Source of the DNA: an uncultured Methylococcaceae bacterium
GTDB taxonomy: Bacteria > Pseudomonadota > Gammaproteobacteria > Methylococcales > Methylomonadaceae
Reading direction: 5' to 3'
Length of the DNA stretch: 62,166 bases
NCBI GenBank assembly: GCA_903863905.1
Contig: CAIPDT010000090.1
Span: forward strand, 1 to 62,166
Below are positions 1 through 62,166 of this stretch, piece after piece. The notes under the pieces were generated by a model. It saw nothing but the letters and a program-made list of their open reading frames with translations, was not told the origin of the DNA and did not search any database. The position numbers and the translations under genes were made by a program. Each line of letters opens with the position of its first letter. Within the stretch, counting starts at the first letter, position 1.

Positions 1-66
1 GCCGATATTTTGTTACAGCATCATGCGACCAGTTATCGTAAGTTGTTAGCCAAGCAGTTGCCTTAA
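1..66 (+). CDS. 3' end of an unidentified gene (partial)
   Basis: An open frame enters from the left edge and ends at TAA (64-66), giving 21 residues that include HHATSYRKLLAKQLP. The residue mix is protein-like and basic. It is too short to assign to a family. It points towards acs, which lies on the other strand, so the two genes are convergent. Confidence 0.4.
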   Translation, partial: ADILLQHHATSYRKLLAKQLP

Positions 67-182
67 AATCAACCGATTAAAAATTAACCGTATTACTCTC
101 TGTCATGTCCCGCAAGTTGTAGGAAAAAACAATAACTGACGAATTACTTAAATTAAGTTAAGTTGATACAGTAAAGGTGGGG

Positions 183-217
183 AGGTAATTCTAATCTATA
201 AACGGATTAAATTACCT
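183..217. terminator. Stem-loop between convergent genes
   Basis: AGGTAATT (183-190) and TAATC (192-196) pair with GATTA (205-209) and AATTACCT (210-217). This gives 13 base pairs with one bulged base and an 8-base loop. It lies between the partial gene at the left edge and the 3' end of acs. Neither strand has a clear U-tract after the stem, so a bidirectional terminator or mRNA 3'-end structure is an inference. Nothing else is visible in 67-250. Confidence 0.4.
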
Positions 218-250
218 ACCCGCTGATCGGCTATTAATGTTTCCAGACTC

Positions 251-2188
251 TTACTTATTCCCTCGATGATCAATAATATCATTAACCACGGCTGGATCAG
301 CTAGCGTTGAGGTATCGCCTAAATTATCCAGTTCATTTGCCGCTACCTTGCGTAATATCCGCCGCATAATCTTTCCTGATCGCGTTTTAGGCAAGCCTAC
401 CGCCCATTGGATAATATCGGGGTTAGCAATGGCTCCAATTTCTTTTCTGACCAACGCCACCAGTTCTTTCTTTAACGCATCGGTCGGTTCAACGCCCACA
501 TTTAAAGTCACATAGGCATAAATGCCCTGCCCTTTAATATCATGCGGATAACCCACTACTGCCGCTTCGGCCACTTGCTCATGCAAGACCAACGCACTCT
601 CAATTTCTGCCGTACCCATGCGATGGCCTGACACATTGATCACGTCATCCACGCGACCGGTAATCCAATAATAGCCGTCTTTATCCCGACGCGCCCCATC
701 ACCGGTAAAGTAATAACCAGGATAGTTTTTAAAATAGGTATCCACAAACCGAGGATGATCGCCATACACCGTCCTAGCTTGTCCGGGCCAAGAATGGCTA
801 ATCACTAACACCCCTTCGGCTTCACCGGTTTGAATCTGCCCGTCTGTATTCATGATTTCGGGTTTAATCCCAAAAAACGGCAAGGTAGCAGAGCCCGGTT
901 TTAAAGCTGTCACACCGGCTAAGGGGGTAATTAAAATACCGCCGGTTTCCGTTTGCCACCAAGTATCCATAATCGGGCAACGCCGTTGTCCCACCACATG
1001 GTAATACCATTCCCACGCTTCTGGATTAATGGGTTCACCGACACTGCCCAACAAACGCAGACTACTTCTATTAGTACACAACACATATTCATTGCCCTGT
1101 GCCATTAAGGCACGTATCGCGGTCGGCGCGGTATAAAAAATGTTCACTTGATGTTTATCAATCACCCGCCAAAACCGATCAGGCTCGGGATACGTCGGTA
1201 CCCCCTCAAATAATAAGGTGGTAGCCCCATTACATAAGGGGCCATAAATCATATAGGTGTGGCCGGTAATCCAACCGATATCTGCGGTACACCAATAAAT
1301 ATCGCCATCATGATAATCAAAGATATATTTATGAGTGATGGCGGCAAATAACAAATACCCGCCCGTGGTATGTAACACGCCTTTGGGTTGGCCAGTTGAG
1401 CCTGAGGTATACAGAATAAATAACGGATCTTCGGCGGCCATGGGTTCTGGCTCGCAGTCTGCTGACGCGGTTAACATAGCGTCGTGATACCAAATGTCCC
1501 GGCCTTCGTGCCACGCTATTGTGTTACCGGTATTTTTAATGACGATCACGGCTTTAAGATTGGGGCAGGCTTGAGCGGCTAAATCCACATTGACTTTAAT
1601 CGGAACTATTTTGCCACCCCGATAGCCTTCATCCGCACACACCACATATTGACAATCTGAGTCTAAGATTCGATCTTTTAGAGCTTCCGCAGAAAAGCCG
1701 CCAAATACGATTGAATGCACGGCACCAATGCGCGTACACGCTAACATGACACTGGCGGCTTCACTGATCATCGGTAAATAAATACAAACCCGATCACCTT
1801 TTTTAACGCCTTGGGCTTTTAAGACATTGGCAAAGCGGCAGACTTGTTCATGAAGTTCACGATAAGTCATTTTTTTATCCTGAGTCGGATCATCCCCTTC
1901 CCAGATAATAGCGACTTGTTCGGAGCGGGTTTTAAGATGTCGATCAACACAGTTAACACTGACATTGAGTTCTGCGCCCTCAAACCAGCGTATCGTTCCG
2001 GTTAAATAGTCGCAGGACATCACCGTATGCCAAGGCTGAGTCCAGTCTAAAAACTGCTCGGCTTGAGTCGCCCAAAACTGGCTGGGATTCTCAATAGATT
2101 GCTGATAAAGCGTCTGATACGTCTCTAAATTAATATGAGCCGTTACGGCTATTTCAGGTTTTACCGGATAGATGTTACCTTCTGACAT
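251..2188 (-). CDS. acs: Acetyl-CoA synthetase (AMP-forming)
   Basis: Converts acetate, ATP and CoA to acetyl-CoA through an acetyl-AMP intermediate in the cytoplasm. The 645 residues are the usual length for bacterial Acs. An N-terminal Acs segment is followed by the AMP-binding domain with the P-loop-like motif [11 protein letters not shown] at 260-270. The C-terminal domain carries the A10 motif TRSGK, whose Lys606 is the catalytic lysine, a known site of regulatory acetylation in this family. The gene lies 74 bases downstream of the amino-acid permease on the same strand. In a methylotroph it would recover acetate into central metabolism; that role is inferred. Confidence 0.95.
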
Positions 2189-2262
2189 ACGCTTTGGACT
2201 CCTAGTGCTTGTTATTATTTTTTAGGGAAAGTAAACCGTTCATGGCGCCTTGTACGGAGCAG

Positions 2263-3675
2263 TTATTCAACTGACTCAGCTAATTGGCTGTGCTTAATAG
2301 AATATAAGAAATAAATCACTAAACCCATGATCAACCACACTACAAAGCGTAACCAAGTGATCACGGGTAAGAAAGCCATTAATCCCCCACAAGACAACAT
2401 ACCTAAGATTGGAAATAAAGGTCCAAAGGCGGCTCTAAAGGGTCTCGGTAAATCCGGTTGAGTAATGCGCAATACAATGACCCCGAGACAGACTAAAACA
2501 AACGCCGCTAACGTACCGATATTAACCAGTTCTGCCAATTCACCCAGGGGCACAAAACCCGCGACAAGGGCCATGATAATCCCGCAGATAATAATGACTC
2601 GAACGGGCGTTTGAGTCTGTTCATTCACTTTATTAAAGTACGGCGATAACAAACCATCCCGTGACATTGCAAATATAATGCGTGTTAAACCGTAATATAA
2701 AACCAGCATCACCGTGGTTAAGCCAGCTATAACACCCGTAGAGATTAAAGCCGCTCCCCAGTTATACCCCATTAAAGTTAACGCATGTGCCACGGGTGAC
2801 GACACATTTAGGTCTTTATAATTAACCACACCGGTTAATAAACCAGCGACGATGATATATATAACGGTACAAAAAATTAAGGAGGTAACAATACCAAACG
2901 GTAAATCACGTTGCGGATCTTTAGCTTCTTCTGCTGCGGTGGAAACGGCATCAAAACCCACATAGGCAAAAAACACTAAGGAAGCACCCGCTAACACGCC
3001 GGTCGTTTTACCATCCGGTAAGGTTTGAAACCAACCAAAAGGCATAAAAGGGTCCCAATTTGCAGGATGCACATTAAAAACCGCAATGCCGATAAAAATA
3101 CTGATGGTGATTAATTTAACCACGACCATGATATTGTTGGCTTTGGCGCTATGTTTAACGCCGAAAATTAATAAGCCCATCAACAAAAGAATAATAGCCG
3201 CTGCGGGTAAATTGATAATCCCGCCTAAAGAGGGCGCTTTAGTTAAGGCATCTGGTAACGGAAACCCAATTGCGGTCAGCGCGTTATTAAAATAGCCGGC
3301 CCAGCCATTGGCCACCGCGGCCACAGAAATACCGTATTCCAATAACAAATCCCAACCAATGATAAACGCGATAAGCTCACCAAAAGCGGCGTAACTATAG
3401 CCATAAGCACTGCCACAACCGCCCACGGCTGCGGACAATTCGGCATACGATAACGCGGCAAAGGCACAGGCTAAACCGGCAAGGATAAAAGAGATAATAA
3501 TGGCCGGGCCCGCTTGAGTGGCGGCGGCGATTCCAGTTAATACAAAGATACCTGTGCCTATAATGGCACCAACCCCTAAAAAGGTTAAATCCCAGGCCGA
3601 TAAACAGCGTTTAAGTCCATGACTCTCTTCCGAGTGAGACACAATTTGTTTAGTTCGAAAAATCGGTAAAGACAT
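2263..3675 (-). CDS. APC-superfamily amino-acid permease
   Basis: A 470-residue, highly hydrophobic inner-membrane protein with about 12-14 predicted helices. The first helix carries the APC-family motif GVGAIIGTGIFVLTG near residues 35-50, where the glycine-rich break binds the substrate amino group. A later segment (FVFFAYVGFDAVSTAAEEAK-like, about 230-250) is typical of the cationic amino-acid transporter subgroup (YhdG/CAT-like). Substrate cannot be fixed from sequence. It follows slyX by 35 bases on the same strand with no evident terminator, so read-through from the ccm block is possible. Confidence 0.85.
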   Translation of the reverse strand: MSLPIFRTKQIVSHSEESHGLKRCLSAWDLTFLGVGAIIGTGIFVLTGIAAATQAGPAIIISFILAGLACAFAALSYAELSAAVGGCGSAYGYSYAAFGELIAFIIGWDLLLEYGISVAAVANGWAGYFNNALTAIGFPLPDALTKAPSLGGIINLPAAAIILLLMGLLIFGVKHSAKANNIMVVVKLITISIFIGIAVFNVHPANWDPFMPFGWFQTLPDGKTTGVLAGASLVFFAYVGFDAVSTAAEEAKDPQRDLPFGIVTSLIFCTVIYIIVAGLLTGVVNYKDLNVSSPVAHALTLMGYNWGAALISTGVIAGLTTVMLVLYYGLTRIIFAMSRDGLLSPYFNKVNEQTQTPVRVIIICGIIMALVAGFVPLGELAELVNIGTLAAFVLVCLGVIVLRITQPDLPRPFRAAFGPLFPILGMLSCGGLMAFLPVITWLRFVVWLIMGLVIYFLYSIKHSQLAESVE

Positions 3676-3710
3676 AAGCTAAAACCTTCACGAAAAGAGA
3701 GAGCGAAAAA

Positions 3711-3920
3711 TTAATAGTGCGGGGGAACTTCATCCATAGCAGCACCCATAGCATTACCTTCTATCGATAAACTTTTTATTCGTTCATTAAGAAGATTACA
3801 GGTGGCTTCTAAGCGGGTAATTTGCTGTTGCTGTTGGCTAACAATGTTATTTAAGGTGTTTAATAAATCGTCTTGATAAGCGGCTTTGATTTCTAATTCT
3901 ATTAATCGATCATTATCCAT
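3711..3920 (-). CDS. slyX: SlyX family protein
   Basis: Small acidic protein of 69 residues that is almost entirely one predicted coiled coil: heptads across residues 5-50 include QQQQQITRLE. The C-terminus ends in the short proline/histidine tail (VPPHY) characteristic of SlyX. Its molecular function is not established in the family. It lies 7 bases downstream of hemN and is probably the last gene of the ccm-hemN transcript. Confidence 0.85.
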   Translation of the reverse strand: MDNDRLIELEIKAAYQDDLLNTLNNIVSQQQQQITRLEATCNLLNERIKSLSIEGNAMGAAMDEVPPHY

Positions 3921-3927
3921 AGGATGC

Positions 3928-5313
3928 TTAAATTACTTTTGAGAATTGTTGTTGCTGTTTTTGGGCGAGATACTTATCAAAGACCATACAAATATTTCGG
4001 ATTAATAATCTTCCGGCTGATAAGACTTGTATGCCGGTTGTCGATACGGTTAACAAGCCGTCCGTCTGCATGTCTTTAAGGGCGTCGAGTTCTTTGGCAA
4101 AATAATCCCCAAAGTGAATACCATACGCCGTTTCAATCGCTAAGAAATCAAGCTCAAAATTACAGATTAAATGGGTGATCACTGCGCCGCGTAATTTATC
4201 ATCGGCGTCCAGTTCAACGCCTTTAAACACCGGCAATTTATCCTGGCTGAGCAGTTGTTGATAGCTCTCTAAATCTTTGACGTTTTGACTGTAGGCGTCA
4301 CCGACGCGACCAATTGAGGTAATACCCATGCCGACTAAATCACAATCTGAATGGGTTGAGTAGCCTTGGAAATTTCGATATAACTTGCCTTCGCGTTGCG
4401 CAATGGCTAATTCATCATCCGGTTTGGCAAAGTGATCCATACCAATATAGACATAACCGGCGGCGGTTAATTGCTGCCCTACCCGCTGTAAGATTTCTAA
4501 TTTAACATCGGCACTGGGTAAGTCGGCGCCATTAATTTGCCATTGTGTTTTAAAACGGTTCGGCATGTGCGCATAATTAAATATAGAAAACCGATCCGGC
4601 TCAACCGCTAAGACCATATCCAAGGTACGCGAAAAACTCTCGACGGTTTGTAAGGGCAAGCCATAAATCAAATCAATATTGGTTGAGCGAAAGCCTTCGG
4701 CACGCGCTTCTGCTAATACTCTAAACGTTTGTTCTTCGGTTTGAATACGGTTAACGGCTTTTTGAACGTCGATATCAAAATCTTGTAAGCCTAAGCTAAT
4801 ACGATTAAAGCCCAGTTCCCGTAACAACTTAATGGTATCGGTGTGCGTTTCTCTAGGATCGACTTCTATCGAATATTCACCGGTATCATCGTCTTTTAAG
4901 GTAAAGTGCTGACGAGTGACGGCCATTAACTCACGCATTTGTGCGCTGCTTAAAAAGGTCGGTGTACCCCCGCCCCAATGCAACTGATTAACGACACGCG
5001 ACGCATCAAATAAGTCACCTTGCAGCGCGATCTCTTTACATAAGTTCTTGAGATAAGGTTCTGCATGGCTGCGATTTTTAGTGACGATTTTATTGCAGGC
5101 ACAATAAAAGCACACGGTATCGCAAAAAGGGATATGAAAATACAGCGATAATGGACCGCCCGCTTGATTCGATTTGTCTATATGTTGACGGTAATCTACA
5201 TCAGTAAAACCATCATGCAATTCTAACGCTGTTGGATAAGATGTATAACGTGGCCCCGCCTTATCGTAACGATGAATTAAGTTTACATCGAACTTAAGCG
5301 ATTGATCCATCAT
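3928..5313 (-). CDS. hemN: Oxygen-independent coproporphyrinogen III dehydrogenase
   Basis: Radical-SAM enzyme that oxidatively decarboxylates coproporphyrinogen III to protoporphyrinogen IX for haem synthesis under low oxygen. The [4Fe-4S]/SAM motif is visible as Cys64, Cys68 and Cys71, with the extra Cys73 typical of true HemN. The N-terminal region (YDKAGPRYTSYPTA) and the 461-residue length also fit HemN rather than the shorter HemW proteins. Its ATG overlaps the ccmI stop (positions 5310-5313), so it is likely translationally coupled to cytochrome c maturation. That links haem supply to haem use. Confidence 0.95.
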   Translation of the reverse strand: MMDQSLKFDVNLIHRYDKAGPRYTSYPTALELHDGFTDVDYRQHIDKSNQAGGPLSLYFHIPFCDTVCFYCACNKIVTKNRSHAEPYLKNLCKEIALQGDLFDASRVVNQLHWGGGTPTFLSSAQMRELMAVTRQHFTLKDDDTGEYSIEVDPRETHTDTIKLLRELGFNRISLGLQDFDIDVQKAVNRIQTEEQTFRVLAEARAEGFRSTNIDLIYGLPLQTVESFSRTLDMVLAVEPDRFSIFNYAHMPNRFKTQWQINGADLPSADVKLEILQRVGQQLTAAGYVYIGMDHFAKPDDELAIAQREGKLYRNFQGYSTHSDCDLVGMGITSIGRVGDAYSQNVKDLESYQQLLSQDKLPVFKGVELDADDKLRGAVITHLICNFELDFLAIETAYGIHFGDYFAKELDALKDMQTDGLLTVSTTGIQVLSAGRLLIRNICMVFDKYLAQKQQQQFSKVI

Positions 5314-6563
5314 TTTAAAGTCTCACTAATCACGACCTGATGAGGTGTTTTATCGGTGATTGCCACGGCTGGTGTCGAACCGATTAAATCACCGGGTTGT
5401 GAAATAGCATTACCCGATTTAGAGACTCTGGCTAATAATTTAACTTCAGTAAAACTAGATATCTTCATATTGGGCATCATGGCCATAGTGTCATCTAAAC
5501 TGACTTTGATAGGTAAGTCGGTTACTTGTTTACGGACAATAGCCAAGGGCATTTTAGGCCCGGTGAGTGCCTGAGCATAGATAAAAACCGTGTCACTGTC
5601 ACTAATAGATGCCTGTAATTCAGGGGCTAAACTGACTTCAACAGTGACTGCATTTTCACTGGTTTGTGCTGATGCTGGTGCGGGGGTTGAAGAGTCTGTT
5701 GTTGCTTCAGTTGAAGTTTGACCAGCGGGCATTTCAGTCGCCAACTTAGCAATTAAGTCTTGTACTTCTTTTTGTGCGTCTGGGTCATTAGACAATAAGC
5801 CCTCTAATTTTTTCCATAATTCGGTCGCTTTAACAAGTTCACCTTGCTGCGCTTTTGCCATGCCTCCCAACCATAACGCATTCAAATTATCTGGCTCTAA
5901 AGCGAGTGCTTTAAAAACTAACTCTGTGGGTTTGCCGGTTAAATTTTTATCGTTAACATAAGCTAAAGCATCTGCATATAGCAACATAACGTCTACTTGA
6001 TCACCTAAGATTCGATAGGCATTACCTAAGGCTTCAACCGCTTGTGGAAACTGTTTTAAGACCGTATAAGAACGTCCCAACATTAACCAGCCTTGGCCAT
6101 CATTAGGATTCGCTTGCATTTTGTCAGCAAGTTTCTTAACCATTTTATTGACTTCATCGGCTTTGGCCTGCTGTTGATCAATCGCCATTTCAGCCGTGTG
6201 ACTCACTGCCTCAAAATTACCTAAGCCAGCATAAATACCACCCGCTAATACGGGCAGAACAATGGCGACGACCCAGACCATCCATCGGCTTTGAGTCTGA
6301 TTTAAGCTCACTGAACTTTTAATATCTAAATCATCACTTAAGGCTTGCTCTAAATCAGCCAATTGTTCGTTATATTGGGCCTCAGTCAGTACACCGGACT
6401 GTTTATTGTCCTTAAGTTCTTGTAAACGATGCTGAGCAATTAAAATATTTCGTTGATCAATATCTGTTTCTTGTAAGTTTTGCTTACGCCATAAAGGCGT
6501 CAGTATCAACAAAAAGGCAATTAGGATCAACCCACCGACAATCAAAAAAAATAATATATTCAA
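5310..6563 (-). CDS. ccmI: Cytochrome c maturation protein CcmI
   Basis: Membrane-anchored chaperone that presents apocytochrome c to the haem ligation complex. It begins with a transmembrane segment (residues 1-22), has a cytoplasmic loop rich in Gln/Leu heptads, and a second membrane segment near 92-112. A periplasmic TPR domain covers roughly 140-265. A Thr/Ser/Ala-rich linker (about 280-300) leads to a C-terminal beta-rich domain found in the long, E. coli CcmH-like or Pseudomonas CycH-like forms. It overlaps ccmH by 4 bases and hemN by 4 bases. Confidence 0.92.
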   Translation of the reverse strand: MNILFFLIVGGLILIAFLLILTPLWRKQNLQETDIDQRNILIAQHRLQELKDNKQSGVLTEAQYNEQLADLEQALSDDLDIKSSVSLNQTQSRWMVWVVAIVLPVLAGGIYAGLGNFEAVSHTAEMAIDQQQAKADEVNKMVKKLADKMQANPNDGQGWLMLGRSYTVLKQFPQAVEALGNAYRILGDQVDVMLLYADALAYVNDKNLTGKPTELVFKALALEPDNLNALWLGGMAKAQQGELVKATELWKKLEGLLSNDPDAQKEVQDLIAKLATEMPAGQTSTEATTDSSTPAPASAQTSENAVTVEVSLAPELQASISDSDTVFIYAQALTGPKMPLAIVRKQVTDLPIKVSLDDTMAMMPNMKISSFTEVKLLARVSKSGNAISQPGDLIGSTPAVAITDKTPHQVVISETLK

Positions 6564-7033
6564 GAGGTTTCACCTTTATCTAACAAACTACGAATTTTTT
6601 TCTTTTTCTCGATAGCATTTTCTAAGGTATCGGAATCAGATATGACGGCTTGGGCGGTTTTCTTATTTTTAATAAAGAAGAAGACCGTCAAAAAACCCAC
6701 CAGTAAAAAAACCAACGGAGCCAACCACAATAAGGTTGTTTTACCCTTAAAGGCCGGTTTATATAACACAAAATCGCCATAACGATCGATCATAAATTGC
6801 ACAATTTGTTCCCGAGATTGGCCTTGCTCCAGCATCTCGTAAACTTGTCTGCGCAAATCATAGGCTAATTCAGCATTTGAATCTGCAATCGTTTGATTTT
6901 GACAGACTAAACATCGCAACTCTTTAGTCAATTCTTCGTAACTTTCTTGTTGTTTAGGGTCAGAGAGTTGTCGAAAATCAACCGCGTAACAACTGCCGGA
7001 AAACAGTATAAAAACTAACAATAATCGCTTCAT
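6560..7033 (-). CDS. ccmH: Cytochrome c maturation thiol oxidoreductase CcmH
   Basis: Reduces apocytochrome haem-binding cysteines or resolves mixed disulfides before haem attachment. The 157-residue protein has a signal peptide (cleavage near residue 17) and the CcmH redox motif LRCLVCQNQ, with Cys41 and Cys44. A single transmembrane helix lies near residues 100-122. A basic cytoplasmic tail follows. Its start overlaps the ccmG stop by 4 bases. Confidence 0.95.
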   Translation of the reverse strand: MKRLLLVFILFSGSCYAVDFRQLSDPKQQESYEELTKELRCLVCQNQTIADSNAELAYDLRRQVYEMLEQGQSREQIVQFMIDRYGDFVLYKPAFKGKTTLLWLAPLVFLLVGFLTVFFFIKNKKTAQAVISDSDTLENAIEKKKKIRSLLDKGETS

Positions 7034-7563
7034 AGCGGCTCGGACTGTAATTTATCTATCAAAGGAATTAATGTTTTTTGTAAATCTGCGGGCGTAATAG
7101 GACCGGTGTGTTTATGACGAATCAGGCCTTTCTTATCAATCACAAACGTTTCTGGCACGCCATAAACGCCATAGTCTATGCCAATACGACCTTCTTGATC
7201 CATAATGCTAATATTGTAAGGATTACCCAAACTATCGAGCCACTTTTTGGCATCGGTCGGATCATCTTTATAATTTAGACCAATAATGGTCACGGCCTTT
7301 AATTTGGCGAACTCGTTTAAAACCGGATGTTCAGAGCGACAAGAAACACACCAAGAAGCCCAGACATTAAACAACCACACTTGACCTTTTAAATCAGCAG
7401 GGGTTAGTTTTTCTGAGGGGGCATTAAGCTTCGGTGCAGAAAATTCTGGCGCAGGTTTATTAATAAACGGCGAAGGAATATCACTGGGATTAAGGTTTAA
7501 TCCCATCCCTAAAAAAACCGCCATGATAATGAATAATACAAGAGGAATAATATATTTAAGCAT
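7030..7563 (-). CDS. ccmG: Periplasmic thioredoxin-like protein CcmG/DsbE
   Basis: Membrane-tethered thioredoxin-fold reductant for the Ccm pathway. Residues 1-22 form an uncleaved anchor, and the thioredoxin domain carries WCVSC at 71-75 (active cysteines 72 and 75). The family cis-proline is in the GVPETF segment near residue 137. Length (177) matches DsbE/CcmG. It sits between ccmF (20-base gap) and ccmH (4-base overlap). Confidence 0.95.
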   Translation of the reverse strand: MLKYIIPLVLFIIMAVFLGMGLNLNPSDIPSPFINKPAPEFSAPKLNAPSEKLTPADLKGQVWLFNVWASWCVSCRSEHPVLNEFAKLKAVTIIGLNYKDDPTDAKKWLDSLGNPYNISIMDQEGRIGIDYGVYGVPETFVIDKKGLIRHKHTGPITPADLQKTLIPLIDKLQSEPL

Positions 7564-7583
7564 GGATAACAGGTCGTCTTAAT

Positions 7584-9530
7584 TTATGAATCACGGGATA
7601 CTTTAGCGACACGATAGCGTTTATCACAGGCCGCACACAAACCACCTGCCGCCATAAAAACTGCGCCTAACCAAATCCAACGAATAAAGGCTTTATAATA
7701 GATACGTAAACTCCACGCACCTTGATCACCTAGCGGTTCACCGATAGCTACGAACAAATCCCTAGTCAAGCCCGCATCAATCGCGGCTTCAGTCATCGGC
7801 ATGGTTTGAACTTGATACACGCGTTTTTGGGGTTCTAATTTAGCGACCTCTTGACCGTCATGCATGACCGTCACAAAGGCTTGTTGGGCGGTATAATTAG
7901 GACCTTTAGTTTGTTTTACGCCGTGAAATTCAAAGATATAACCGGCCATATCAATACTTTCATTGACCGCTAAACGCACATCTTTGTCTACACTGTAGAC
8001 AGACGTTAAGGTAATACCGACTACAAAGACCGAAATGCCAACATGTGCTATGGTCATGCCATAAAAGCCTGAAGGAATTGCTTGTAAACGTTGCCATGAC
8101 CACCCGTTGTCTCCTAAGCGATCTGCAAAAGACAAGTAAGTACTAGCTGTGGTCCATAACGCCAATGTTAATCCTAACACAGCGCTCCAAGAATAAAATG
8201 GCATACATAAAGGTAAAGCTAAACCACCTACCACACAACCCGCAATAAGCCATCGGACTCTTGTCGCTATAAGCTTTAAAGAATCCCCTTTCCAACGCAA
8301 TAACATGCCTAAGCCCACGACGAAAGATAAAGGCGCCATTAAAGGGATAAACACCGCATTAAAATAAGGGGGGCCTACTGAAATCTTACCTAAACCGAGT
8401 GCATCAATCACTAAAGGATATAAGGTACCCAACAGAATGCTAGAGGCCGTCACAACTAACAAGACGTTATTAAATAAAATAGCCGATTCTTTAGAGACAA
8501 ACTCAAACGTAGCACTACTTTTTACCGTAGGAGCTCTTACTGCGTAAAGCAATAATGACCCGCCCACTACCACAGCCAAAAAGACTAAGATAAACAAACC
8601 ACGCGTTGGATCACTCGCAAACGCATGTACTGAAGTTAAGACGCCTGAACGGACTAAAAAGGTGCCCAGCAAACTTAAAGAAAAGGCAAAAATAGCTAAT
8701 AAAACTGTCCATGTTTTAAACACGCCTCTTTTTTCTGTGGCGGCTAAAGAATGCATCAAGGCCGTTCCCACTAACCAAGGCATGAATGAGGCATTTTCTA
8801 CCGGGTCCCAAAACCACCATCCGCCCCAACCGAGTTCGTAATACGCCCACCAACTGCCTAAAGCAATCCCTAAGGTTAAGAACATCCACGCCATATTAGT
8901 CCATGGTCTTGACCAACGCGCCCATGCGGCATCTAAACGTCCTTCTAACAAGGCGGCAATGGCAAAGGCAAACGCGACCGAAAATCCCACATATCCCATA
9001 TATAACATGGGGGGATGAATGGCTAAACCAGGATCTTGTAATAAAGGATTTAAATCACGCCCCTCTAATGGTGCCGGAAATAACCGTTCAAAGGGATTTG
9101 AGGTGAATAATAAGAATAAAATAAAGCCAATACCGACTAAACCCATCACGCCTAAAACACGTGCAACAGTGGCTTCTGGGATACTTTTACTAAATCTCGC
9201 CACTAATGCGGTCCAGATGGTAAGCACCAAGCCCCACAATAATAAGGAACCTTCATGAGCGCCCCAAACCCCTGAAACTAAATACAGTACGGGTAAGGAA
9301 GAGTTTGAATTGGTGGCGATATATTTAACTGAAAAGTCATGGGTTAAACAACTATAGGTTAAACAACCATAAGAGAGCGCCATAAATAAAAATTGCGCAT
9401 ACGCCGCGGGTCTTGCTACGGCAATCCAGGAACTTAATCCACGAAATGCTCCAATAATAGGGAGCGTCCCTAATACTAAAGCCATACATAACGCTAAAAT
9501 CAGTGAAAAATGGCCTATTTCTGGAATCAT
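7584..9530 (-). CDS. ccmF: Haem lyase subunit CcmF
   Basis: Large polytopic membrane protein that joins haem delivered by CcmE to apocytochrome c. The 648 residues contain many hydrophobic helices and the tryptophan-rich WWD motif (WGGWWFWDPVE at 235-245), which contacts haem in CcmF/CcmC/CcsA proteins. Conserved histidines flank it in the segments around HEG (residue 92) and IHPPMLY (171-177). The C-terminal periplasmic domain precedes a last membrane helix. It starts one base after the ccmE stop, so the genes are tightly coupled. Confidence 0.96.
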   Translation of the reverse strand: MIPEIGHFSLILALCMALVLGTLPIIGAFRGLSSWIAVARPAAYAQFLFMALSYGCLTYSCLTHDFSVKYIATNSNSSLPVLYLVSGVWGAHEGSLLLWGLVLTIWTALVARFSKSIPEATVARVLGVMGLVGIGFILFLLFTSNPFERLFPAPLEGRDLNPLLQDPGLAIHPPMLYMGYVGFSVAFAFAIAALLEGRLDAAWARWSRPWTNMAWMFLTLGIALGSWWAYYELGWGGWWFWDPVENASFMPWLVGTALMHSLAATEKRGVFKTWTVLLAIFAFSLSLLGTFLVRSGVLTSVHAFASDPTRGLFILVFLAVVVGGSLLLYAVRAPTVKSSATFEFVSKESAILFNNVLLVVTASSILLGTLYPLVIDALGLGKISVGPPYFNAVFIPLMAPLSFVVGLGMLLRWKGDSLKLIATRVRWLIAGCVVGGLALPLCMPFYSWSAVLGLTLALWTTASTYLSFADRLGDNGWSWQRLQAIPSGFYGMTIAHVGISVFVVGITLTSVYSVDKDVRLAVNESIDMAGYIFEFHGVKQTKGPNYTAQQAFVTVMHDGQEVAKLEPQKRVYQVQTMPMTEAAIDAGLTRDLFVAIGEPLGDQGAWSLRIYYKAFIRWIWLGAVFMAAGGLCAACDKRYRVAKVSRDS

Positions 9531-9531
9531 A

Positions 9532-9975
9532 TTATTGACCTTTCTCTACGGTTGATTGATTTTTTAAACTTTGTTTCACTTCAGGTGGCATATAGTTCTC
9601 ATCATGTTTTGCGAGCACTTCTTCAGCAATAAACACACCTTGAGCATTTAATTTTCCATGAGCAACAATACCTTGGCCCTCTCTAAACAAATCAGGCAAA
9701 ATACCGGTGTATTCCACCGTGACATCTTTACTAAAGTCGGTTAATTTAAAGCGAACCATCATGCCATCACCGGGTCTTTGCACACTGCCTTTAATGACCA
9801 TTCCACCTAATCTAAACAGACTGTCTTTAGGGGCTTTACCCTCAACAACATCCGTGGTTGAGAAAAAGTACATTAAATTTTCATTGAAAGACTTCAAGGC
9901 AAAGCCGGTGGCTATCGCAATACCAACCACCATTAAACTGATCAGTATTAAACGCTGTTTTCGGGCTGGTTTCAT
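9532..9975 (-). CDS. ccmE: Haem chaperone CcmE
   Basis: Periplasmic haem chaperone anchored by one N-terminal helix (residues 8-28). The beta-barrel domain ends in LAKHDENYMPPEV, in which His124 is the residue that forms the covalent bond to haem in characterised CcmE proteins. The 147-residue length is normal. It sits between ccmD (3-base gap) and ccmF. Confidence 0.96.
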   Translation of the reverse strand: MKPARKQRLILISLMVVGIAIATGFALKSFNENLMYFFSTTDVVEGKAPKDSLFRLGGMVIKGSVQRPGDGMMVRFKLTDFSKDVTVEYTGILPDLFREGQGIVAHGKLNAQGVFIAEEVLAKHDENYMPPEVKQSLKNQSTVEKGQ

Positions 9976-9978
9976 TAT

Positions 9979-10134
9979 TTATGACCGTCTCTTCTTTAAA
10001 CTTTGACGAAAAAATTGTTTACGCTGCACAATAGGAATCACGACATTGGCCATTAAAACCGCCAAAGTCACTCCATAAGATGTCCAGACATAAAAGGCAT
10101 ATCCACCCATTGCAAAAAATTGCTCTACACTCAT
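9979..10134 (-). CDS. ccmD: Haem exporter accessory protein CcmD (51 aa)
   Basis: A short gene found by reading the gap between ccmC and ccmE. The protein is 51 residues: an N-terminal periplasmic stretch with FFAMGGYAFYVW, one transmembrane helix (about 14-36), then a strongly basic tail ending in KKRRS. This size, the GGYAFYVW signature and the charge pattern match CcmD, which helps release haem-loaded CcmE from CcmABC. The ATG overlaps the ccmC stop (ATGA, 10131-10134), showing translational coupling. Confidence 0.93.
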   Translation of the reverse strand: MSVEQFFAMGGYAFYVWTSYGVTLAVLMANVVIPIVQRKQFFRQSLKKRRS

Positions 10135-10898
10135 TTTTTTTCTGACTCCAATATCATAGTCTTAACCCATTGCGCATTTCTCTCACGGGTTAACAACTCA
10201 ATACGTGAACGCTGCAATAGTGCAATGATGTAATACACTTTAAAAGATAAGGCCATCAGTAACAACGGTATTAACATACTGATATGAATGGACGGTTTAT
10301 CCATCTTAGTAACCGTCGGACCTTGATGCAACGTATTCCACCATTCAACCGAGTAATGGATGATAGGAATATTAACCACCCCGACCAACGCTAAGATAGC
10401 GACCGCTTTTGAAGCAACCCGCTTATCATCAATGGCACCATATAAACCAATAACCCCTAAATATAAAAACAAGAGTATTAATTCAGATGTTAAACGCGCA
10501 TCCCATACCCACCAAGTTCCCCACATAGGTTTTCCCCATAGCGAACCGGTAAACAAGGCAATGAAGGTAAAACTAGCACCTATAGGAGCACTACTGATAG
10601 CGACAATTTCAGCCAATTTAATGCGCCATACTAAGCCAATAGCGCCGGCAAGTGCCATCACCATATAGATGAATAATGACATCCAAGCAGCAGGAACATG
10701 TATATAGATAATACGATAACTGTCGCCTTGCTGATAATCTGCAGGCGCTAAATACAAGCCGCCATACAATCCTGATACCGTCAATAAGACGAACAGGGTA
10801 ATTAACCAAGGCATTAAGCGCTCAGTGAAAGAATAGTAATGCGGAGGGGAAGCCATTCGATGGAAAAATCGAACAACGATATCAGGAACTAAAAACAT
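10131..10898 (-). CDS. ccmC: Haem transporter/handling protein CcmC
   Basis: Six-helix inner-membrane protein that loads haem onto CcmE. The WWD motif is visible as WGKPMWGTWWVWDARLTSEL at 121-140. The conserved haem-ligand histidine region IHVPAAW lies at 66-72. The 255-residue length is standard. It is the first gene of the minus-strand ccm block. The usual partners ccmA and ccmB, which encode the ABC transporter, are not upstream; a metallophosphoesterase gene is. Confidence 0.95.
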   Translation of the reverse strand: MFLVPDIVVRFFHRMASPPHYYSFTERLMPWLITLFVLLTVSGLYGGLYLAPADYQQGDSYRIIYIHVPAAWMSLFIYMVMALAGAIGLVWRIKLAEIVAISSAPIGASFTFIALFTGSLWGKPMWGTWWVWDARLTSELILLFLYLGVIGLYGAIDDKRVASKAVAILALVGVVNIPIIHYSVEWWNTLHQGPTVTKMDKPSIHISMLIPLLLMALSFKVYYIIALLQRSRIELLTRERNAQWVKTMILESEKK

Positions 10899-10951
10899 AA
10901 ATTTTAAAAATAAAGTTACTATTCAAAAGAAAATCTATTTATCAATATAAC

Positions 10952-10973
10952 GAGTTAGTTTTATAACTAACTC
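10952..10973. terminator. 9-bp stem-loop at the metallophosphoesterase 3' end
   Basis: GAGTTAGTT (10952-10960) and AACTAACTC (10965-10973) form a perfect 9-bp stem with a 4-base loop. The stop codon of the upstream metallophosphoesterase lies inside it. No U-tract follows on the minus strand, so it may stabilise the 3' end or attenuate rather than fully terminate before ccmC. Confidence 0.35.
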
Positions 10974-11641
10974 ACTTGATTACCCAGTAAATCTTTAATT
11001 GACGTATTAGCGACGCCACACACTTTTATATTATTTTTAATGAAACCCACATAATTTTCATGTAGATGACCATGAAATATATGCTTTACACCCATTGAAG
11101 CCGCTAACTCACCAATCACTTTAAAGCCATGACGATGAGACCCTGGCGCTTCATGAGAGACTAAAATATCCGCCTTTTGCTGTTTAAACGCTTCAAACTC
11201 ATCATGCCAGATAGCTGATTTATATTTTAAAGATAACTCAGTTTTTTGAGCATTAACGCTTTGATTATCTAAGTAATGTGACTTTCCCATCCATTTTGGT
11301 TGCTGGGGTGGATACCATACCCTACCTAAAAAAACACCACTTAACCCCGCTATTTTTAAACCTGCTATTTCTGTAACCTTTAAATGTAAATCTCGATGTG
11401 AAAAAGCAGATTTAAATAAGTTATTATACTTAACGGGGGTTTCGAAATCATGATTTCCAGCAATCCACCAAATTTCAGTTAAATCGGCAATAGTTTCTAA
11501 ACATTTTTCTAAGGGTTCATCTAAATCATAATCACCCAACAATACCACCGCTTCAGGCTTATGTTTATGAACCGCACTTATCAGAGGTTTAAAATTGCCA
11601 TGCGGATCACCCGCAAAAAAAATTCTTTTATGTTGACTCAT
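10967..11641 (-). CDS. Calcineurin-like metallophosphoesterase
   Basis: A 224-residue soluble protein with the full set of metallophosphoesterase metal-binding motifs: GDPHGN (11-16), GDYD (37-40), GNHDFE (about 62-67), SHEA and GHLH near the C-terminus. These bind two metal ions and hydrolyse phosphoester bonds. No signal peptide is present. The GDPHGN variant resembles small single-domain phosphodiesterases. Substrate is unknown. It is monocistronic by spacing: 121 bases from the mtdB paralogue upstream and 68 from ccmC downstream. Confidence 0.8.
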   Translation of the reverse strand: MSQHKRIFFAGDPHGNFKPLISAVHKHKPEAVVLLGDYDLDEPLEKCLETIADLTEIWWIAGNHDFETPVKYNNLFKSAFSHRDLHLKVTEIAGLKIAGLSGVFLGRVWYPPQQPKWMGKSHYLDNQSVNAQKTELSLKYKSAIWHDEFEAFKQQKADILVSHEAPGSHRHGFKVIGELAASMGVKHIFHGHLHENYVGFIKNNIKVCGVANTSIKDLLGNQVS

Positions 11642-11762
11642 AATATCTTCCTTTCTTCCTTTTCAGGTTGACATAACAGCCTACCATTCAACAATTTTTT
11701 AATAATTTGGTATCAATTAAACCTATATTGAATCAGTCAATTAAAAAACAGTATGGTTAAGA

Positions 11763-12668
11763 TTATACAATTTCCCTTGCTTTTACAAAGGCTTCTCTAA
11801 AATCAAGATATAAAGACTGATCCGTTTCGAGCAATAATTTTAACATATTATGTTGAAGCTGATATTTAACATTACCTACCGCCAAGGCACCCACCGCAAC
11901 AGCACCGGTGGAATTAACCGCATGAATGAGAGGTGCACCTAAATCATTATGCTTAATGCCTTCAATTCCTAATGGCGGCACGGCATTAACATCGCCCACG
12001 ACTTTTAATTGAGTTGCTTCTTTAAGCACGCCAGCACTGAGTACTTGCACACCGGCCTTAGCCGTACAAAAAATAACGTCAGACTTCTTTATTAATTGTG
12101 CCTTTTCACTCTCTGTACTGGCGACAGCGCCTTGTAAAGTACATCCAAAACGACGATTATAGGCTTTAGCGATATCCGAGGCTGTTTCGACAGACAAGTG
12201 ATCAACTAGAAAAGTTTCAGCGCCTGCTAAAGAAGCAATAATACCGGTTGCTATTCCTACCGGCCCAGTGCCGCCAAAAACTAAAACCCGACTACCTGTT
12301 AAATCTCCATTATGTTTTTCTTTTAACTGCTTCTCAACGCAAGCTACTAAGGCAGCGGCGGTTGTAAATGCACCACTAGGGTCAGCAAATACTGAAACTT
12401 CAAAAGGGGGTACCATGGCTTGGCGACTGACATCCAACATATCCATCGCCAAACCTAAATCACGACCGCCAATGAAGATAGCCGTGCGTTTAACGCCCGC
12501 TGGACTTCTTGAAAAAATAGCATCTTGAGTTAACCTATTAACACTGTCTAATTTAACATTGCTATAGGGCATAAGCACATCAAACCCAGCATCCAAAGCC
12601 ATATTAACATCAAATGGACTGTTATTAGGTGTGGGGTCAAGCATGTGAAGAATGCTACGCTTCTCCAT
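11763..12668 (-). CDS. mtdB: Methylene-H4MPT dehydrogenase paralogue 2 (MtdB family)
   Basis: Predicted NAD(P)-dependent methylene-tetrahydromethanopterin dehydrogenase, oxidising methylene- to methenyl-H4MPT in formaldehyde oxidation. All family motifs shared with the neighbouring paralogue are kept: SPFDVNMALDAG (17-28), IFIGGRD (64-70), VPPFEVSVFADPSGAF (86-101) and DVNAVPP. The Rossmann motif is GGTGPVG (132-138). The end of the second strand reads LVDHL, with Asp156. An acidic residue there usually favours NAD over NADP. The sister protein has Gly-Arg at the same place, so cofactor preference probably differs. The gene starts at an ATG after AGAGGA, 47 bases from the first copy. It could also be a member of the MtdC class. 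Confidence 0.8.
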   Translation of the reverse strand: MEKRSILHMLDPTPNNSPFDVNMALDAGFDVLMPYSNVKLDSVNRLTQDAIFSRSPAGVKRTAIFIGGRDLGLAMDMLDVSRQAMVPPFEVSVFADPSGAFTTAAALVACVEKQLKEKHNGDLTGSRVLVFGGTGPVGIATGIIASLAGAETFLVDHLSVETASDIAKAYNRRFGCTLQGAVASTESEKAQLIKKSDVIFCTAKAGVQVLSAGVLKEATQLKVVGDVNAVPPLGIEGIKHNDLGAPLIHAVNSTGAVAVGALAVGNVKYQLQHNMLKLLLETDQSLYLDFREAFVKAREIV

Positions 12669-12715
12669 AAGAGATCCTCTTAATTTAATAAATGCAAGTA
12701 AAGTAACGTTTTAGG

Positions 12716-13624
12716 TTAACTATTAGATTTAATATATTCTCTAGCCACTTCAAACGCATGTTCAAAATGTAAATAAACTGGTTTGTCAGTCGTTAACATT
12801 TTTTTCAACAAACGGTTTTGTGACTGATATTTAATATTTCCAATCGCTAAAGCACCAATACCCACGGCGCCACTGTTTGATCCTTCAATCGGTGTACCAT
12901 TGTGAAAAGCATCCACACCTGCAATACCAGCGGGTGGAACCGCATTAACGTCAGCGGCTACTTTTAATTGTGGCGCAGACGCAATTAATTCTGCACTTAA
13001 TAATTCAATTCCCGCCGCACCGGTTGCAAAGACAACATCGGCTGTTTTGATATACTCGGCTTTATCCGAATCCGCACCCGCCGTAATAGTGATTTTACCG
13101 TCACCAAATTCATTGCTACATAAATCAGCAACTGCTTGTGCTTTTTCTAATTGTCTACCAATAATTCTTACATTTGCACCGGCTTGTGCTGAAATCACTG
13201 CAGCCGCTTGACCTACAGGGCCTGTTCCACCTAAAGCAATGATGTTTTTTCCTGCTAAGGTCGTGTTGAATTTGGTCATTAACTCATGTTCAACAGCAGC
13301 AACCATACCTGCAGCTGTCGTAAACGCTCCACTTGGATCAGCAAAGACAGATACTTCAAAAGGCGGTACCATTGAACGTTTTGCCGTCTTTAACATGTCC
13401 ATCGCTTGCTTAGTATCACGACCGCCAATAAAAATACCGGTACGTTTTAAGTTCTTAGTGCTACGAGAAAAAATAGCATCTTGTACTAAGCCTTGAACTT
13501 CGCTAGGCTCTACGTTGATGTAAGGTAATGCTGAAACCCAACCTGCATCTAATGCCATATTGACATCAAAAGGACTTAAGTTTTTAGCTGTCGTCAGCAT
13601 GTGTAAAATGAATGGTTTTTCCAT
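12716..13624 (-). CDS. mtdB: Methylene-H4MPT dehydrogenase paralogue 1 (MtdB)
   Basis: Predicted methylene-tetrahydromethanopterin dehydrogenase of 302 residues, a core enzyme of the H4MPT-linked formaldehyde oxidation pathway of methylotrophs. The substrate-side motifs SPFDVNMALDAG, IFIGGRD and VPPFEVSVFADPSGAF are present. The dinucleotide motif GGTGPVG (132-138) is followed by strand 2 ending IIGRQ, with Arg157 placed to contact an NADP phosphate. The start has a strong ribosome site (AAGGAGC, four bases before ATG). It is the upstream copy of a tandem duplication. MtdA and MtdC are related alternatives, but the MtdB-like N-terminus fits best. Confidence 0.85.
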   Translation of the reverse strand: MEKPFILHMLTTAKNLSPFDVNMALDAGWVSALPYINVEPSEVQGLVQDAIFSRSTKNLKRTGIFIGGRDTKQAMDMLKTAKRSMVPPFEVSVFADPSGAFTTAAGMVAAVEHELMTKFNTTLAGKNIIALGGTGPVGQAAAVISAQAGANVRIIGRQLEKAQAVADLCSNEFGDGKITITAGADSDKAEYIKTADVVFATGAAGIELLSAELIASAPQLKVAADVNAVPPAGIAGVDAFHNGTPIEGSNSGAVGIGALAIGNIKYQSQNRLLKKMLTTDKPVYLHFEHAFEVAREYIKSNS

Positions 13625-13680
13625 AATAGCTCCTTGAGAAATTTAGCAGATAAGTATAAAAGAAAAAATAATAATGTACT

Positions 13681-13713
13681 TGCTTATTTAGGCCTAAACA
13701 GCCTAAATAAGCA
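13681..13713. terminator. Perfect 13-bp stem-loop between mutS and mtdB
   Basis: TGCTTATTTAGGC (13681-13693) is exactly complementary to GCCTAAATAAGCA (13701-13713), with a 7-base loop. It separates the mutS stop (13731) from the mtdB start (13624) on the minus strand. A T-rich stretch comes 10-20 bases after the stem rather than directly. It probably ends or trims the mutS transcript; this is inferred. Confidence 0.5.
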
Positions 13714-13730
13714 TTAATTTCATAAAAAAA

Positions 13731-16298
13731 TCACAATAAACCTTTGAGCTTATACAATAATTCAAGAGCCTGACGTGGCGTCAGATCATCAGGCTTAGTG
13801 GCTTCTAATAAAGTCACTGCTGGATGACATTCTGTTGAGGCAAACAAATCAAACTGATTAACACCCACGGAGACTTGATGCTCGTTTGTAGTCACCTCTT
13901 CTAAATGCTGTAATTTGACTTTAGCTTGTTCAATCACTGATTTTGGAACCCCAGCTAAAGCGGCTACTTGTAGCCCGTAACTTTGATTGGCAGCCCCCTC
14001 TTTAACCGCATGTAAAAAAACAATCTTATCGCCATATTCCATTGCATCTAAATGGACGTTGTGAATCGTTTTTTGCTCTTCAGGCAAGGTGGTTAATTCA
14101 AAATAATGGGTCGCAAATAAGGTAAAGGCTTTAGTTTCTTTGGCTAAATAATCAGCACAGGCCCAGGCTAAAGAAAGTCCATCAAAGGTACTCGTGCCCC
14201 GCCCTATTTCATCCATCAAGATCAAACTTTGTGAGGTCGCATTATGAAGAATATTGGCTGTTTCTGTCATTTCGACCATAAAGGTAGATCGACCACTGGC
14301 CAAATCATCTGAGGCGCCAATACGAGTAAATATTTTATCAACCGGTCCGCACGTAAATTTTTGTGCGGGCACATAACAACCGATATGGGCGATTAAAACA
14401 ATTAAAGCAGCCTGACGCATATAAGTCGATTTACCGCCCATATTTGGGCCCGTAATGACCAGCATACGACGCTGATTTGAAAACAGTAAATCATTGGGTA
14501 CAAAAGGAATGTCTGACACTTGTTCCACCACTAAATGCCGTCCACCTTCTATTTCAATACCGGGTTTATTTTCTAATATCGGTTGGCATAAATTTAAAAT
14601 ATCTGCTCGTTCTGCAAAATTAACTAACACATCCAATTCCGCTAGGGCGGACGCACACTGCTGCAACAACATTAAGGCGGTGCCTAATTGCACCAGTAAA
14701 TCGTCATACAAGCTCTTTTCAAAACTCAATGATTTTTCTTTTGCACTAAGCACCTTATCTTCAAAGGCTTTCAATTCTTCGGTAATATACCTTTCAGCGC
14801 CTTTTAGGGTTTGTTTACGGGTGTAATGCGGCGGCACTTTATCGGCGTGTAAATGCGATATTTCAATATAGTAACCATGGACACGATTATAATTCACTTT
14901 TAGAGTCGAAATACCGGTTGTGGTTTTTTCCCGATTCTCCATATCAATTAAAAACTGATCCGCATTTTGACTTAAATTTCGTAAGTCATCCAACTCTTGA
15001 TGGTAACCTGAAGCAATCACGCCCCCATCACGAATCAGTACAGGTGGATTATCAACCAGCGCTTTTTGCAACAATTCTAAAATAATAGGGTGCTCGCCTA
15101 TTTGCTGACTTAATTGCTGTAGTTGCTTATTATCATTAACCTTAAGATTTTGTTGCAACGAGGGCAATACCGCTAAGGTATTACGCAGCACTAATAAATC
15201 ACGAGGCCGAGCTGATTTAAGTGCAATACGCGAACTGATACGCTCAATATCACCCACTTGACGTAGTAACGCATGAATATCTTTATATAACGCCTTATTC
15301 AGCAATTGGTCTACGCAGGCATAGCGACTATTTAATCTAAATTGATCACGTAAGGGCCGATTAATCCAGCGTCTTAAACACCGACTCCCCATCGCTGTAG
15401 CGGTTTTATCCAGCACACCTAACAACGTATATTGCACTTGTCCGGTAGGATGATAATCTAACTCCAAATTACGTCGACTAGAGGCATCTAATAAAATACT
15501 ATCATCACTGCTTTCTGTCCGAATACCTTGAATATGAGGCAAAGAGCCTTGATGCGTGTCTTTCACATATTGCAATAAAGCCCCCGCTGCCGCTATGGCA
15601 ACAACGAGATCTTCACACCCAAAACCCTTTAAATCAAACACATCAAATTGCTTTAAGACCCGCTGTCTCGCACTCTCTAAATCAAAATGCCAACTGGGTC
15701 TTCGGCATAAGCCACTGCGTTGTTGTAAGGCAGTCGGTAAGGTCCAGTCTTCACTATATAATAACTCGACAGGATTAAGCCGACTCAACTCACTCAACAA
15801 TTGATCTTCACTTTCAACTTGTTGCAATATAAATCGACCACTGGTTAAATCCAATGTCGCAATACCGTAATACGAGTGTTGTAAACTGATGCAAACAAGT
15901 AAGTTATCTTTGCGATCTTCTAATAAGGCTTCATCTGTGACCGTACCGGGTGTCACAATACGTACAACCTTACGGTCAACGGGGCCCTTTGAGGTAGCGG
16001 GATCACCAATTTGCTCACAAATAGCAATAGACTCACCATTGCGTAATAACTTGGCAAGATAGCCTTCTGCGGCATGATAAGGAATCCCAGCCATCGGGAT
16101 AGGAGCTCCACCTGATTGCCCCCGACTGGTTAAGGTAATATCGAGTATCTGTGAAGCCTTTTTAGCATCATCAAAAAATAACTCATAAAAATCCCCCATC
16201 CTATAAAACAATAAGGTGGACGGATGATCTGATTTGATCCGTAAATATTGTTGCATCATCGGTGTATGCGAATCAGCCATTTTTTGTTTTATAATCAT
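13731..16298 (-). CDS. mutS: DNA mismatch repair protein MutS
   Basis: Recognises mismatched bases and starts repair with MutL. The 855-residue length is full. The mismatch-reading GxFYE motif (Phe37-Tyr38-Glu39) is present at the N-terminus. The ATPase domain has Walker A ([10 protein letters not shown]), DEIGRGTST (Walker B) and the ATHYFEL segment. The alternative start is the Met at codon 7 (MADSHTP), which fits many MutS N-termini. The gene is divergent from pncC with 35 bases between annotated starts, so promoters must overlap. Confidence 0.97.
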
Positions 16299-16333
16299 AC
16301 GTCTATTTTATCTAAATTGTACGAGTCCACTTT

Positions 16334-16831
16334 ATGGAAAATGAATTATTTGAACTTGCCCAACAACTAGGACAGTTATTAATCTCTAAGCAAAAAATAA
16401 TCAGCACCGCTGAATCCTGTACAGGGGGTTGGATTTCTCAAGTATTAACAGAAGTACCAGGCAGTTCTGCATGGTTTGATAGAGGATTCGTTACCTATAG
16501 CAATGAGGCAAAAATGGAAATGCTAGGCGTTAATGAATCCACCTTAACAGACTTCGGCGCAGTGAGTGCTCAAACAGCGATTGAAATGGCGGAGGGCGTA
16601 TTAAAACACAGCAACGCTGATTGCGCTATTGCTGTAACAGGAATTGCTGGGCCAACTGGCGGAACTCCTGAGAAACCAGTTGGCACGATCTTTATTGCCT
16701 TGACATTGACTGATAAAACGAGTCAGGTGGTCAAAAAAACACTCGTGGGTAATAGACATGAAATCCGACAACAAACGGTAAAAATTGCTCTCACAGAACT
16801 CATAACCCAACTCCAAACGGTAATTGTTTAA
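16334..16831 (+). CDS. pncC: Nicotinamide-nucleotide amidohydrolase (CinA C-terminal type)
   Basis: Converts nicotinamide mononucleotide to nicotinate mononucleotide, recycling the pyridine nucleotide released by DNA ligase. The 165 residues match the single-domain PncC/YgaD form. Diagnostic motifs are TAESCTGGWIS (25-35), PGSSAWFDRGFVTYSN and AVTGIAGPTGG. Being divergent from mutS, and found with recA/mutS in many gammaproteobacteria, suits a link to DNA repair. Confidence 0.92.
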   Translation: MENELFELAQQLGQLLISKQKIISTAESCTGGWISQVLTEVPGSSAWFDRGFVTYSNEAKMEMLGVNESTLTDFGAVSAQTAIEMAEGVLKHSNADCAIAVTGIAGPTGGTPEKPVGTIFIALTLTDKTSQVVKKTLVGNRHEIRQQTVKIALTELITQLQTVIV

Positions 16832-16835
16832 ACAG

Positions 16836-17054
16836 TTAAAACCCTAATTCTGACTCATCAATATCATCAAACAACTCTTTTAATCGTTTTTTTTCCCAGT
16901 AAATCTCGATTTTTCGCCGTGCGTCTCTTTTAACCGAATCTTCGTCTGAGTTCTCGGTCAATGAAGCAAACTCAGTGCCTTCAAAAACATCATCATCATC
17001 CGTATCAACGTCTGATTTTTGGGGGGTAATCGATTTAGAAGATTCTTTTATCAT
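16836..17054 (-). CDS. PA3496-family small protein
   Basis: A 72-residue protein: an acidic disordered half (DTDDDDVFEG) followed by a basic helix RRKIEIYWEKKRLKELFDDI, the signature of the PA3496 family named as putative envelope-integrity proteins. No signal peptide or membrane helix. It is convergent with pncC (4 bases between the two stop codons). Function is not established. Confidence 0.7.
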   Translation of the reverse strand: MIKESSKSITPQKSDVDTDDDDVFEGTEFASLTENSDEDSVKRDARRKIEIYWEKKRLKELFDDIDESELGF

Positions 17055-17209
17055 TTTTCCATTCTCCTTAAAAACCTTAATATTAAAATCGTTAGATAAT
17101 CAGATGTAAAGAAATAATTCTCTAATAGTTAAAATATCATTTATCATTGAATACTGTAAATCAATTCATCCTGACAATCTATACTTTTAAAAAGGGTAAC
17201 TATCTTAAA

Positions 17210-17557
17210 ATGACTAATGCCACAGTGGATACCACTCCACCTCCAGAGTTTTTTACTTCAGACTATCTTATTAGTAATATCGGCACGCCTTTTGGGATAG
17301 GATTAGCCGTCGGTTATTTTGTAAAAAAGTTATTTCTATTTGGGCTTATCCTATTTGGCGCCGCTATTATTTTACTTTTTCTAAGTGAACATTACGGCAT
17401 ATCGACCATAAATTATGATCACCTACAAAAATCGACAGAACCTTTTACAAACTCTGCGTTAGAATTTAAAAATTTCCTACTCGTGCATTTATCAAAAATA
17501 CCCAGTAAAGGTATCAGCGCAACCACAGGTTTCTTTGTTGGACTTAAATTAGGCTAA
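17210..17557 (+). CDS. FUN14-family membrane protein
   Basis: About 115 residues from the ATG at 17210, which follows an AAAGGG ribosome site. An upstream in-frame ATG at 17147 adds 21 residues that look like leader. The protein carries the FUN14 signatures: GIGLAVGYFVKK near the N-terminus, two hydrophobic helices (about 30-62), and the C-terminal glycine-spaced helix ending FFVGLKLG. FUN14 proteins in mitochondria act in mitophagy and lipid/haem-linked processes; the bacterial role is unknown. Confidence 0.75.
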   Translation: MTNATVDTTPPPEFFTSDYLISNIGTPFGIGLAVGYFVKKLFLFGLILFGAAIILLFLSEHYGISTINYDHLQKSTEPFTNSALEFKNFLLVHLSKIPSKGISATTGFFVGLKLG

Positions 17558-17696
17558 GTGCTTTATTAGTCATCATTTTTTGACATCTAACTTATTCAAC
17601 ATCAACCTAAATTAAATTAAATTTAAAAATAACTCACATAAGACTAGCCTTTTTTGAAAAAGGCTTTATAATACCCGTCATACCAAAGTTATCGAT

Positions 17697-17783
17697 GCCT
17701 CGGTGGCGAAATTGGTAGACGCAAGGGACTTAAAATCCCTCGTTCGTAAGGACGTGCCGGTTCGACTCCGGCCCGAGGCACCA
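17697..17783 (+). tRNA. tRNA-Leu (anticodon TAA)
   Basis: An 87-base class II tRNA. The acceptor arm GCCTCGG pairs with CCGAGGC before ACCA. The anticodon loop CTTAAAA gives TAA. A long variable arm (CTCGTTCGTAAGGACG region) and the TTCGACTCC T-loop are present. CCA is encoded. A TATAAT box lies at 17667-17672 upstream, without a good -35. Confidence 0.97.
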
Positions 17784-17790
17784 CAAATTC

Positions 17791-17823
17791 AAGAGCTTAC
17801 GCTATTAGCGAAGCTCTTTTTTT
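17791..17823 (+). terminator. Intrinsic terminator after tRNA-Leu
   Basis: AGAGCTT-ACGCTA...TAGCG-AAGCTCT forms a stem followed at once by a run of seven T residues. It lies 8 bases after the tRNA CCA end. Confidence 0.85.
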
Positions 17824-17913
17824 ATGCCTGAAATTTACCCCTGCATTGAAAACCAACCCATTTTCATATCTACAGAATCGATCTTCTTAATAGACTCAAT
17901 CAACTCTGCCCAT

Positions 17914-17938
17914 AAAAAAAGGGCCTTTCGGCCCTTTT
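17914..17938 (-). terminator. Intrinsic terminator after pnp
   Basis: On the minus strand AAAAGGGCC-GAAA-GGCCC is followed by seven T residues. The GNRA tetraloop (GAAA) and GC-rich stem are textbook. It lies about 22 bases beyond the pnp stop and closes the whole rimP-pnp operon. Confidence 0.9.
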
Positions 17939-17959
17939 AATAGGATTCAGCGTAATAAA

Positions 17960-20047
17960 TTACGCTTCACCACTCTCTTCTTTTTCGACTTCTTTAATAC
18001 TGAGTCTAACGCGACCTTGACGATCAATTTCAAGGACCTTGACTCTAACAACATCACCCTCATTCAAACGATCACTGACTTTATCAACGCGCTCATCTGA
18101 AATCTGAGAAATGTGCACCAATCCATCCTTACCAGGAAGAATCGTTACAAAAGCACCAAAATCCATCAATCTAACCACTTTACCTTCATACGTTTTACCC
18201 ACTTCAACTTCAGCGGTAATTTCTTCGATCATACGACGTGCTTCTTCTCCAGCCGCTTTATCAACCGAAGCCACCTTAACAACACCGTCGTCGGTTAAAT
18301 CTACGCTAGCACCGGTTTGCTCAGTAATGCTACGAATAGTCGCACCACCTTTACCAATGACTTCACGTATTTTACTTGGATCGATTTTAAAGGTAATAAT
18401 GCGTGGAGCAAAATCAGACATCTCATCACGAGTGCTTGATAAGGCTTTGTTCATTTCTTCTAGGATATGCAAACGACCGTGTTTTGCTTGCTCTAAAGCA
18501 CTTTTCATAATCTCGGCGGTAATACCGTCGATCTTAATATCCATTTGCAACGCAGTAATGCCTATCGCAGAACCCGCTACCTTGAAATCCATATCTCCTA
18601 AGTGATCTTCATCACCCATGATGTCAGATAATACAGCAAAATTATCGCCTTCCTTAATCAAACCCATTGCAATACCTGCAACCGGAGCACTAATAGGCAC
18701 ACCCGCATCCATTAACGCCAAACTACTACCGCACACTGACGCCATGGAACTTGAGCCATTTGATTCTGTAATTTCAGAAACCACACGAATCGTATAAGGA
18801 AACTCATCCATATTTGGTAAAACAGCAGCAACACCACGTTTTGCCAAACGACCATGACCAATCTCACGACGCTTAGGTGAACCTACAAAACCGGTTTCGC
18901 CTACAGAGAATGGAGGAAAATTGTAATGCAACATGAAAGGCTCTTTATATTCACCAGCCAGCGCATCAATAATTTGTGCATCACGTGCTGTACCTAAAGT
19001 TGCAATAACTAAGGCCTGAGTTTCTCCACGTGTAAATAAGGCAGATCCATGCGTTCTAGGCAATACACCCGTTCTAATGGAAATAGGCCTAATCTTATCT
19101 AAAGCACGACCATCAATTCTTTTACCTTCATTAAGAATTGCGTTACGCACGATACGATATTCTAAATGTTCAATGATGCCGCGAATATCTTTCTCGGCAT
19201 AATTTTCTGATAATTTCTCAACGACTGCAGTACGAATTGCTTTTAATTTCTCTTGACGAACTAATTTTTCTGGAACGGTATACGCATCCTTGATACCCGC
19301 TTCAACTTCGTCAGTGACTAATTGAATTAATTCAGCATTAACTTCGGGAGCAACCCACTCCACAACACCTGTACCTGCAGCAGCTGCAAATTCGTTAATG
19401 GCATCAATAGCTGTTTGCATTTGTTCATGACCAAACAACACAGCACCTAACATAATTTCTTCTGATAAGCCACGCGCTTCTGACTCAACCATCAAAACCG
19501 CTTGAGCAGTACCAGCAACCACTAATGTTAATTCTGAATCAAGTAAAGCGGTCGGCGTAGGGTTAAGTATATATGCACCCTCTTTATAACCAACACACGC
19601 TGCACCAACAGGACCATTAAAAGGCAAACCTGAAACAGCCAACGCTGCAGAGGCACCTAACAGAGCAGGTATTTCTGGATCAACATCAGGATTCAAAGAA
19701 ATAACTGTGGCAATAATTTGAACTTCGTTAGTATATCCTTCAGGAAAGAGCGGTCTTATCGGCCGGTCAATCAATCTTGATGTCAAAGTTTCTTTTTCAC
19801 TGGGCCGTCCTTCTCTCTTAAAAAAACCACCCGGTATTTTACCCGCCGCATAAGCTTTTTCTTGATAGTTAACGGTTAATGGAAAAAAATCTCCACCATT
19901 AGCTTCTTTTTTACCAACAACGGTGACTAATAATGAAGTGCCATCGACATCAATCATCACAGCTCCGTCTGCTTGACGCGCTACTTCACCTGTTTCTAAC
20001 GTTACGAGATTATCGCCGAACTGAAATTCTTTCCTAATAGGATTCAC
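17960..20047 (-). CDS. pnp: Polyribonucleotide nucleotidyltransferase (PNPase)
   Basis: 3'-5' phosphorolytic exoribonuclease of the RNA degradosome. The 695-residue protein has two RNase PH-like domains (about 1-215 and 310-545), a KH domain with [19 protein letters not shown] (about 562-580), and a C-terminal S1 domain (about 620-690) with GKTYEGKV and FGAFV. Its long leader contains strong hairpins, including one that could be an RNase III site, as in the autoregulated E. coli pnp. It follows rpsO, the standard order. Confidence 0.97.
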
Positions 20048-20088
20048 TATAGGGTTCCTTTGTTTAAAGGTTATTTAAAGACTTGTTA

Positions 20089-20110
20089 ACGGATTAATTA
20101 AAAAATCCGT
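20089..20110. other. 7-bp hairpin just upstream of pnp
   Basis: ACGGATT (20089-20095) pairs with AATCCGT (20104-20110) around an 8-base AT-rich loop, 42 bases before the pnp start. It lies in the untranslated leader and may be part of the leader structure discussed with the longer stem at 20171-20210. Confidence 0.4.
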
Positions 20111-20170
20111 CCTACATTTGTACCGTTTTTAGCGAGTACCCAAACTAAAACATAGCAGCAATTAACTGCT

Positions 20171-20210
20171 CACCCTGTGTTTATTCAAAATCATGAATAA
20201 ACACAGGGTG
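20171..20210. promoter_or_regulatory. Perfect 17-bp stem between rpsO and pnp (candidate RNase III site)
   Basis: Bases 20171-20187 are fully complementary to 20194-20210, leaving a 6-base loop. The stem starts 15 bases after the rpsO stop and ends 123 bases before pnp. No U-tract follows on the minus strand, so it does not look like a simple terminator. In E. coli an RNase III-cut stem in the same gap starts PNPase autoregulation. Equivalence here is inferred from position and stem length. Confidence 0.55.
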
Positions 20211-20225
20211 ATAAAGCGATATTTT

Positions 20226-20495
20226 TTACTTACGTAAACCTAAACGCTCAATTAATGAACGGTAACGAGCAAGATCTTTGTTTTTAAGATAATCTAACAA
20301 CTTACGACGTTGATTAACCATACGTAATAAACCACGACGTGAGTGGTTATCTTTTTTATGCGCTGCAAAATGCGGCGTTAAGTGCAAAATATGTGCTGTT
20401 AACAAAGCAACTTGTACTTCAGGTGATCCAGTATCAGTTTCTGATTGACGATAAGCTTCAACAACCGCTTTTTTTTGTTCTGCTGTAAATGGCAT
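20226..20495 (-). CDS. rpsO: 30S ribosomal protein S15
   Basis: Binds 16S rRNA at the central-domain three-way junction early in 30S assembly. The 89 residues match S15 exactly in length, with the motifs [12 protein letters not shown] (22-33) and [23 protein letters not shown] (about 48-70). It has its own leader with hairpins after truB, consistent with separate control of S15 as in other gammaproteobacteria. Confidence 0.98.
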
Positions 20496-20527
20496 TGTTA
20501 ATCCCTAAGATTAAAATATTAAAATAA

Positions 20528-20545
20528 AATCGCCAAAGGGCGATT
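20528..20545 (-). terminator. Hairpin plus T-rich tract upstream of rpsO
   Basis: On the minus strand AATCGCC-CTTT-GGCGATT is followed by TTATTTTAAT. The stem has 7 bp. It sits 33 bases before the rpsO ATG, so it would partly end truB read-through or act in the rpsO leader. Two more small stems (20554-20581 and 20596-20611) occupy the rest of the gap. Confidence 0.5.
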
Positions 20546-20595
20546 GAGTAAACTGATTTCCACGATAGGGTGTAGAAATCAATATTTATAGTAAC

Positions 20596-20611
20596 AACTC
20601 CCAAAGGAGTT
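20596..20611 (-). other. 6-bp hairpin right after truB
   Basis: AACTCC (20596-20601) pairs with GGAGTT (20606-20611) across a 4-base loop, next to the truB stop. There is no strong U-tract. It is probably an mRNA 3'-end structure. Confidence 0.3.
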
Positions 20612-20612
20612 A

Positions 20613-21557
20613 TTACTGAACAGTCATATTAAATAACTTCTTCGGTGCTATTTTACCATCTAATCCCATTTCCCCCAACCCTAAAAAAACTTCCGCATGA
20701 TACATCCTGACAGAACCTTCCAAATGAGTTGAATTTATATCGATGGGATGATGATAAATTGATTGACCATAATGAATAGCCGTCGCCTGCTCATCTGATA
20801 ACTTAACTGAAGGCAAACTCTCTAAAGGCTTATCAACCGCTATTAAAGACGCCAGTAAGGCCTCTTCATCCAACGCAGTTAACTCTTCAATTGTTTTAGC
20901 CTGGCTTATATTAAACTGACCTGCTTCTAATCGACGTAAAGCTTTAACCGTACCACAAGTGCCTAAAGCATGACCAATATCCTCAGCCAAGGAACGTATG
21001 TAGGTTCCTTTAGAACACCATACATCCAATACTATATGATCTGAACCCTCAACAGGCATTACGCCGTCATAAGGCAATAACTTCAAATCAAAAATTGTAA
21101 TACGTCTGGCTTTTCTTTCAACCGTTATTCCTTCTCTAGCCAACTCATAAAGCTTCTTACCTTGATGCTTCAACGCAGAGTACATCGGCGGAATCTGATC
21201 AATTTCACCTGTAAATTGTTGCAAGCAGGCATTTAGATTGTCTAATGTATAGGCAGGAACAGGCTGCTCTGAAATCACTTCCCCTTCAGCATCCCCTGTA
21301 TCAGTCATAACACCTAATTGCACAACAACCTGATAGCGCTTATTATCATCCAACATTAAAGCAGACACTTTAGTCGCTTCGCCGAAACAAAGCGGTAGCA
21401 AACCGGTGGCTAATGGATCTAAACTACCGGTATGCCCCGCTTTATTAGCATTAAATAAGCGCCTTACTTCCTGTAAGGCTTTATTTGAAGAAACCCCCAA
21501 GCGCTTATCTAACAGAATAATGCCATGGACATTAAGCCCAGACTTGCGTTTACTCAT
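20613..21557 (-). CDS. truB: tRNA pseudouridine-55 synthase
   Basis: Makes the universal pseudouridine at tRNA position 55. The catalytic aspartate is Asp47 in GHTGSLDPLATG. Other TruB motifs are ILLDKRLGVSSN (14-25) and the KRYQVVVQLG segment. The C-terminal PUA-like region brings the length to 314. The start overlaps the rbfA stop by 4 bases. Confidence 0.97.
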   Translation of the reverse strand: MSKRKSGLNVHGIILLDKRLGVSSNKALQEVRRLFNANKAGHTGSLDPLATGLLPLCFGEATKVSALMLDDNKRYQVVVQLGVMTDTGDAEGEVISEQPVPAYTLDNLNACLQQFTGEIDQIPPMYSALKHQGKKLYELAREGITVERKARRITIFDLKLLPYDGVMPVEGSDHIVLDVWCSKGTYIRSLAEDIGHALGTCGTVKALRRLEAGQFNISQAKTIEELTALDEEALLASLIAVDKPLESLPSVKLSDEQATAIHYGQSIYHHPIDINSTHLEGSVRMYHAEVFLGLGEMGLDGKIAPKKLFNMTVQ

Positions 21558-21928
21558 TGATCCTTAGGTTCCAAATCACGCGCATCGACTTCACTTAACA
21601 ATTCTGCGACTCGCATACCTTTATCAAAAGAATCATCATAATGAAAACGCAATTCAGAAATATGTCTTAAACGCATTCTTTTAGCCAACTGATGTCGAAT
21701 AACCGGCGATAATTCGTTCAATAACTTAACATTAGCCTTCTTACCTTGCTCATCAACATTCAGTACAGTGACATATACTTTAGCGACAGCCAGGTCTTTA
21801 GTGACCTCAACTTCGTTAATGGTAATAAAACCTAGCCTAGAATCATCGATATCACGCTGCAAAATTAAAGATAACTCTTTTTGCATTTGCGATGAAACTC
21901 GAGCATTACGACCAAACTCTTTTGCCAT
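21554..21928 (-). CDS. rbfA: 30S ribosome-binding factor RbfA
   Basis: Small KH-fold assembly factor needed for 16S rRNA maturation and cold adaptation. The 124-residue length and motifs RVSSQMQKELSLILQ (10-24), the VTKDL strand and RMRLRHISELRFHYDDSFDKG are diagnostic. It lies between infB (4-base gap) and truB (4-base overlap). Confidence 0.96.
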   Translation of the reverse strand: MAKEFGRNARVSSQMQKELSLILQRDIDDSRLGFITINEVEVTKDLAVAKVYVTVLNVDEQGKKANVKLLNELSPVIRHQLAKRMRLRHISELRFHYDDSFDKGMRVAELLSEVDARDLEPKDQ

Positions 21929-21932
21929 TAGC

Positions 21933-24662
21933 TTACAGTTCCCGCTTAATTTCTATACGCTCAAATACTTCGATTTGATCGCCTGGGCGGACATCATTGT
22001 AATTTTTTACACCGATACCACATTCCATGCCCATTTTAACTTCAGCCGCATCATCTTTAAATCGACGTAAAGATTCCAACTGACCTTCGTAAATAACCAC
22101 GTTTTCACGCAATACCCGAATAGGTAAGTTTCTCTTAACAAAGCCATCAATAACCATACAGCCTGCAACCGCACCAAACTTAGGTGATTTGAACACATCA
22201 CGTACTTCAGCAAGACCCACAATTTGTTCTTTAATTTCAGGAGCCAACATACCACTAATGGCTTTTTTAACTTCATCAATCGCATCGTAGATAACGCTAT
22301 AGTAATGAAGATCAATATTCTTCTCTTCAATTAACTTTCTAGCGGTTGCATCTGCACGAACGTTGAAACCAATTAAAATAGCGCCAGAAGCTAACGCCAA
22401 GTTAGCATCACCTTCATTAATACCACCCACACCACCGAAGACGACTTTTACTTCAACTTCATCATTGGATAAGGCAACTAACGAACCACGCAAGGCTTCT
22501 AAACTGCCTTGTACGTCGGTTTTAATAACAAGATTAACACTGGCTAACTCACCGGTTGCCATTCTTGAGAATACTTCATCCAACTTAGACGCTTGCTGAG
22601 CAGCATGCTTCGTAAAGCGTTTACGATCTTCACGATGTTTAGCCAAATCTTTAGCAATACGTTCGTTTTGCACCACTAAGAATTCATCACCCGCATTTGG
22701 AGTGCCTGATAAACCTAAAATTTCAACCGGCACACAAGGCCCTGCTTCTTTAATAGCTTTACCATTTTCATTAAACATAGCACGAACACGACCGTATTCT
22801 TGACCACATAAAACCATCTGACCGTTTTCTAACGTTCCTCTCTGAATCATCACTGTCGCAACCGCACCACGACCTTTATCCAGTCTAGATTCGATAACCA
22901 ATCCTGATGCAGCGCCTTCAATAGGTGCCGTTAACTCTAGGATTTCAGTTTGAACAATCAATGCTTCAATTAACTCATCAATTCCTTGACCTGTTTTAGC
23001 AGAAATATTAAGAAACTGAACATCACCGCCCCACTCTTCTGCCAGTACATTAATCACCGACAACTCTTGCATTACTTTTTCAGGATTTGCATCCGGCTTA
23101 TCAATTTTATTGATAGCAACAATAATAGGCACATTAGCTGCTTTTGCATGCTCAACAGCTTCTTTAGTTTGTGGCATCACACCATCATCTGCCGCAACCA
23201 CCACAATAACAACGTCAGTTATATCAGCACCACGCGCTCTCATGGCTGTAAAAGCAGCATGGCCCGGAGTATCTAAAAAGGTCACAGAACCGTGATCCGT
23301 TTTAACTTGATAAGCACCAATATGCTGAGTAATACCGCCCGCTTCACCTGCGGCCACACGGGTTTTACGAATATAATCTAACAAAGAAGTTTTACCATGG
23401 TCAACGTGACCCATAATAGTGACAATCGGCGCACGCGGCATTTCAATGCGAGTATCTTCGATTTGAGCTTCAGCCAACATTTCTTGCTCAAGATCATCAT
23501 CACTTTGCATAATCGCTTTATGACCCATTTCTTCAACCAAGATCACCGCTGTTTCTTGATCGATGCTTTGGTTAATGGTGGCCATAATGCCAAGCTTCAT
23601 TAAATGTTTGATCACTAATGCCGCTTTAACACTCATTTTTTGAGCCAAATCAGAGACAATAATCATTTCAGGTATCGTCACCTCATGCACAATTGGTGCA
23701 ACAGGCATTTCAAACTGATGCTTTCCATCTGATTTAACGTGATTACGTTGATTCTGCTTGCCTTTTTTCTTACCTTTTCGAGCCTCTTTTCCAGAGGGTC
23801 GAGGCGAGGTTTCATCTTGTTTTTTTCTATGTAAAGTTTCTTGTTTCACAGCCGCCTGTTGTCTTACTTTGTCAGCATTTTTTCTAATAGACTCTTCAAG
23901 TCTGCTTTCTTTTTCTTGCTGTTTTTTTCTGGCGTCTTCAGCTTCTTTAGTTTTAATAGACTTTTCCTGCTTAATTTTCTTTTCTTCTTTAACTTTTAAA
24001 GCTTCAAATTTGGCTTCAGACACAACCGCATCCACTGTATCAAGATCTAAGTCACCCTCTAAATCAAGGACTCGTCTATCATCAACGGCTTCAGCTTCAG
24101 CTTCGGCTTCAACTTTAACCTCAGCAACAACCTCGGACTGTGATTCAGTTTGTGGACCTGATTTAACTGCAGCAACCTTATCTTCAACTATCGGTGCGAC
24201 AATCTCTGGAATCACCTGTTCAACTGGCTCTTTATTATTTTCAGCCACAACATCAGTAGATGACTCCAAACTTAAATTTGACTCTTCTGTGGGTGTATTT
24301 GTCAGAGGCTTAACGACCTCTTCTATTTTTTGCTTTTGCTCTTGATCTTCACGCTTAATGTAAGTTTTTTTCTTACGAACTTCAACACTAATTGTTTTAG
24401 TCGAACTACCCGGCACACTCGCTTGCTTAATTTCAGTGACTTTTCTGCGCTCAAGAGTTACTCGGCGTGGCGAATTAGATGCTTCACCATCTGCTTTACC
24501 ATGACGTTTACGCAAATGCGCAAGCAATTGCATCTTTTCATCTTCATTTATGAAATCGTCAGGCGTAGTTGCTGATAAACCTGCCTCTTTTAACTGCTCT
24601 AATAATCGTTCCAAAGGAATTTTTACTATCTCTGCCAATTGTCGTACTGTTTTATCGCTCAT
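21933..24662 (-). CDS. infB: Translation initiation factor IF-2
   Basis: GTPase that brings initiator fMet-tRNA to the ribosome. The 909-residue protein begins with the IF2 N-terminal fold (residues 1-52), then a long Glu/Lys-rich linker (about 60-310) with an EAEAEAEA run. The G domain carries [21 protein letters not shown] and NKID. Domains II-IV complete the C-terminus. The acidic, repetitive linker creates long open frames on the opposite strand that are not genes. It is in an operon with the initiator tRNA gene. Confidence 0.97.
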
Positions 24663-24692
24663 TTTATACCCCTTAATTACTCGCTATGTGCC

Positions 24693-26192
24693 TTAAGCAA
24701 ACCAAGGCTCACGCGCCTTCATAATTAACTTTGCCGCCCGCTCTTCATCAATACCTGAAAACTTAAGCAAATCATCAACTGATTGTTCTGCTAATTCATC
24801 CATCGTAATAATACCCTGACCTGCTAATTCATAAGCTAAATCTGTATCCATACCTTCCATTTCAAGTAAATCCTGTGCTGGCTCGGCTGAATCAATTTTT
24901 TCTTCAAATGCAATAGCACTAATTAACAAGGCATCTTTTGCACGACCTCTTAATTCATTCACCAAATCTTCATCAAAGCCTTCAATTTCGAGCATTTCAC
25001 TGACTGGAACATACGCAATCTCTTCTACACTGATAAAACCTTCTTCAGCTAAGATTAAAGCAATATCCTCATCAACATCTAATTGATCAATAAATAGTTG
25101 CTTGATTTTGCTAACTTGATCTTCAGCGCTCTTTTCTGCTTTAGACGCATCAATAACATTCAATTCCCAACCCGTTAATTGACTGGCCAAGCGCACATTT
25201 TGACCGCCTCGACCTATCGCTTGAGACAAATTATCAGAGCTAACCGCTAAATCCATACTATGCTTATCTTCATCAACCACAATCGACTGAATTTCAGCCG
25301 GTGACATCGCATTAATAACAAACTGCGCTTCACTTGGATTCCATAAGATAATATCGACTCGCTCACCCGCTAATTCATTTGTTACCGACTGAACTCTTGA
25401 GCCACGCATACCCACGCAAGCGCCAACAGGATCAAGACGCGGATCATTGCTTTTCACCGCTAATTTAGATCTTGAACCAGGATCTCTTGAGGCACCCATG
25501 ACAGTAATTGAACCTTCACCGACCTCAGGCACTTCTAAACGAAACAGGGCGATTAACAACTCAGGCGCCGTTCGACTCACAAACAATTGTGGACCGCGTG
25601 GTTCAGAGCGCACATCTTTTAAATACCCTCTCACTCGATCACCAATACGAATGGCTTCACGGGGAATCATATCTTCTTTAGCAATATACGCTTCAATATG
25701 CCCACCCAAATCTAAATAAAGACTGCCTTTTTCGATACGCTTAACAACACCGGTAATTAACTCACCAATGCGATTTTTATAAGCATCAACGACTTTACTA
25801 CGTTCGGCTTCTCTGACTTTATGAATAATGACTTGTTTAGCTGTTTGAGCCGCAATACGACCAAAATCAACCGATTCAATTTCTTCTTCAACCACACTAC
25901 CGATCTGAGCGCCTGGATCATCCAAAAGCGCAACTTCTAATAATACTTGTGTGGTAGGTGACTCCACATCGCCAGCACAGGCCGGATTAGCATCAACGAC
26001 ATCCCATTGACGATAAGTGACATAATCTCCTGTTTTTCTGTCGATGGCAACACGCGCCTTAATGATATTTGCGTGTCGTTTAATAGTCGCGGCTTCTAAT
26101 GCTGACTCAATCGCTTCGAAAACAATTTCCTTATCAATTTCTCTCTCATTAGAAAAAACGTCAACTACCAACAAAATTTCTTTATTTGCCAC
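24693..26192 (-). CDS. nusA: Transcription termination/antitermination factor NusA
   Basis: Binds RNA polymerase and controls pausing, termination and antitermination. Domains in order: N-terminal RNAP-binding region, S1 domain (about 130-200), two KH domains (with [15 protein letters not shown] and [16 protein letters not shown]), then two C-terminal acidic repeats. The start was set to GTG at 26192, 5 bases after a near-perfect AAAGGAGG. It gives 499 residues beginning [10 protein letters not shown], as in other NusA proteins. A longer frame from a TTG at 26210 would place the ribosome site inside the coding region. It overlaps rimP by 11 bases. Confidence 0.96.
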
Positions 26193-26667
26193 CTCGGCCT
26201 CCTTTTTCAATCGAGTATTCTGGTATTAAGCGCGCCTTACTCATCGCGTCAAAAGATACCTCATAATTCTGTTCATTTTCTTGCAAGGTAATCATATCGC
26301 CTTCAACCTTGGTAATAAGACCGGTAATTTTCCTTCTACCATCAATCGCTTTAAATAAATTAACTAAAGCCGTGCTGCCAATATATCTCTCAAATTGACT
26401 GACCTTAAAGAAGGGTCTATCTGCACCAGGTGACGAAACCTCTAATTGATAATTACCTTGTATAGGATCTTCCACATCCAAAACGCCACTCACTTGATGA
26501 CTGACTTTTGTACAATCCTCAACCAAAACTCCATTTTCACTGTCTATATAAATTCTTAATAAGCCATGTCTTGGATGTGGGTTATAGTCAATACCAACAC
26601 ACTCATAACCTAAACCTTCTACAATGGGCTCGATTAAGTTAAGCAAATGCTCGGGAGCCTGTTTCAT
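26182..26667 (-). CDS. rimP: Ribosome maturation factor RimP
   Basis: Assists 30S subunit maturation. From the ATG at 26667 the protein is 161 residues, with the RimP motifs GYECVGIDY (about 19-27), LRIYID and [14 protein letters not shown]. The start has AGGAAACC just upstream. A longer frame to 26724 exists only because an intrinsic terminator lies there, so the extension is not coding. The gene opens the protein-coding part of the nusA-infB operon. Confidence 0.94.
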
Positions 26668-26689
26668 GGTTTCCTCACTTATTTTCGCA

Positions 26690-26714
26690 CAAAAAAAAAG
26701 AGCCAAAGGCTCTT
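26690..26714 (-). terminator. Second intrinsic terminator between tRNA-fMet and rimP
   Basis: On the minus strand AAGAGCC-TTT-GGCTCTT is followed by a run of T residues. It stands 23 bases before the rimP ATG. Because of its position, read-through here would set rimP-nusA-infB expression. Confidence 0.85.
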
Positions 26715-26758
26715 CCATTAACAATCAAATTTTAAGCTCCCACAAACCGAAGCCCAGA

Positions 26759-26786
26759 AAATAAAAAACCCCAAAAAGGGGTTCTA
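26759..26786 (-). terminator. Intrinsic terminator after tRNA-fMet
   Basis: On the minus strand AACCCC-TTTTT-GGGGTT is followed by TTTTATTTT. It comes a few bases after the tRNA CCA end. With the element at 26690-26714 it makes a tandem terminator. Confidence 0.88.
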
Positions 26787-26791
26787 AAATA

Positions 26792-26868
<77 letters not shown>

Positions 26869-26881
26869 ATTGATTTAAGAT

Positions 26882-26909
26882 ATTATAAAGACTTCTACAG
26901 ATTAAGCAA
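26882..26909 (-). promoter_or_regulatory. Sigma-70 promoter of tRNA-fMet / rimP operon
   Basis: On the minus strand TTGCTT (26909-26904) and a perfect TATAAT (26887-26882) are 16 bases apart. The predicted start is near 26875, about 6 bases before the tRNA. The rest of 26869-27003 holds no gene. Confidence 0.75.
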
Positions 26910-27003
26910 GCTTTAATTTAATATTTATTAAAATAGATAACTGGACCTTAATAAACTACCGTTTTATAGCCCGTCATAACTCGCTCAATCCACTAAACCT
27001 CGG

Positions 27004-27234
27004 TTATTCTCTGATCAGAGTAATAGTCTCAGCACGATTAACAATAGAAATAAATACCTTACCTTCTAAAGCCAACCAACCAATACCGCGTTGAACCCAC
27101 TTATCTTCTATCTGAAGCACCTTAACCATCTTAGAGACGCCATAAGATTCATTTTGATCTAAAAACGCCCAGATTTTACCTGCTGTAGAACCCACCATTT
27201 CACTAACATCATCCACTTTAGCCACTTTAACCAC
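27004..27234 (-). CDS. Small winged helix-turn-helix protein (DUF2582 type)
   Basis: A 76-residue soluble protein. STAGKIWAFLDQNESYGVS (16-34) followed by the recognition-like helix and GIGWLALEGKVFI (50-63) matches the small winged-helix DUF2582/PF10771 family. DNA binding is likely but its target is unknown. It follows lysC on the same strand by 41 bases, in the position where csrA is found in related gammaproteobacteria. Confidence 0.7.
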   Translation of the reverse strand: MVKVAKVDDVSEMVGSTAGKIWAFLDQNESYGVSKMVKVLQIEDKWVQRGIGWLALEGKVFISIVNRAETITLIRE

Positions 27235-27275
27235 CTTCCTTAATTAAATCATCTATTAAAATCAATGAAGCGACC

Positions 27276-28505
27276 TTAAGCCGCCTCGATTACTTGATCC
27301 AATTCAAATGCGGCATGTAATGCTCGCACAGCTAGTTCCAAATATTTCTCATCGACTACCACTGAAATTTTAATTTCAGAGGTAGCAATCATCCGAATAT
27401 TAATCCCTTCAGACGCCAACGCTTTAAACATCGTACTGGCAATACCCGCATGTGAACGCATGCCAACACCTACAATTGATACTTTTACAATCGCGTTATC
27501 ACCGGTTACTTTTCTTGCGCCTAATGCCGCACAAGACTCTTCTAATATCGTTTTTGCACGCAGATAATCATTACGATGCACGGTAAACGTAAAATCAGTG
27601 GTCGCATCATCCGCAATATTTTGCACGATCATATCCACTTCGATATTGGCATCGGCAATGGGGCCTAAAATCTTATAAGCCACACCCGGTAAATCAGGTA
27701 CACCGGTAATCGTTAACTTTGCTTCGTCTCGATTAAAAGCAATTCCTGAAATTAAAGCACTTTCCATTTGTGATTCCTCATAGGTAATAAGTGTGCCACA
27801 CCCTTCTTCAAAGGATGACAATACCCGTAAAGCTACGTTATATTTACCGGCAAACTCTACTGATCTAATTTGTAACACTTTTGAACCTAAGCTGGCCATT
27901 TCCAGCATCTCTTCAAAAGTAATATGATTAAGCCGACGGGCTTTAGGTTCTACTCTAGGATCGGTGGTATAAACCCCATCCACATCCGTATAAATATGGC
28001 ATTCATCTGCCTTTAAAGCGGCGGCTAAGGCAACGGCCGTGGTATCCGAACCACCACGCCCTAACGTAGTAATATTGCCATGCTCATCAACACCTTGAAA
28101 ACCAGCAACCACCACTACTTTACCGGCATCCAGATCCGCCCGCATTTTAATATCGTCAATCGCTTTAATTCGCGCTTTAGTATAAGTGCTATCGGTTAAA
28201 ATTTTAACTTGACCGCCCGTATACGAAACGGCCTCACAGCCTATTTCATGTAAAGCCATGCTCAATAAAGCGACAGTCACTTGCTCACCCGTCGAAATTA
28301 ACACATCCATTTCACGCTCAGTCGGCTGCGCTTGCATTTCTTTTGCTAACGCAATTAAGCGATTAGTTTCACCACTCATCGCCGACAAAACCACCACGAT
28401 TTGATCGCCTTGCGCCTGCGCTTTCTTTACTTTTTCGGCCACCGATTTAATTCGTTCAACCGAACCTACCGAGGTACCACCAAACTTATATACATATAAT
28501 GCCAT
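27276..28505 (-). CDS. lysC: Aspartate kinase
   Basis: Phosphorylates aspartate, the first step to lysine, threonine, methionine and diaminopimelate. The kinase domain has KFGGTSV (7-13) and the TLGRGGSDTTA segment (about 147-157). Two C-terminal ACT domains (about 265-405) should bind allosteric amino acids. The 409-residue length fits the Pseudomonas-type single aspartokinase. It is 15 bases from alaS, and no lysine riboswitch fits in that gap, so control is probably allosteric. Confidence 0.96.
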   Translation of the reverse strand: MALYVYKFGGTSVGSVERIKSVAEKVKKAQAQGDQIVVVLSAMSGETNRLIALAKEMQAQPTEREMDVLISTGEQVTVALLSMALHEIGCEAVSYTGGQVKILTDSTYTKARIKAIDDIKMRADLDAGKVVVVAGFQGVDEHGNITTLGRGGSDTTAVALAAALKADECHIYTDVDGVYTTDPRVEPKARRLNHITFEEMLEMASLGSKVLQIRSVEFAGKYNVALRVLSSFEEGCGTLITYEESQMESALISGIAFNRDEAKLTITGVPDLPGVAYKILGPIADANIEVDMIVQNIADDATTDFTFTVHRNDYLRAKTILEESCAALGARKVTGDNAIVKVSIVGVGMRSHAGIASTMFKALASEGINIRMIATSEIKISVVVDEKYLELAVRALHAAFELDQVIEAA

Positions 28506-28520
28506 TCAAAAAACCTTTTA

Positions 28521-31133
28521 TTAAGCGCTTAACTGCGCTTGAATCCAAGCAGGTACTCCCGCCAATGCTTCAGATAACCCAGATGGATCATTACCACCCG
28601 CCATGGCTAAATCGGGTTTACCACCGCCTTTACCACCGACTTGCTGTGCCACAAAATTAACCAAATGACCGGCTTTTACCTTAGCCATTTGATCTTTTGA
28701 AACCACCGCAATTAAACTGACCTTATCTCCCTCTACCACTGACAATACAATGGCACAACTCCCTAACTTATTTTTTAACTGATCAGCCAGATCTCTTAAC
28801 GCTTTAGAATCTACATCATTAAGCTTAACTGCCAATACTTTAATACCGGACACCTCTACCGCCTGAGCCAACAAAGAGTCACCGGCAGAACTGGCTAACT
28901 TAGAGTTTAAGCGTTCAATTTGTTTCTCTAGGGTACGCGTTTTTTCCAACAACTGTTCAACTTTTTCAGCCGCCTTATCCGCAGAGCTTTTTAGCAAGCC
29001 CGCAATCGCACTTAAAGACGCATCACGACCTAAAACCCACTCAATGCAACCTGCGCCCGTAACCGCTTCAATACGTCTTACGCCTGCCGCCACACCGGTT
29101 TCAGAAATAATCTTAAACGCGCCAATATCACCCGCTCGCTCAACATGCGTACCACCACACAACTCAGTTGAGAATTCACCAATTTTTAGAACACGCACTT
29201 CAGCGCCATATTTCTCCCCAAACAGCGCCATCGCACCGGCTTGAACAGCCAAATCCTTCGCCATCACCTCTGCAGTCACGCGATTATTTAAGCGAACTTG
29301 TTCATTAACCAAACGCTCAAGGGTTGCAATTTGCTCAGTGGAAACCGGTTCAAAATGAGAGAAATCGAAACGCAAGCGCTCAGTATTCACCAAAGAGCCC
29401 TTTTGAGCCACATGATCACCTAATACCGTTCTTAAGGCCGCATGTAACAAATGCGTCGCCGAATGATTTAATTCAGTCGCTTTTCGATCAGACGCATTAA
29501 CCTTAGCATGACCTAATTGACCTTTTGATAAGATCCCAGACGCAACTTTACCTTGATGGAGAAATAAAGTGCCGGCTTGCTTTTGAGTATCCGATACTTC
29601 AAATACCGCACCGGACGCTATAATTTGCCCCGAATCACCAACCTGTCCACCCGACTCACCATAAAAAGGGGTTTTATCTAAAACAACCAAGCCTTCTTCA
29701 CCGGCTTGTAAACTATCAACCGGCTGACCTTGACGATACAACGCAATAATTTCGACTTGATCATCTAAATGCTCATAACCCGTAAATTCAGTTTGACTGT
29801 CCAATTGGATTTCTTGACTGTATTCAGCGCTAAAACTACTGGCCGAACGCGCTCTATCACGTTGTGCTGTCATAGCGACTTCAAAGCCCGCATGATCGAC
29901 CGTCAGATTATTTTCACGCGCAAAATCAGCCGTTAAATCAACCGGAAAACCAAAGGTATCATATAACTGAAAAACCGTTTCACCTGGAATCACGGTTCCT
30001 TGTAATTTAGCAACACAGGCCTCAAGAATTTTCATGCCTTGCCCTAAGGTTTCAGCAAAACGCTCTTCTTCTTTCTTTAAAATGCGTTCAACTTGTTCTT
30101 GAGCCGCTTTAAGCTCTGGAAAGGCAAAGCCCATTTCAGCAACTAAAGGCGCCACTAATTTATAAAAGAAAACGTCTTGAATGCCTAAGCGATAACCATG
30201 ACGAATGGCACGACGAATAATGCGGCGTAATACATAGCCACGACCTTCGTTAGACGGCATGACACCATCTGCCACCAAAAACGCGCATGAACGAATATGA
30301 TCAGCAATCACGCGCAGCGAACTTTTCGTTAGATCCGTGGTACCTACAATCTCTGCGGCTGCTTTTAAAATCCCTTGAAATAAATCAATTTCATAGTTGT
30401 TATGCACCCCTTGCAACACCGCACTGATACGTTCCAAGCCCATCCCCGTATCCACAGAAGGCTTCGGTAACGGGGTTAAGGTGCCATCAGCGGAACGGTC
30501 ATACTGCATAAAAACCAAGTTCCAAACTTCAATATAACGATCGCCGTCTTCATCAGGCGTTCCTGGAGGCCCGCCCGGAATATCTGCACCGTGATCATAA
30601 AATATTTCAGTACACGGACCACAAGGACCCACATCACCCATCGACCAGAAATTATCCTTAGCACCAATTTTTGACAACCGATCCGCAGGCACACCGACTT
30701 CATTTAACCAAATATTAGCCGCTTCCGTATCTTCTTCAAATACCGTCACCCACAACTTACCCGCAGGAATTTCAAGTTCTTTCGTTAAAAAGTCCCAGGC
30801 AAAATGAATCGCATCGTGTTTAAAATAATCGCCAAAACTAAAATTACCGAGCATTTCAAAGAAAGTATGATGCCTAGCGGTATAGCCGACATTTTCTAAA
30901 TCATTATGCTTACCGCCGGCTCTTACACAGCGCTGAGTCGTCGCCGCTCTATTAAAATCGCGTTGTTCTCTGCCTAAAAAGACATCTTTAAACTGAACCA
31001 TACCCGCGTTAGTAAATAACAAGGTCGGATCATTGCCCGGTACAAGTGAACTGGACGGCTCTATAGAGTGCCCACGCTGACTAAAAAATTCAAGGAAAGC
31101 AGTGCGCAACTCAGCGCTAGTCATTTTTTTCAT
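28521..31133 (-). CDS. alaS: Alanyl-tRNA synthetase
   Basis: Charges tRNA-Ala. The 870-residue protein contains the class II catalytic domain ([13 protein letters not shown] start; [13 protein letters not shown]), the editing domain with the zinc ligands in [12 protein letters not shown] and [13 protein letters not shown], and the C-terminal oligomerisation/DHHA1 region ([12 protein letters not shown]). Translation may begin at the first ATG or at codon 4 (MTSAELR). It lies in the recA-recX-alaS-lysC order. Confidence 0.97.
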
Positions 31134-31153
31134 GGTAGTTAGTGATTTTAAAG

Positions 31154-31170
31154 GGGTGTCAACAACACCC
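31154..31170 (-). terminator. Hairpin at the recX end
   Basis: On the minus strand GGGTGT pairs with ACACCC over a 5-base loop, followed by CTTTAAAA. It overlaps the recX stop codon. It could act as a weak terminator that lowers alaS transcription from the recA promoter. Confidence 0.45.
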
Positions 31171-31649
31171 TACATTTTAATATTTAATTGATCAAACAAA
31201 GTACTAATCATCGAGCCAGAAAAACCGCGTTGCAATAAAAAGCGACTGCGCTTTGCCCACTCTTTACGATCAAGAAACACATCAGCACCGTATTTCTTGA
31301 TATAAACCTGCTCAAGTAACGACAACCAGTTACCGGCCGTCTTTTCGACTATACCATTAAGATTAAACCCGTCAATCCCCTTAGCTTTAAGTTGATAAGA
31401 CAAATAAATAGGTCCATAACCTTTTTGAATACGGTATCTTGCATAACTTTCTGCATATCTTATATCGCTTTGCCAACCGTGCAGAGCCAATTCTTCAACA
31501 ACCTCTAGAATCTCTGCCGCCTCAAAGCCTTTGACTAATAACTTATTCAAAAGCTCTTTTTGGCTATGCTCCCTCATGGCTAATAAACGCAAACAGCTTT
31601 GTTCTATATCCTTAAAACGTGCTGTCTTTACTGATTGATTATCAGACAT
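31170..31649 (-). CDS. recX: Regulatory protein RecX
   Basis: Small helical protein that binds RecA filaments and limits RecA activity. The 159 residues show the RecX repeats: CLRLLAMREHSQKELLNKL (about 15-33), GWQSDIRYAESYARYRIQKGYGP (about 54-76) and the C-terminal LLQRGFSG segment. It lies 26 bases downstream of recA, the standard pairing. Confidence 0.93.
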   Translation of the reverse strand: MSDNQSVKTARFKDIEQSCLRLLAMREHSQKELLNKLLVKGFEAAEILEVVEELALHGWQSDIRYAESYARYRIQKGYGPIYLSYQLKAKGIDGFNLNGIVEKTAGNWLSLLEQVYIKKYGADVFLDRKEWAKRSRFLLQRGFSGSMISTLFDQLNIKM

Positions 31650-31675
31650 TTACAACCCATAAATGGCTAGACATT

Positions 31676-32725
31676 CTACTCAATATCACCCAGATTCGGT
31701 ATAACATTATCAACCACATCGACAACAGGCGATAATTTACTAAACGCTTCCGCTCGTATTTTAAGCTCAATTTCTTTCGCTTTTTCAGGATGCTCTTTCA
31801 AGAACACCTTAACATTCTCTTTACCTTGGCCAATCTTTTCTTCGCCATAACTATACCAAGAACCTGACTTTTGGATAAAGCCATAACTGACCCCTAAGTC
31901 TACAATCTCACCTAGAAAAGAGATACCTTCTCCATATAAGATCTCAAACTCTGCTTGTCTAAACGGCGGCGCGACCTTGTTTTTAACCACTTTAACGCGC
32001 GTCTCATTGCCGATGATCTCATCACCTTTTTTAACCGCGCCAATACGACGAATATCCAAGCGGACAGACGCATAAAATTTCAGCGCATTTCCACCCGTGG
32101 TGGTTTCAGGACTGCCGAACATCACCCCAATCTTCATTCTGATTTGATTAATAAAAATAACCAAGGTATTCGAACGCTTAATATTACCGGTTAATTTTCT
32201 TAAGGCTTGAGACATCAAACGCGCTTGTAAGCCCATGTGTGAATCACCCATATCGCCTTCAATTTCAGCTTTAGGCGTCAGAGCCGCCACCGAATCGATA
32301 ACCACCACATCCACCGCGCCCGACCTTACTAACATATCAGTAATTTCTAACGCTTGCTCGCCGGTATCTGGCTGAGAAACTAATAGATCATCCACATTCA
32401 CGCCGATTTTTTCAGCGTAACTCGGATCTAAAGCATGTTCAGCATCGACAAAAGCGGCGGTGCCACCAAGCTTTTGCATTTCCGCAATGACTTGTAACGT
32501 CAACGTCGTTTTACCAGAAGACTCAGGCCCGTAAATTTCAATAACTCGACCTCGAGGTAAACCACCACAGCCTAAAGCAATATCTAACCCCAAAGAACCT
32601 GTAGAAACGACATCAATATCACGAGAAGCAGCTACATCACCCATACGCATCACAGAACCTTTACCGAACTGTTTTTCAATTTGCATAAGTGCAGCGCCTA
32701 ACGCTTTTTTCTTATTCTCATCCAT
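31676..32725 (-). CDS. recA: Recombinase RecA
   Basis: ATP-dependent strand-exchange protein and SOS coprotease. Walker A is GPESSGKT at 66-73; [20 protein letters not shown] forms the Walker B/loop 1 region; the loop 2 segment is [21 protein letters not shown]. The 349-residue length is usual. The 97-base upstream gap has no CTG-N10-CAG LexA site; an extended -10 (TGTGATAAT) is seen at 32776-32784 on the minus strand. Confidence 0.98.
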
Positions 32726-32822
32726 TATCTTTACCTTGTAGGTTTAAAAATGCGTATTAAATTCTTAATGCAATTATTATCACATAGAGATAGGGCTTCG
32801 GGTAGTCTTGATTAGCGCACGC

Positions 32823-33611
32823 TTAAAAACTATCCGATTTAGCTTTTGCTTCTTGACTGCCATTGGTATCACCTTGAAGCTCACGTGCTCTGGCAATTAA
32901 CAACCAACTGTGTTTTTTCATGTTAGCATCGTTTGAAGCCAATAACGCGGCTTTTTTTGCCAAATCCTCCGCTAAGCGCGGCTTCGATTGCTTTAGCTTA
33001 AGTAAAGCCAACTTATAATACAAGGTTGCATTACGTGGCTCTATTCTAATGGCGCGCTCAATCGTTGTTGTTGCTGCCTCAATATTACCCGCTTTGGTAC
33101 TTTGATTGGCCGCTGAAGCCAATTGAGTCACCGCAGGAGACAAGGGCGCAAAGGTTTCTAAAGGCTCAAACCCAGGGGGTTGCACTACAACAGGCGCTGA
33201 AATGGGAGCAGCCGGCGCTTCTGCTTTAAGGTTTTCAGCACTCGACCCAGTCGTTGGCACGCTGGGCGCTTGTGTGTGCTCAGTGACCAAACCATTCGAC
33301 GGTGTACCTAACGCACTGGAATCTTGTTGAAATTGCTGCTCGGGCATAATAAGCTCAGGCTGCATTTCTTCAACTCTGGTGGCATACGCACTCGGATCAG
33401 TTAACGGCTTAACCTCAACAATCTCAGGCTCAACAGGAGCCGGCACCGACTTGACCACCTTAGGTTTCTTTGCTTTTTTAACCTTAGGCGCGGTCTTAGC
33501 TTGCGAGGGCACCACGACCCCACCGCCATAAATAGGCGCCGGTGCTTGTCCGGCACACCCCACCAATAACACAGGCAATAAACCTAAAAAAATAAGTCTC
33601 TTTATTTGCAT
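32823..33611 (-). CDS. TPR-containing lipoprotein
   Basis: From the ATG at 33611 this is a 262-residue protein with a type II signal: a basic n-region, hydrophobic core and lipobox LLVGC (Cys19 region). A Pro/Ala/Lys-rich linker with a PKVKKAKKPKVVK run spans about 25-160. TPR-like helices (QSTKAGNIEAATTTIERAI and LKLKQSKPRLAEDLAKKAALL) fill the C-terminal third. An upstream extension to 33776 overlaps ssb out of frame and is rejected. Probably anchored in the envelope; role unknown. Confidence 0.75.
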   Translation of the reverse strand: MQIKRLIFLGLLPVLLVGCAGQAPAPIYGGGVVVPSQAKTAPKVKKAKKPKVVKSVPAPVEPEIVEVKPLTDPSAYATRVEEMQPELIMPEQQFQQDSSALGTPSNGLVTEHTQAPSVPTTGSSAENLKAEAPAAPISAPVVVQPPGFEPLETFAPLSPAVTQLASAANQSTKAGNIEAATTTIERAIRIEPRNATLYYKLALLKLKQSKPRLAEDLAKKAALLASNDANMKKHSWLLIARARELQGDTNGSQEAKAKSDSF

Positions 33612-33630
33612 AAACTCAAATAGTCTCAGC

Positions 33631-34119
33631 TTAAAATGGGATATCATCATCAAAATCTTCATACGAAGGCGGAGACGGCGGCATTGAATTAATGCTACCC
33701 GCTGCAGGCGATGATTTAGGTTGATAGGTCGGTTTAGATCCAGAAACTTCAGCATTGGCCGGCATCTCGCCACCAAAATTAGCCGTCCCGCCCGTACGAC
33801 TATCTAACATGTGCATTTCGGTCGCAACAATCTCAGTAGTATAGCGATCTTGGCCATCCTGAGCCTGCCATTTACGGGTTTGTAAGCGCCCTTCTACGTA
33901 AACTTGACCGCCTTTTTTTAAATACTCGCCCGCAATCTCCGCTAATCGGTTAAAAAACACCACCCGATGCCATTCAGTCGATTCCTTTTTTTCGCCGGCT
34001 TTATCTTTCCATCTAAAGTTAGTTGCTAAGGTTATATTAGCCACTGCGCCCCCTGAAGGCATATAACGTACTTCAGGATCTGCGCCCAATCGCCCGATTA
34101 ATGTCACTTTATTAAGCAT
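33631..34119 (-). CDS. ssb: Single-stranded DNA-binding protein
   Basis: Binds single-stranded DNA in replication, repair and recombination. The OB-fold begins [19 protein letters not shown], with [16 protein letters not shown] near 50-65. A flexible Pro/Ser-rich linker ends in the acidic tip DFDDDIPF, the partner-binding tail. Length is 162. It is transcribed towards the lipoprotein gene (19-base gap). Upstream 34120-34361 is a divergent promoter region with the ABC-F gene; no gene is seen in it. Confidence 0.97.
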
Positions 34120-34361
34120 CTACTCTCCCACTCTTTCGGTTATCGAAACTATCAATACAATTCATAAATTTAGCATATAGTACCTGATCAGAGCAGGGAT
34201 ATTAAAAAAAATTGCATTCCTGGCTGGATAAAATTAACCGACAAACTTACTCGGGGTCTAAAACCTGTTAAAATAGACCTCATTATTGATAAAAATACTC
34301 ACTGAACGACTTTTAACTCAATCGGTTACAACACTTTTACCCCACTCTTGAGAACAACACT

Positions 34362-35948
34362 TTGATTTCTACAGCAAACATCACAATGCAATTTGGGGCG
34401 AAACCCCTATTTGAAAACGTCTCTGTCAAATTCGGCGACGGTAACCGATATGGCCTTATTGGCGCTAATGGCTGCGGCAAATCAACCTTCATGAAAATAT
34501 TGAGCGGCGATTTAGAGCCCTCAGCCGGTAACGTCAGCATCAGCCCCAATGAACGCTTAGGGAATTTACGTCAGGATCAATTTGCCTACGAAGATTATCG
34601 CGTCTTAGACGTGGTCTTAATGGGACACGCTGAAATGTGGGCCGCCATGTCAGAGCGTGACGCCATTTACGCCAACCTAGAGGCTACCGAAGACGACTAC
34701 ATGCACGCCGCAGAACTTGAATCGGTGTTTGCCGAATTCGGGGGTTATACCGCAGAATCTCGTGCCAGTGAACTCCTCTTAGGTTTAGATATTCCTATAG
34801 AACAACACAGTGGCTTAATGAGTGCAGTCGCACCCGGCTGGAAATTAAGAGTGTTATTGGCTCAAGCCTTATTCTCTAATCCAGATATTATGTTATTAGA
34901 TGAACCCACCAACAACTTGGACATCAATACCATTCGTTGGTTAGAAGAGGTTTTAAACGAACGTAACTGTACCATGGTTATCATCTCGCATGACCGTCAT
35001 TTCTTAAATAGTATCTGCACGCACATGGCAGATATGGATTACGGTGAATTGCGCGTTTACCCCGGTAACTACGATGATTATATGGTCGCCGTGACTGAAG
35101 TCCGTGAACGCCTCTTAGCCGGCAACGCCAAGAAAAAAGTCCAGATTGCCGAATTACAAACCTTCGTCAGTCGCTTTTCAGCCAACGCGTCAAAAGCTAA
35201 ACAAGCCACCTCTCGGGCTAAACAACTCGACAAAATTAAACTGGATGAAGTTAAACCCTCCAGTCGAGTCAATCCTTTCTTACGTTTTGAACAAACTAAA
35301 AAGCTACACCGTTTGGCCCTCGAAGTCAGTGATTTAAGCAAAGGCTATGGTAACGAACCTCTGTTTAAAAACTTAAACCTAATGATTCCGGTCGGAGAGC
35401 GTATTGCCGTTATTGGACCCAACGGGATTGGTAAATCAACCCTATTAAAAACCCTAGTTGGAGAATTAACCCCTGACACCGGTGAAGTTAAATGGTCAGA
35501 AAACTCAGAAGTCGGTTATTTTGCCCAAGACCATGCCGAAGACTTTGCTGAAAACCTCACCCTCATTGAATGGATGAGCCAATGGCGTAAAGAATCCGAT
35601 GATGATCAAGCCATTCGAGGCACGTTAGGACGGCTATTATTTACCGCTGACGACATTAACAAATCGGTTAAAGTCATCTCAGGAGGAGAACAAGGCCGCA
35701 TGTTGTTTGGTAAATTAATCCTACAAAAGAACAACATCATGGTCATGGATGAACCCACCAACCATTTAGACATGGAATCGATTGAGTCTTTAAATACCGC
35801 ACTTGAAAACTACCCAGGCACGCTGGTCTTTGTCAGTCATGACCGTGAATTTGTATCATCCTTAGCCACCCGTATTATTGAATTAACCCCCAATGGTATC
35901 GTTGACTTTAATGGTAACTACGAAGACTACTTAAATAGCCAAGCCTAA
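34362..35948 (+). CDS. ABC-F family ATPase (YbiT-like)
   Basis: Soluble protein with two ABC ATPase domains in one chain and no membrane segments, typical of ABC-F translation factors. First domain: GANGCGKST (about 33-41), Walker [11 protein letters not shown]; second domain: GPNGIGKST (about 356-364), SGGEQGRM signature, MDEPTNHLD. The linker between them (about 240-320) is lysine/alanine-rich, the arm that reaches the peptidyl centre in this family. The 528-residue length and sequence suit YbiT. The first codon is TTG at 34362 (TTGATTTCT); the Met at codon 8-9 region is later, so the exact start is uncertain. Confidence 0.88.
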
Positions 35949-37565
35949 ATGCCAACCTCGACGCCACCTGCTAGTGTTATGGATTTAAACTTTGATAATC
36001 GTTTTAGCCAAGAATTACCCGCCGATCCAGAGCCTAGCAATGCGCGTCGACAAGTCTTTGATGCCTGTTATTCTCGCGTATTACCCACCCCCGTCAAAGC
36101 GCCCAAAACAGTGGCCTTTGCCAAAGAAGTGGCGGAGTTATTAGAACTGTCCACCGCACAATGTGAATCAGATGACTTTACCCAAGTCTTTGCTGGCAAT
36201 CGCTTACTAGACGGCATGGACAGTTATGCCACCTGTTACGGCGGCCATCAATTTGGACATTGGGCGGGGCAACTGGGTGATGGTCGTGCCATTAATCTGG
36301 GGGACGTGCTTAATCAAAAAGGTGAACGCTGGGCCTTACAACTTAAAGGCGCCGGCCCCACCCCCTATTCCAGAACGGCCGATGGTTTAGCGGTATTAAG
36401 ATCCTCGGTGCGTGAGTTTTTATGCAGTGAAGCCATGCATCATTTAGGGGTACCGACCACCCGCGCCTTAAGCTTAATTAGCACTGGCGAAAGCGTCATT
36501 CGAGACATGTTTTACAACGGAAATCCTAAAGCAGAACCTGGAGCGGTGGTGTGTCGTGTGGCCCCCTCCTTTACCCGCTTTGGGCATTTTCAAATCTTAA
36601 CAGCCCGACGCAATCTCGACCTCCTTAAACAATTCACCGACTATACCCTTCGGACTGACTTTCCCCATTTGGGTACGCCCTCCATAGAGACGTATTGCGC
36701 GTGGTTTGAAGAAGTCTGTCAAAGAACCGCCACTATGGTCTTACATTGGCAACGGGTCGGTTTTGTGCATGGGGTGATGAATACCGATAACATGTCGATA
36801 TTAGGCCTCACTATTGATTATGGCCCTTACGGCTGGCTTGAAAACTACGATCCTGGCTGGACACCCAATACCACAGATGCCTCAGAACGTCGCTATCGTT
36901 TTGGCAATCAAGCTCAAATTGCTTATTGGAATTTAGGTCAACTCGCTAATGCGATTTACCCATTAATTGAACTGAAAGAACCGCTGCAGGCCGCTCTAAA
37001 CGGCTATACAGAAAGCTTTGAACAAGGCTGGCAAGCTATGATGGCAGAAAAAATGGGTTTAAAGGCATTTGAACCTGAAACAGATGAGGATCTCTATGCA
37101 GAGTTATTAATCCTCTTACAATTAGTCGAAACTGATATGACGCTGTTCTATCGTCAACTGGCCAAGATTGATTTTACTGTCCCGCTGGATGCGTTAAAAA
37201 CTGCCGAAGCACACCGCCTTTTAGGCAGTGCTTATTATGTACCCGAACAACGTAACCAAGATTACCTTACGCGTTTAGAGGCATGGCTGAAAAGTTATCA
37301 ACACCGCCTTCAAAAAGACGGCACAACTCATTTAGCCAAACAAAGCCAAATGAATGCCGTCAATCCTAAATACGTGCTAAGAAACTACTTGGCTCAATTG
37401 GCCATTGATAAAGCCGAACAAGAAGACTTTAGTATGGTCAATGAGTTATTAGAGGTGTTACGACACCCTTATGATGAACAACCCGACAAAGCATTCTTTG
37501 CCGAAAAACGTCCAGACTGGGCACGACAACGAGCCGGATGCTCTATGTTATCGTGCAGTTCTTAA
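35949..37565 (+). CDS. selO: Protein adenylyltransferase SelO
   Basis: Pseudokinase-fold enzyme that attaches AMP to Ser/Thr/Tyr of target proteins, linked to oxidative stress in studied members. Seen: the GGHQFGHWAGQLGDGRA motif (about 98-114), LKGAGPTPYSR, and the inverted active-site segment HGVMNTDNMS followed by DYGPYGWLENY. The last residues SCSS include the conserved C-terminal cysteine, which is selenocysteine in some eukaryotes. The ATG follows the ABC-F stop with no gap (TAAATG), so the two are co-translated. Confidence 0.93.
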   Translation: MPTSTPPASVMDLNFDNRFSQELPADPEPSNARRQVFDACYSRVLPTPVKAPKTVAFAKEVAELLELSTAQCESDDFTQVFAGNRLLDGMDSYATCYGGHQFGHWAGQLGDGRAINLGDVLNQKGERWALQLKGAGPTPYSRTADGLAVLRSSVREFLCSEAMHHLGVPTTRALSLISTGESVIRDMFYNGNPKAEPGAVVCRVAPSFTRFGHFQILTARRNLDLLKQFTDYTLRTDFPHLGTPSIETYCAWFEEVCQRTATMVLHWQRVGFVHGVMNTDNMSILGLTIDYGPYGWLENYDPGWTPNTTDASERRYRFGNQAQIAYWNLGQLANAIYPLIELKEPLQAALNGYTESFEQGWQAMMAEKMGLKAFEPETDEDLYAELLILLQLVETDMTLFYRQLAKIDFTVPLDALKTAEAHRLLGSAYYVPEQRNQDYLTRLEAWLKSYQHRLQKDGTTHLAKQSQMNAVNPKYVLRNYLAQLAIDKAEQEDFSMVNELLEVLRHPYDEQPDKAFFAEKRPDWARQRAGCSMLSCSS

Positions 37566-37607
37566 AGGGCTGTGCTCAATATTATCGTCAATCGTTAACT
37601 TGATCCG

Positions 37608-37638
37608 ACCACGAAATAACCGTTAACACCGCCGTGGT
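37608..37638 (+). terminator. Possible terminator after selO
   Basis: ACCACG (37608-37613) can pair with CGTGGT (37633-37638), followed by TTTTAG. The 19-base loop makes it a weak candidate. It lies about 43 bases beyond the selO stop and before the convergent small gene. Confidence 0.3.
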
Positions 37639-37645
37639 TTTAGCC

Positions 37646-37918
37646 TTATTTCGTTTCTACTTCTTTCTCAACTTCTTTTTCGACTTCGTGTTCTTTAGCT
37701 TCGCCAGTTGATTTTGTGGCGGCAGCGGCTTCTGCTGCTTTTTTCTCTGCCAATAGTCGCGCTTTTTTAGCTAACGCGGCTTTTTGATCGGTTGCTTTAC
37801 TGGCTGCTATTGATCCCGTCTCTTCAACGGCTTGAGTCAATGAAGGAGATAACAACGCTGCTGTTGACAAGGCACCAAGAAACACAGGTAGTAACAATTT
37901 TTTAAATTTGATAGACAC
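37646..37918 (-). CDS. Small exported Ala/Lys/Glu-rich protein
   Basis: About 90 residues from a GTG at 37918 that follows AAAGGTGA by 5 bases. A clear signal peptide (KFKKLLLPVFLGALSTAALL...LTQA) is followed by an alanine/lysine-rich helix (about 45-75) and a charged tail of VEKE repeats. No family was recognised. It looks like a periplasmic low-complexity helical protein. An in-frame GTG three codons earlier is a less likely start. Confidence 0.55.
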   Translation of the reverse strand: MSIKFKKLLLPVFLGALSTAALLSPSLTQAVEETGSIAASKATDQKAALAKKARLLAEKKAAEAAAATKSTGEAKEHEVEKEVEKEVETK

Positions 37919-38291
37919 AATAATCACCTTTTAAATTAATCTTATCTTCAATTCATCCAATAGCATCGAAAATAAGTAGAAGAAAAACATTAGTTAACAT
38001 GATTAACACGCTTTTAAACCCCGCGTAGATTTTAATACTGCACTCGGTTGTTAAAATCATTCACCGCTCAAAAGGCATATTAAGCACCTGTCACTAAACC
38101 ACGCACAAAGATACCAGATTGTGATCTTAAATAAAATAGCTGAAGCGTTTTTTTCAATCGACTTACTGCACGTTGAGAGGATAAGCAATCATTCTGCTTG
38201 AAATAAATATCTTTATCCTTGACGGACAGTATCAGATGCTCTTGCACGGCCGAGCGACCCCTGTAGCAAAAGCCCAGTAAGAGCCCCTGCC
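37919..38291. other. Intergenic region without a supported gene
   Basis: 373 bases between the small exported gene and glucokinase. It holds an 8-bp inverted repeat (GATTTTAA at 38028-38035 with TTAAAATC at 38051-38058). A 71-codon minus frame starting at a TTG overlaps the end of glk, but its residues match no family I recognise. No tRNA or obvious promoter was seen. Confidence 0.5.
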
Positions 38292-39266
38292 TCAATTATT
38301 AAAATAATTAATCGCGCCAATTAACGGGGTACGGGGATTTAAGGACAACTTAACCGACAGTGACTCCAACATCGGCAAGAACCGACCTTTATCTTTAAAT
38401 GCTTGCATAAAACGTCCCTCTAATAGCGCCGGTAAAATCTTAGGGCCAATGCCGCCACCGATAAATACACCACCGGTGGATAAACACTTCAACGCTAAAT
38501 TACCGGCTTCTGCACCATAGATATCCACAAACATCTTAAGCACTTCCACGCAACAAGGATCTGCCCCTGCCACGCCTAATTTAGAAATCAATGCGTTTCT
38601 ATCTTCGTCAGGACTTAATTGTGTCACTGCTACACAGGGTACCGCTAAACCTTCGTCACATAAAAAGTCATATAAATGACTAAAGCCCACGCCAGAAACA
38701 ATTCGCTCATAACTGACATGACCACCTATCTTCTGTCTTAAATAAACGAGTAATTGATCTTGCAACGCATTTTGCGGGGCAAAATCGGTATGTCCCCCTT
38801 CGGTGCCTAAAGCGTGATATTGCAAACCATCCCAACATAAAATGGCCTCCCCTAAGCCCGTACCTGCCGCCAACACCGCAATAGTACCGGTCTGCGGTTT
38901 AGCCTTCGGGTTAAGCTCAATTAAATCTTCTTCAGGTAAATACAACATACCCAAGGCCATGGCTTCTAAATCATTCAGTAATCTAACCTTATCGGTATTC
39001 AACTGCACCTTTAAGGCTTCAGCATCCAGTAACCATGGTAAATTAGTGGTCTGACAGCGTTGATTAACCACCGGCCCGGCTACCCCAAAACAAACAGAAT
39101 GAATCGACTCCCCAATCGGCAAAAAGTCTAACAAGAGACTATCAAACTCAGCATGGTGCTGACTGCTATAGGTTTTTTCTTTGAGACAATGCAACAAACC
39201 TTCTGTAGAGCGCGTCAACAACGATAAAACTGTTTTAGTACCGCCAATATCGCCTGCTAAGATCAT
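38292..39266 (-). CDS. glk: Glucokinase
   Basis: Phosphorylates glucose with ATP. The 324-residue protein shows the bacterial Glk motifs: AGDIGGTKT (4-12), AAGTGLGEAIL (about 135-145) and EGGHTDFAP (about 158-166), with FIGGGIGPKILP near 272-283. It lies 11 bases downstream of the phosphorylase-kinase-like gene on the same strand, so the two are almost surely one operon. Confidence 0.95.
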   Translation of the reverse strand: MILAGDIGGTKTVLSLLTRSTEGLLHCLKEKTYSSQHHAEFDSLLLDFLPIGESIHSVCFGVAGPVVNQRCQTTNLPWLLDAEALKVQLNTDKVRLLNDLEAMALGMLYLPEEDLIELNPKAKPQTGTIAVLAAGTGLGEAILCWDGLQYHALGTEGGHTDFAPQNALQDQLLVYLRQKIGGHVSYERIVSGVGFSHLYDFLCDEGLAVPCVAVTQLSPDEDRNALISKLGVAGADPCCVEVLKMFVDIYGAEAGNLALKCLSTGGVFIGGGIGPKILPALLEGRFMQAFKDKGRFLPMLESLSVKLSLNPRTPLIGAINYFNN

Positions 39267-39277
39267 AAAGACCGCCT

Positions 39278-42200
39278 TTAATGGGTATCAAGTAAATAAG
39301 TTAAGGCATCTAAAATACCGTTAGCCACGTCATGAGGCGGTAAACGATAAAAATCTTGCCACGCTAAAGAAGTACATTCTTCATAGTTATCAGCCTGCTC
39401 AGGATGAATCTTTAACCAACTAATTCTAACCGCATGGCCAATAATAATATCAGTCAATAAGGTATCATCAATCTGTAACGCCGCATTATCCTTAAAAATA
39501 GAGGCCAAGGCTTTTAAGGCTTCCACGGTTAATTGTCGATACACCGGCGCCTGAATCTTATTGAGCAAATGACTCACTTGAAGCTTAAAACTTTGCTCGC
39601 CTTGGGTCATTTGCGACAAAATGTTTTCACTGTCTAAACGGTTTTTACTGCTAAGCTTACCGCCCATCATTAAGCCTTTACAATGATGCAAAATATCCCA
39701 CACCCCATTATAAAAAGCATCATTCTCCCGTCCGACACTGCCTTGTTGCTCACGCCAATCATACCAATCGACACTCTCTTCACGCTCATTGGGGTTAATG
39801 GCTTTTGAAAAACGCGCCCCCTTAAATTCTGGCGTATCACCCTCACAATGCAACGTTTCAACTCGACCTAATTGATCTTCGGTATTCGTATAATTTTGCA
39901 ATGTTTCTTTCAGTTTTCTGGATAATTGTGAGGGTGATAAAGCAAACACTCGGTTAAAAGCTTGATCTAAAGTATCACTCCCTGACTCACGTTTTTGTCG
40001 GACAATCAACAATTGTAAAATGTGTCCAACCCGAATGGTGTGCATATCAGTAAACAATTCTGGATTCGATTTAATCAACATCCCCAAATACAACAGCAAC
40101 TCTTGGATAATGATATGTTCACTGGTATCTGTATTATTAAACGTCCGAATAATCTGTAATATCTCTGACGAATCCGCGGGACGTGTTAAGGTGGCTTTAC
40201 CACTATAAGCCCGACCTAAAGTTAAGGCATGTTGTCTGACTAAAATTTCAGTCGCGGCTTGCTCTACGTTAATATCATATTTACCTAACAAGCCTGCACA
40301 ACGTCTCACCACCGACCACAGATGCTCATCACCTGCACGCTCATACAACTCATCAATTAGATCACCGACTTTGGCAAAGATACCCTCCTCATTCACTAAA
40401 GGGGTCACGTGAGACAAACTATGCCTTGTACTTAACAGCGATAACACTTCGAGTTGTGCATAAATATTCGATGAAGTCTTTAACTGAGTCAACAAGACTT
40501 CGTCAGTGGCCACTTCCCATTCATTTAATAACCACATATCCAAGGGTAAAGACGGCTCATCACTCAACGGCAACACCTGCGCAAACGGCCGTTCCGCATC
40601 ATCCCAAGATGCTTCTGAAAATTTAAAGTCATGCAGATAGTTAATCTTTTCATAACTAGAGGTCTCAGAAAACTCTAAGACCGTACCCAAACGAATCGGG
40701 ATATCTTTATAAGTTCCCTGTTTAAGTTCATTAATAAACGCCAACAAAATATCCGCATGACGACTGTGTAGCATATTATGCTTAAGGGTCATGGCGACCA
40801 ACGGATTGCCTTGTCGATCCCAATGTTTATAAATATAAGACAGTTCAACTTGCAGACGCTTAATCAATAAGCGATTGTCCATGGCTAGATAAAAGCCTTT
40901 TTGATTTAAACATTGCGGTAAAAACAACAAGGGCTCACCGGCTAAGGTGTATAACTTTGAAGTAGCTAGCGTTCGTAACTGTCTAAAAGGTCGCCCGGTT
41001 AAACCAATCCGATCATTTCTACCCACATGTGTATAGGCTTCGGCCAATTCATAAGCCTCTCTGACTTGAATCGGCGCAATTTCGGCTAAGGTCTGCGTCT
41101 CAATCCCTTGCTCACGCAGGCGACTTTGCACCGCCTCATCTTGCGCGATTAACTGTATTTGTAAATGATACTCGGGGGATTTTTTAACCGCCTTATGACG
41201 ACCTAAGGGATCAATATCATCACAACTGAGTAACTCATCTTGAATTAAACAGCCTAGAATAAATAAACTCTGTGCCCAAACTAAAGGTACGTTCTCATTC
41301 GGCAGTCGTTCTTGACTGTGCGGTTGGGCTTTTTCTGCGGCAATCAAGTCTTTAGGAACCCAATAAAGTTCCGGTAATAAAGCCTGACCCTTTTGTTCGA
41401 CTAATAAGCCCTCCAATTTTTGTCGATAAGATAAAGCCTGCTCGGTGTTACCCGCACACAAATTATTCAGTAATAAATACGTAAAGAACAGCGGCCATTC
41501 ACACTCAATAGACATAAACTGTTTAAGCTCATGCGGATCATAATGCAAGCGCTGATGATCTTCTATAGCCGTTTGATGACCATCTAAGAGAAAACGTTTA
41601 CAGCCATACCGGCCTTCTAACTTCTTACAAATCAAGGCTTCTGTTTTGGCTCTAAGCGCCTGATTATCGACCGCAAAAGCGGGAAAACCGGTAATACTCA
41701 GCACCGCAGAATCCACTTCTTTTGAGATAGATTCCCGGGGTAATAACGATTCTAAGGTAATGCGAGTGCGGGCAATGTCATCACTAATCACATGCACCAC
41801 AGAGGCTTGGCCGCCGTCTTTACCGAATAGATTAAAACCCGATAACGCTTCTAAAGCGGCTTTGGCCATGCCAATCGAACTGGCATTGAGTTCGGCAATA
41901 CCATGATTAATTTTATGACCGCGCTCCCAAATCCCATAATCGGGCGTGCGGTAGGTCCGACTAATATAGTGCACCAAGTTTTGCACAAAATTAACTTCAT
42001 CAATGGTAAAGACAATACGTAAACCGGACGCGGTCATCTGTGCCAGCATCAGCAAAAACAAAGACGTGGCATCTAACTGCAAATGCCCCCACTCATCATC
42101 CCCCACCACGCAAGCACCTGATTTGGTGTCATACTTAGCGTGCAAGGCATCCATTGGGTTTTGGGATTGTTTAAACTTTTCCACCTTAGGCGCCTGACGC

Positions 42201-42484
42201 ATCATTGCGGTTAATAAGCCGCGCATTAATTTGACCACACTTTGCTCTAACACATAAGTGCGATCCGGTTGGGTGCCCTCTTTACAATACGCTAAAGCCA
42301 AGCCCCACGCCGCCAAAATACTATAGACATTATCACGTACCCACGCATCGGTATAGTTACCATGCACAGTGACCGCCGTACTGGCAGGAAGCAGTCCAGT
42401 GACCCAATCTTGTTTATTAAGGATAATTTCTTGCACCTGCTGATAATACCGATCAAGTTTGTCGCTGGAATTATTCAATTTCAT
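39278..42484 (-). CDS. GH15-like phosphorylase kinase alpha-type protein
   Basis: A large 1068-residue soluble protein. The N-terminal half is a glucoamylase-like (GH15) alpha/alpha barrel with WVRDNVYSI (48-56), LDATSLFL and CEWPLFFTYLLL (about 330-341), motifs shared with the alpha and beta subunits of eukaryotic phosphorylase b kinase. The C-terminal half (about 620-1068) is helical and resembles the regulatory part of those subunits. There is no kinase domain and no signal peptide. With glucokinase next in the operon, a role in glycogen or glucan control is likely. Whether it hydrolyses or only senses oligosaccharide is unknown. Confidence 0.75.
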   Translation of the reverse strand: MKLNNSSDKLDRYYQQVQEIILNKQDWVTGLLPASTAVTVHGNYTDAWVRDNVYSILAAWGLALAYCKEGTQPDRTYVLEQSVVKLMRGLLTAMMRQAPKVEKFKQSQNPMDALHAKYDTKSGACVVGDDEWGHLQLDATSLFLLMLAQMTASGLRIVFTIDEVNFVQNLVHYISRTYRTPDYGIWERGHKINHGIAELNASSIGMAKAALEALSGFNLFGKDGGQASVVHVISDDIARTRITLESLLPRESISKEVDSAVLSITGFPAFAVDNQALRAKTEALICKKLEGRYGCKRFLLDGHQTAIEDHQRLHYDPHELKQFMSIECEWPLFFTYLLLNNLCAGNTEQALSYRQKLEGLLVEQKGQALLPELYWVPKDLIAAEKAQPHSQERLPNENVPLVWAQSLFILGCLIQDELLSCDDIDPLGRHKAVKKSPEYHLQIQLIAQDEAVQSRLREQGIETQTLAEIAPIQVREAYELAEAYTHVGRNDRIGLTGRPFRQLRTLATSKLYTLAGEPLLFLPQCLNQKGFYLAMDNRLLIKRLQVELSYIYKHWDRQGNPLVAMTLKHNMLHSRHADILLAFINELKQGTYKDIPIRLGTVLEFSETSSYEKINYLHDFKFSEASWDDAERPFAQVLPLSDEPSLPLDMWLLNEWEVATDEVLLTQLKTSSNIYAQLEVLSLLSTRHSLSHVTPLVNEEGIFAKVGDLIDELYERAGDEHLWSVVRRCAGLLGKYDINVEQAATEILVRQHALTLGRAYSGKATLTRPADSSEILQIIRTFNNTDTSEHIIIQELLLYLGMLIKSNPELFTDMHTIRVGHILQLLIVRQKRESGSDTLDQAFNRVFALSPSQLSRKLKETLQNYTNTEDQLGRVETLHCEGDTPEFKGARFSKAINPNEREESVDWYDWREQQGSVGRENDAFYNGVWDILHHCKGLMMGGKLSSKNRLDSENILSQMTQGEQSFKLQVSHLLNKIQAPVYRQLTVEALKALASIFKDNAALQIDDTLLTDIIIGHAVRISWLKIHPEQADNYEECTSLAWQDFYRLPPHDVANGILDALTYLLDTH

Positions 42485-42671
42485 TTATGTTAGGACACCG
42501 ACTTTAAGTAAAAGTATTAAATTGATTATAAACTTTAATGCACATAATATGCCATCACTGAGTTCTGTGCTAAAACCTGTTTAATGACGTAAAACTCCAG
42601 CTATTTCCCTAACTAATAGGCTTTTAAAGGGGATAACACGCGTCATTTAAGCGCACCAAATTGATTCCATC

Positions 42672-42686
42672 GCACTTAAAAAGTGC
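42672..42686. other. 6-bp inverted repeat in divergent promoter region
   Basis: GCACTT (42672-42677) and AAGTGC (42681-42686) are separated by AAA. It lies between the divergent phosphorylase-kinase-like and CheB-CheR genes (region 42485-42764). It could be a hairpin or an operator half-site pair. No gene is seen in this gap. Confidence 0.3.
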
Positions 42687-42727
42687 CCCACTTAATAGTT
42701 ATAAAATTTAACCCGCTGAGATATAGA

Positions 42728-42755
42728 TTGTAATTACTAAAAATGCTCTTATAAT
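42728..42755 (+). promoter_or_regulatory. Sigma-70 promoter of the CheB-CheR gene
   Basis: TTGTAA (42728-42733) and a perfect TATAAT (42750-42755) are 16 bases apart. Transcription would start near 42762, which argues against translation from the GTG at 42765. Confidence 0.7.
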
Positions 42756-42763
42756 CAAACCCA

Positions 42764-42777
42764 TGTGGATATCCACA
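42764..42777. promoter_or_regulatory. Perfect 14-base palindrome at the predicted start site
   Basis: TGTGGATATCCACA is a complete dyad placed right at the predicted +1 of the CheB-CheR promoter. A repressor bound here would block initiation. The cognate regulator is not identified. Confidence 0.4.
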
Positions 42778-42815
42778 ACATTAATATCAGCTTCTATTTA
42801 CTAACACCGTCCGTG

Positions 42816-45791
42816 ATGCCAACGCATAAAAAAACCCAACCGATCACTGCAACAGCACACACCCGCCCCCTATTCCCTATTATTGGCATAGGCGCTTCTG
42901 CAGGCGGCTTAGCGGCTTTTGAAGCGTTCTTTTCCGGTATGCCTAATGACCCAAAGCCCAATATGGCTTTTGTGTTAATTCAACATCTCTCGCCTGATTA
43001 TTGCAGCATACTCAGTGAACTGATTCAAAAACATACGCTGATGCCCGTGCATCAGGTTGAAGATAATATGTTGGTTCAACCTAATTGTGTCTATATCATT
43101 CCACCCAATCATGATATGACCCTCCTTAAAGGCGCCTTACGTTTACACTCCCCGACTGAACCCCGAGGCCATCGCCTACCGATTAATTATTTTTTTAACT
43201 CCTTAGCACTTGAGCAACAAGAACACAGCGTGGGTATTATCCTCTCGGGTACCGGTTCTGATGGCACCTTAGGGGCTAAGATTATAAAATTAGCCCAGGG
43301 TACTATTTTAGTACAAACACCCGAATCGGCCGATTTTGACGGCATGCCTCGCAGTGTAATCGCTTCGGGGGTGGCCAGTTATATCTTGCCACCTGATAAA
43401 ATGCCCGAACAACTTCTGGCCTTGACTCACACGCAACATCGTCCTTTAAATCTACCGACGCTCTCCACTATCGATACGCTGCCTGAAGACTCAGAACGCT
43501 TTCTACAAAAAATATTCGCCTTGCTCAAGGTTCAAACCCGTCATGATTTTTCACTTTACAAACGCAACACCTTGTATCGTAGAATTCAACGTCGAATGGC
43601 GACCCATCAAATCAACATGCTAGAATTGTATTTAGCGTTTTTAATACTAAACCCTAATGAAATCGATGCGCTGTTTAAAGATTTGTTAATTGGTGTCACC
43701 CAATTCTTTCGTGATGCCGTTGCTTTTGAAGAATTAGAAAAACTTATTATTCCTAAACTCTTTGCTAATAAATCCAGCCATGAGACTATACGAATCTGGT
43801 GCTCAGGCTGCTCAACCGGAGAAGAAGCCTATTCCATTGCCATATTGATTCACGAGTATATGAGTCAACTCAAGCAAAATTACAAAGTGCAAATCTTTGC
43901 GAGTGACATTGATGCCCAAGCCATTACTAAAGCCCGCGCGGGTTTGTATCCCGCAAGTATTGCTAATAACATAACACCCGAAAGATTAGCCCGTTTTTTT
44001 AATCTTGAAGGTACCAACTATCGCATCCATAAAAGCATTCGCAACATGCTGGTATTTTCGGAACATAACATTATTAATGCCCCCCCGTTCTCTAAAGTAG
44101 ATCTGATTAGTTGTCGTAATTTGCTGATCTATTTCAATATAGAATTACAAAAAAAGCTCATGCTGATCTTTCACTACGCACTGAATGCAGAGGGGATTCT
44201 GTTTTTGGGTAATTCTGAAAGTGTCTGTGACTTTGAAGACTTATTTAGCCGCTTAAATAGCAAAGCAAAGCTCTATCAACGCCTTAATCGCCAACCCTCT
44301 ACTTTACGCAAACAAGCACTCTATCACATGTTACCTAAAACACATCTAGACACAATCGTATCGAGTGCAGAGCATGATCATGCAAGCTCTGATCATTTAA
44401 CCGTATCCATGCGTGAACTCACCGAAAAATCCTTATTACAACACTTTGCCCCACCCTCGGCCTTAATCACAGACCAGGGTGAAATATTATATTTACATGG
44501 CCCGATACAAGAATACTTTGAAAGTGATGTCGCGCTTAACGAAGCGAACACTAACAATATACTCACTAAAATTCGAAAAGAATTACGCACCGATTTAACG
44601 GCCAGTTTACAACTCGCCCATAAACAACAGCAGCCTGTGACCAGTCCTGGACTGTGCCTCACCTCTGTTAAAAAAGAACACTTAGTTAACTTAATCGTGC
44701 GTCCGATCCCTATGATATCTGACACACCTGCCACCGCTCTATTCTTACTGTCTATTGAAGACCTGCCTTATATCACGTCAACCCCGGACACTGAGTTAAC
44801 GCCAAAGTGGTTACAACTCACCCAAGAACTGCATCTTAAAAACAAATATATTGAGTCTTTCCATAAAGAACTTGAGTCCTCAACTGAAGAGCTAAAATGC
44901 TCAAACGAAGAGATGCAATCCATCAATGAAGAATTGCAAGCGACCAATGAAGAATTAGAAACCTCTAAAGAAGAATTACAATCGGTCAATGAAGAACTCA
45001 TGACGGTTAATGTGGAATTAGAAGCTAAATTAGTTGAATTATCCCGCGCTAATAATGACATGAATAATCTATTGTCGGGCACTGGCATTGCGACGCTATT
45101 TTTAGATCCTCAACTTTGCGTCATGCGTTTTACGCCCAACACCTGTAAACTCATCAATCTGATTAAAACAGACATTGGTCGCCCGATTAGTGACTTAGAT
45201 TTAAAATTAAAAGACTATGATCGCCTCATAGAAGATTGTACAGAGGTGTTAAATATGATTGAACCTAAAGAAATTGAGGTGCAAACAAAAACAGATCAAT
45301 GGTATCAGATGCACATTCAACCTTACAGAACGCTTAACAACGTCATCGAAGGGGTTGTCATTACTTTTATTAGTACCACTGAATCCTTAAAAACTCAGGT
45401 AGCACTGCACAGAAGTGACATTATTATCCGTGATTCACCTAACGCTATTATTCTGCAAGATGTAAACGGGAGTGTGTTGGCATGGAATCCAGCGGCCACC
45501 CGACTCTATGAATGGTCTGAAGCAGACGCGCTTGGAAAAAATAACCCAGACATGATCGCTCACGGCTATCAGGAAGACTACAGGCAGCGAATTAAAGCGC
45601 TGTGTACACAACCACCGATGACTGAAACCTTTAACAGTCAACGCCTAACCCAAGCAGGTGCCATTCTGGATGTATCTATTACGGCGAGTGCTTTAGTCAA
45701 CAAGGCCGGACTGGTTTATGCTATTGCCACAACCGAAAGCCCGCTCGCGATTAGCAGCCCCGCTACTTTTACACAATCACAGGATTTATAA
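42816..45791 (+). CDS. CheB-CheR-PAS fusion sensory protein
   Basis: About 991 residues from the ATG at 42816 (an in-frame GTG at 42765 lies at the transcript start). Domains: CheB methylesterase (about 20-200; catalytic Ser in GASAGG, His in IQHLSPDY, Asp in GTGSDGTLG) without a receiver domain; CheR methyltransferase (about 215-480; WCSGCSTGEEAYS and ASDIDAQAI bind S-adenosylmethionine; SCRNLLIYF); a coiled coil of EEL-x-NEEL repeats (about 680-770); then two PAS domains (about 770-890 and 900-985). Such fusions act in non-flagellar sensory circuits. The next gene starts 1 base after its stop. Confidence 0.85.
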   Translation: MPTHKKTQPITATAHTRPLFPIIGIGASAGGLAAFEAFFSGMPNDPKPNMAFVLIQHLSPDYCSILSELIQKHTLMPVHQVEDNMLVQPNCVYIIPPNHDMTLLKGALRLHSPTEPRGHRLPINYFFNSLALEQQEHSVGIILSGTGSDGTLGAKIIKLAQGTILVQTPESADFDGMPRSVIASGVASYILPPDKMPEQLLALTHTQHRPLNLPTLSTIDTLPEDSERFLQKIFALLKVQTRHDFSLYKRNTLYRRIQRRMATHQINMLELYLAFLILNPNEIDALFKDLLIGVTQFFRDAVAFEELEKLIIPKLFANKSSHETIRIWCSGCSTGEEAYSIAILIHEYMSQLKQNYKVQIFASDIDAQAITKARAGLYPASIANNITPERLARFFNLEGTNYRIHKSIRNMLVFSEHNIINAPPFSKVDLISCRNLLIYFNIELQKKLMLIFHYALNAEGILFLGNSESVCDFEDLFSRLNSKAKLYQRLNRQPSTLRKQALYHMLPKTHLDTIVSSAEHDHASSDHLTVSMRELTEKSLLQHFAPPSALITDQGEILYLHGPIQEYFESDVALNEANTNNILTKIRKELRTDLTASLQLAHKQQQPVTSPGLCLTSVKKEHLVNLIVRPIPMISDTPATALFLLSIEDLPYITSTPDTELTPKWLQLTQELHLKNKYIESFHKELESSTEELKCSNEEMQSINEELQATNEELETSKEELQSVNEELMTVNVELEAKLVELSRANNDMNNLLSGTGIATLFLDPQLCVMRFTPNTCKLINLIKTDIGRPISDLDLKLKDYDRLIEDCTEVLNMIEPKEIEVQTKTDQWYQMHIQPYRTLNNVIEGVVITFISTTESLKTQVALHRSDIIIRDSPNAIILQDVNGSVLAWNPAATRLYEWSEADALGKNNPDMIAHGYQEDYRQRIKALCTQPPMTETFNSQRLTQAGAILDVSITASALVNKAGLVYAIATTESPLAISSPATFTQSQDL

Positions 45792-45792
45792 C

Positions 45793-48108
45793 GTGCCTCA
45801 AGATACTAAAACCGCCCTCGAACTCCGTTTGCTAGCAGAAAAGCGGTTGCTAGCAGAAAACCCAACAATAGACCTGATACCTGATGCCATCAAGGATTTA
45901 GCCGTAACGCCGCCTAAAGCACTTTTAGAATGGATTAATGAATTACAAATACACCAAATTGAATTAGAATTGCAAAATGAAGCCTTACAACAGGCCCAAC
46001 AAGAATTAATGGAATCAAGAACCTGCTATTTCCAACTGTATGAACTTGCCCCCGTGGCCTATTTAACAATTGATCAAGCAGGGTTGATTATAAACTGCAA
46101 CCAGAAAGCCGCCAATTTACTAGGTGCTGAAACCCCGGCACTGCTCAACCAACCGATCACCCAATTTATTACCCCCGAATCTCAAGATATTTTTTACTTA
46201 CACACTAAAAAACTAACGCTCCGCTGCGAAACGAGGATCTGTGACACTTGCCAAACCCGAGCGTGTGAAACCCACCAAACCGAAGTATGCGAACTCTGGA
46301 TGAAAACCCAGCAAGGTCATCTTTTTTGGGCTAAACTCACTGAATCCATCATTCTTGACATCCTGACCAGCCGCCCTTTATCCTTAATTGCCATCAGTGA
46401 TATTACTGAACATAAATCAATTATTCAATCTCAATTCACTCACAACAACTCTCTTGAAAAAGCCATCCAAAGTCGCACTCAAGAACTGATAAAAGCTAAA
46501 GATGCCGCCGTCATAGCCAGCCAAGAAAAAAGTATCTTTTTGGCTAAAATGAGCCATGAAATTCGCACGCCTATGTCGGCGATTATTGGTTTAGCGTACC
46601 TACTAAAGCAATCTAAACGTCTGTCACCGCTTCAATCCGAACAAATTAATAAGATTGACACCTCATCGCATCATTTATTATCGGTGATCAATAATATCCT
46701 TGATTTATCTAAAATTGAAGCCAATAAGATGGCGTTGGAATCCTCAGACTTTCTACTTTCTGAGACGCTTATCATGGTCAAAGATATTACGGACGCTATC
46801 GTTAACGAAAAAGGCCTGCGTCTTAACATTGAAAATAATTGCCCTAACCTACGGTTAAAAGGTGATCCAGTTCGTTTACGTCAAGCCCTGCTTAATTACG
46901 TTGGTAATGCTATTAAATTTACCGAACAAGGCACTATTACGATTACAACCCAGATTCTAGAAAATAACGGTGATGATCTCTTACTTCGATTTGAGGTGAT
47001 TGATACCGGCATGGGTATCGCCCCCGAAGAAATAGAGAATATTTTTCATCCTTTTGGACAACTAAGTCACAACAAACAGCCAAACCAAGGGACTGGATTA
47101 GGCTTATCCATTACTCAAGGCTTAGTTAAATTAATGAATGGTGAAGTCGGCGTTATCAGCACGCCAAACTCGGGGAGTACTTTTTGGTTTACCGCTCGCT
47201 TCCATCAAAGTTATGACCTAAAATATTTGGACCCTGACTTTATTCTGAATGATACCCAAGCTAAAAAACGCTTACGAACGCATTACACAAACTTCAACCT
47301 ATTACTGGTTGAAGATAATGTCCTGAGTAGAGATATATTTGTTGAACTGTTAAAGGAGACCGGACTGCTTATTGATACGGCCTGTGATGGCCAAGAAGCC
47401 ATTAACAAAGCAAAAAACAAGCTTTATGACTTTGTGTTGATGGATGTACAGATGCCTAAAGTCAATGGCCTAGAAGCGACGCGTATTATTCGTCACTTGC
47501 CCGGTTGGAAAAGCATCCCTATTGTCGCCTTAACGGCCAACACTTTTAGCGATGATCGCCTTGACTGTATTCGTGCCGGCATGACCGATTTTTTAAGCAA
47601 ACCCGTCACCCCTAATAAACTGTATACCACCCTTTTAAAACTTTTATATGCGCATGGTCAACTTAAAAAGACTTTAAAACCCGCCATCAGTGATCAACCA
47701 CCAATCAACCAAATAAACGACATCAACCCCAATAAACTTGCCCGTGCCACCGAGTGCTTAAGCAACGTGCCCGGTTTAAACCTAGAGTACTGCCAAGCAT
47801 TATTAGGCGGGAACACCATAAAATATCTAGAACTGTTGTGGTATTTTTACGAATTGCACTCGAATGATATGGTCTTAGTCTCTGAAAAACTCACTAGTGG
47901 TGACTTAATATCCGCCAAACATATCATTCACACACTTAAAGGCAGCGCCGCCACTTTAGGTCTTGAGACTTTAGCCAATATGACCAGCCAATTAGAATTA
48001 TCACTTAAAACGCAAGCTGATTTTCTTTTTAATAAAGAGTTGGTTCAATTGGAAATTGAAAACATTCATCGGGAGTTTGTCGCTATTCATGATGCACTTG
48101 AATATTGA
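45793..48108 (+). CDS. Hybrid sensor histidine kinase (PAS-HisKA-HATPase-REC-HPt)
   Basis: 771 residues from a GTG at 45793, preceded by AGGA. A short N-terminal coiled coil leads to a PAS domain (about 77-205) that contains a cysteine-rich insert (Cys145, 150, 153, 158, 166 and His161). The kinase core has His255 in KMSHEIRTPM and the ATPase motifs NAIKF, DTGMGI and GTGLGLS. The receiver domain has Asp551 in LMDVQMPK, and the HPt domain has His713 in IHTLKGSAAT. So it holds a full phosphorelay in one chain, without membrane helices. An upstream frame overlapping the previous gene is rejected. It is translationally coupled to the CheB-CheR protein. Confidence 0.9.
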   Translation: MPQDTKTALELRLLAEKRLLAENPTIDLIPDAIKDLAVTPPKALLEWINELQIHQIELELQNEALQQAQQELMESRTCYFQLYELAPVAYLTIDQAGLIINCNQKAANLLGAETPALLNQPITQFITPESQDIFYLHTKKLTLRCETRICDTCQTRACETHQTEVCELWMKTQQGHLFWAKLTESIILDILTSRPLSLIAISDITEHKSIIQSQFTHNNSLEKAIQSRTQELIKAKDAAVIASQEKSIFLAKMSHEIRTPMSAIIGLAYLLKQSKRLSPLQSEQINKIDTSSHHLLSVINNILDLSKIEANKMALESSDFLLSETLIMVKDITDAIVNEKGLRLNIENNCPNLRLKGDPVRLRQALLNYVGNAIKFTEQGTITITTQILENNGDDLLLRFEVIDTGMGIAPEEIENIFHPFGQLSHNKQPNQGTGLGLSITQGLVKLMNGEVGVISTPNSGSTFWFTARFHQSYDLKYLDPDFILNDTQAKKRLRTHYTNFNLLLVEDNVLSRDIFVELLKETGLLIDTACDGQEAINKAKNKLYDFVLMDVQMPKVNGLEATRIIRHLPGWKSIPIVALTANTFSDDRLDCIRAGMTDFLSKPVTPNKLYTTLLKLLYAHGQLKKTLKPAISDQPPINQINDINPNKLARATECLSNVPGLNLEYCQALLGGNTIKYLELLWYFYELHSNDMVLVSEKLTSGDLISAKHIIHTLKGSAATLGLETLANMTSQLELSLKTQADFLFNKELVQLEIENIHREFVAIHDALEY
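46225..46293 (+). repeat. 24-base tandem repeat encoding a Cys-rich insert
   Basis: Inside the PAS domain the coding sequence repeats as units translating to ICDTCQTR, ACETHQTE and a partial VCELW, with RCET just before. The unit is 24 bases. The repeat adds five cysteines and one histidine in 25 residues. It is seen directly; metal or redox binding is inferred. Confidence 0.7.
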
Positions 48109-48224
48109 GCCCCTACTGTAAAGCCAAAGCCAAGCGAATGCATAAAAATCTCAAGGCACTTTCTGCGCCAAGGGTCATTAATGGTTTATAATTTCGGGCA
48201 TCGAAACCTATTTTTTATGGAACT

Positions 48225-49109
48225 ATGAAATCACCTTTAATCGTTAGTGCGGTTCAACAACCTTGCAATGAAGATAGACAAACGAATCTTGATTTTTCAA
48301 TTGCCAAAATACGCGAAGCGGCCGCCGCCAAGGCTGACTTAGTGGTGTTACCTGAATTACATTTGGGGCCTTATTTTTGTCAAAATGAAGATCATCATAC
48401 CTTTGACTTAGCCCAAGCGATTCCGGGCCCAACGACTGACGTGCTTTCAGTTGTGGCCAAAGAATTACAAATTGTCATTGTCTCGACTATTTTTGAGAAA
48501 AGAGCGCCCGGTTTGTATCACAACACGGCGGTGGTGTTTGACAAGGACGGCAGTATTGCCGGCCAATACAGAAAAATGCACATCCCTGATGACCCAGGTT
48601 TTTATGAGAAGTATTACTTTACCCCAGGGGATTTAGGATTTACGCCGATTCAAACCTCTATTGGTAAAATCGGTGTGTTAATTTGCTGGGATCAATGGTA
48701 TCCAGAAGCGGCGCGGTTAATGGCCTTAGCCGGTGCAGAAATTTTAGTGTATCCCACCGCAATCGGTTGGGACCCTGAAGATACCCCAGAAGAACAACAA
48801 CGCCAATTAGACGCGTGGATTACCATACAACGTGCTCATGCCGTCGCCAACGGTGTTCCGGTCATTTCGTGTAATCGAGTGGGCTTTGAACAAGCGCCAG
48901 ATTCTGAAGCGGGCATTCAATTTTGGGGCAATAGTTTTATTGCCGGCCCACAAGGCGAATTTATTACCCAAGCCGATGCCTTTGACATTAAAGTCTTAAC
49001 CGCGACCGTTGACGCCACGCGTGCAGAGCGGGTTAGACGTATATGGCCGTTCTTACGTGACCGTAGAATTGATGCCTACGGTGAACTAGTTAAACGTTTT
49101 ATTGATTAA
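48225..49109 (+). CDS. aguB: N-carbamoylputrescine amidase (nitrilase family)
   Basis: Carbon-nitrogen hydrolase of 294 residues. The catalytic triad is Glu44 (LPELHLGPYF), Lys117 (YRKMHIPDDPGFYEKYYF) and Cys154 (LICWDQWYP). The MHIPDDPGFYEKYYF stretch is characteristic of the AguB/N-carbamoylputrescine amidase group, which releases putrescine, CO2 and ammonia. No agmatine deiminase gene lies next to it. A TATAAT box is at 48187-48192. Confidence 0.85.
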   Translation: MKSPLIVSAVQQPCNEDRQTNLDFSIAKIREAAAAKADLVVLPELHLGPYFCQNEDHHTFDLAQAIPGPTTDVLSVVAKELQIVIVSTIFEKRAPGLYHNTAVVFDKDGSIAGQYRKMHIPDDPGFYEKYYFTPGDLGFTPIQTSIGKIGVLICWDQWYPEAARLMALAGAEILVYPTAIGWDPEDTPEEQQRQLDAWITIQRAHAVANGVPVISCNRVGFEQAPDSEAGIQFWGNSFIAGPQGEFITQADAFDIKVLTATVDATRAERVRRIWPFLRDRRIDAYGELVKRFID

Positions 49110-49153
49110 AACGCTATAATACCCCCTTAAATTCATCCAGTTAAGAGTACACC

Positions 49154-50410
49154 GTGGATATTAAAGTTTATATGCAAGCGCTAGGTTTACAAGCCAGAGC
49201 CGCCAGCCGAGACATTAGCCGTGCCGAATCCGGCCAAAAAAACCAAGCCCTGTTAAACATTGCAGAGTCGCTTGCACAACACCAAGCCCATTTACTCTCA
49301 GAAAATCAAAAAGATTTAGCGGCCGGTAAACTTAAGGGTCTTGATGACGCGTCTTTAGATCGTTTAGCGATTACCCCTAAAGGGGTGTCAGCCATGATCG
49401 AAGGCTTAAAACAAGTCGCCGCCTTACCTGATCCGGTTGGAGAAATTACCGGTTTACATTACCGCCCCAGTGGTATTCAAGTCGGTCAAATGCGCGTGCC
49501 TTTAGGCGTGATTGGTATCATTTATGAATCTCGCCCTAATGTCACTGTTGACGCAGCGGCCCTCTGTCTTAAAGCCGGCAATGCTTGTATTTTAAGAGGC
49601 GGTTCAGAAGCCATTCATTCTAATCAGGCCCTTGCAGCGTGTATTACCGAAGGCTTAAAAGCCGCCGGTCTACCAGAAACAGCGGTACACATTGTAGCGA
49701 CCGCTGATCGTGCTGCCGTCGGTGAACTGATCACCTTAAAAGACTACGTGGATGTGATTGTACCTCGGGGTGGAAAAAGTTTAATTGCCCGCATTACCGC
49801 AGAAGCCACTATTCCGGTGCTTAAACATCTGGATGGCATTTGTCATGTTTATATTGATGACGAAGCGGATCTTGATAAAGCTATTCATATTGCCGTCAAT
49901 GCCAAAACCCACCGTTATGGGGTCTGCAATGCCATGGAAACGTTGTTAGTCGCTGAGGGCATTGCCGCTCAAGTCTTACCTGCCTTAGCTAAGATTTATT
50001 TAGAAAAAGGCGTTGAGCTTCGGGGTTGTCTTAAAACCGGTTCTTTAATACCACACTGTTCCAGAGCCACAGAAGAAGATTGGCACACTGAATATTTAGC
50101 GCCCATTTTATCGATCAAAATTGTGCATGATATCGATGAAGCGATGGCGCATATTCATCAATACAGTTCTAGCCATACGGAAACGATTGTCACTGAAAAT
50201 TACACCCGCGCGAGACGTTTCTTAAGAGAAGTCGATTCAAGTTCAGTAATGGTTAATGCGTCTACGCGTTTTGCGGATGGTTTTGAATATGGCTTAGGCG
50301 CAGAAATTGGTATCAGTACCGATAAATTACACGCGCGTGGCCCCGTCGGTTTACAAGGTCTCACCTCCTTAAAGTTTATCGTACTGGGTGACGGGCATAT
50401 CAGACAATAA
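49154..50410 (+). CDS. proA: Glutamate-5-semialdehyde dehydrogenase
   Basis: Reduces gamma-glutamyl phosphate to glutamate semialdehyde in proline synthesis. The 418-residue aldehyde-dehydrogenase-fold protein has [20 protein letters not shown] (about 136-155), the [15 protein letters not shown] segment and [12 protein letters not shown] with the catalytic cysteine. It starts at GTG (49154) with AAGAG upstream; an ATG six codons later is possible. proB is not adjacent. It stops immediately before nadD. Confidence 0.95.
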
Positions 50411-51037
50411 ATGATAGGGGTGTTAGGGGGCACGTTTGATCCGATTCATTACGGCCATTTACGTTCAGCGCTGGAAGTTAAAGAGCTCTTTAATCTTAAA
50501 GAAGTTCACTTAATTCCCAGTGCCATGCCCCCGCATCGAGAACAACCGAATACCCGCGCGACAGATCGTTTAGCGATGCTAAAACTAGCGATTGCCGAGC
50601 AATCTGGCTTAAGTGCCGACGATAGAGAGTTAAAGCGACCCGGCCCTTCTTACATGGTGGACACCTTACAATCCATCCGTTTAGAGGTGTCAACTGAGAC
50701 ACCTATATTACTATTTATTGGCACCGATGCGTTTTTACATTTACAATCATGGTATCAATGGCAACACCTCTTTAATCTTGGGCATATCGTAGTAATGACT
50801 CGACCCGGCTTTAAACAACCCGAAATCGATCCATGCTTTACCGATATGCACACCGATAACCCAACAGAATTGGCACTTAAACCTGCGGGTAAGTTATACT
50901 TTCAGGCAGTGACTCAATTAGATATTTCGGCAACCGATATCCGAAACAGGTTTGCCCAACACAAAAATCCGGGGTTTTTACTTCCCGACACGGTTATTGC
51001 TTATATTAAGCAACACCAGCTTTACCAGAGACACTAG
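50411..51037 (+). CDS. nadD: Nicotinate-nucleotide adenylyltransferase
   Basis: Adenylates nicotinate mononucleotide in NAD synthesis. The 208-residue protein has the nucleotidyltransferase motif GGTFDPIHYGHL (5-16) and the C-terminal ISATDIRNRF signature. The ATG follows the proA stop directly (TAAATG), so they are coupled. The order proA-nadD-rsfS is conserved in Pseudomonas-like relatives. Confidence 0.95.
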   Translation: MIGVLGGTFDPIHYGHLRSALEVKELFNLKEVHLIPSAMPPHREQPNTRATDRLAMLKLAIAEQSGLSADDRELKRPGPSYMVDTLQSIRLEVSTETPILLFIGTDAFLHLQSWYQWQHLFNLGHIVVMTRPGFKQPEIDPCFTDMHTDNPTELALKPAGKLYFQAVTQLDISATDIRNRFAQHKNPGFLLPDTVIAYIKQHQLYQRH

Positions 51038-51062
51038 TCTCATCATTACACTAGGAATTTTA

Positions 51063-51422
51063 ATGCAAGTAGAAGATTTATTAAAAACCGTTCAAGACGT
51101 TTTGGACGACCGCAAAGGACACAATATCACGACATTGGATGTCCGTGGCAGAACCAGCTTTACCGATTACATGGTTGTCGTAACAGGAACATCTGATAGA
51201 CATTTAAAATCTTTATGTGACTACGTGGCCGAGAAACTAAAAGAATCTGGCATCAGACCTTTAGGTATCGAAGGTGACTTAGGCTCTGACTGGGTCTTAT
51301 TAGATTTGGGTGATGTGATTGTTCATGCCATGACTGCTCAAGCACGTGGCTTCTATCAACTTGAAAAATTATGGTCAGTTGACGGCGGCCCTTTAGACGA
51401 TGACATCGAACCCGTTAATTAA
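51063..51422 (+). CDS. rsfS: Ribosomal silencing factor RsfS
   Basis: Binds ribosomal protein L14 and blocks subunit joining when nutrients run low. From the ATG at 51063 (AGGA 6 bases upstream) the protein is 119 residues, with DVRGRTSFTDYMVVVTGTSDRH (about 23-44) and GDVIVHAMTAQARGFYQLEKLW near the end. A longer frame to 50952 overlaps nadD and is rejected. The usual next gene, rlmH, is replaced by a P-type ATPase. Confidence 0.94.
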   Translation: MQVEDLLKTVQDVLDDRKGHNITTLDVRGRTSFTDYMVVVTGTSDRHLKSLCDYVAEKLKESGIRPLGIEGDLGSDWVLLDLGDVIVHAMTAQARGFYQLEKLWSVDGGPLDDDIEPVN

Positions 51423-51434
51423 CACGATAATTCT

Positions 51435-53366
51435 ATGACTTCAACAACAGCATTCTATGAAAATTGTATTGCTGTTGTCAGCATCCTCGGGATTGGTTGC
51501 TATCTTATTTTAAGATACGCCTTGGCAATTAATCCCGAACTCTATAGCCTTACATTTAATACCGAACTCTCTTCGACGCTGACCCCCCTTTATCAAGGGC
51601 AACTGCAGTTATCAACGTCACTCACGCAACTGCCTTTGTTAATCATATTAACGCTAGGCGGCCTTCCTTTAGTCTTTAAAATCTTACTTAAACTCAGTCG
51701 GGGTGATTTAGGTGCTGATTTATTAGCGGGCTTGTCCATTATCACGTCCATTGGATTGCATGAATATTTAGCCGGAAGCTTAGTGGTATTAATGCTTGCT
51801 GGCGGTACCGCGCTAGAACACTATGCGGTGCGTAGAGCGTCTTCTGTCCTTGAAGCGCTGTCTAAACGAATGCCGTCTATCGCGCATAGACAAACCCAAT
51901 CCGGTATTGAAGACATTGGTACCGAGCACGTTTTAATTGGCGATACCTTAATTATCCTACCCCATGAAATTTGTCCCGTCGATGGTACGGTCTTAGAAGG
52001 ACACGGTAGCATGGACGAGTCTTACTTAACCGGTGAACCTTACAACATGTCTAAAACGAGTGGTTCGTTAGTCATGTCAGGGGCCATTAATGGCGATGCC
52101 GCGTTAACTATCCGTGCCGACAAGCTCGCCAGTGATTCTCGCTATGCCAAAATCATGGAAGTGATGCGTTCTTCCGAAAATTATCGCCCCACTATTAGAC
52201 GCCTGGGTGATCAATTAGGGGCGCTCTATACCCCCGTCGCCATACTCATCGCGGTGACTGCTTGGTGGTTGAGTGATGATATTATCCGATTTTTAGGCGT
52301 GTTAGTCATTGCCACCCCGTGTCCGTTACTGATTGGTATTCCGGTCACCATTATTAGCTCTATCTCTTTAGCGGCTAAACGCGAGATTATTATCAAAAAT
52401 CCCGCCATCCTTGAAACAATAGGCACCTGTAGAACCGCTATCTTTGATAAAACCGGCACCTTAACTTATGGTCGGCCTTGGTTAACAACGATCTTGCCAC
52501 ACCGATCTTACGATGAAAATACCCTGTTAAGCTTAACCGCCAGTGTAGAACGCTATTCAAAACACCCCTTATCCAATGCCATTAGTCAGGCAGCAGAAAA
52601 AGCCGGTTTACGTTTACAAGTGGTTAAAGACATTCAGGAACTCCCCGGACAAGGCTTAACAGGCACGGTGGCAGGCCACGTTTTACAAGTCACGAGTCGT
52701 AAACAATTTTTACTGAGTCACTCGGATCAAGCACAGCAATTACCACCGATCACGGGCGGCTTAGAATGTATTGTGCTCATTGATCAACACTATGCGGGAA
52801 CCTTTCAATTTAGAGACGAAGTACGTCCAGACAGCTCTTCCTTTATTAGCCACTTGCAACCTAAACACTTATTTGATCGCATCCTGTTAGTCTCGGGTGA
52901 TAAAGAATCAGAAGTACGCTTTTTAGCAGAACAAGTCGGCATTGAAGAAGTTTATTTTAATCAAAGTCCTGAACAGAAATTAGACTTAGTTCGACAAGAA
53001 ACGCAAAGAACTAAAACCATTTACCTCGGTGACGGCATTAACGATGCCCCGTCTTTAACCGCCGCAACGATCGGCATCGCTTTTGGCCAAAATAGTGACA
53101 TTACCGGTGAATCAGCCGATGCGGTGATTATGGATAGCTCTCTACTTAAGGTCGATGAACTCTTTCATATTGGCACCCGCATGAGACAGATTGCCTTGCA
53201 AAGTGCAGTGGGTGGAATGGTGTTAAGTTTAATCGGTATGATTGCAGCAGGCTTTGGTTATCTGAGCCCTGTGATGGGCGCGATCACTCAAGAGTTGATT
53301 GATGTGCTTGCCGTTTTAAATGCCTTAAGAGCCGCGTTACCGCCTAAAAACCTATCTGATTATTAA
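51435..53366 (+). CDS. Heavy-metal P-type ATPase (P1B, TPCPL type)
   Basis: A 643-residue ion pump. No N-terminal heavy-metal-binding domain: membrane helices begin at once. The A domain has TGEP (about 200), the membrane metal site is [10 protein letters not shown] at 294-303, and the phosphorylated Asp338 lies in DKTGTLT. The HP motif (KHPLSNAI) and GDGINDAP confirm a P1B pump. TPCP instead of CPC or SPC sets it apart from typical copper, zinc and cobalt pumps; it may fall in the P1B-5-like group. Substrate unknown. It is 12 bases after rsfS and overlaps the convergent bioD end by 4 bases. Confidence 0.85.
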
Positions 53367-54052
53367 AATAGTGGCCCAGTAATGTACGTCGCCAGCCCAG
53401 CATAATCGACTGGTTCACTATACGGTAAAATCCCTAACAACGGTGCTGTTAACGCCTGTTTCAGCGTTTGAATATTTTCAGTTTGTTTTAACATGTCCTT
53501 ATCTAAACAAACGGCAAGCCAACCGGCACAGGGTAAACCGGATTGCAACAGCGCTTGATAGGTTAATTTTGCATGATTAATACAACCTAATTTAATCCCC
53601 ACCACTAAGATCACCGGCAAGCTCAAGGCTTTAGCCAAATCACTGATATCTTGTTGAGCATTTAAAGGCGCATACCACCCGCCTGCCCCTTCCACTAACA
53701 CAATGTCAGCCCGCTCTTTAAGTTGTTCAAAACGGGCTTTAAGCACCGAACAATCAACGGGATTATCCACACCTGCCAAATGCGGTGACACCGGCTCTTC
53801 GTAGGCATACGGATTAATTAAGGCATACGGCAAAGCTACTGTCGCATGGCTTTGCATTAACAAGGCATCTTCATTTTGCCATTGCCCTTTTGACCCACCT
53901 TCAAGCGAATTAGCCCACACACAACCAGCTGCAACCGGCTTCATCCCCACCACCGAATAACCTTGCTGTTGAAAATAGTGCATTAAGGCAAGCGTGGCCA
54001 CCGTTTTACCCGCGTTAGTATCGGTGCCGGTGATAAAGTAAGCTTGCCTCAT
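53363..54052 (-). CDS. bioD: Dethiobiotin synthetase
   Basis: Forms the ureido ring of dethiobiotin from diaminopelargonate, CO2 and ATP. From the ATG at 54052 (GGGAGT upstream) it is 229 residues, with the P-loop GTDTNAGKT at 9-17, KPVAAGC and [12 protein letters not shown] longer frame into bioC is rejected. It is last in bioB-F-H-C-D. Confidence 0.95.
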
Positions 54053-54068
54053 AAACCCGTTACTCCCT

Positions 54069-54854
54069 TTAAGCCTGTGCACTGACACTGAGCACTTCAA
54101 ATGTCGCCAGAATTTGACCATTAACCCGATAATGCTCATACGCTGCAAACATTTTATGCAAGGCTGTTTTTGTGGTGATGGTTTTATTGCGTCCGGTCAA
54201 TACTTGTTGAGCGCCTAGGTGTTTTAGTTCCTGCATTAAGGATTTCACCGTGGGATAATACGAGGTATACAGCGTCCGCGTTAATTGAATATCAGTAAAA
54301 CCGGCGTTGCGTAAGAACTGTTGAAGCTGAGTATGATCATAAAAGCTATTCACGTGGGAATAATTATCTACACACGCCCATGCACTTTTTAATTCTTGTA
54401 AGGTCTGTGGGCCAAAGGTTGAAAAAACTAACCTTCCCTCAGGTTTTAACACCCGCCTAAGATCTAAGAAAACCACCTCAAGATTGCGACACCATTGCAA
54501 GGCTAAATTAGAAAACACCTGATCTATCGAATGAGCTATAAACGGTAAATGCTCTGCATCGGCACACACCGGGTGCAGTGACGTTTCTGAAGACACTTTT
54601 GCACGCGTGGTTTGCAACATTGAAAAAGCAATATCCAGCGCTATCAAAGCCTCAGGCTTAAGCTCACGAGATAAGGCGCCGGTTAAAAAGCCGGTACCAC
54701 AGCCTAAATCTAATACCGTATTAACGGGGTTCGCATTAAGAGCACATGCGCTTAATAAAGCATTGCCCACCGTGCGCTGTAATTGAGCCACACTATCATA
54801 GGTGCTGGAGGCTTTTGCAAAGGATGACCGAATCCGTGTTTTGTCTATACGCAT
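54069..54854 (-). CDS. bioC: Malonyl-ACP O-methyltransferase
   Basis: Methylates malonyl-ACP to start pimelate synthesis. The 261-residue SAM-dependent methyltransferase shows motif I VLDLGCGTGFLTGAL (about 47-61) and the following ALDIAFSML and FSNLALQWC segments typical of BioC. It overlaps the bioH end by 10 bases and has a GGAGCAGC ribosome site. Confidence 0.93.
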   Translation of the reverse strand: MRIDKTRIRSSFAKASSTYDSVAQLQRTVGNALLSACALNANPVNTVLDLGCGTGFLTGALSRELKPEALIALDIAFSMLQTTRAKVSSETSLHPVCADAEHLPFIAHSIDQVFSNLALQWCRNLEVVFLDLRRVLKPEGRLVFSTFGPQTLQELKSAWACVDNYSHVNSFYDHTQLQQFLRNAGFTDIQLTRTLYTSYYPTVKSLMQELKHLGAQQVLTGRNKTITTKTALHKMFAAYEHYRVNGQILATFEVLSVSAQA

Positions 54855-55621
54855 TGCTGCTCCATAAACGGCCTCATCCGTTCTAATACACTGTCTGGAT
54901 GAGATAAAAACGGCACATGCCCGGCTTCTTCAATAATTTCAACATTAACATCAGGTGCTAACCAGATAATGGCCTCAGCCATTTCCACAGGGACCAACGT
55001 ATCTCGGGTGCCTAAAATCATTAATACCGGTAACTGAGTATCGACTAACACCGTTCTTAAATCAGCCGTTTTTAGGATCTCTAAACCCCCTTGCAAGGTG
55101 ACTTTATCGGGTGATACCGTGTCTAACACCGCCGCTTTAAGTTGTTTTAATACGGCTTTATAATCATCCAACATGCTCACTTGCAAGGATAAAAACCGCA
55201 CTAAGGTACCCCGACAATCCGCTCTTAATTGCGCTGCAAACGCCTCTAAGACATTATCTTTCATACCTGGCCAGCCGTTGGTTTGCATAAATAACGGATT
55301 ACCCGCTAATATGACTAAACCACTGACTCGCTCTGGATAAGCTTGAGCAATATTCAACACCACCGAGGCACCTAAAGACCAGCCTAACCACACACTTTTA
55401 GGCTCAGTGACTGCATTAACTAAAGCGTCACTCACTTCTTCTATGGTAAACGAATCCAGGGCTTCACTCTGACCATGCCCCGGCAAATCAATACAAGTGA
55501 CCTGATAATATTGGGCCAATTGTTCAGCAAAGACGCGCCAAATGCCACTGTGCATGGCCCAACCATGTACCAAGACCAACGGTTGACCTTGACCTATTGT
55601 GTATTGATGTATTTTTTTCAT
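54845..55621 (-). CDS. bioH: Pimeloyl-ACP methyl ester esterase
   Basis: Removes the methyl group from pimeloyl-ACP methyl ester, ending the BioC/BioH fatty-acid detour. The alpha/beta hydrolase fold has the triad Ser82 (GWSLG), Asp207 (GTRDTLVP) and His235 (AGHVPFLSHP), the same numbers as in E. coli BioH. Length 258. It is 3 bases after bioF. Confidence 0.95.
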   Translation of the reverse strand: MKKIHQYTIGQGQPLVLVHGWAMHSGIWRVFAEQLAQYYQVTCIDLPGHGQSEALDSFTIEEVSDALVNAVTEPKSVWLGWSLGASVVLNIAQAYPERVSGLVILAGNPLFMQTNGWPGMKDNVLEAFAAQLRADCRGTLVRFLSLQVSMLDDYKAVLKQLKAAVLDTVSPDKVTLQGGLEILKTADLRTVLVDTQLPVLMILGTRDTLVPVEMAEAIIWLAPDVNVEIIEEAGHVPFLSHPDSVLERMRPFMEQQCV

Positions 55622-55624
55622 AAT

Positions 55625-56833
55625 TTAATCAGACGCTGAGGTTAAACTTAACATCGCCTTTTCAAGGGCGGTTAATAACTGATCCACTTGCTGTTCTTCG
55701 TGTAACGCCGACAAAGTAACCCTTAAGCGGGCACTGCCTTTTGGAACCGTAGGGGGGCGAATGGCACTCACTAAAAAACCGGCGGCTAATAAACGTTCAC
55801 TAATCGTGACGGTCTGTTGACTGTCTCCGATAATAATCGGTTGAATGGCTGACCACAGCGGTTCAGACGCTTCAGTAGCGACTGTAGTTTGAACACATTC
55901 CAAACCTAATTGCTCTGCTCCGGTTCTAAAACGACTGGCTAAACTTTTTAAGCGTTCTCTGCGCCAATCATCCGCGATCACTCTTTTTAAACTGGCACGC
56001 GTCGCTTCAGCAAACGCAGGCGGTAAAGCAGTCGTAAAAATATAAGACCGAGCTTTTTGGATTAAGGTTTCTATTAAGGTCTCAGAGCCGGCGATAAAAG
56101 CCCCAAAAGTGCCGAAACCTTTCCCTAAGGTACCCATTAACACCGGCACGTGTTGTTGGGTTAACCCATAATGCGCTACCAAGCCACCGCCCTTATGTCC
56201 CAATACACCCAAGCCATGCGCATCATCAACCATTAACCAGGCCTTCTTTGCTTTCGCTAAAGCCGCCAACTCAGGTAACGGAGCAAAATCGCCATCCATA
56301 CTAAACACGCCATCAGTCACTATCAATGAGCGCCCCCAAGGGCCGTGTAATTGACTGTCTAAATGCGCCACGTCCGCATGTCGATAACGTTTAAAACGCG
56401 CACCCGAGCTTAAGCCCCCATCTAATAAAGACGCATGATTTAAACGATCTTCATAAACCGCATCGCCACGCCCAACCAACGCAGAGATCACGCCTAAATT
56501 AGCCATATAACCGGTCGAAAATAACAACACTTTATCTCGACCGGTAAAATCAGCCAACTCTTCTTCTAAGGCATGATGCGCACGACTATGCCCACAGATT
56601 AAATGGGCCGAACCACTGCCCACCCCGTAATCATCCACTGCCTTTTTAAAAGCAGCCACCACTTCTGGATGATTCGCTAAGCCTAAATAATCATTACTGC
56701 AAAAATTAAGCAAAGACCGTCCATTAACCTGCAAATGTATGCCTTGAGGCGACTCAATCACCCGTCTGGATCGGTATAATCCAGCCGCTTTATGGGCTTG
56801 TAACTCTGCGGGTAGTTGCGAAAAGTCGGACAT
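55625..56833 (-). CDS. bioF: 8-amino-7-oxononanoate synthase
   Basis: PLP enzyme joining pimeloyl-ACP with alanine. The 402 residues include CSNDYLGLANHP (45-56), VGSGSAHLICGHS (71-83), DDAHGLGVLG (203-212) and the PLP lysine Lys238 in TLGKGFGTFGA. Its start overlaps the bioB stop by one base. Confidence 0.96.
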   Translation of the reverse strand: MSDFSQLPAELQAHKAAGLYRSRRVIESPQGIHLQVNGRSLLNFCSNDYLGLANHPEVVAAFKKAVDDYGVGSGSAHLICGHSRAHHALEEELADFTGRDKVLLFSTGYMANLGVISALVGRGDAVYEDRLNHASLLDGGLSSGARFKRYRHADVAHLDSQLHGPWGRSLIVTDGVFSMDGDFAPLPELAALAKAKKAWLMVDDAHGLGVLGHKGGGLVAHYGLTQQHVPVLMGTLGKGFGTFGAFIAGSETLIETLIQKARSYIFTTALPPAFAEATRASLKRVIADDWRRERLKSLASRFRTGAEQLGLECVQTTVATEASEPLWSAIQPIIIGDSQQTVTISERLLAAGFLVSAIRPPTVPKGSARLRVTLSALHEEQQVDQLLTALEKAMLSLTSASD

Positions 56834-57828
56834 TAAGCGTAACTAGAGCCACCCGAATGAATACCTAAGCGCTCAAACAACGCCAAATCGTGATTCGTCA
56901 TGGGATTATCGGTGGTTAATAATTTATCACCGTAAAAGATTGAATTAGCACCCGCTAAGAAACACAAGGCTTGCATTTCATCACTCATGTTATTACGACC
57001 GGCTGACAAACGCACCCGTGAGGTGGGCATCATAATTCTTGCCACTGCCAAGGTTCTAACAAACACTAAAGGATCAAGCTGTTCAGTGCCCATTAAAGGC
57101 GTACCTTCCACCTGAACCAGCATATTAACAGGCACACTCTCAGGATGTTTAGGCATATTAGCCAATTGAATTAAAAGCTGAGCCCGATCAACATCATTCT
57201 CACCCATGCCGACAATACCGCCACAACAGACATTAATACCGGCGTCTCTGACGCGTTCTAAAGTATCTAAACGGTCTTGATAGGTGCGGGTGGTAATCAC
57301 TTCTGAATAATAATCTTCTGAGGTATCCAGATTGTGATTATAATAATCTAAGCCACCCTCTTTAAGACGTTGGGTTTGGGCATCCGTTAACATTCCTAAG
57401 GTAACACAGGTTTCCATACCTAAGGCTTTAACTCCTTGAACCATTTCAATGACACGCTCTACATCTTTATCTTTAGGTTGACGCCAAGCCGCACCCATAC
57501 AAAAACGCGAGGCGCCTTGATCTTTAGCTTGCTGCGCGGCTTTTAATACCGATTCAACCGGCATTAACGCTTCTGGCGTTAAGCCAGAATCATAACGCGC
57601 ACTTTGTGGACAGTAACCACAATCTTCCGAACAAGAACCCGTTTTGATGCTTAATAAACTACTGATTTGCACTTCATTAGGATCAAAATTGGCTCTATGG
57701 ATTGATTGAGCTTTAAAGATTAAATCATTAAACGGCAAGGCATAAAGTGCTTGTACTTCATCCAGTTGCCAATCATGGCGAATAAGGGGTGTTGAATCGT
57801 GGCCATTAAGCACAGGGGTGACAGACAT
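56833..57828 (-). CDS. bioB: Biotin synthase
   Basis: Radical-SAM enzyme that inserts sulfur into dethiobiotin. From the ATG at 57828 it has 331 residues, with the cluster cysteines Cys66, Cys70 and Cys73 ([13 protein letters not shown]) and the [2Fe-2S] ligand regions CMGAAWR and VRLSAGR. The start has GGAG 9 bases upstream; a TTG six codons earlier sits on that site and is rejected. First gene of the biotin operon, divergent from comF; no bioA is present. Confidence 0.96.
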
Positions 57829-57903
57829 TCTAAAATTCTCCAGCAACAGTAAGCATTATAAATAACTCGTAACCACCTTATTCGTCAACCTAAGTAAATA
57901 AAA

Positions 57904-58605
57904 ATGGTACACAACTGGATTAATATTATACAGGATTACTTGCTACCGCCTACCTGCATCTTATGTGGTAACACCGGTTTTAAGTCACGCGACCTGTGTG
58001 AACCGTGCTATCAACGTTTAGTGAGGAACACGCGTTGCTGTTATCGCTGTGCAGAAATATTTGATACCGAGGCTAATAGTCCACGCTTATGCGCCACTTG
58101 TTTAAGCACACATCCGGCTTTTGACGAAACCTTTGCTCCCTTTGTGTATCAGGGTGAAATACGGCACTTGATTACTAAACTAAAGTTTGGCGGGCATACT
58201 AAAAATGCGCGTTTACTGGGCTTGCTGTTGGCAGAACATATTAAATTAACCGCACAACTGCCTGATTTAATCTTACCGATTCCTTTGCATAAAAATCGCT
58301 ATCGGGAACGGGGCTTTAATCAAACCATTGAAATTGGTAAGACGCTTGCTAAAGAACTGCACATTCCATTAGATCTTAAAAGCTGTCATAGAATCCATGA
58401 CACGCCCCATCAAATTAGCCTATCCGGCAAGCAACGTCGTAAAAATATTGAACACGCCTTTATGTTGATTAAACCAATCAAAGCGCATCATGTGGCAATA
58501 TTAGATGATGTCATGACCACGGGTTCAACGGTGCATGAATTAGCGCGATTGTTAAAAAAGTCAGGGGTGAGTCGAGTAGATGTGTGGGTGTGTGCTAGGG
58601 CTTAA
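57904..58605 (+). CDS. comF: ComF family phosphoribosyltransferase-like protein
   Basis: A 233-residue protein with an N-terminal zinc ribbon of CxxC pairs (CILCG, CEPCYQR, CCYRC, CATC) and a phosphoribosyltransferase domain ending with the PRPP-binding motif VAILDDVMTTGSTVHE. ComF/GntX proteins are needed for DNA uptake in competent bacteria. It is divergent from bioB, as in many gammaproteobacteria. Confidence 0.92.
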   Translation: MVHNWINIIQDYLLPPTCILCGNTGFKSRDLCEPCYQRLVRNTRCCYRCAEIFDTEANSPRLCATCLSTHPAFDETFAPFVYQGEIRHLITKLKFGGHTKNARLLGLLLAEHIKLTAQLPDLILPIPLHKNRYRERGFNQTIEIGKTLAKELHIPLDLKSCHRIHDTPHQISLSGKQRRKNIEHAFMLIKPIKAHHVAILDDVMTTGSTVHELARLLKKSGVSRVDVWVCARA

Positions 58606-58688
58606 CAACAATAGATATCACTGCAATACGTTCTGAAATACGCGAAATGCGTACAGAAATGAATGGCGAGTTGATGAGGTCAGAATGA
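58599..58688 (+). pseudogene. Possible gene remnant after comF
   Basis: A 29-codon frame ends at TGA (58686-58688) and translates to ITAIRSEIREMRTEMNGEL and flanking residues, which looks like a coiled-coil protein tail. It has a stop just upstream (TAG) and no proper start. It lies beside a tRNA cluster. It may be the remnant of a lost gene; this is weakly supported. Confidence 0.25.
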
Positions 58689-58774
58689 AAACGGTAGAAC
58701 CATTAAATGATTAGCTGTTTGTCACCAGCTATTAAAATAGTGACTAATGAATTAACGCGAAGATTTGAATAAAC

Positions 58775-58851
58775 TGGGGTGAACGACGGGGCTCGAACCC
58801 GCGACAACCGGAATCACAATCCGGGACTCTACCAACTGAGCTACGCTCACC
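58775..58851 (-). tRNA. tRNA-His (anticodon GTG)
   Basis: Reads GGTGAGCGTAGCTCAG at the 5' end, including the extra G-1 opposite C73 that identifies tRNA-His. Anticodon GTG in the loop TTGTGAT. The T-loop is GGTTCGAGCCC, and CCA is encoded. Last of a three-tRNA cluster. Confidence 0.96.
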
Positions 58852-58878
58852 ATAATATGGAGATTTTTAAACTTGAAG

Positions 58879-58955
58879 TGGTGCGCTTGGCAGGACTCGA
58901 ACCTGCGACCCCCGGCTTAGAAGGCCGGTGCTCTATCCGGTTGAGCTACAAGCGC
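58879..58955 (-). tRNA. tRNA-Arg (anticodon TCT)
   Basis: A 77-base tRNA: acceptor GCGCTTG pairs with CAAGCGC, then ACCA. The anticodon loop CTTCTAA gives TCT. D and T arms are complete. It lies 27 bases from tRNA-His and 5 from tRNA-Pro. Confidence 0.97.
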
Positions 58956-58960
58956 TAAAC

Positions 58961-59037
58961 TGGTCGGGATGGAGGGATTCGAACCCCCGACATCCTGCTC
59001 CCAAAGCAGGCGCGCTACCAAACTGCGCTACATCCCG
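58961..59037 (-). tRNA. tRNA-Pro (anticodon TGG)
   Basis: A 77-base tRNA: acceptor CGGGATG pairs with CATCCCG, then ACCA. Anticodon loop TTTGGGA gives TGG. First in the Pro-Arg-His cluster. Confidence 0.97.
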
Positions 59038-59091
59038 AAACTCTTTTTAGCGTGGTTGGTTAAATTTAAAACCACCCTTGAAGAGCTGACT

Positions 59092-59120
59092 ATTTTATTG
59101 GTTTAACTTGCTTTCGTCAA
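59092..59120 (-). promoter_or_regulatory. Promoter of the Pro-Arg-His tRNA cluster
   Basis: On the minus strand TTGACG (59120-59115) and TAAAAT (59097-59092) are 17 bases apart. The start would be near 59085, about 48 bases before tRNA-Pro. It lies in the gap after fchA. Confidence 0.65.
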
Positions 59121-59148
59121 CTCTTTTTTTAAAAAATGTTATTTTTTA

Positions 59149-59778
59149 TTACAACTTCGTTCTAACCAATTGATAAACTTCTTCAACAGACTCATCAACA
59201 TTACTTAAAATCGCTTCTAATTCAACCAGTTTCGCGTCTGCAAAGGCACGATCCTTTAAAGTACCCGTATTAATGTACACATTCAAGGCCGCACTTTTTA
59301 AACCACCATGCGCCGCCATCACCGCCGCACCTGCATCGCTAATAACCCCTAGATTACCCAAATTTGCCGCAATACGACTTAATTCGATCGCTTTAGCACA
59401 CGCATGCGCACATTCTAAAGGGACCAAAGTCGCTTCTTTTAAAACGAGTTGAATCGCTTTAGAGCGAGCCGCCTTGTCCTCATCAGTTTCTTTACCTAAG
59501 CCATAAGCCGCCATTAAACGATTAAACACTTCAATATCCGCCTTAATCAAGCCCATAAACTGCTCTCTCAATACTTCAGTTGTCTCTAATAACAAGCGCA
59601 TCTCTGGCTCAACTTCAGCGTATTGAGGCTTACCAATGGTTAAATTGCAAACCATACCCACCAATGCCGCAGCCTGTGCGCCCATTAAGGCTGACACACT
59701 CCCACCGCCGGGTGTAGCCGATTTACTCGCCAACTCATCCAAAAAACATTGAATAGTCTTATCTTTAATTTCGCTCAT
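59149..59778 (-). CDS. fchA: Methenyl-tetrahydrofolate cyclohydrolase
   Basis: Converts methenyl-H4F to formyl-H4F. The 209-residue protein belongs to the formiminotransferase-cyclodeaminase/FchA family, with SATPGGGSVSALMGAQAAALVGMV (about 19-41) and ANLGVISDAGAAVMAA (about 139-154). In methylotrophs FchA works with MtdA in the H4F branch of C1 assimilation. No mtdA is adjacent here. It ends 111 bases before the tRNA cluster. Confidence 0.85.
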   Translation of the reverse strand: MSEIKDKTIQCFLDELASKSATPGGGSVSALMGAQAAALVGMVCNLTIGKPQYAEVEPEMRLLLETTEVLREQFMGLIKADIEVFNRLMAAYGLGKETDEDKAARSKAIQLVLKEATLVPLECAHACAKAIELSRIAANLGNLGVISDAGAAVMAAHGGLKSAALNVYINTGTLKDRAFADAKLVELEAILSNVDESVEEVYQLVRTKL

Positions 59779-59862
59779 TAAATTATTTATTAAAATTAAT
59801 TAAAATACCAACCAATATTAGCCATCAACTCTTTAAGTTGCAAGGGGGGTTAGTCGCTCATC

Positions 59863-59918
59863 TTTATAGCGTATAAACGCTATAAACGTACAAATACTAT
59901 AAAACTATAAGCGCTTAT
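59863..59918. other. Cluster of AT-rich palindromes between cysS and fchA
   Basis: TTTATAGCGT (59863-59872) pairs with ACGCTATAAA (59877-59886) as a 10-bp stem with a 4-base loop. A second, perfect 12-base palindrome ATAAGCGCTTAT is at 59907-59918. Both lie just after the cysS stop on the minus strand. They may end the cysS transcript or bind a protein; neither is shown. Confidence 0.45.
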
Positions 59919-59923
59919 TAACG

Positions 59924-61369
59924 CTATTCACGACGCCAACTGGTCGTACCATTAGGCACATCTTCTAAAACAACACCTTGCACCCTTAACTCATCACGAA
60001 GTTGATCCGCCAGCGCCCAATTCTTGGCTTGTTTGGCCTCTAAACGTGCTTGTATTTGTTGTTCAATTGCTTCAGTCGTTAACGACTCATCATCAACCGC
60101 ACCGCTCTTTAAAAAATCATCAGGCTCATCTTGTAATAAACCCAACACCGACCCTAACTCTGTTAAAGTAACCGCCAATACCTCGGCCACTAAATATTCA
60201 GACTCTTTCACTTTATTTAACTCTCTAGCCAAATCAAATAACACAGATAACGCGACTGGCGTATTGAAATCGTCATCCATTGCGTCTTTAAACTTCTTCC
60301 TAAAAGCACTCATACACTCCCTAGTCTCGTCTAAGACACGGACACTTAAAGCATCCAACTCATTTAAATCAGCCCCAGGCTCAGCAATAGTCACTCCTCG
60401 CAAAGCCGTATAAAGCCGTTTTAAAGCACTGCCTGCATCATTTAACTGTTCATCAGCATAATTCAATGGACTTCTATAATGGCTAGACAAGATAAAAAAC
60501 CGAATAATTTCCGGCTTATATTGTTTAAGCACTTCACGAACCGTAAAGAAATTACCCAACGACTTAGACATCTTTTCTTCATTAATGCGCACAAAGCCAT
60601 TATGCATCCACAGATTAACAAAGGTTTCACCGGTTGCGCCTTCAGATTGGGCAATTTCGTTTTCATGATGCGGAAATTGCAAATCCATCCCGCCACCATG
60701 AATATCAAAATGATTCCCTAAACAACAGGTAGACATGGCCGAACATTCAATATGCCAACCCGGACGACCTGCCCCCCAAGGTGACTCCCAAGACGGCTCC
60801 TCCGGCTTAGCCATTTTCCATAACACAAAATCTAAAGGATTTCGCTTAGCCAAATCGACATCAACCCGCTCACCGGCCTGTAAATCCTCTAAATTCTTAC
60901 CTGACAACCTACCATAATTCTTAAACTTGGCAACCGCATAAAACACATCCCCATTACCGCCCACATAAGCCAGACCGTTAATAATTAAAGTCTCAATCAT
61001 AGCAACGATATCATCAATCGATTGCGTGGCTTTAGGCTCAATGTCGGGTGGTAAAACCCCTAAAGCGCGCTCGTCTTCATGCATCGCCTCAATAAAACGG
61101 GCTGTTAAAAGATTAAAGTCTTCACCATTCTCATTAGCACGATGAATAATCTTATCATCAATATCGGTAATATTACGCACATAGGTTAATTCATAACCCG
61201 AATCACGAATATAACGCGCCACCGTATCAAATACCACCATGACCCGCGCATGACCAATATGACAATAATCATATACTGTCATACCACACACATACATCCC
61301 TACTTTACCTTCAATGCGAGGCTTAAATATTTCTTTTTTTCGGGTCAGAGTATTATATATTTTTAACAT
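59924..61369 (-). CDS. cysS: Cysteinyl-tRNA synthetase
   Basis: Charges tRNA-Cys. From the ATG at 61369 the protein begins [13 protein letters not shown], as in other CysRS, with 481 residues. The class I HIGH motif appears as HIGHARVM (about 39-46) and the KMSKS loop as EKMSKSLGN (about 268-276). Zinc ligands include the first Cys (YVCGMTVYD), Cys in HIECSAMS, and the [15 protein letters not shown] region. A longer frame to 61414 adds unlike residues and is rejected. Divergent from the cyclophilin gene as in E. coli. Confidence 0.96.
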
Positions 61370-61548
61370 ATTATTTTTAAAATAAAACCATTCAACAAGG
61401 TTTAAGAGAAACAATCCTTTAAAACTTAAAAGCGTGTTTATTAGGATGAGTATGTAACAAAGCGGTACAATTTACCAAGCGTCCACTTCTCTTTCAAGAT
61501 AAAAACACATAAAATCTACGATTTATCTCATCCATTAAAGGTACAAAG

Positions 61549-62136
61549 ATGCGAAAACTCATCATACTTATGATGCTACTATTAACTACAACACTTTCTT
61601 TTGCAACGGAAAAAAACATGTCAGAGACACAAACAAAAGTCAAATTAACCACGACACTCGGCGATATCATTATTCAATTAAATAGTGAAAAAGCACCCCT
61701 CTCAACAGCCAACTTTATCACCTATGTAAAAGACGGCTTTTACAATGGCACTATTTTTCACCGAGTTATTCCTGGTTTTATGGCACAAGGCGGCGGTTTT
61801 GAGGCTAATTTGTCACAAAAAAAGACCCACGCACCCATTGCAAATGAAGCTGACAACGGCTTAAAAAACAAACGGGGTACTTTAGCAATGGCACGTACCA
61901 ATGTACCTGATTCTGCTACCGCACAATTCTTTATCAATTTAAAAGACAACGGCTTTTTAGATCACACTGCCAAAAACAACAGTGGCTGGGGTTATGCGGT
62001 ATTTGGTGAAGTACTAGAAGGCATGGACGTCGTTGATGCCATGGCAAAAGAACCGACTGGCAACCGTAATGGCGGATACCAAGATGTTCCTAAAACTGAC
62101 ATCGTGATTACTAACGCAGAAATCATAAACCCTTAA
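61549..62136 (+). CDS. Exported cyclophilin-type peptidyl-prolyl isomerase
   Basis: A 195-residue protein with a signal peptide (residues 1-19, [19 protein letters not shown]) and a cyclophilin domain: [13 protein letters not shown] (about 65-77), [18 protein letters not shown] and [16 protein letters not shown]. It catalyses proline isomerisation in protein folding. The signal peptide suggests the periplasm (PpiA-like); a start at the internal Met after it (codon 24) would give a cytoplasmic PpiB-like form. Divergent from cysS. Confidence 0.9.
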
Positions 62137-62166
62137 GTCATTCAGCATCCGTCTTAAAGTATAAAA

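Follow-up and report, generated by a model that had tools for sequence, protein, structure and literature searches.

The closest solved relatives of the proteins described here are structures of MtdA from Methylorubrum extorquens (PDB:1lu9, 6tge, and 6tlk). MtdA, which is named as NADP-dependent in 6tge, has the sequence G-R-x3-K at residues 151-156. In the H-type MtdBs of Alpha- and Betaproteobacteria, the corresponding positions (156-157 in the numbering used below) hold Ala, Gly, Ser, or Thr followed by His or Tyr. The MtdBs of the M. extorquens lineage have Gly-His, with neither Asp nor Arg, and the available text of one paper records the M. extorquens enzyme as using either NADH or NADPH (PMC3227643). 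MtdC is described, in excerpts of another paper, as a group separate from both MtdA and MtdB, from planctomycetes and an uncharacterized microbe (PMC3505017). A similar switch is found in the shikimate dehydrogenases AroE and YdiB, which have a basic NADP pocket and a more neutral NAD pocket, respectively. (These enzymes catalyze another reaction, so this is an analogy only.) In the accessible part of PMC7144000, Arg150 and Arg154 of AroE, and Arg149 and Lys153 of a mycobacterial relative, are cited for the preference for NADPH, and YdiB, a paralog of AroE, binds NAD via its more neutral pocket.

For the Methylococcales, the published models that we found do not resolve how formaldehyde electrons are divided between NADH and NADPH. 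For M. album, a genome-scale study gives the H4MPT pathway simply with [NAD(P)H] (PMC9040813, in part), and the mtdB of Methylosinus, an alphaproteobacterium, is labeled "NAD" in one table (PMC3615186, in part). We did not find a description of a cofactor split between MtdBs in open-licence papers from PubMed Central (other papers may have one), and the available parts of other papers on mtdB, the H4MPT pathway, or H4MPT flux do not mention it.

The window is a stretch of 62,166 nucleotides from an uncultured Methylococcaceae bacterium (contig CAIPDT010000090.1). It includes two adjacent genes, which we refer to as copy 1 and copy 2:

12716-13624, minus strand: copy 1, the first gene of the pair, an MtdB-type methylene-H4MPT dehydrogenase of 302 amino acids (open reading frame, PF09176, MtdA relatives in PDB, AlphaFold2 model, and tree)
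13154-13159, minus strand: codons for Gly156-Arg157 of copy 1, at the end of strand beta-2
12669-12715, minus strand: intergenic gap of 47 bp between copy 1 and copy 2
11763-12668, minus strand: copy 2, the second gene of the pair, an MtdB-type methylene-H4MPT dehydrogenase of 301 amino acids (open reading frame, PF09176, AlphaFold2 model, Foldseek, and tree)
12198-12203, minus strand: codons for Asp156-His157 of copy 2, at the end of strand beta-2
13681-13713, no strand assigned: terminator-like hairpin of 13 pairs between mutS and copy 1 (terminator scan)

Both proteins combine an N-terminal Mpt_N domain (PF09176) with a Rossmann domain, as is typical of MtdB, according to Pfam and the models. 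The Mpt_N matches are over the cut-off (E = 6e-37 for copy 1 and 3e-37 for copy 2); no NCBIfam match for the pair was above cut-off among the matches listed. The two proteins are identical at 158 of 301 positions (52%, BLASTP). On the copy 1 side, the pair is flanked by mutS, whose product has MutS domains, and on the other side by a metallophosphoesterase gene. The 47-bp gap is consistent with co-transcription of the two genes, and our scan found no terminator-like site within it. The hairpin upstream of copy 1 is within chance expectation (one in this region, against a mean of 1.9 in shuffled sequences). More broadly, promoter- and terminator-like sites are no commoner in this region than in shuffles.

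In the AlphaFold2 models of both copies (mean pLDDT of 95.5 for copy 1 and 95.7 for copy 2), the second Rossmann strand spans residues 151-156, with residue 156 as its last. Copy 1 has the R-type motif GRQLEK, with basic residues after beta-2 and no acidic residue at its end, as in NADP-type Rossmann enzymes. Copy 2 has the D-type motif DHLS, with Asp156 closing the strand, as in NAD-type Rossmann enzymes. MtdA is the nearest solved relative of both copies among PDB sequences, and is also the top Foldseek match to the copy 2 model (6tlk and 1lu9, TM 0.89-0.90), with about 30% identity in the structural alignment. The G-R-x3-K of MtdA aligns with the motif of copy 1, Lys256 of MtdA corresponds to Lys268 of copy 2, and other invariant residues are common to these proteins as well. 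The Arg-x3-Lys/Arg spacing in copy 1 is also that of AroE and its mycobacterial relative.

The preliminary description, made from the DNA sequence, is thus correct that two dehydrogenase genes lie side by side on one strand and that they have Gly156-Arg157 and Asp156-His157, respectively, where the second Rossmann strand ends. It was mistaken in one detail, the gap-free alignment through the nucleotide-binding core: directly behind the motif, copy 2 carries an additional residue, and its next helix starts at residue 160, instead of 159 in copy 1.

To what extent is the pair conserved? A search of 311 genomes of Methylococcales gave a match to the family in 288; at least 18 of the other 23 belong to a single family (f2). 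We read the motif at loci from 142 of the 311 genomes, representing six families. (This sample is made up of the best 30 genomes of the order search, picks across families and genera, 60 top-listed genomes, and a few extras, with overlaps, and close relatives are over-represented in it. Proteins shorter than 250 amino acids, or 260 in one of the comparisons, were dropped before the motifs were counted.) Both copies are intact in 137 of the 142 genomes, and in all 137 they are adjacent and on one strand, with copy 1 before copy 2 and a median gap of 44 bp (range 5-348). Gly156-Arg157 is present in every copy 1 of these genomes, with residue 161 being Lys in 123 and Arg in 14. Asp156 is present in all 141 copy 2 sequences of the same genomes; the next residue is His in 132 of them and Pro in nine. 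The feature is therefore genuine, and every intact pair that we examined has it.

The fixation of the motif is not for want of divergence, as identity within the order is as low as 49% among copy 2 sequences and 56% among copy 1 sequences. Across 138 distinct copy 1 and 144 distinct copy 2 sequences, 65 columns are invariant in copy 1, 52 in copy 2, and 39 in both. In 38 of these 39 columns, the two copies have the same residue. The sole exception is 156, with Gly in copy 1 and Asp in copy 2. Since 137 genomes all have the difference at 156-157, and since it includes the only column that is invariant in both copies yet differs between them, it is beyond chance. The residues that are invariant and identical in both copies include Ser17, Pro18, Asp20, Asn22, Gln48, Asp49, Phe52-Ser53-Arg54, Asp96-Pro97-Ser98-Gly99, Thr102-Thr103, Asp226, Asn228-Ala229, and Lys268. 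Judging from MtdA, these would include the residues on the pterin side.

In the five remaining genomes of the 142, one copy is not intact. In four of them (G131, G058, G260, and G245), the second copy is truncated by the end of a contig. In the fifth (G115, 79% complete), a frame change, either real or from the assembly, interrupts copy 1. Copy 1 of another genome (G059) stops 20 bases from the end of its contig. We also checked ten genomes individually, and five of these (G207, G077, G151, G055, and G019, with stated completeness of 90-98%) have only a match of MtdA grade; either the pair was really lost or it fell into an assembly gap. Two genomes of one genus in family f4 have extra copy 2 genes away from the pair, all with Asp156, for totals of three in G036 (L281, L282, and L283) and two in G037 (L087 and L284).

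Some Methylococcales have a third type of MtdB-like protein, not linked to the pair, with a Cys-Gln-Leu motif and 37-43% identity to copies 1 and 2:

L123:3125-5058, L124, L125, L126, L127, and L128: third MtdB-like type, in genomes G069, G041, G073, G260, G160, and G258

Five of these sequences form one clade in the 98-row tree described below (support 100/100). One genome (G069) has two such genes in tandem, beside genes for radical-SAM/lipoyl-synthase-like and lipoyl-ligase proteins, and in another (G073) a single gene adjoins that for GTP cyclohydrolase II.

Outside the order, we counted motifs, with no filtering, in 93 distinct MtdBs. His or Tyr at 157, preceded by Ala, Gly, Ser, or Thr, is present in 82 of them, and Arg is present in two. 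Asp156 is present in nine, all of them from Methylophaga or Methylophaga-like bacteria. A wider search of the class gave 27 further sequences, of which three have Asp156; all three are from family f97 and belong to the same clade as Methylophaga. The H-type MtdBs of Alpha- and Betaproteobacteria are about 43-54% identical to the two copies and have the MtdB-wide residues in common with them. (Because we chose the 85 sequences of our H-type comparison set as non-Asp, they say nothing on whether Asp is absent.) The R-type and the D-type each occur without the other in other Gammaproteobacteria, as follows.

First, in six gammaproteobacterial genomes from three families (f136, f175, and f219), a GR-type protein is the only one of MtdB grade. 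These proteins have GRK or GRQ motifs and are 59-66% identical to copy 1. The genomes differ from the Methylococcales in having one MtdB-grade match each in a search with copy 2. Second, the D-type MtdBs of Methylophaga have the motif VDHFS and are 61-64% identical to copy 2; no partner of the copy 1 type is present at the nine Methylophaga-like loci or in the three f97 genomes. At the nine loci, the second gene upstream of the D-type MtdB encodes an R-type MtdA-like protein (L186:2048-2914 and equivalents), with a Ser/Cys-Arg motif and 43-47% identity to the MtdA-like protein of the window's genome. This upstream protein might be MtdC-like. One f97 genome (G709) has no MtdA-like match at E = 1e-30. 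The D-type gene of Methylophaga sulfidovorans (L186) has a GHMP-kinase-family gene on one side and an ATP-grasp gene on the other. By our assignment, the kinase-family gene probably encodes beta-RFAP synthase, an enzyme of H4MPT synthesis, and these neighbors suggest that the D-type MtdB probably serves the H4MPT pathway.

Phylogenetic trees indicate how the two copies are related to these proteins. Our two main trees leave out MtdA; in a separate tree with MtdA sequences, copies 1 and 2 group with MtdB and apart from MtdA. (Similarly, Pro18, Asn22, Met23, Gln48, Asp49, and Pro97 are common to copy 1, copy 2, and other MtdBs and are not found in MtdA.) The later main tree, of 98 rows, was built without the motif columns. 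Five rows of the first tree were removed from it, including a divergent D-type copy 2 (from G020) that was inside the D clade in the first tree, and six of the 29 rows from the wider class search were not added. In this 98-row tree, the copy 1 sequences form a clade (100/99) that falls among the single GR-type proteins (97/85 and 99/93), with one of the latter (from G831) in a weak, open fork (80/84). Copy 2 and the Methylophaga proteins form a clade with support of 100/100. The deep position of this D clade is unstable: it lies by copy 1 and other Gammaproteobacteria in the first tree (89/52) and by the Alphaproteobacteria in the 98-row tree (98/92).

We compared alternative groupings with the AU test. 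A clade of the Methylococcales copies by themselves, which is the hypothesis of the preliminary description, was rejected (p-AU = 0.0005). A clade of copy 1 with all D-type rows, leaving the single GR-type proteins outside, was also rejected (p-AU = 0.008). One clade of copy 1, copy 2, and Methylophaga was not rejected (p-AU = 0.12) in a tree from which the single GR-type proteins were absent. A caveat is that the groups were chosen after trees had been viewed, the first and third after the first tree and the second after the 98-row tree, so the p values are softer than they appear. Together, the trees and the AU tests lead us to reject a duplication inside the order. The genes are indeed arranged in tandem, as the preliminary description had it, but the split between them looks older than the order. 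Since the trees disagree on where the D clade branches at depth, we limit our claim to this. Nor is the pair a recent duplication with no conserved difference at 156-157, as the copies are not sisters in the trees and differ there in 137 of 137 intact pairs. The pair may have been assembled by transfer, or it may have been retained from an old duplication that was followed by losses or transfers.

What would the two motifs mean for cofactor use? An Asp at the end of beta-2 is the classical signature of NAD-dependent enzymes and normally discriminates against the 2'-phosphate of NADP. We propose that copies 1 and 2 are NADP-preferring and NAD-preferring methylene-H4MPT dehydrogenases, respectively, and that they split the reductant at formaldehyde oxidation; we put the probability of this at roughly 75%. 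Both enzymes would catalyze the same step of formaldehyde oxidation, in which methylene-H4MPT is converted to methenyl-H4MPT, each with its own electron acceptor. In copy 1, Arg157 and Lys161 follow beta-2 as in the NADP-dependent MtdA and would confer a preference for NADP. In copy 2, a 2'-phosphate would be repelled by Asp156, which would bind the 2'- and 3'-hydroxyls of the adenosine ribose instead, giving a preference for NAD. The conserved pair would then direct electrons from formaldehyde to biosynthesis (as NADPH) or to respiration (as NADH). Of the corresponding suggestion in the preliminary description, the motif difference is confirmed across 137 genomes, and the cofactor preference itself is inferred, with strong support from sequence comparisons. 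Because the Asp-containing sequences form one clade (100/100), the 141 of them represent a single event that was conserved, rather than repeated tests.

Copy 1 could instead be NADP-dependent while copy 2 uses both cofactors, like the MtdB of M. extorquens, with no clean split. We consider this unlikely, though worth keeping in mind. His157 is kept in 132 of the 141 copy 2 sequences, as in most MtdBs outside the order, and one His-type enzyme is described, in the available text, as working with either NADH or NADPH (PMC3227643). As MtdBs of that lineage have Gly-His, cofactor use need not be set by the local motif alone. The nine copy 2 sequences with Asp-Pro are another counterpoint to a clean split. 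On the other hand, every copy 2 sequence has Asp156, none of the alpha- and betaproteobacterial MtdBs that we listed has it, and Asp at this position normally disfavors the 2'-phosphate.

It is improbable that copy 2 diverged mainly in its substrate (to H4F or another pterin) or in some other role, with the Asp being secondary. Such a change would fit with the modest identity of the two copies (52%) and with five columns besides 156 that differ between them at 95% or higher conservation in each copy (such as Trp29/Phe29 and Ala203/Lys204). Also, copy 1 has 26 invariant columns of its own and copy 2 has 13, so there may be differences between the copies beyond their cofactor. Against this, the residue is the same in 38 of the 39 columns that are invariant in both copies, and the closest outside relative of copy 2, the MtdB of Methylophaga, has a probable H4MPT synthesis gene as its neighbor. 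This alternative includes the suggestion that copy 2 is MtdC-like. MtdC is closer to MtdA, and copy 2 is just 31% identical to the MtdA-like protein of its own genome, as compared to 52% to copy 1 and 61-64% to the Methylophaga MtdB. This disfavors an MtdC identity for copy 2, as judged by distance from MtdA.

Finally, it is very improbable that the pair arose by a plain tandem duplication in this lineage and then drifted neutrally at 156-157. In favor of this, the copies are adjacent in all 137 genomes, and one grouping with Methylophaga survived the AU test when the single GR-type proteins were left out, but the other two groupings were rejected, and the motif is invariant even among copy 2 sequences that are only 49% identical.

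We also considered the pathway and the other sources of NADPH. The window's genome has one match each to mch and fae, on contig C20, so the H4MPT pathway is present at these steps at least. Its MtdA-like gene is separate from the pair, on contig C110 near genes for a 2-hydroxyacid dehydrogenase and an aminotransferase, and its product is 36% identical to copy 1 and 31% to copy 2. The Pnt transhydrogenase of this genome is encoded on contig C50, also separate from the pair, and Pnt is present in all 23 genomes searched, this one included. MtdA and Pnt already offer routes to NADPH in this organism.

Few neighbors of the pair are conserved. No neighboring family is common to more than three of ten regions (the window and nine others). 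Among 20 neighbors scanned with Pfam, there is no recognizable H4MPT-pathway gene; a metallophosphoesterase gene adjoins the pair in three regions, one of them in the window. All three genomes that we checked from families f6 and f7 have pntB downstream of the pair, on the same strand and within about 1.8-5.2 kb:

L295:1374-5693 (G308): pair and pntB
G306:C177:7851-12913: pair and pntB
G305:C31:29275-37650: pair and pntB

In one of these (G308), pntA is directly downstream of copy 2. On the other side of the pair, G308 has a gene for an isocitrate/isopropylmalate dehydrogenase, and G305 has a related gene. The linkage to pntB hints at a role for the pair in the balance of NADH and NADPH. It is a local feature, found in three of 22 genomes, as the other 19, by contig or distance, and the window's genome have pntB elsewhere.

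The methylene/methenyl-H4MPT step is reversible. If enzymes of NADP type and NAD type act on one pool, then the pair could function as a soluble transhydrogenase, exchanging electrons between NADPH and NADH via the common methylene/methenyl-H4MPT pool, alongside Pnt. We view this as a rather remote prospect. If true, electrons would be exchanged at the formaldehyde branch in most of the Methylococcales that we examined, and the D-type MtdBs would make up a class of their own within the family, one that produces NADH.

If our preferred reading, of NADP- and NAD-preferring enzymes, is correct, then the Methylococcales have an order-wide pair of isozymes, with a gene of its own for each electron sink. 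This would provide a handle for flux models and for engineering. It would also be a clean natural case of cofactor specialization, in which one fixed position differs and most others are unchanged.
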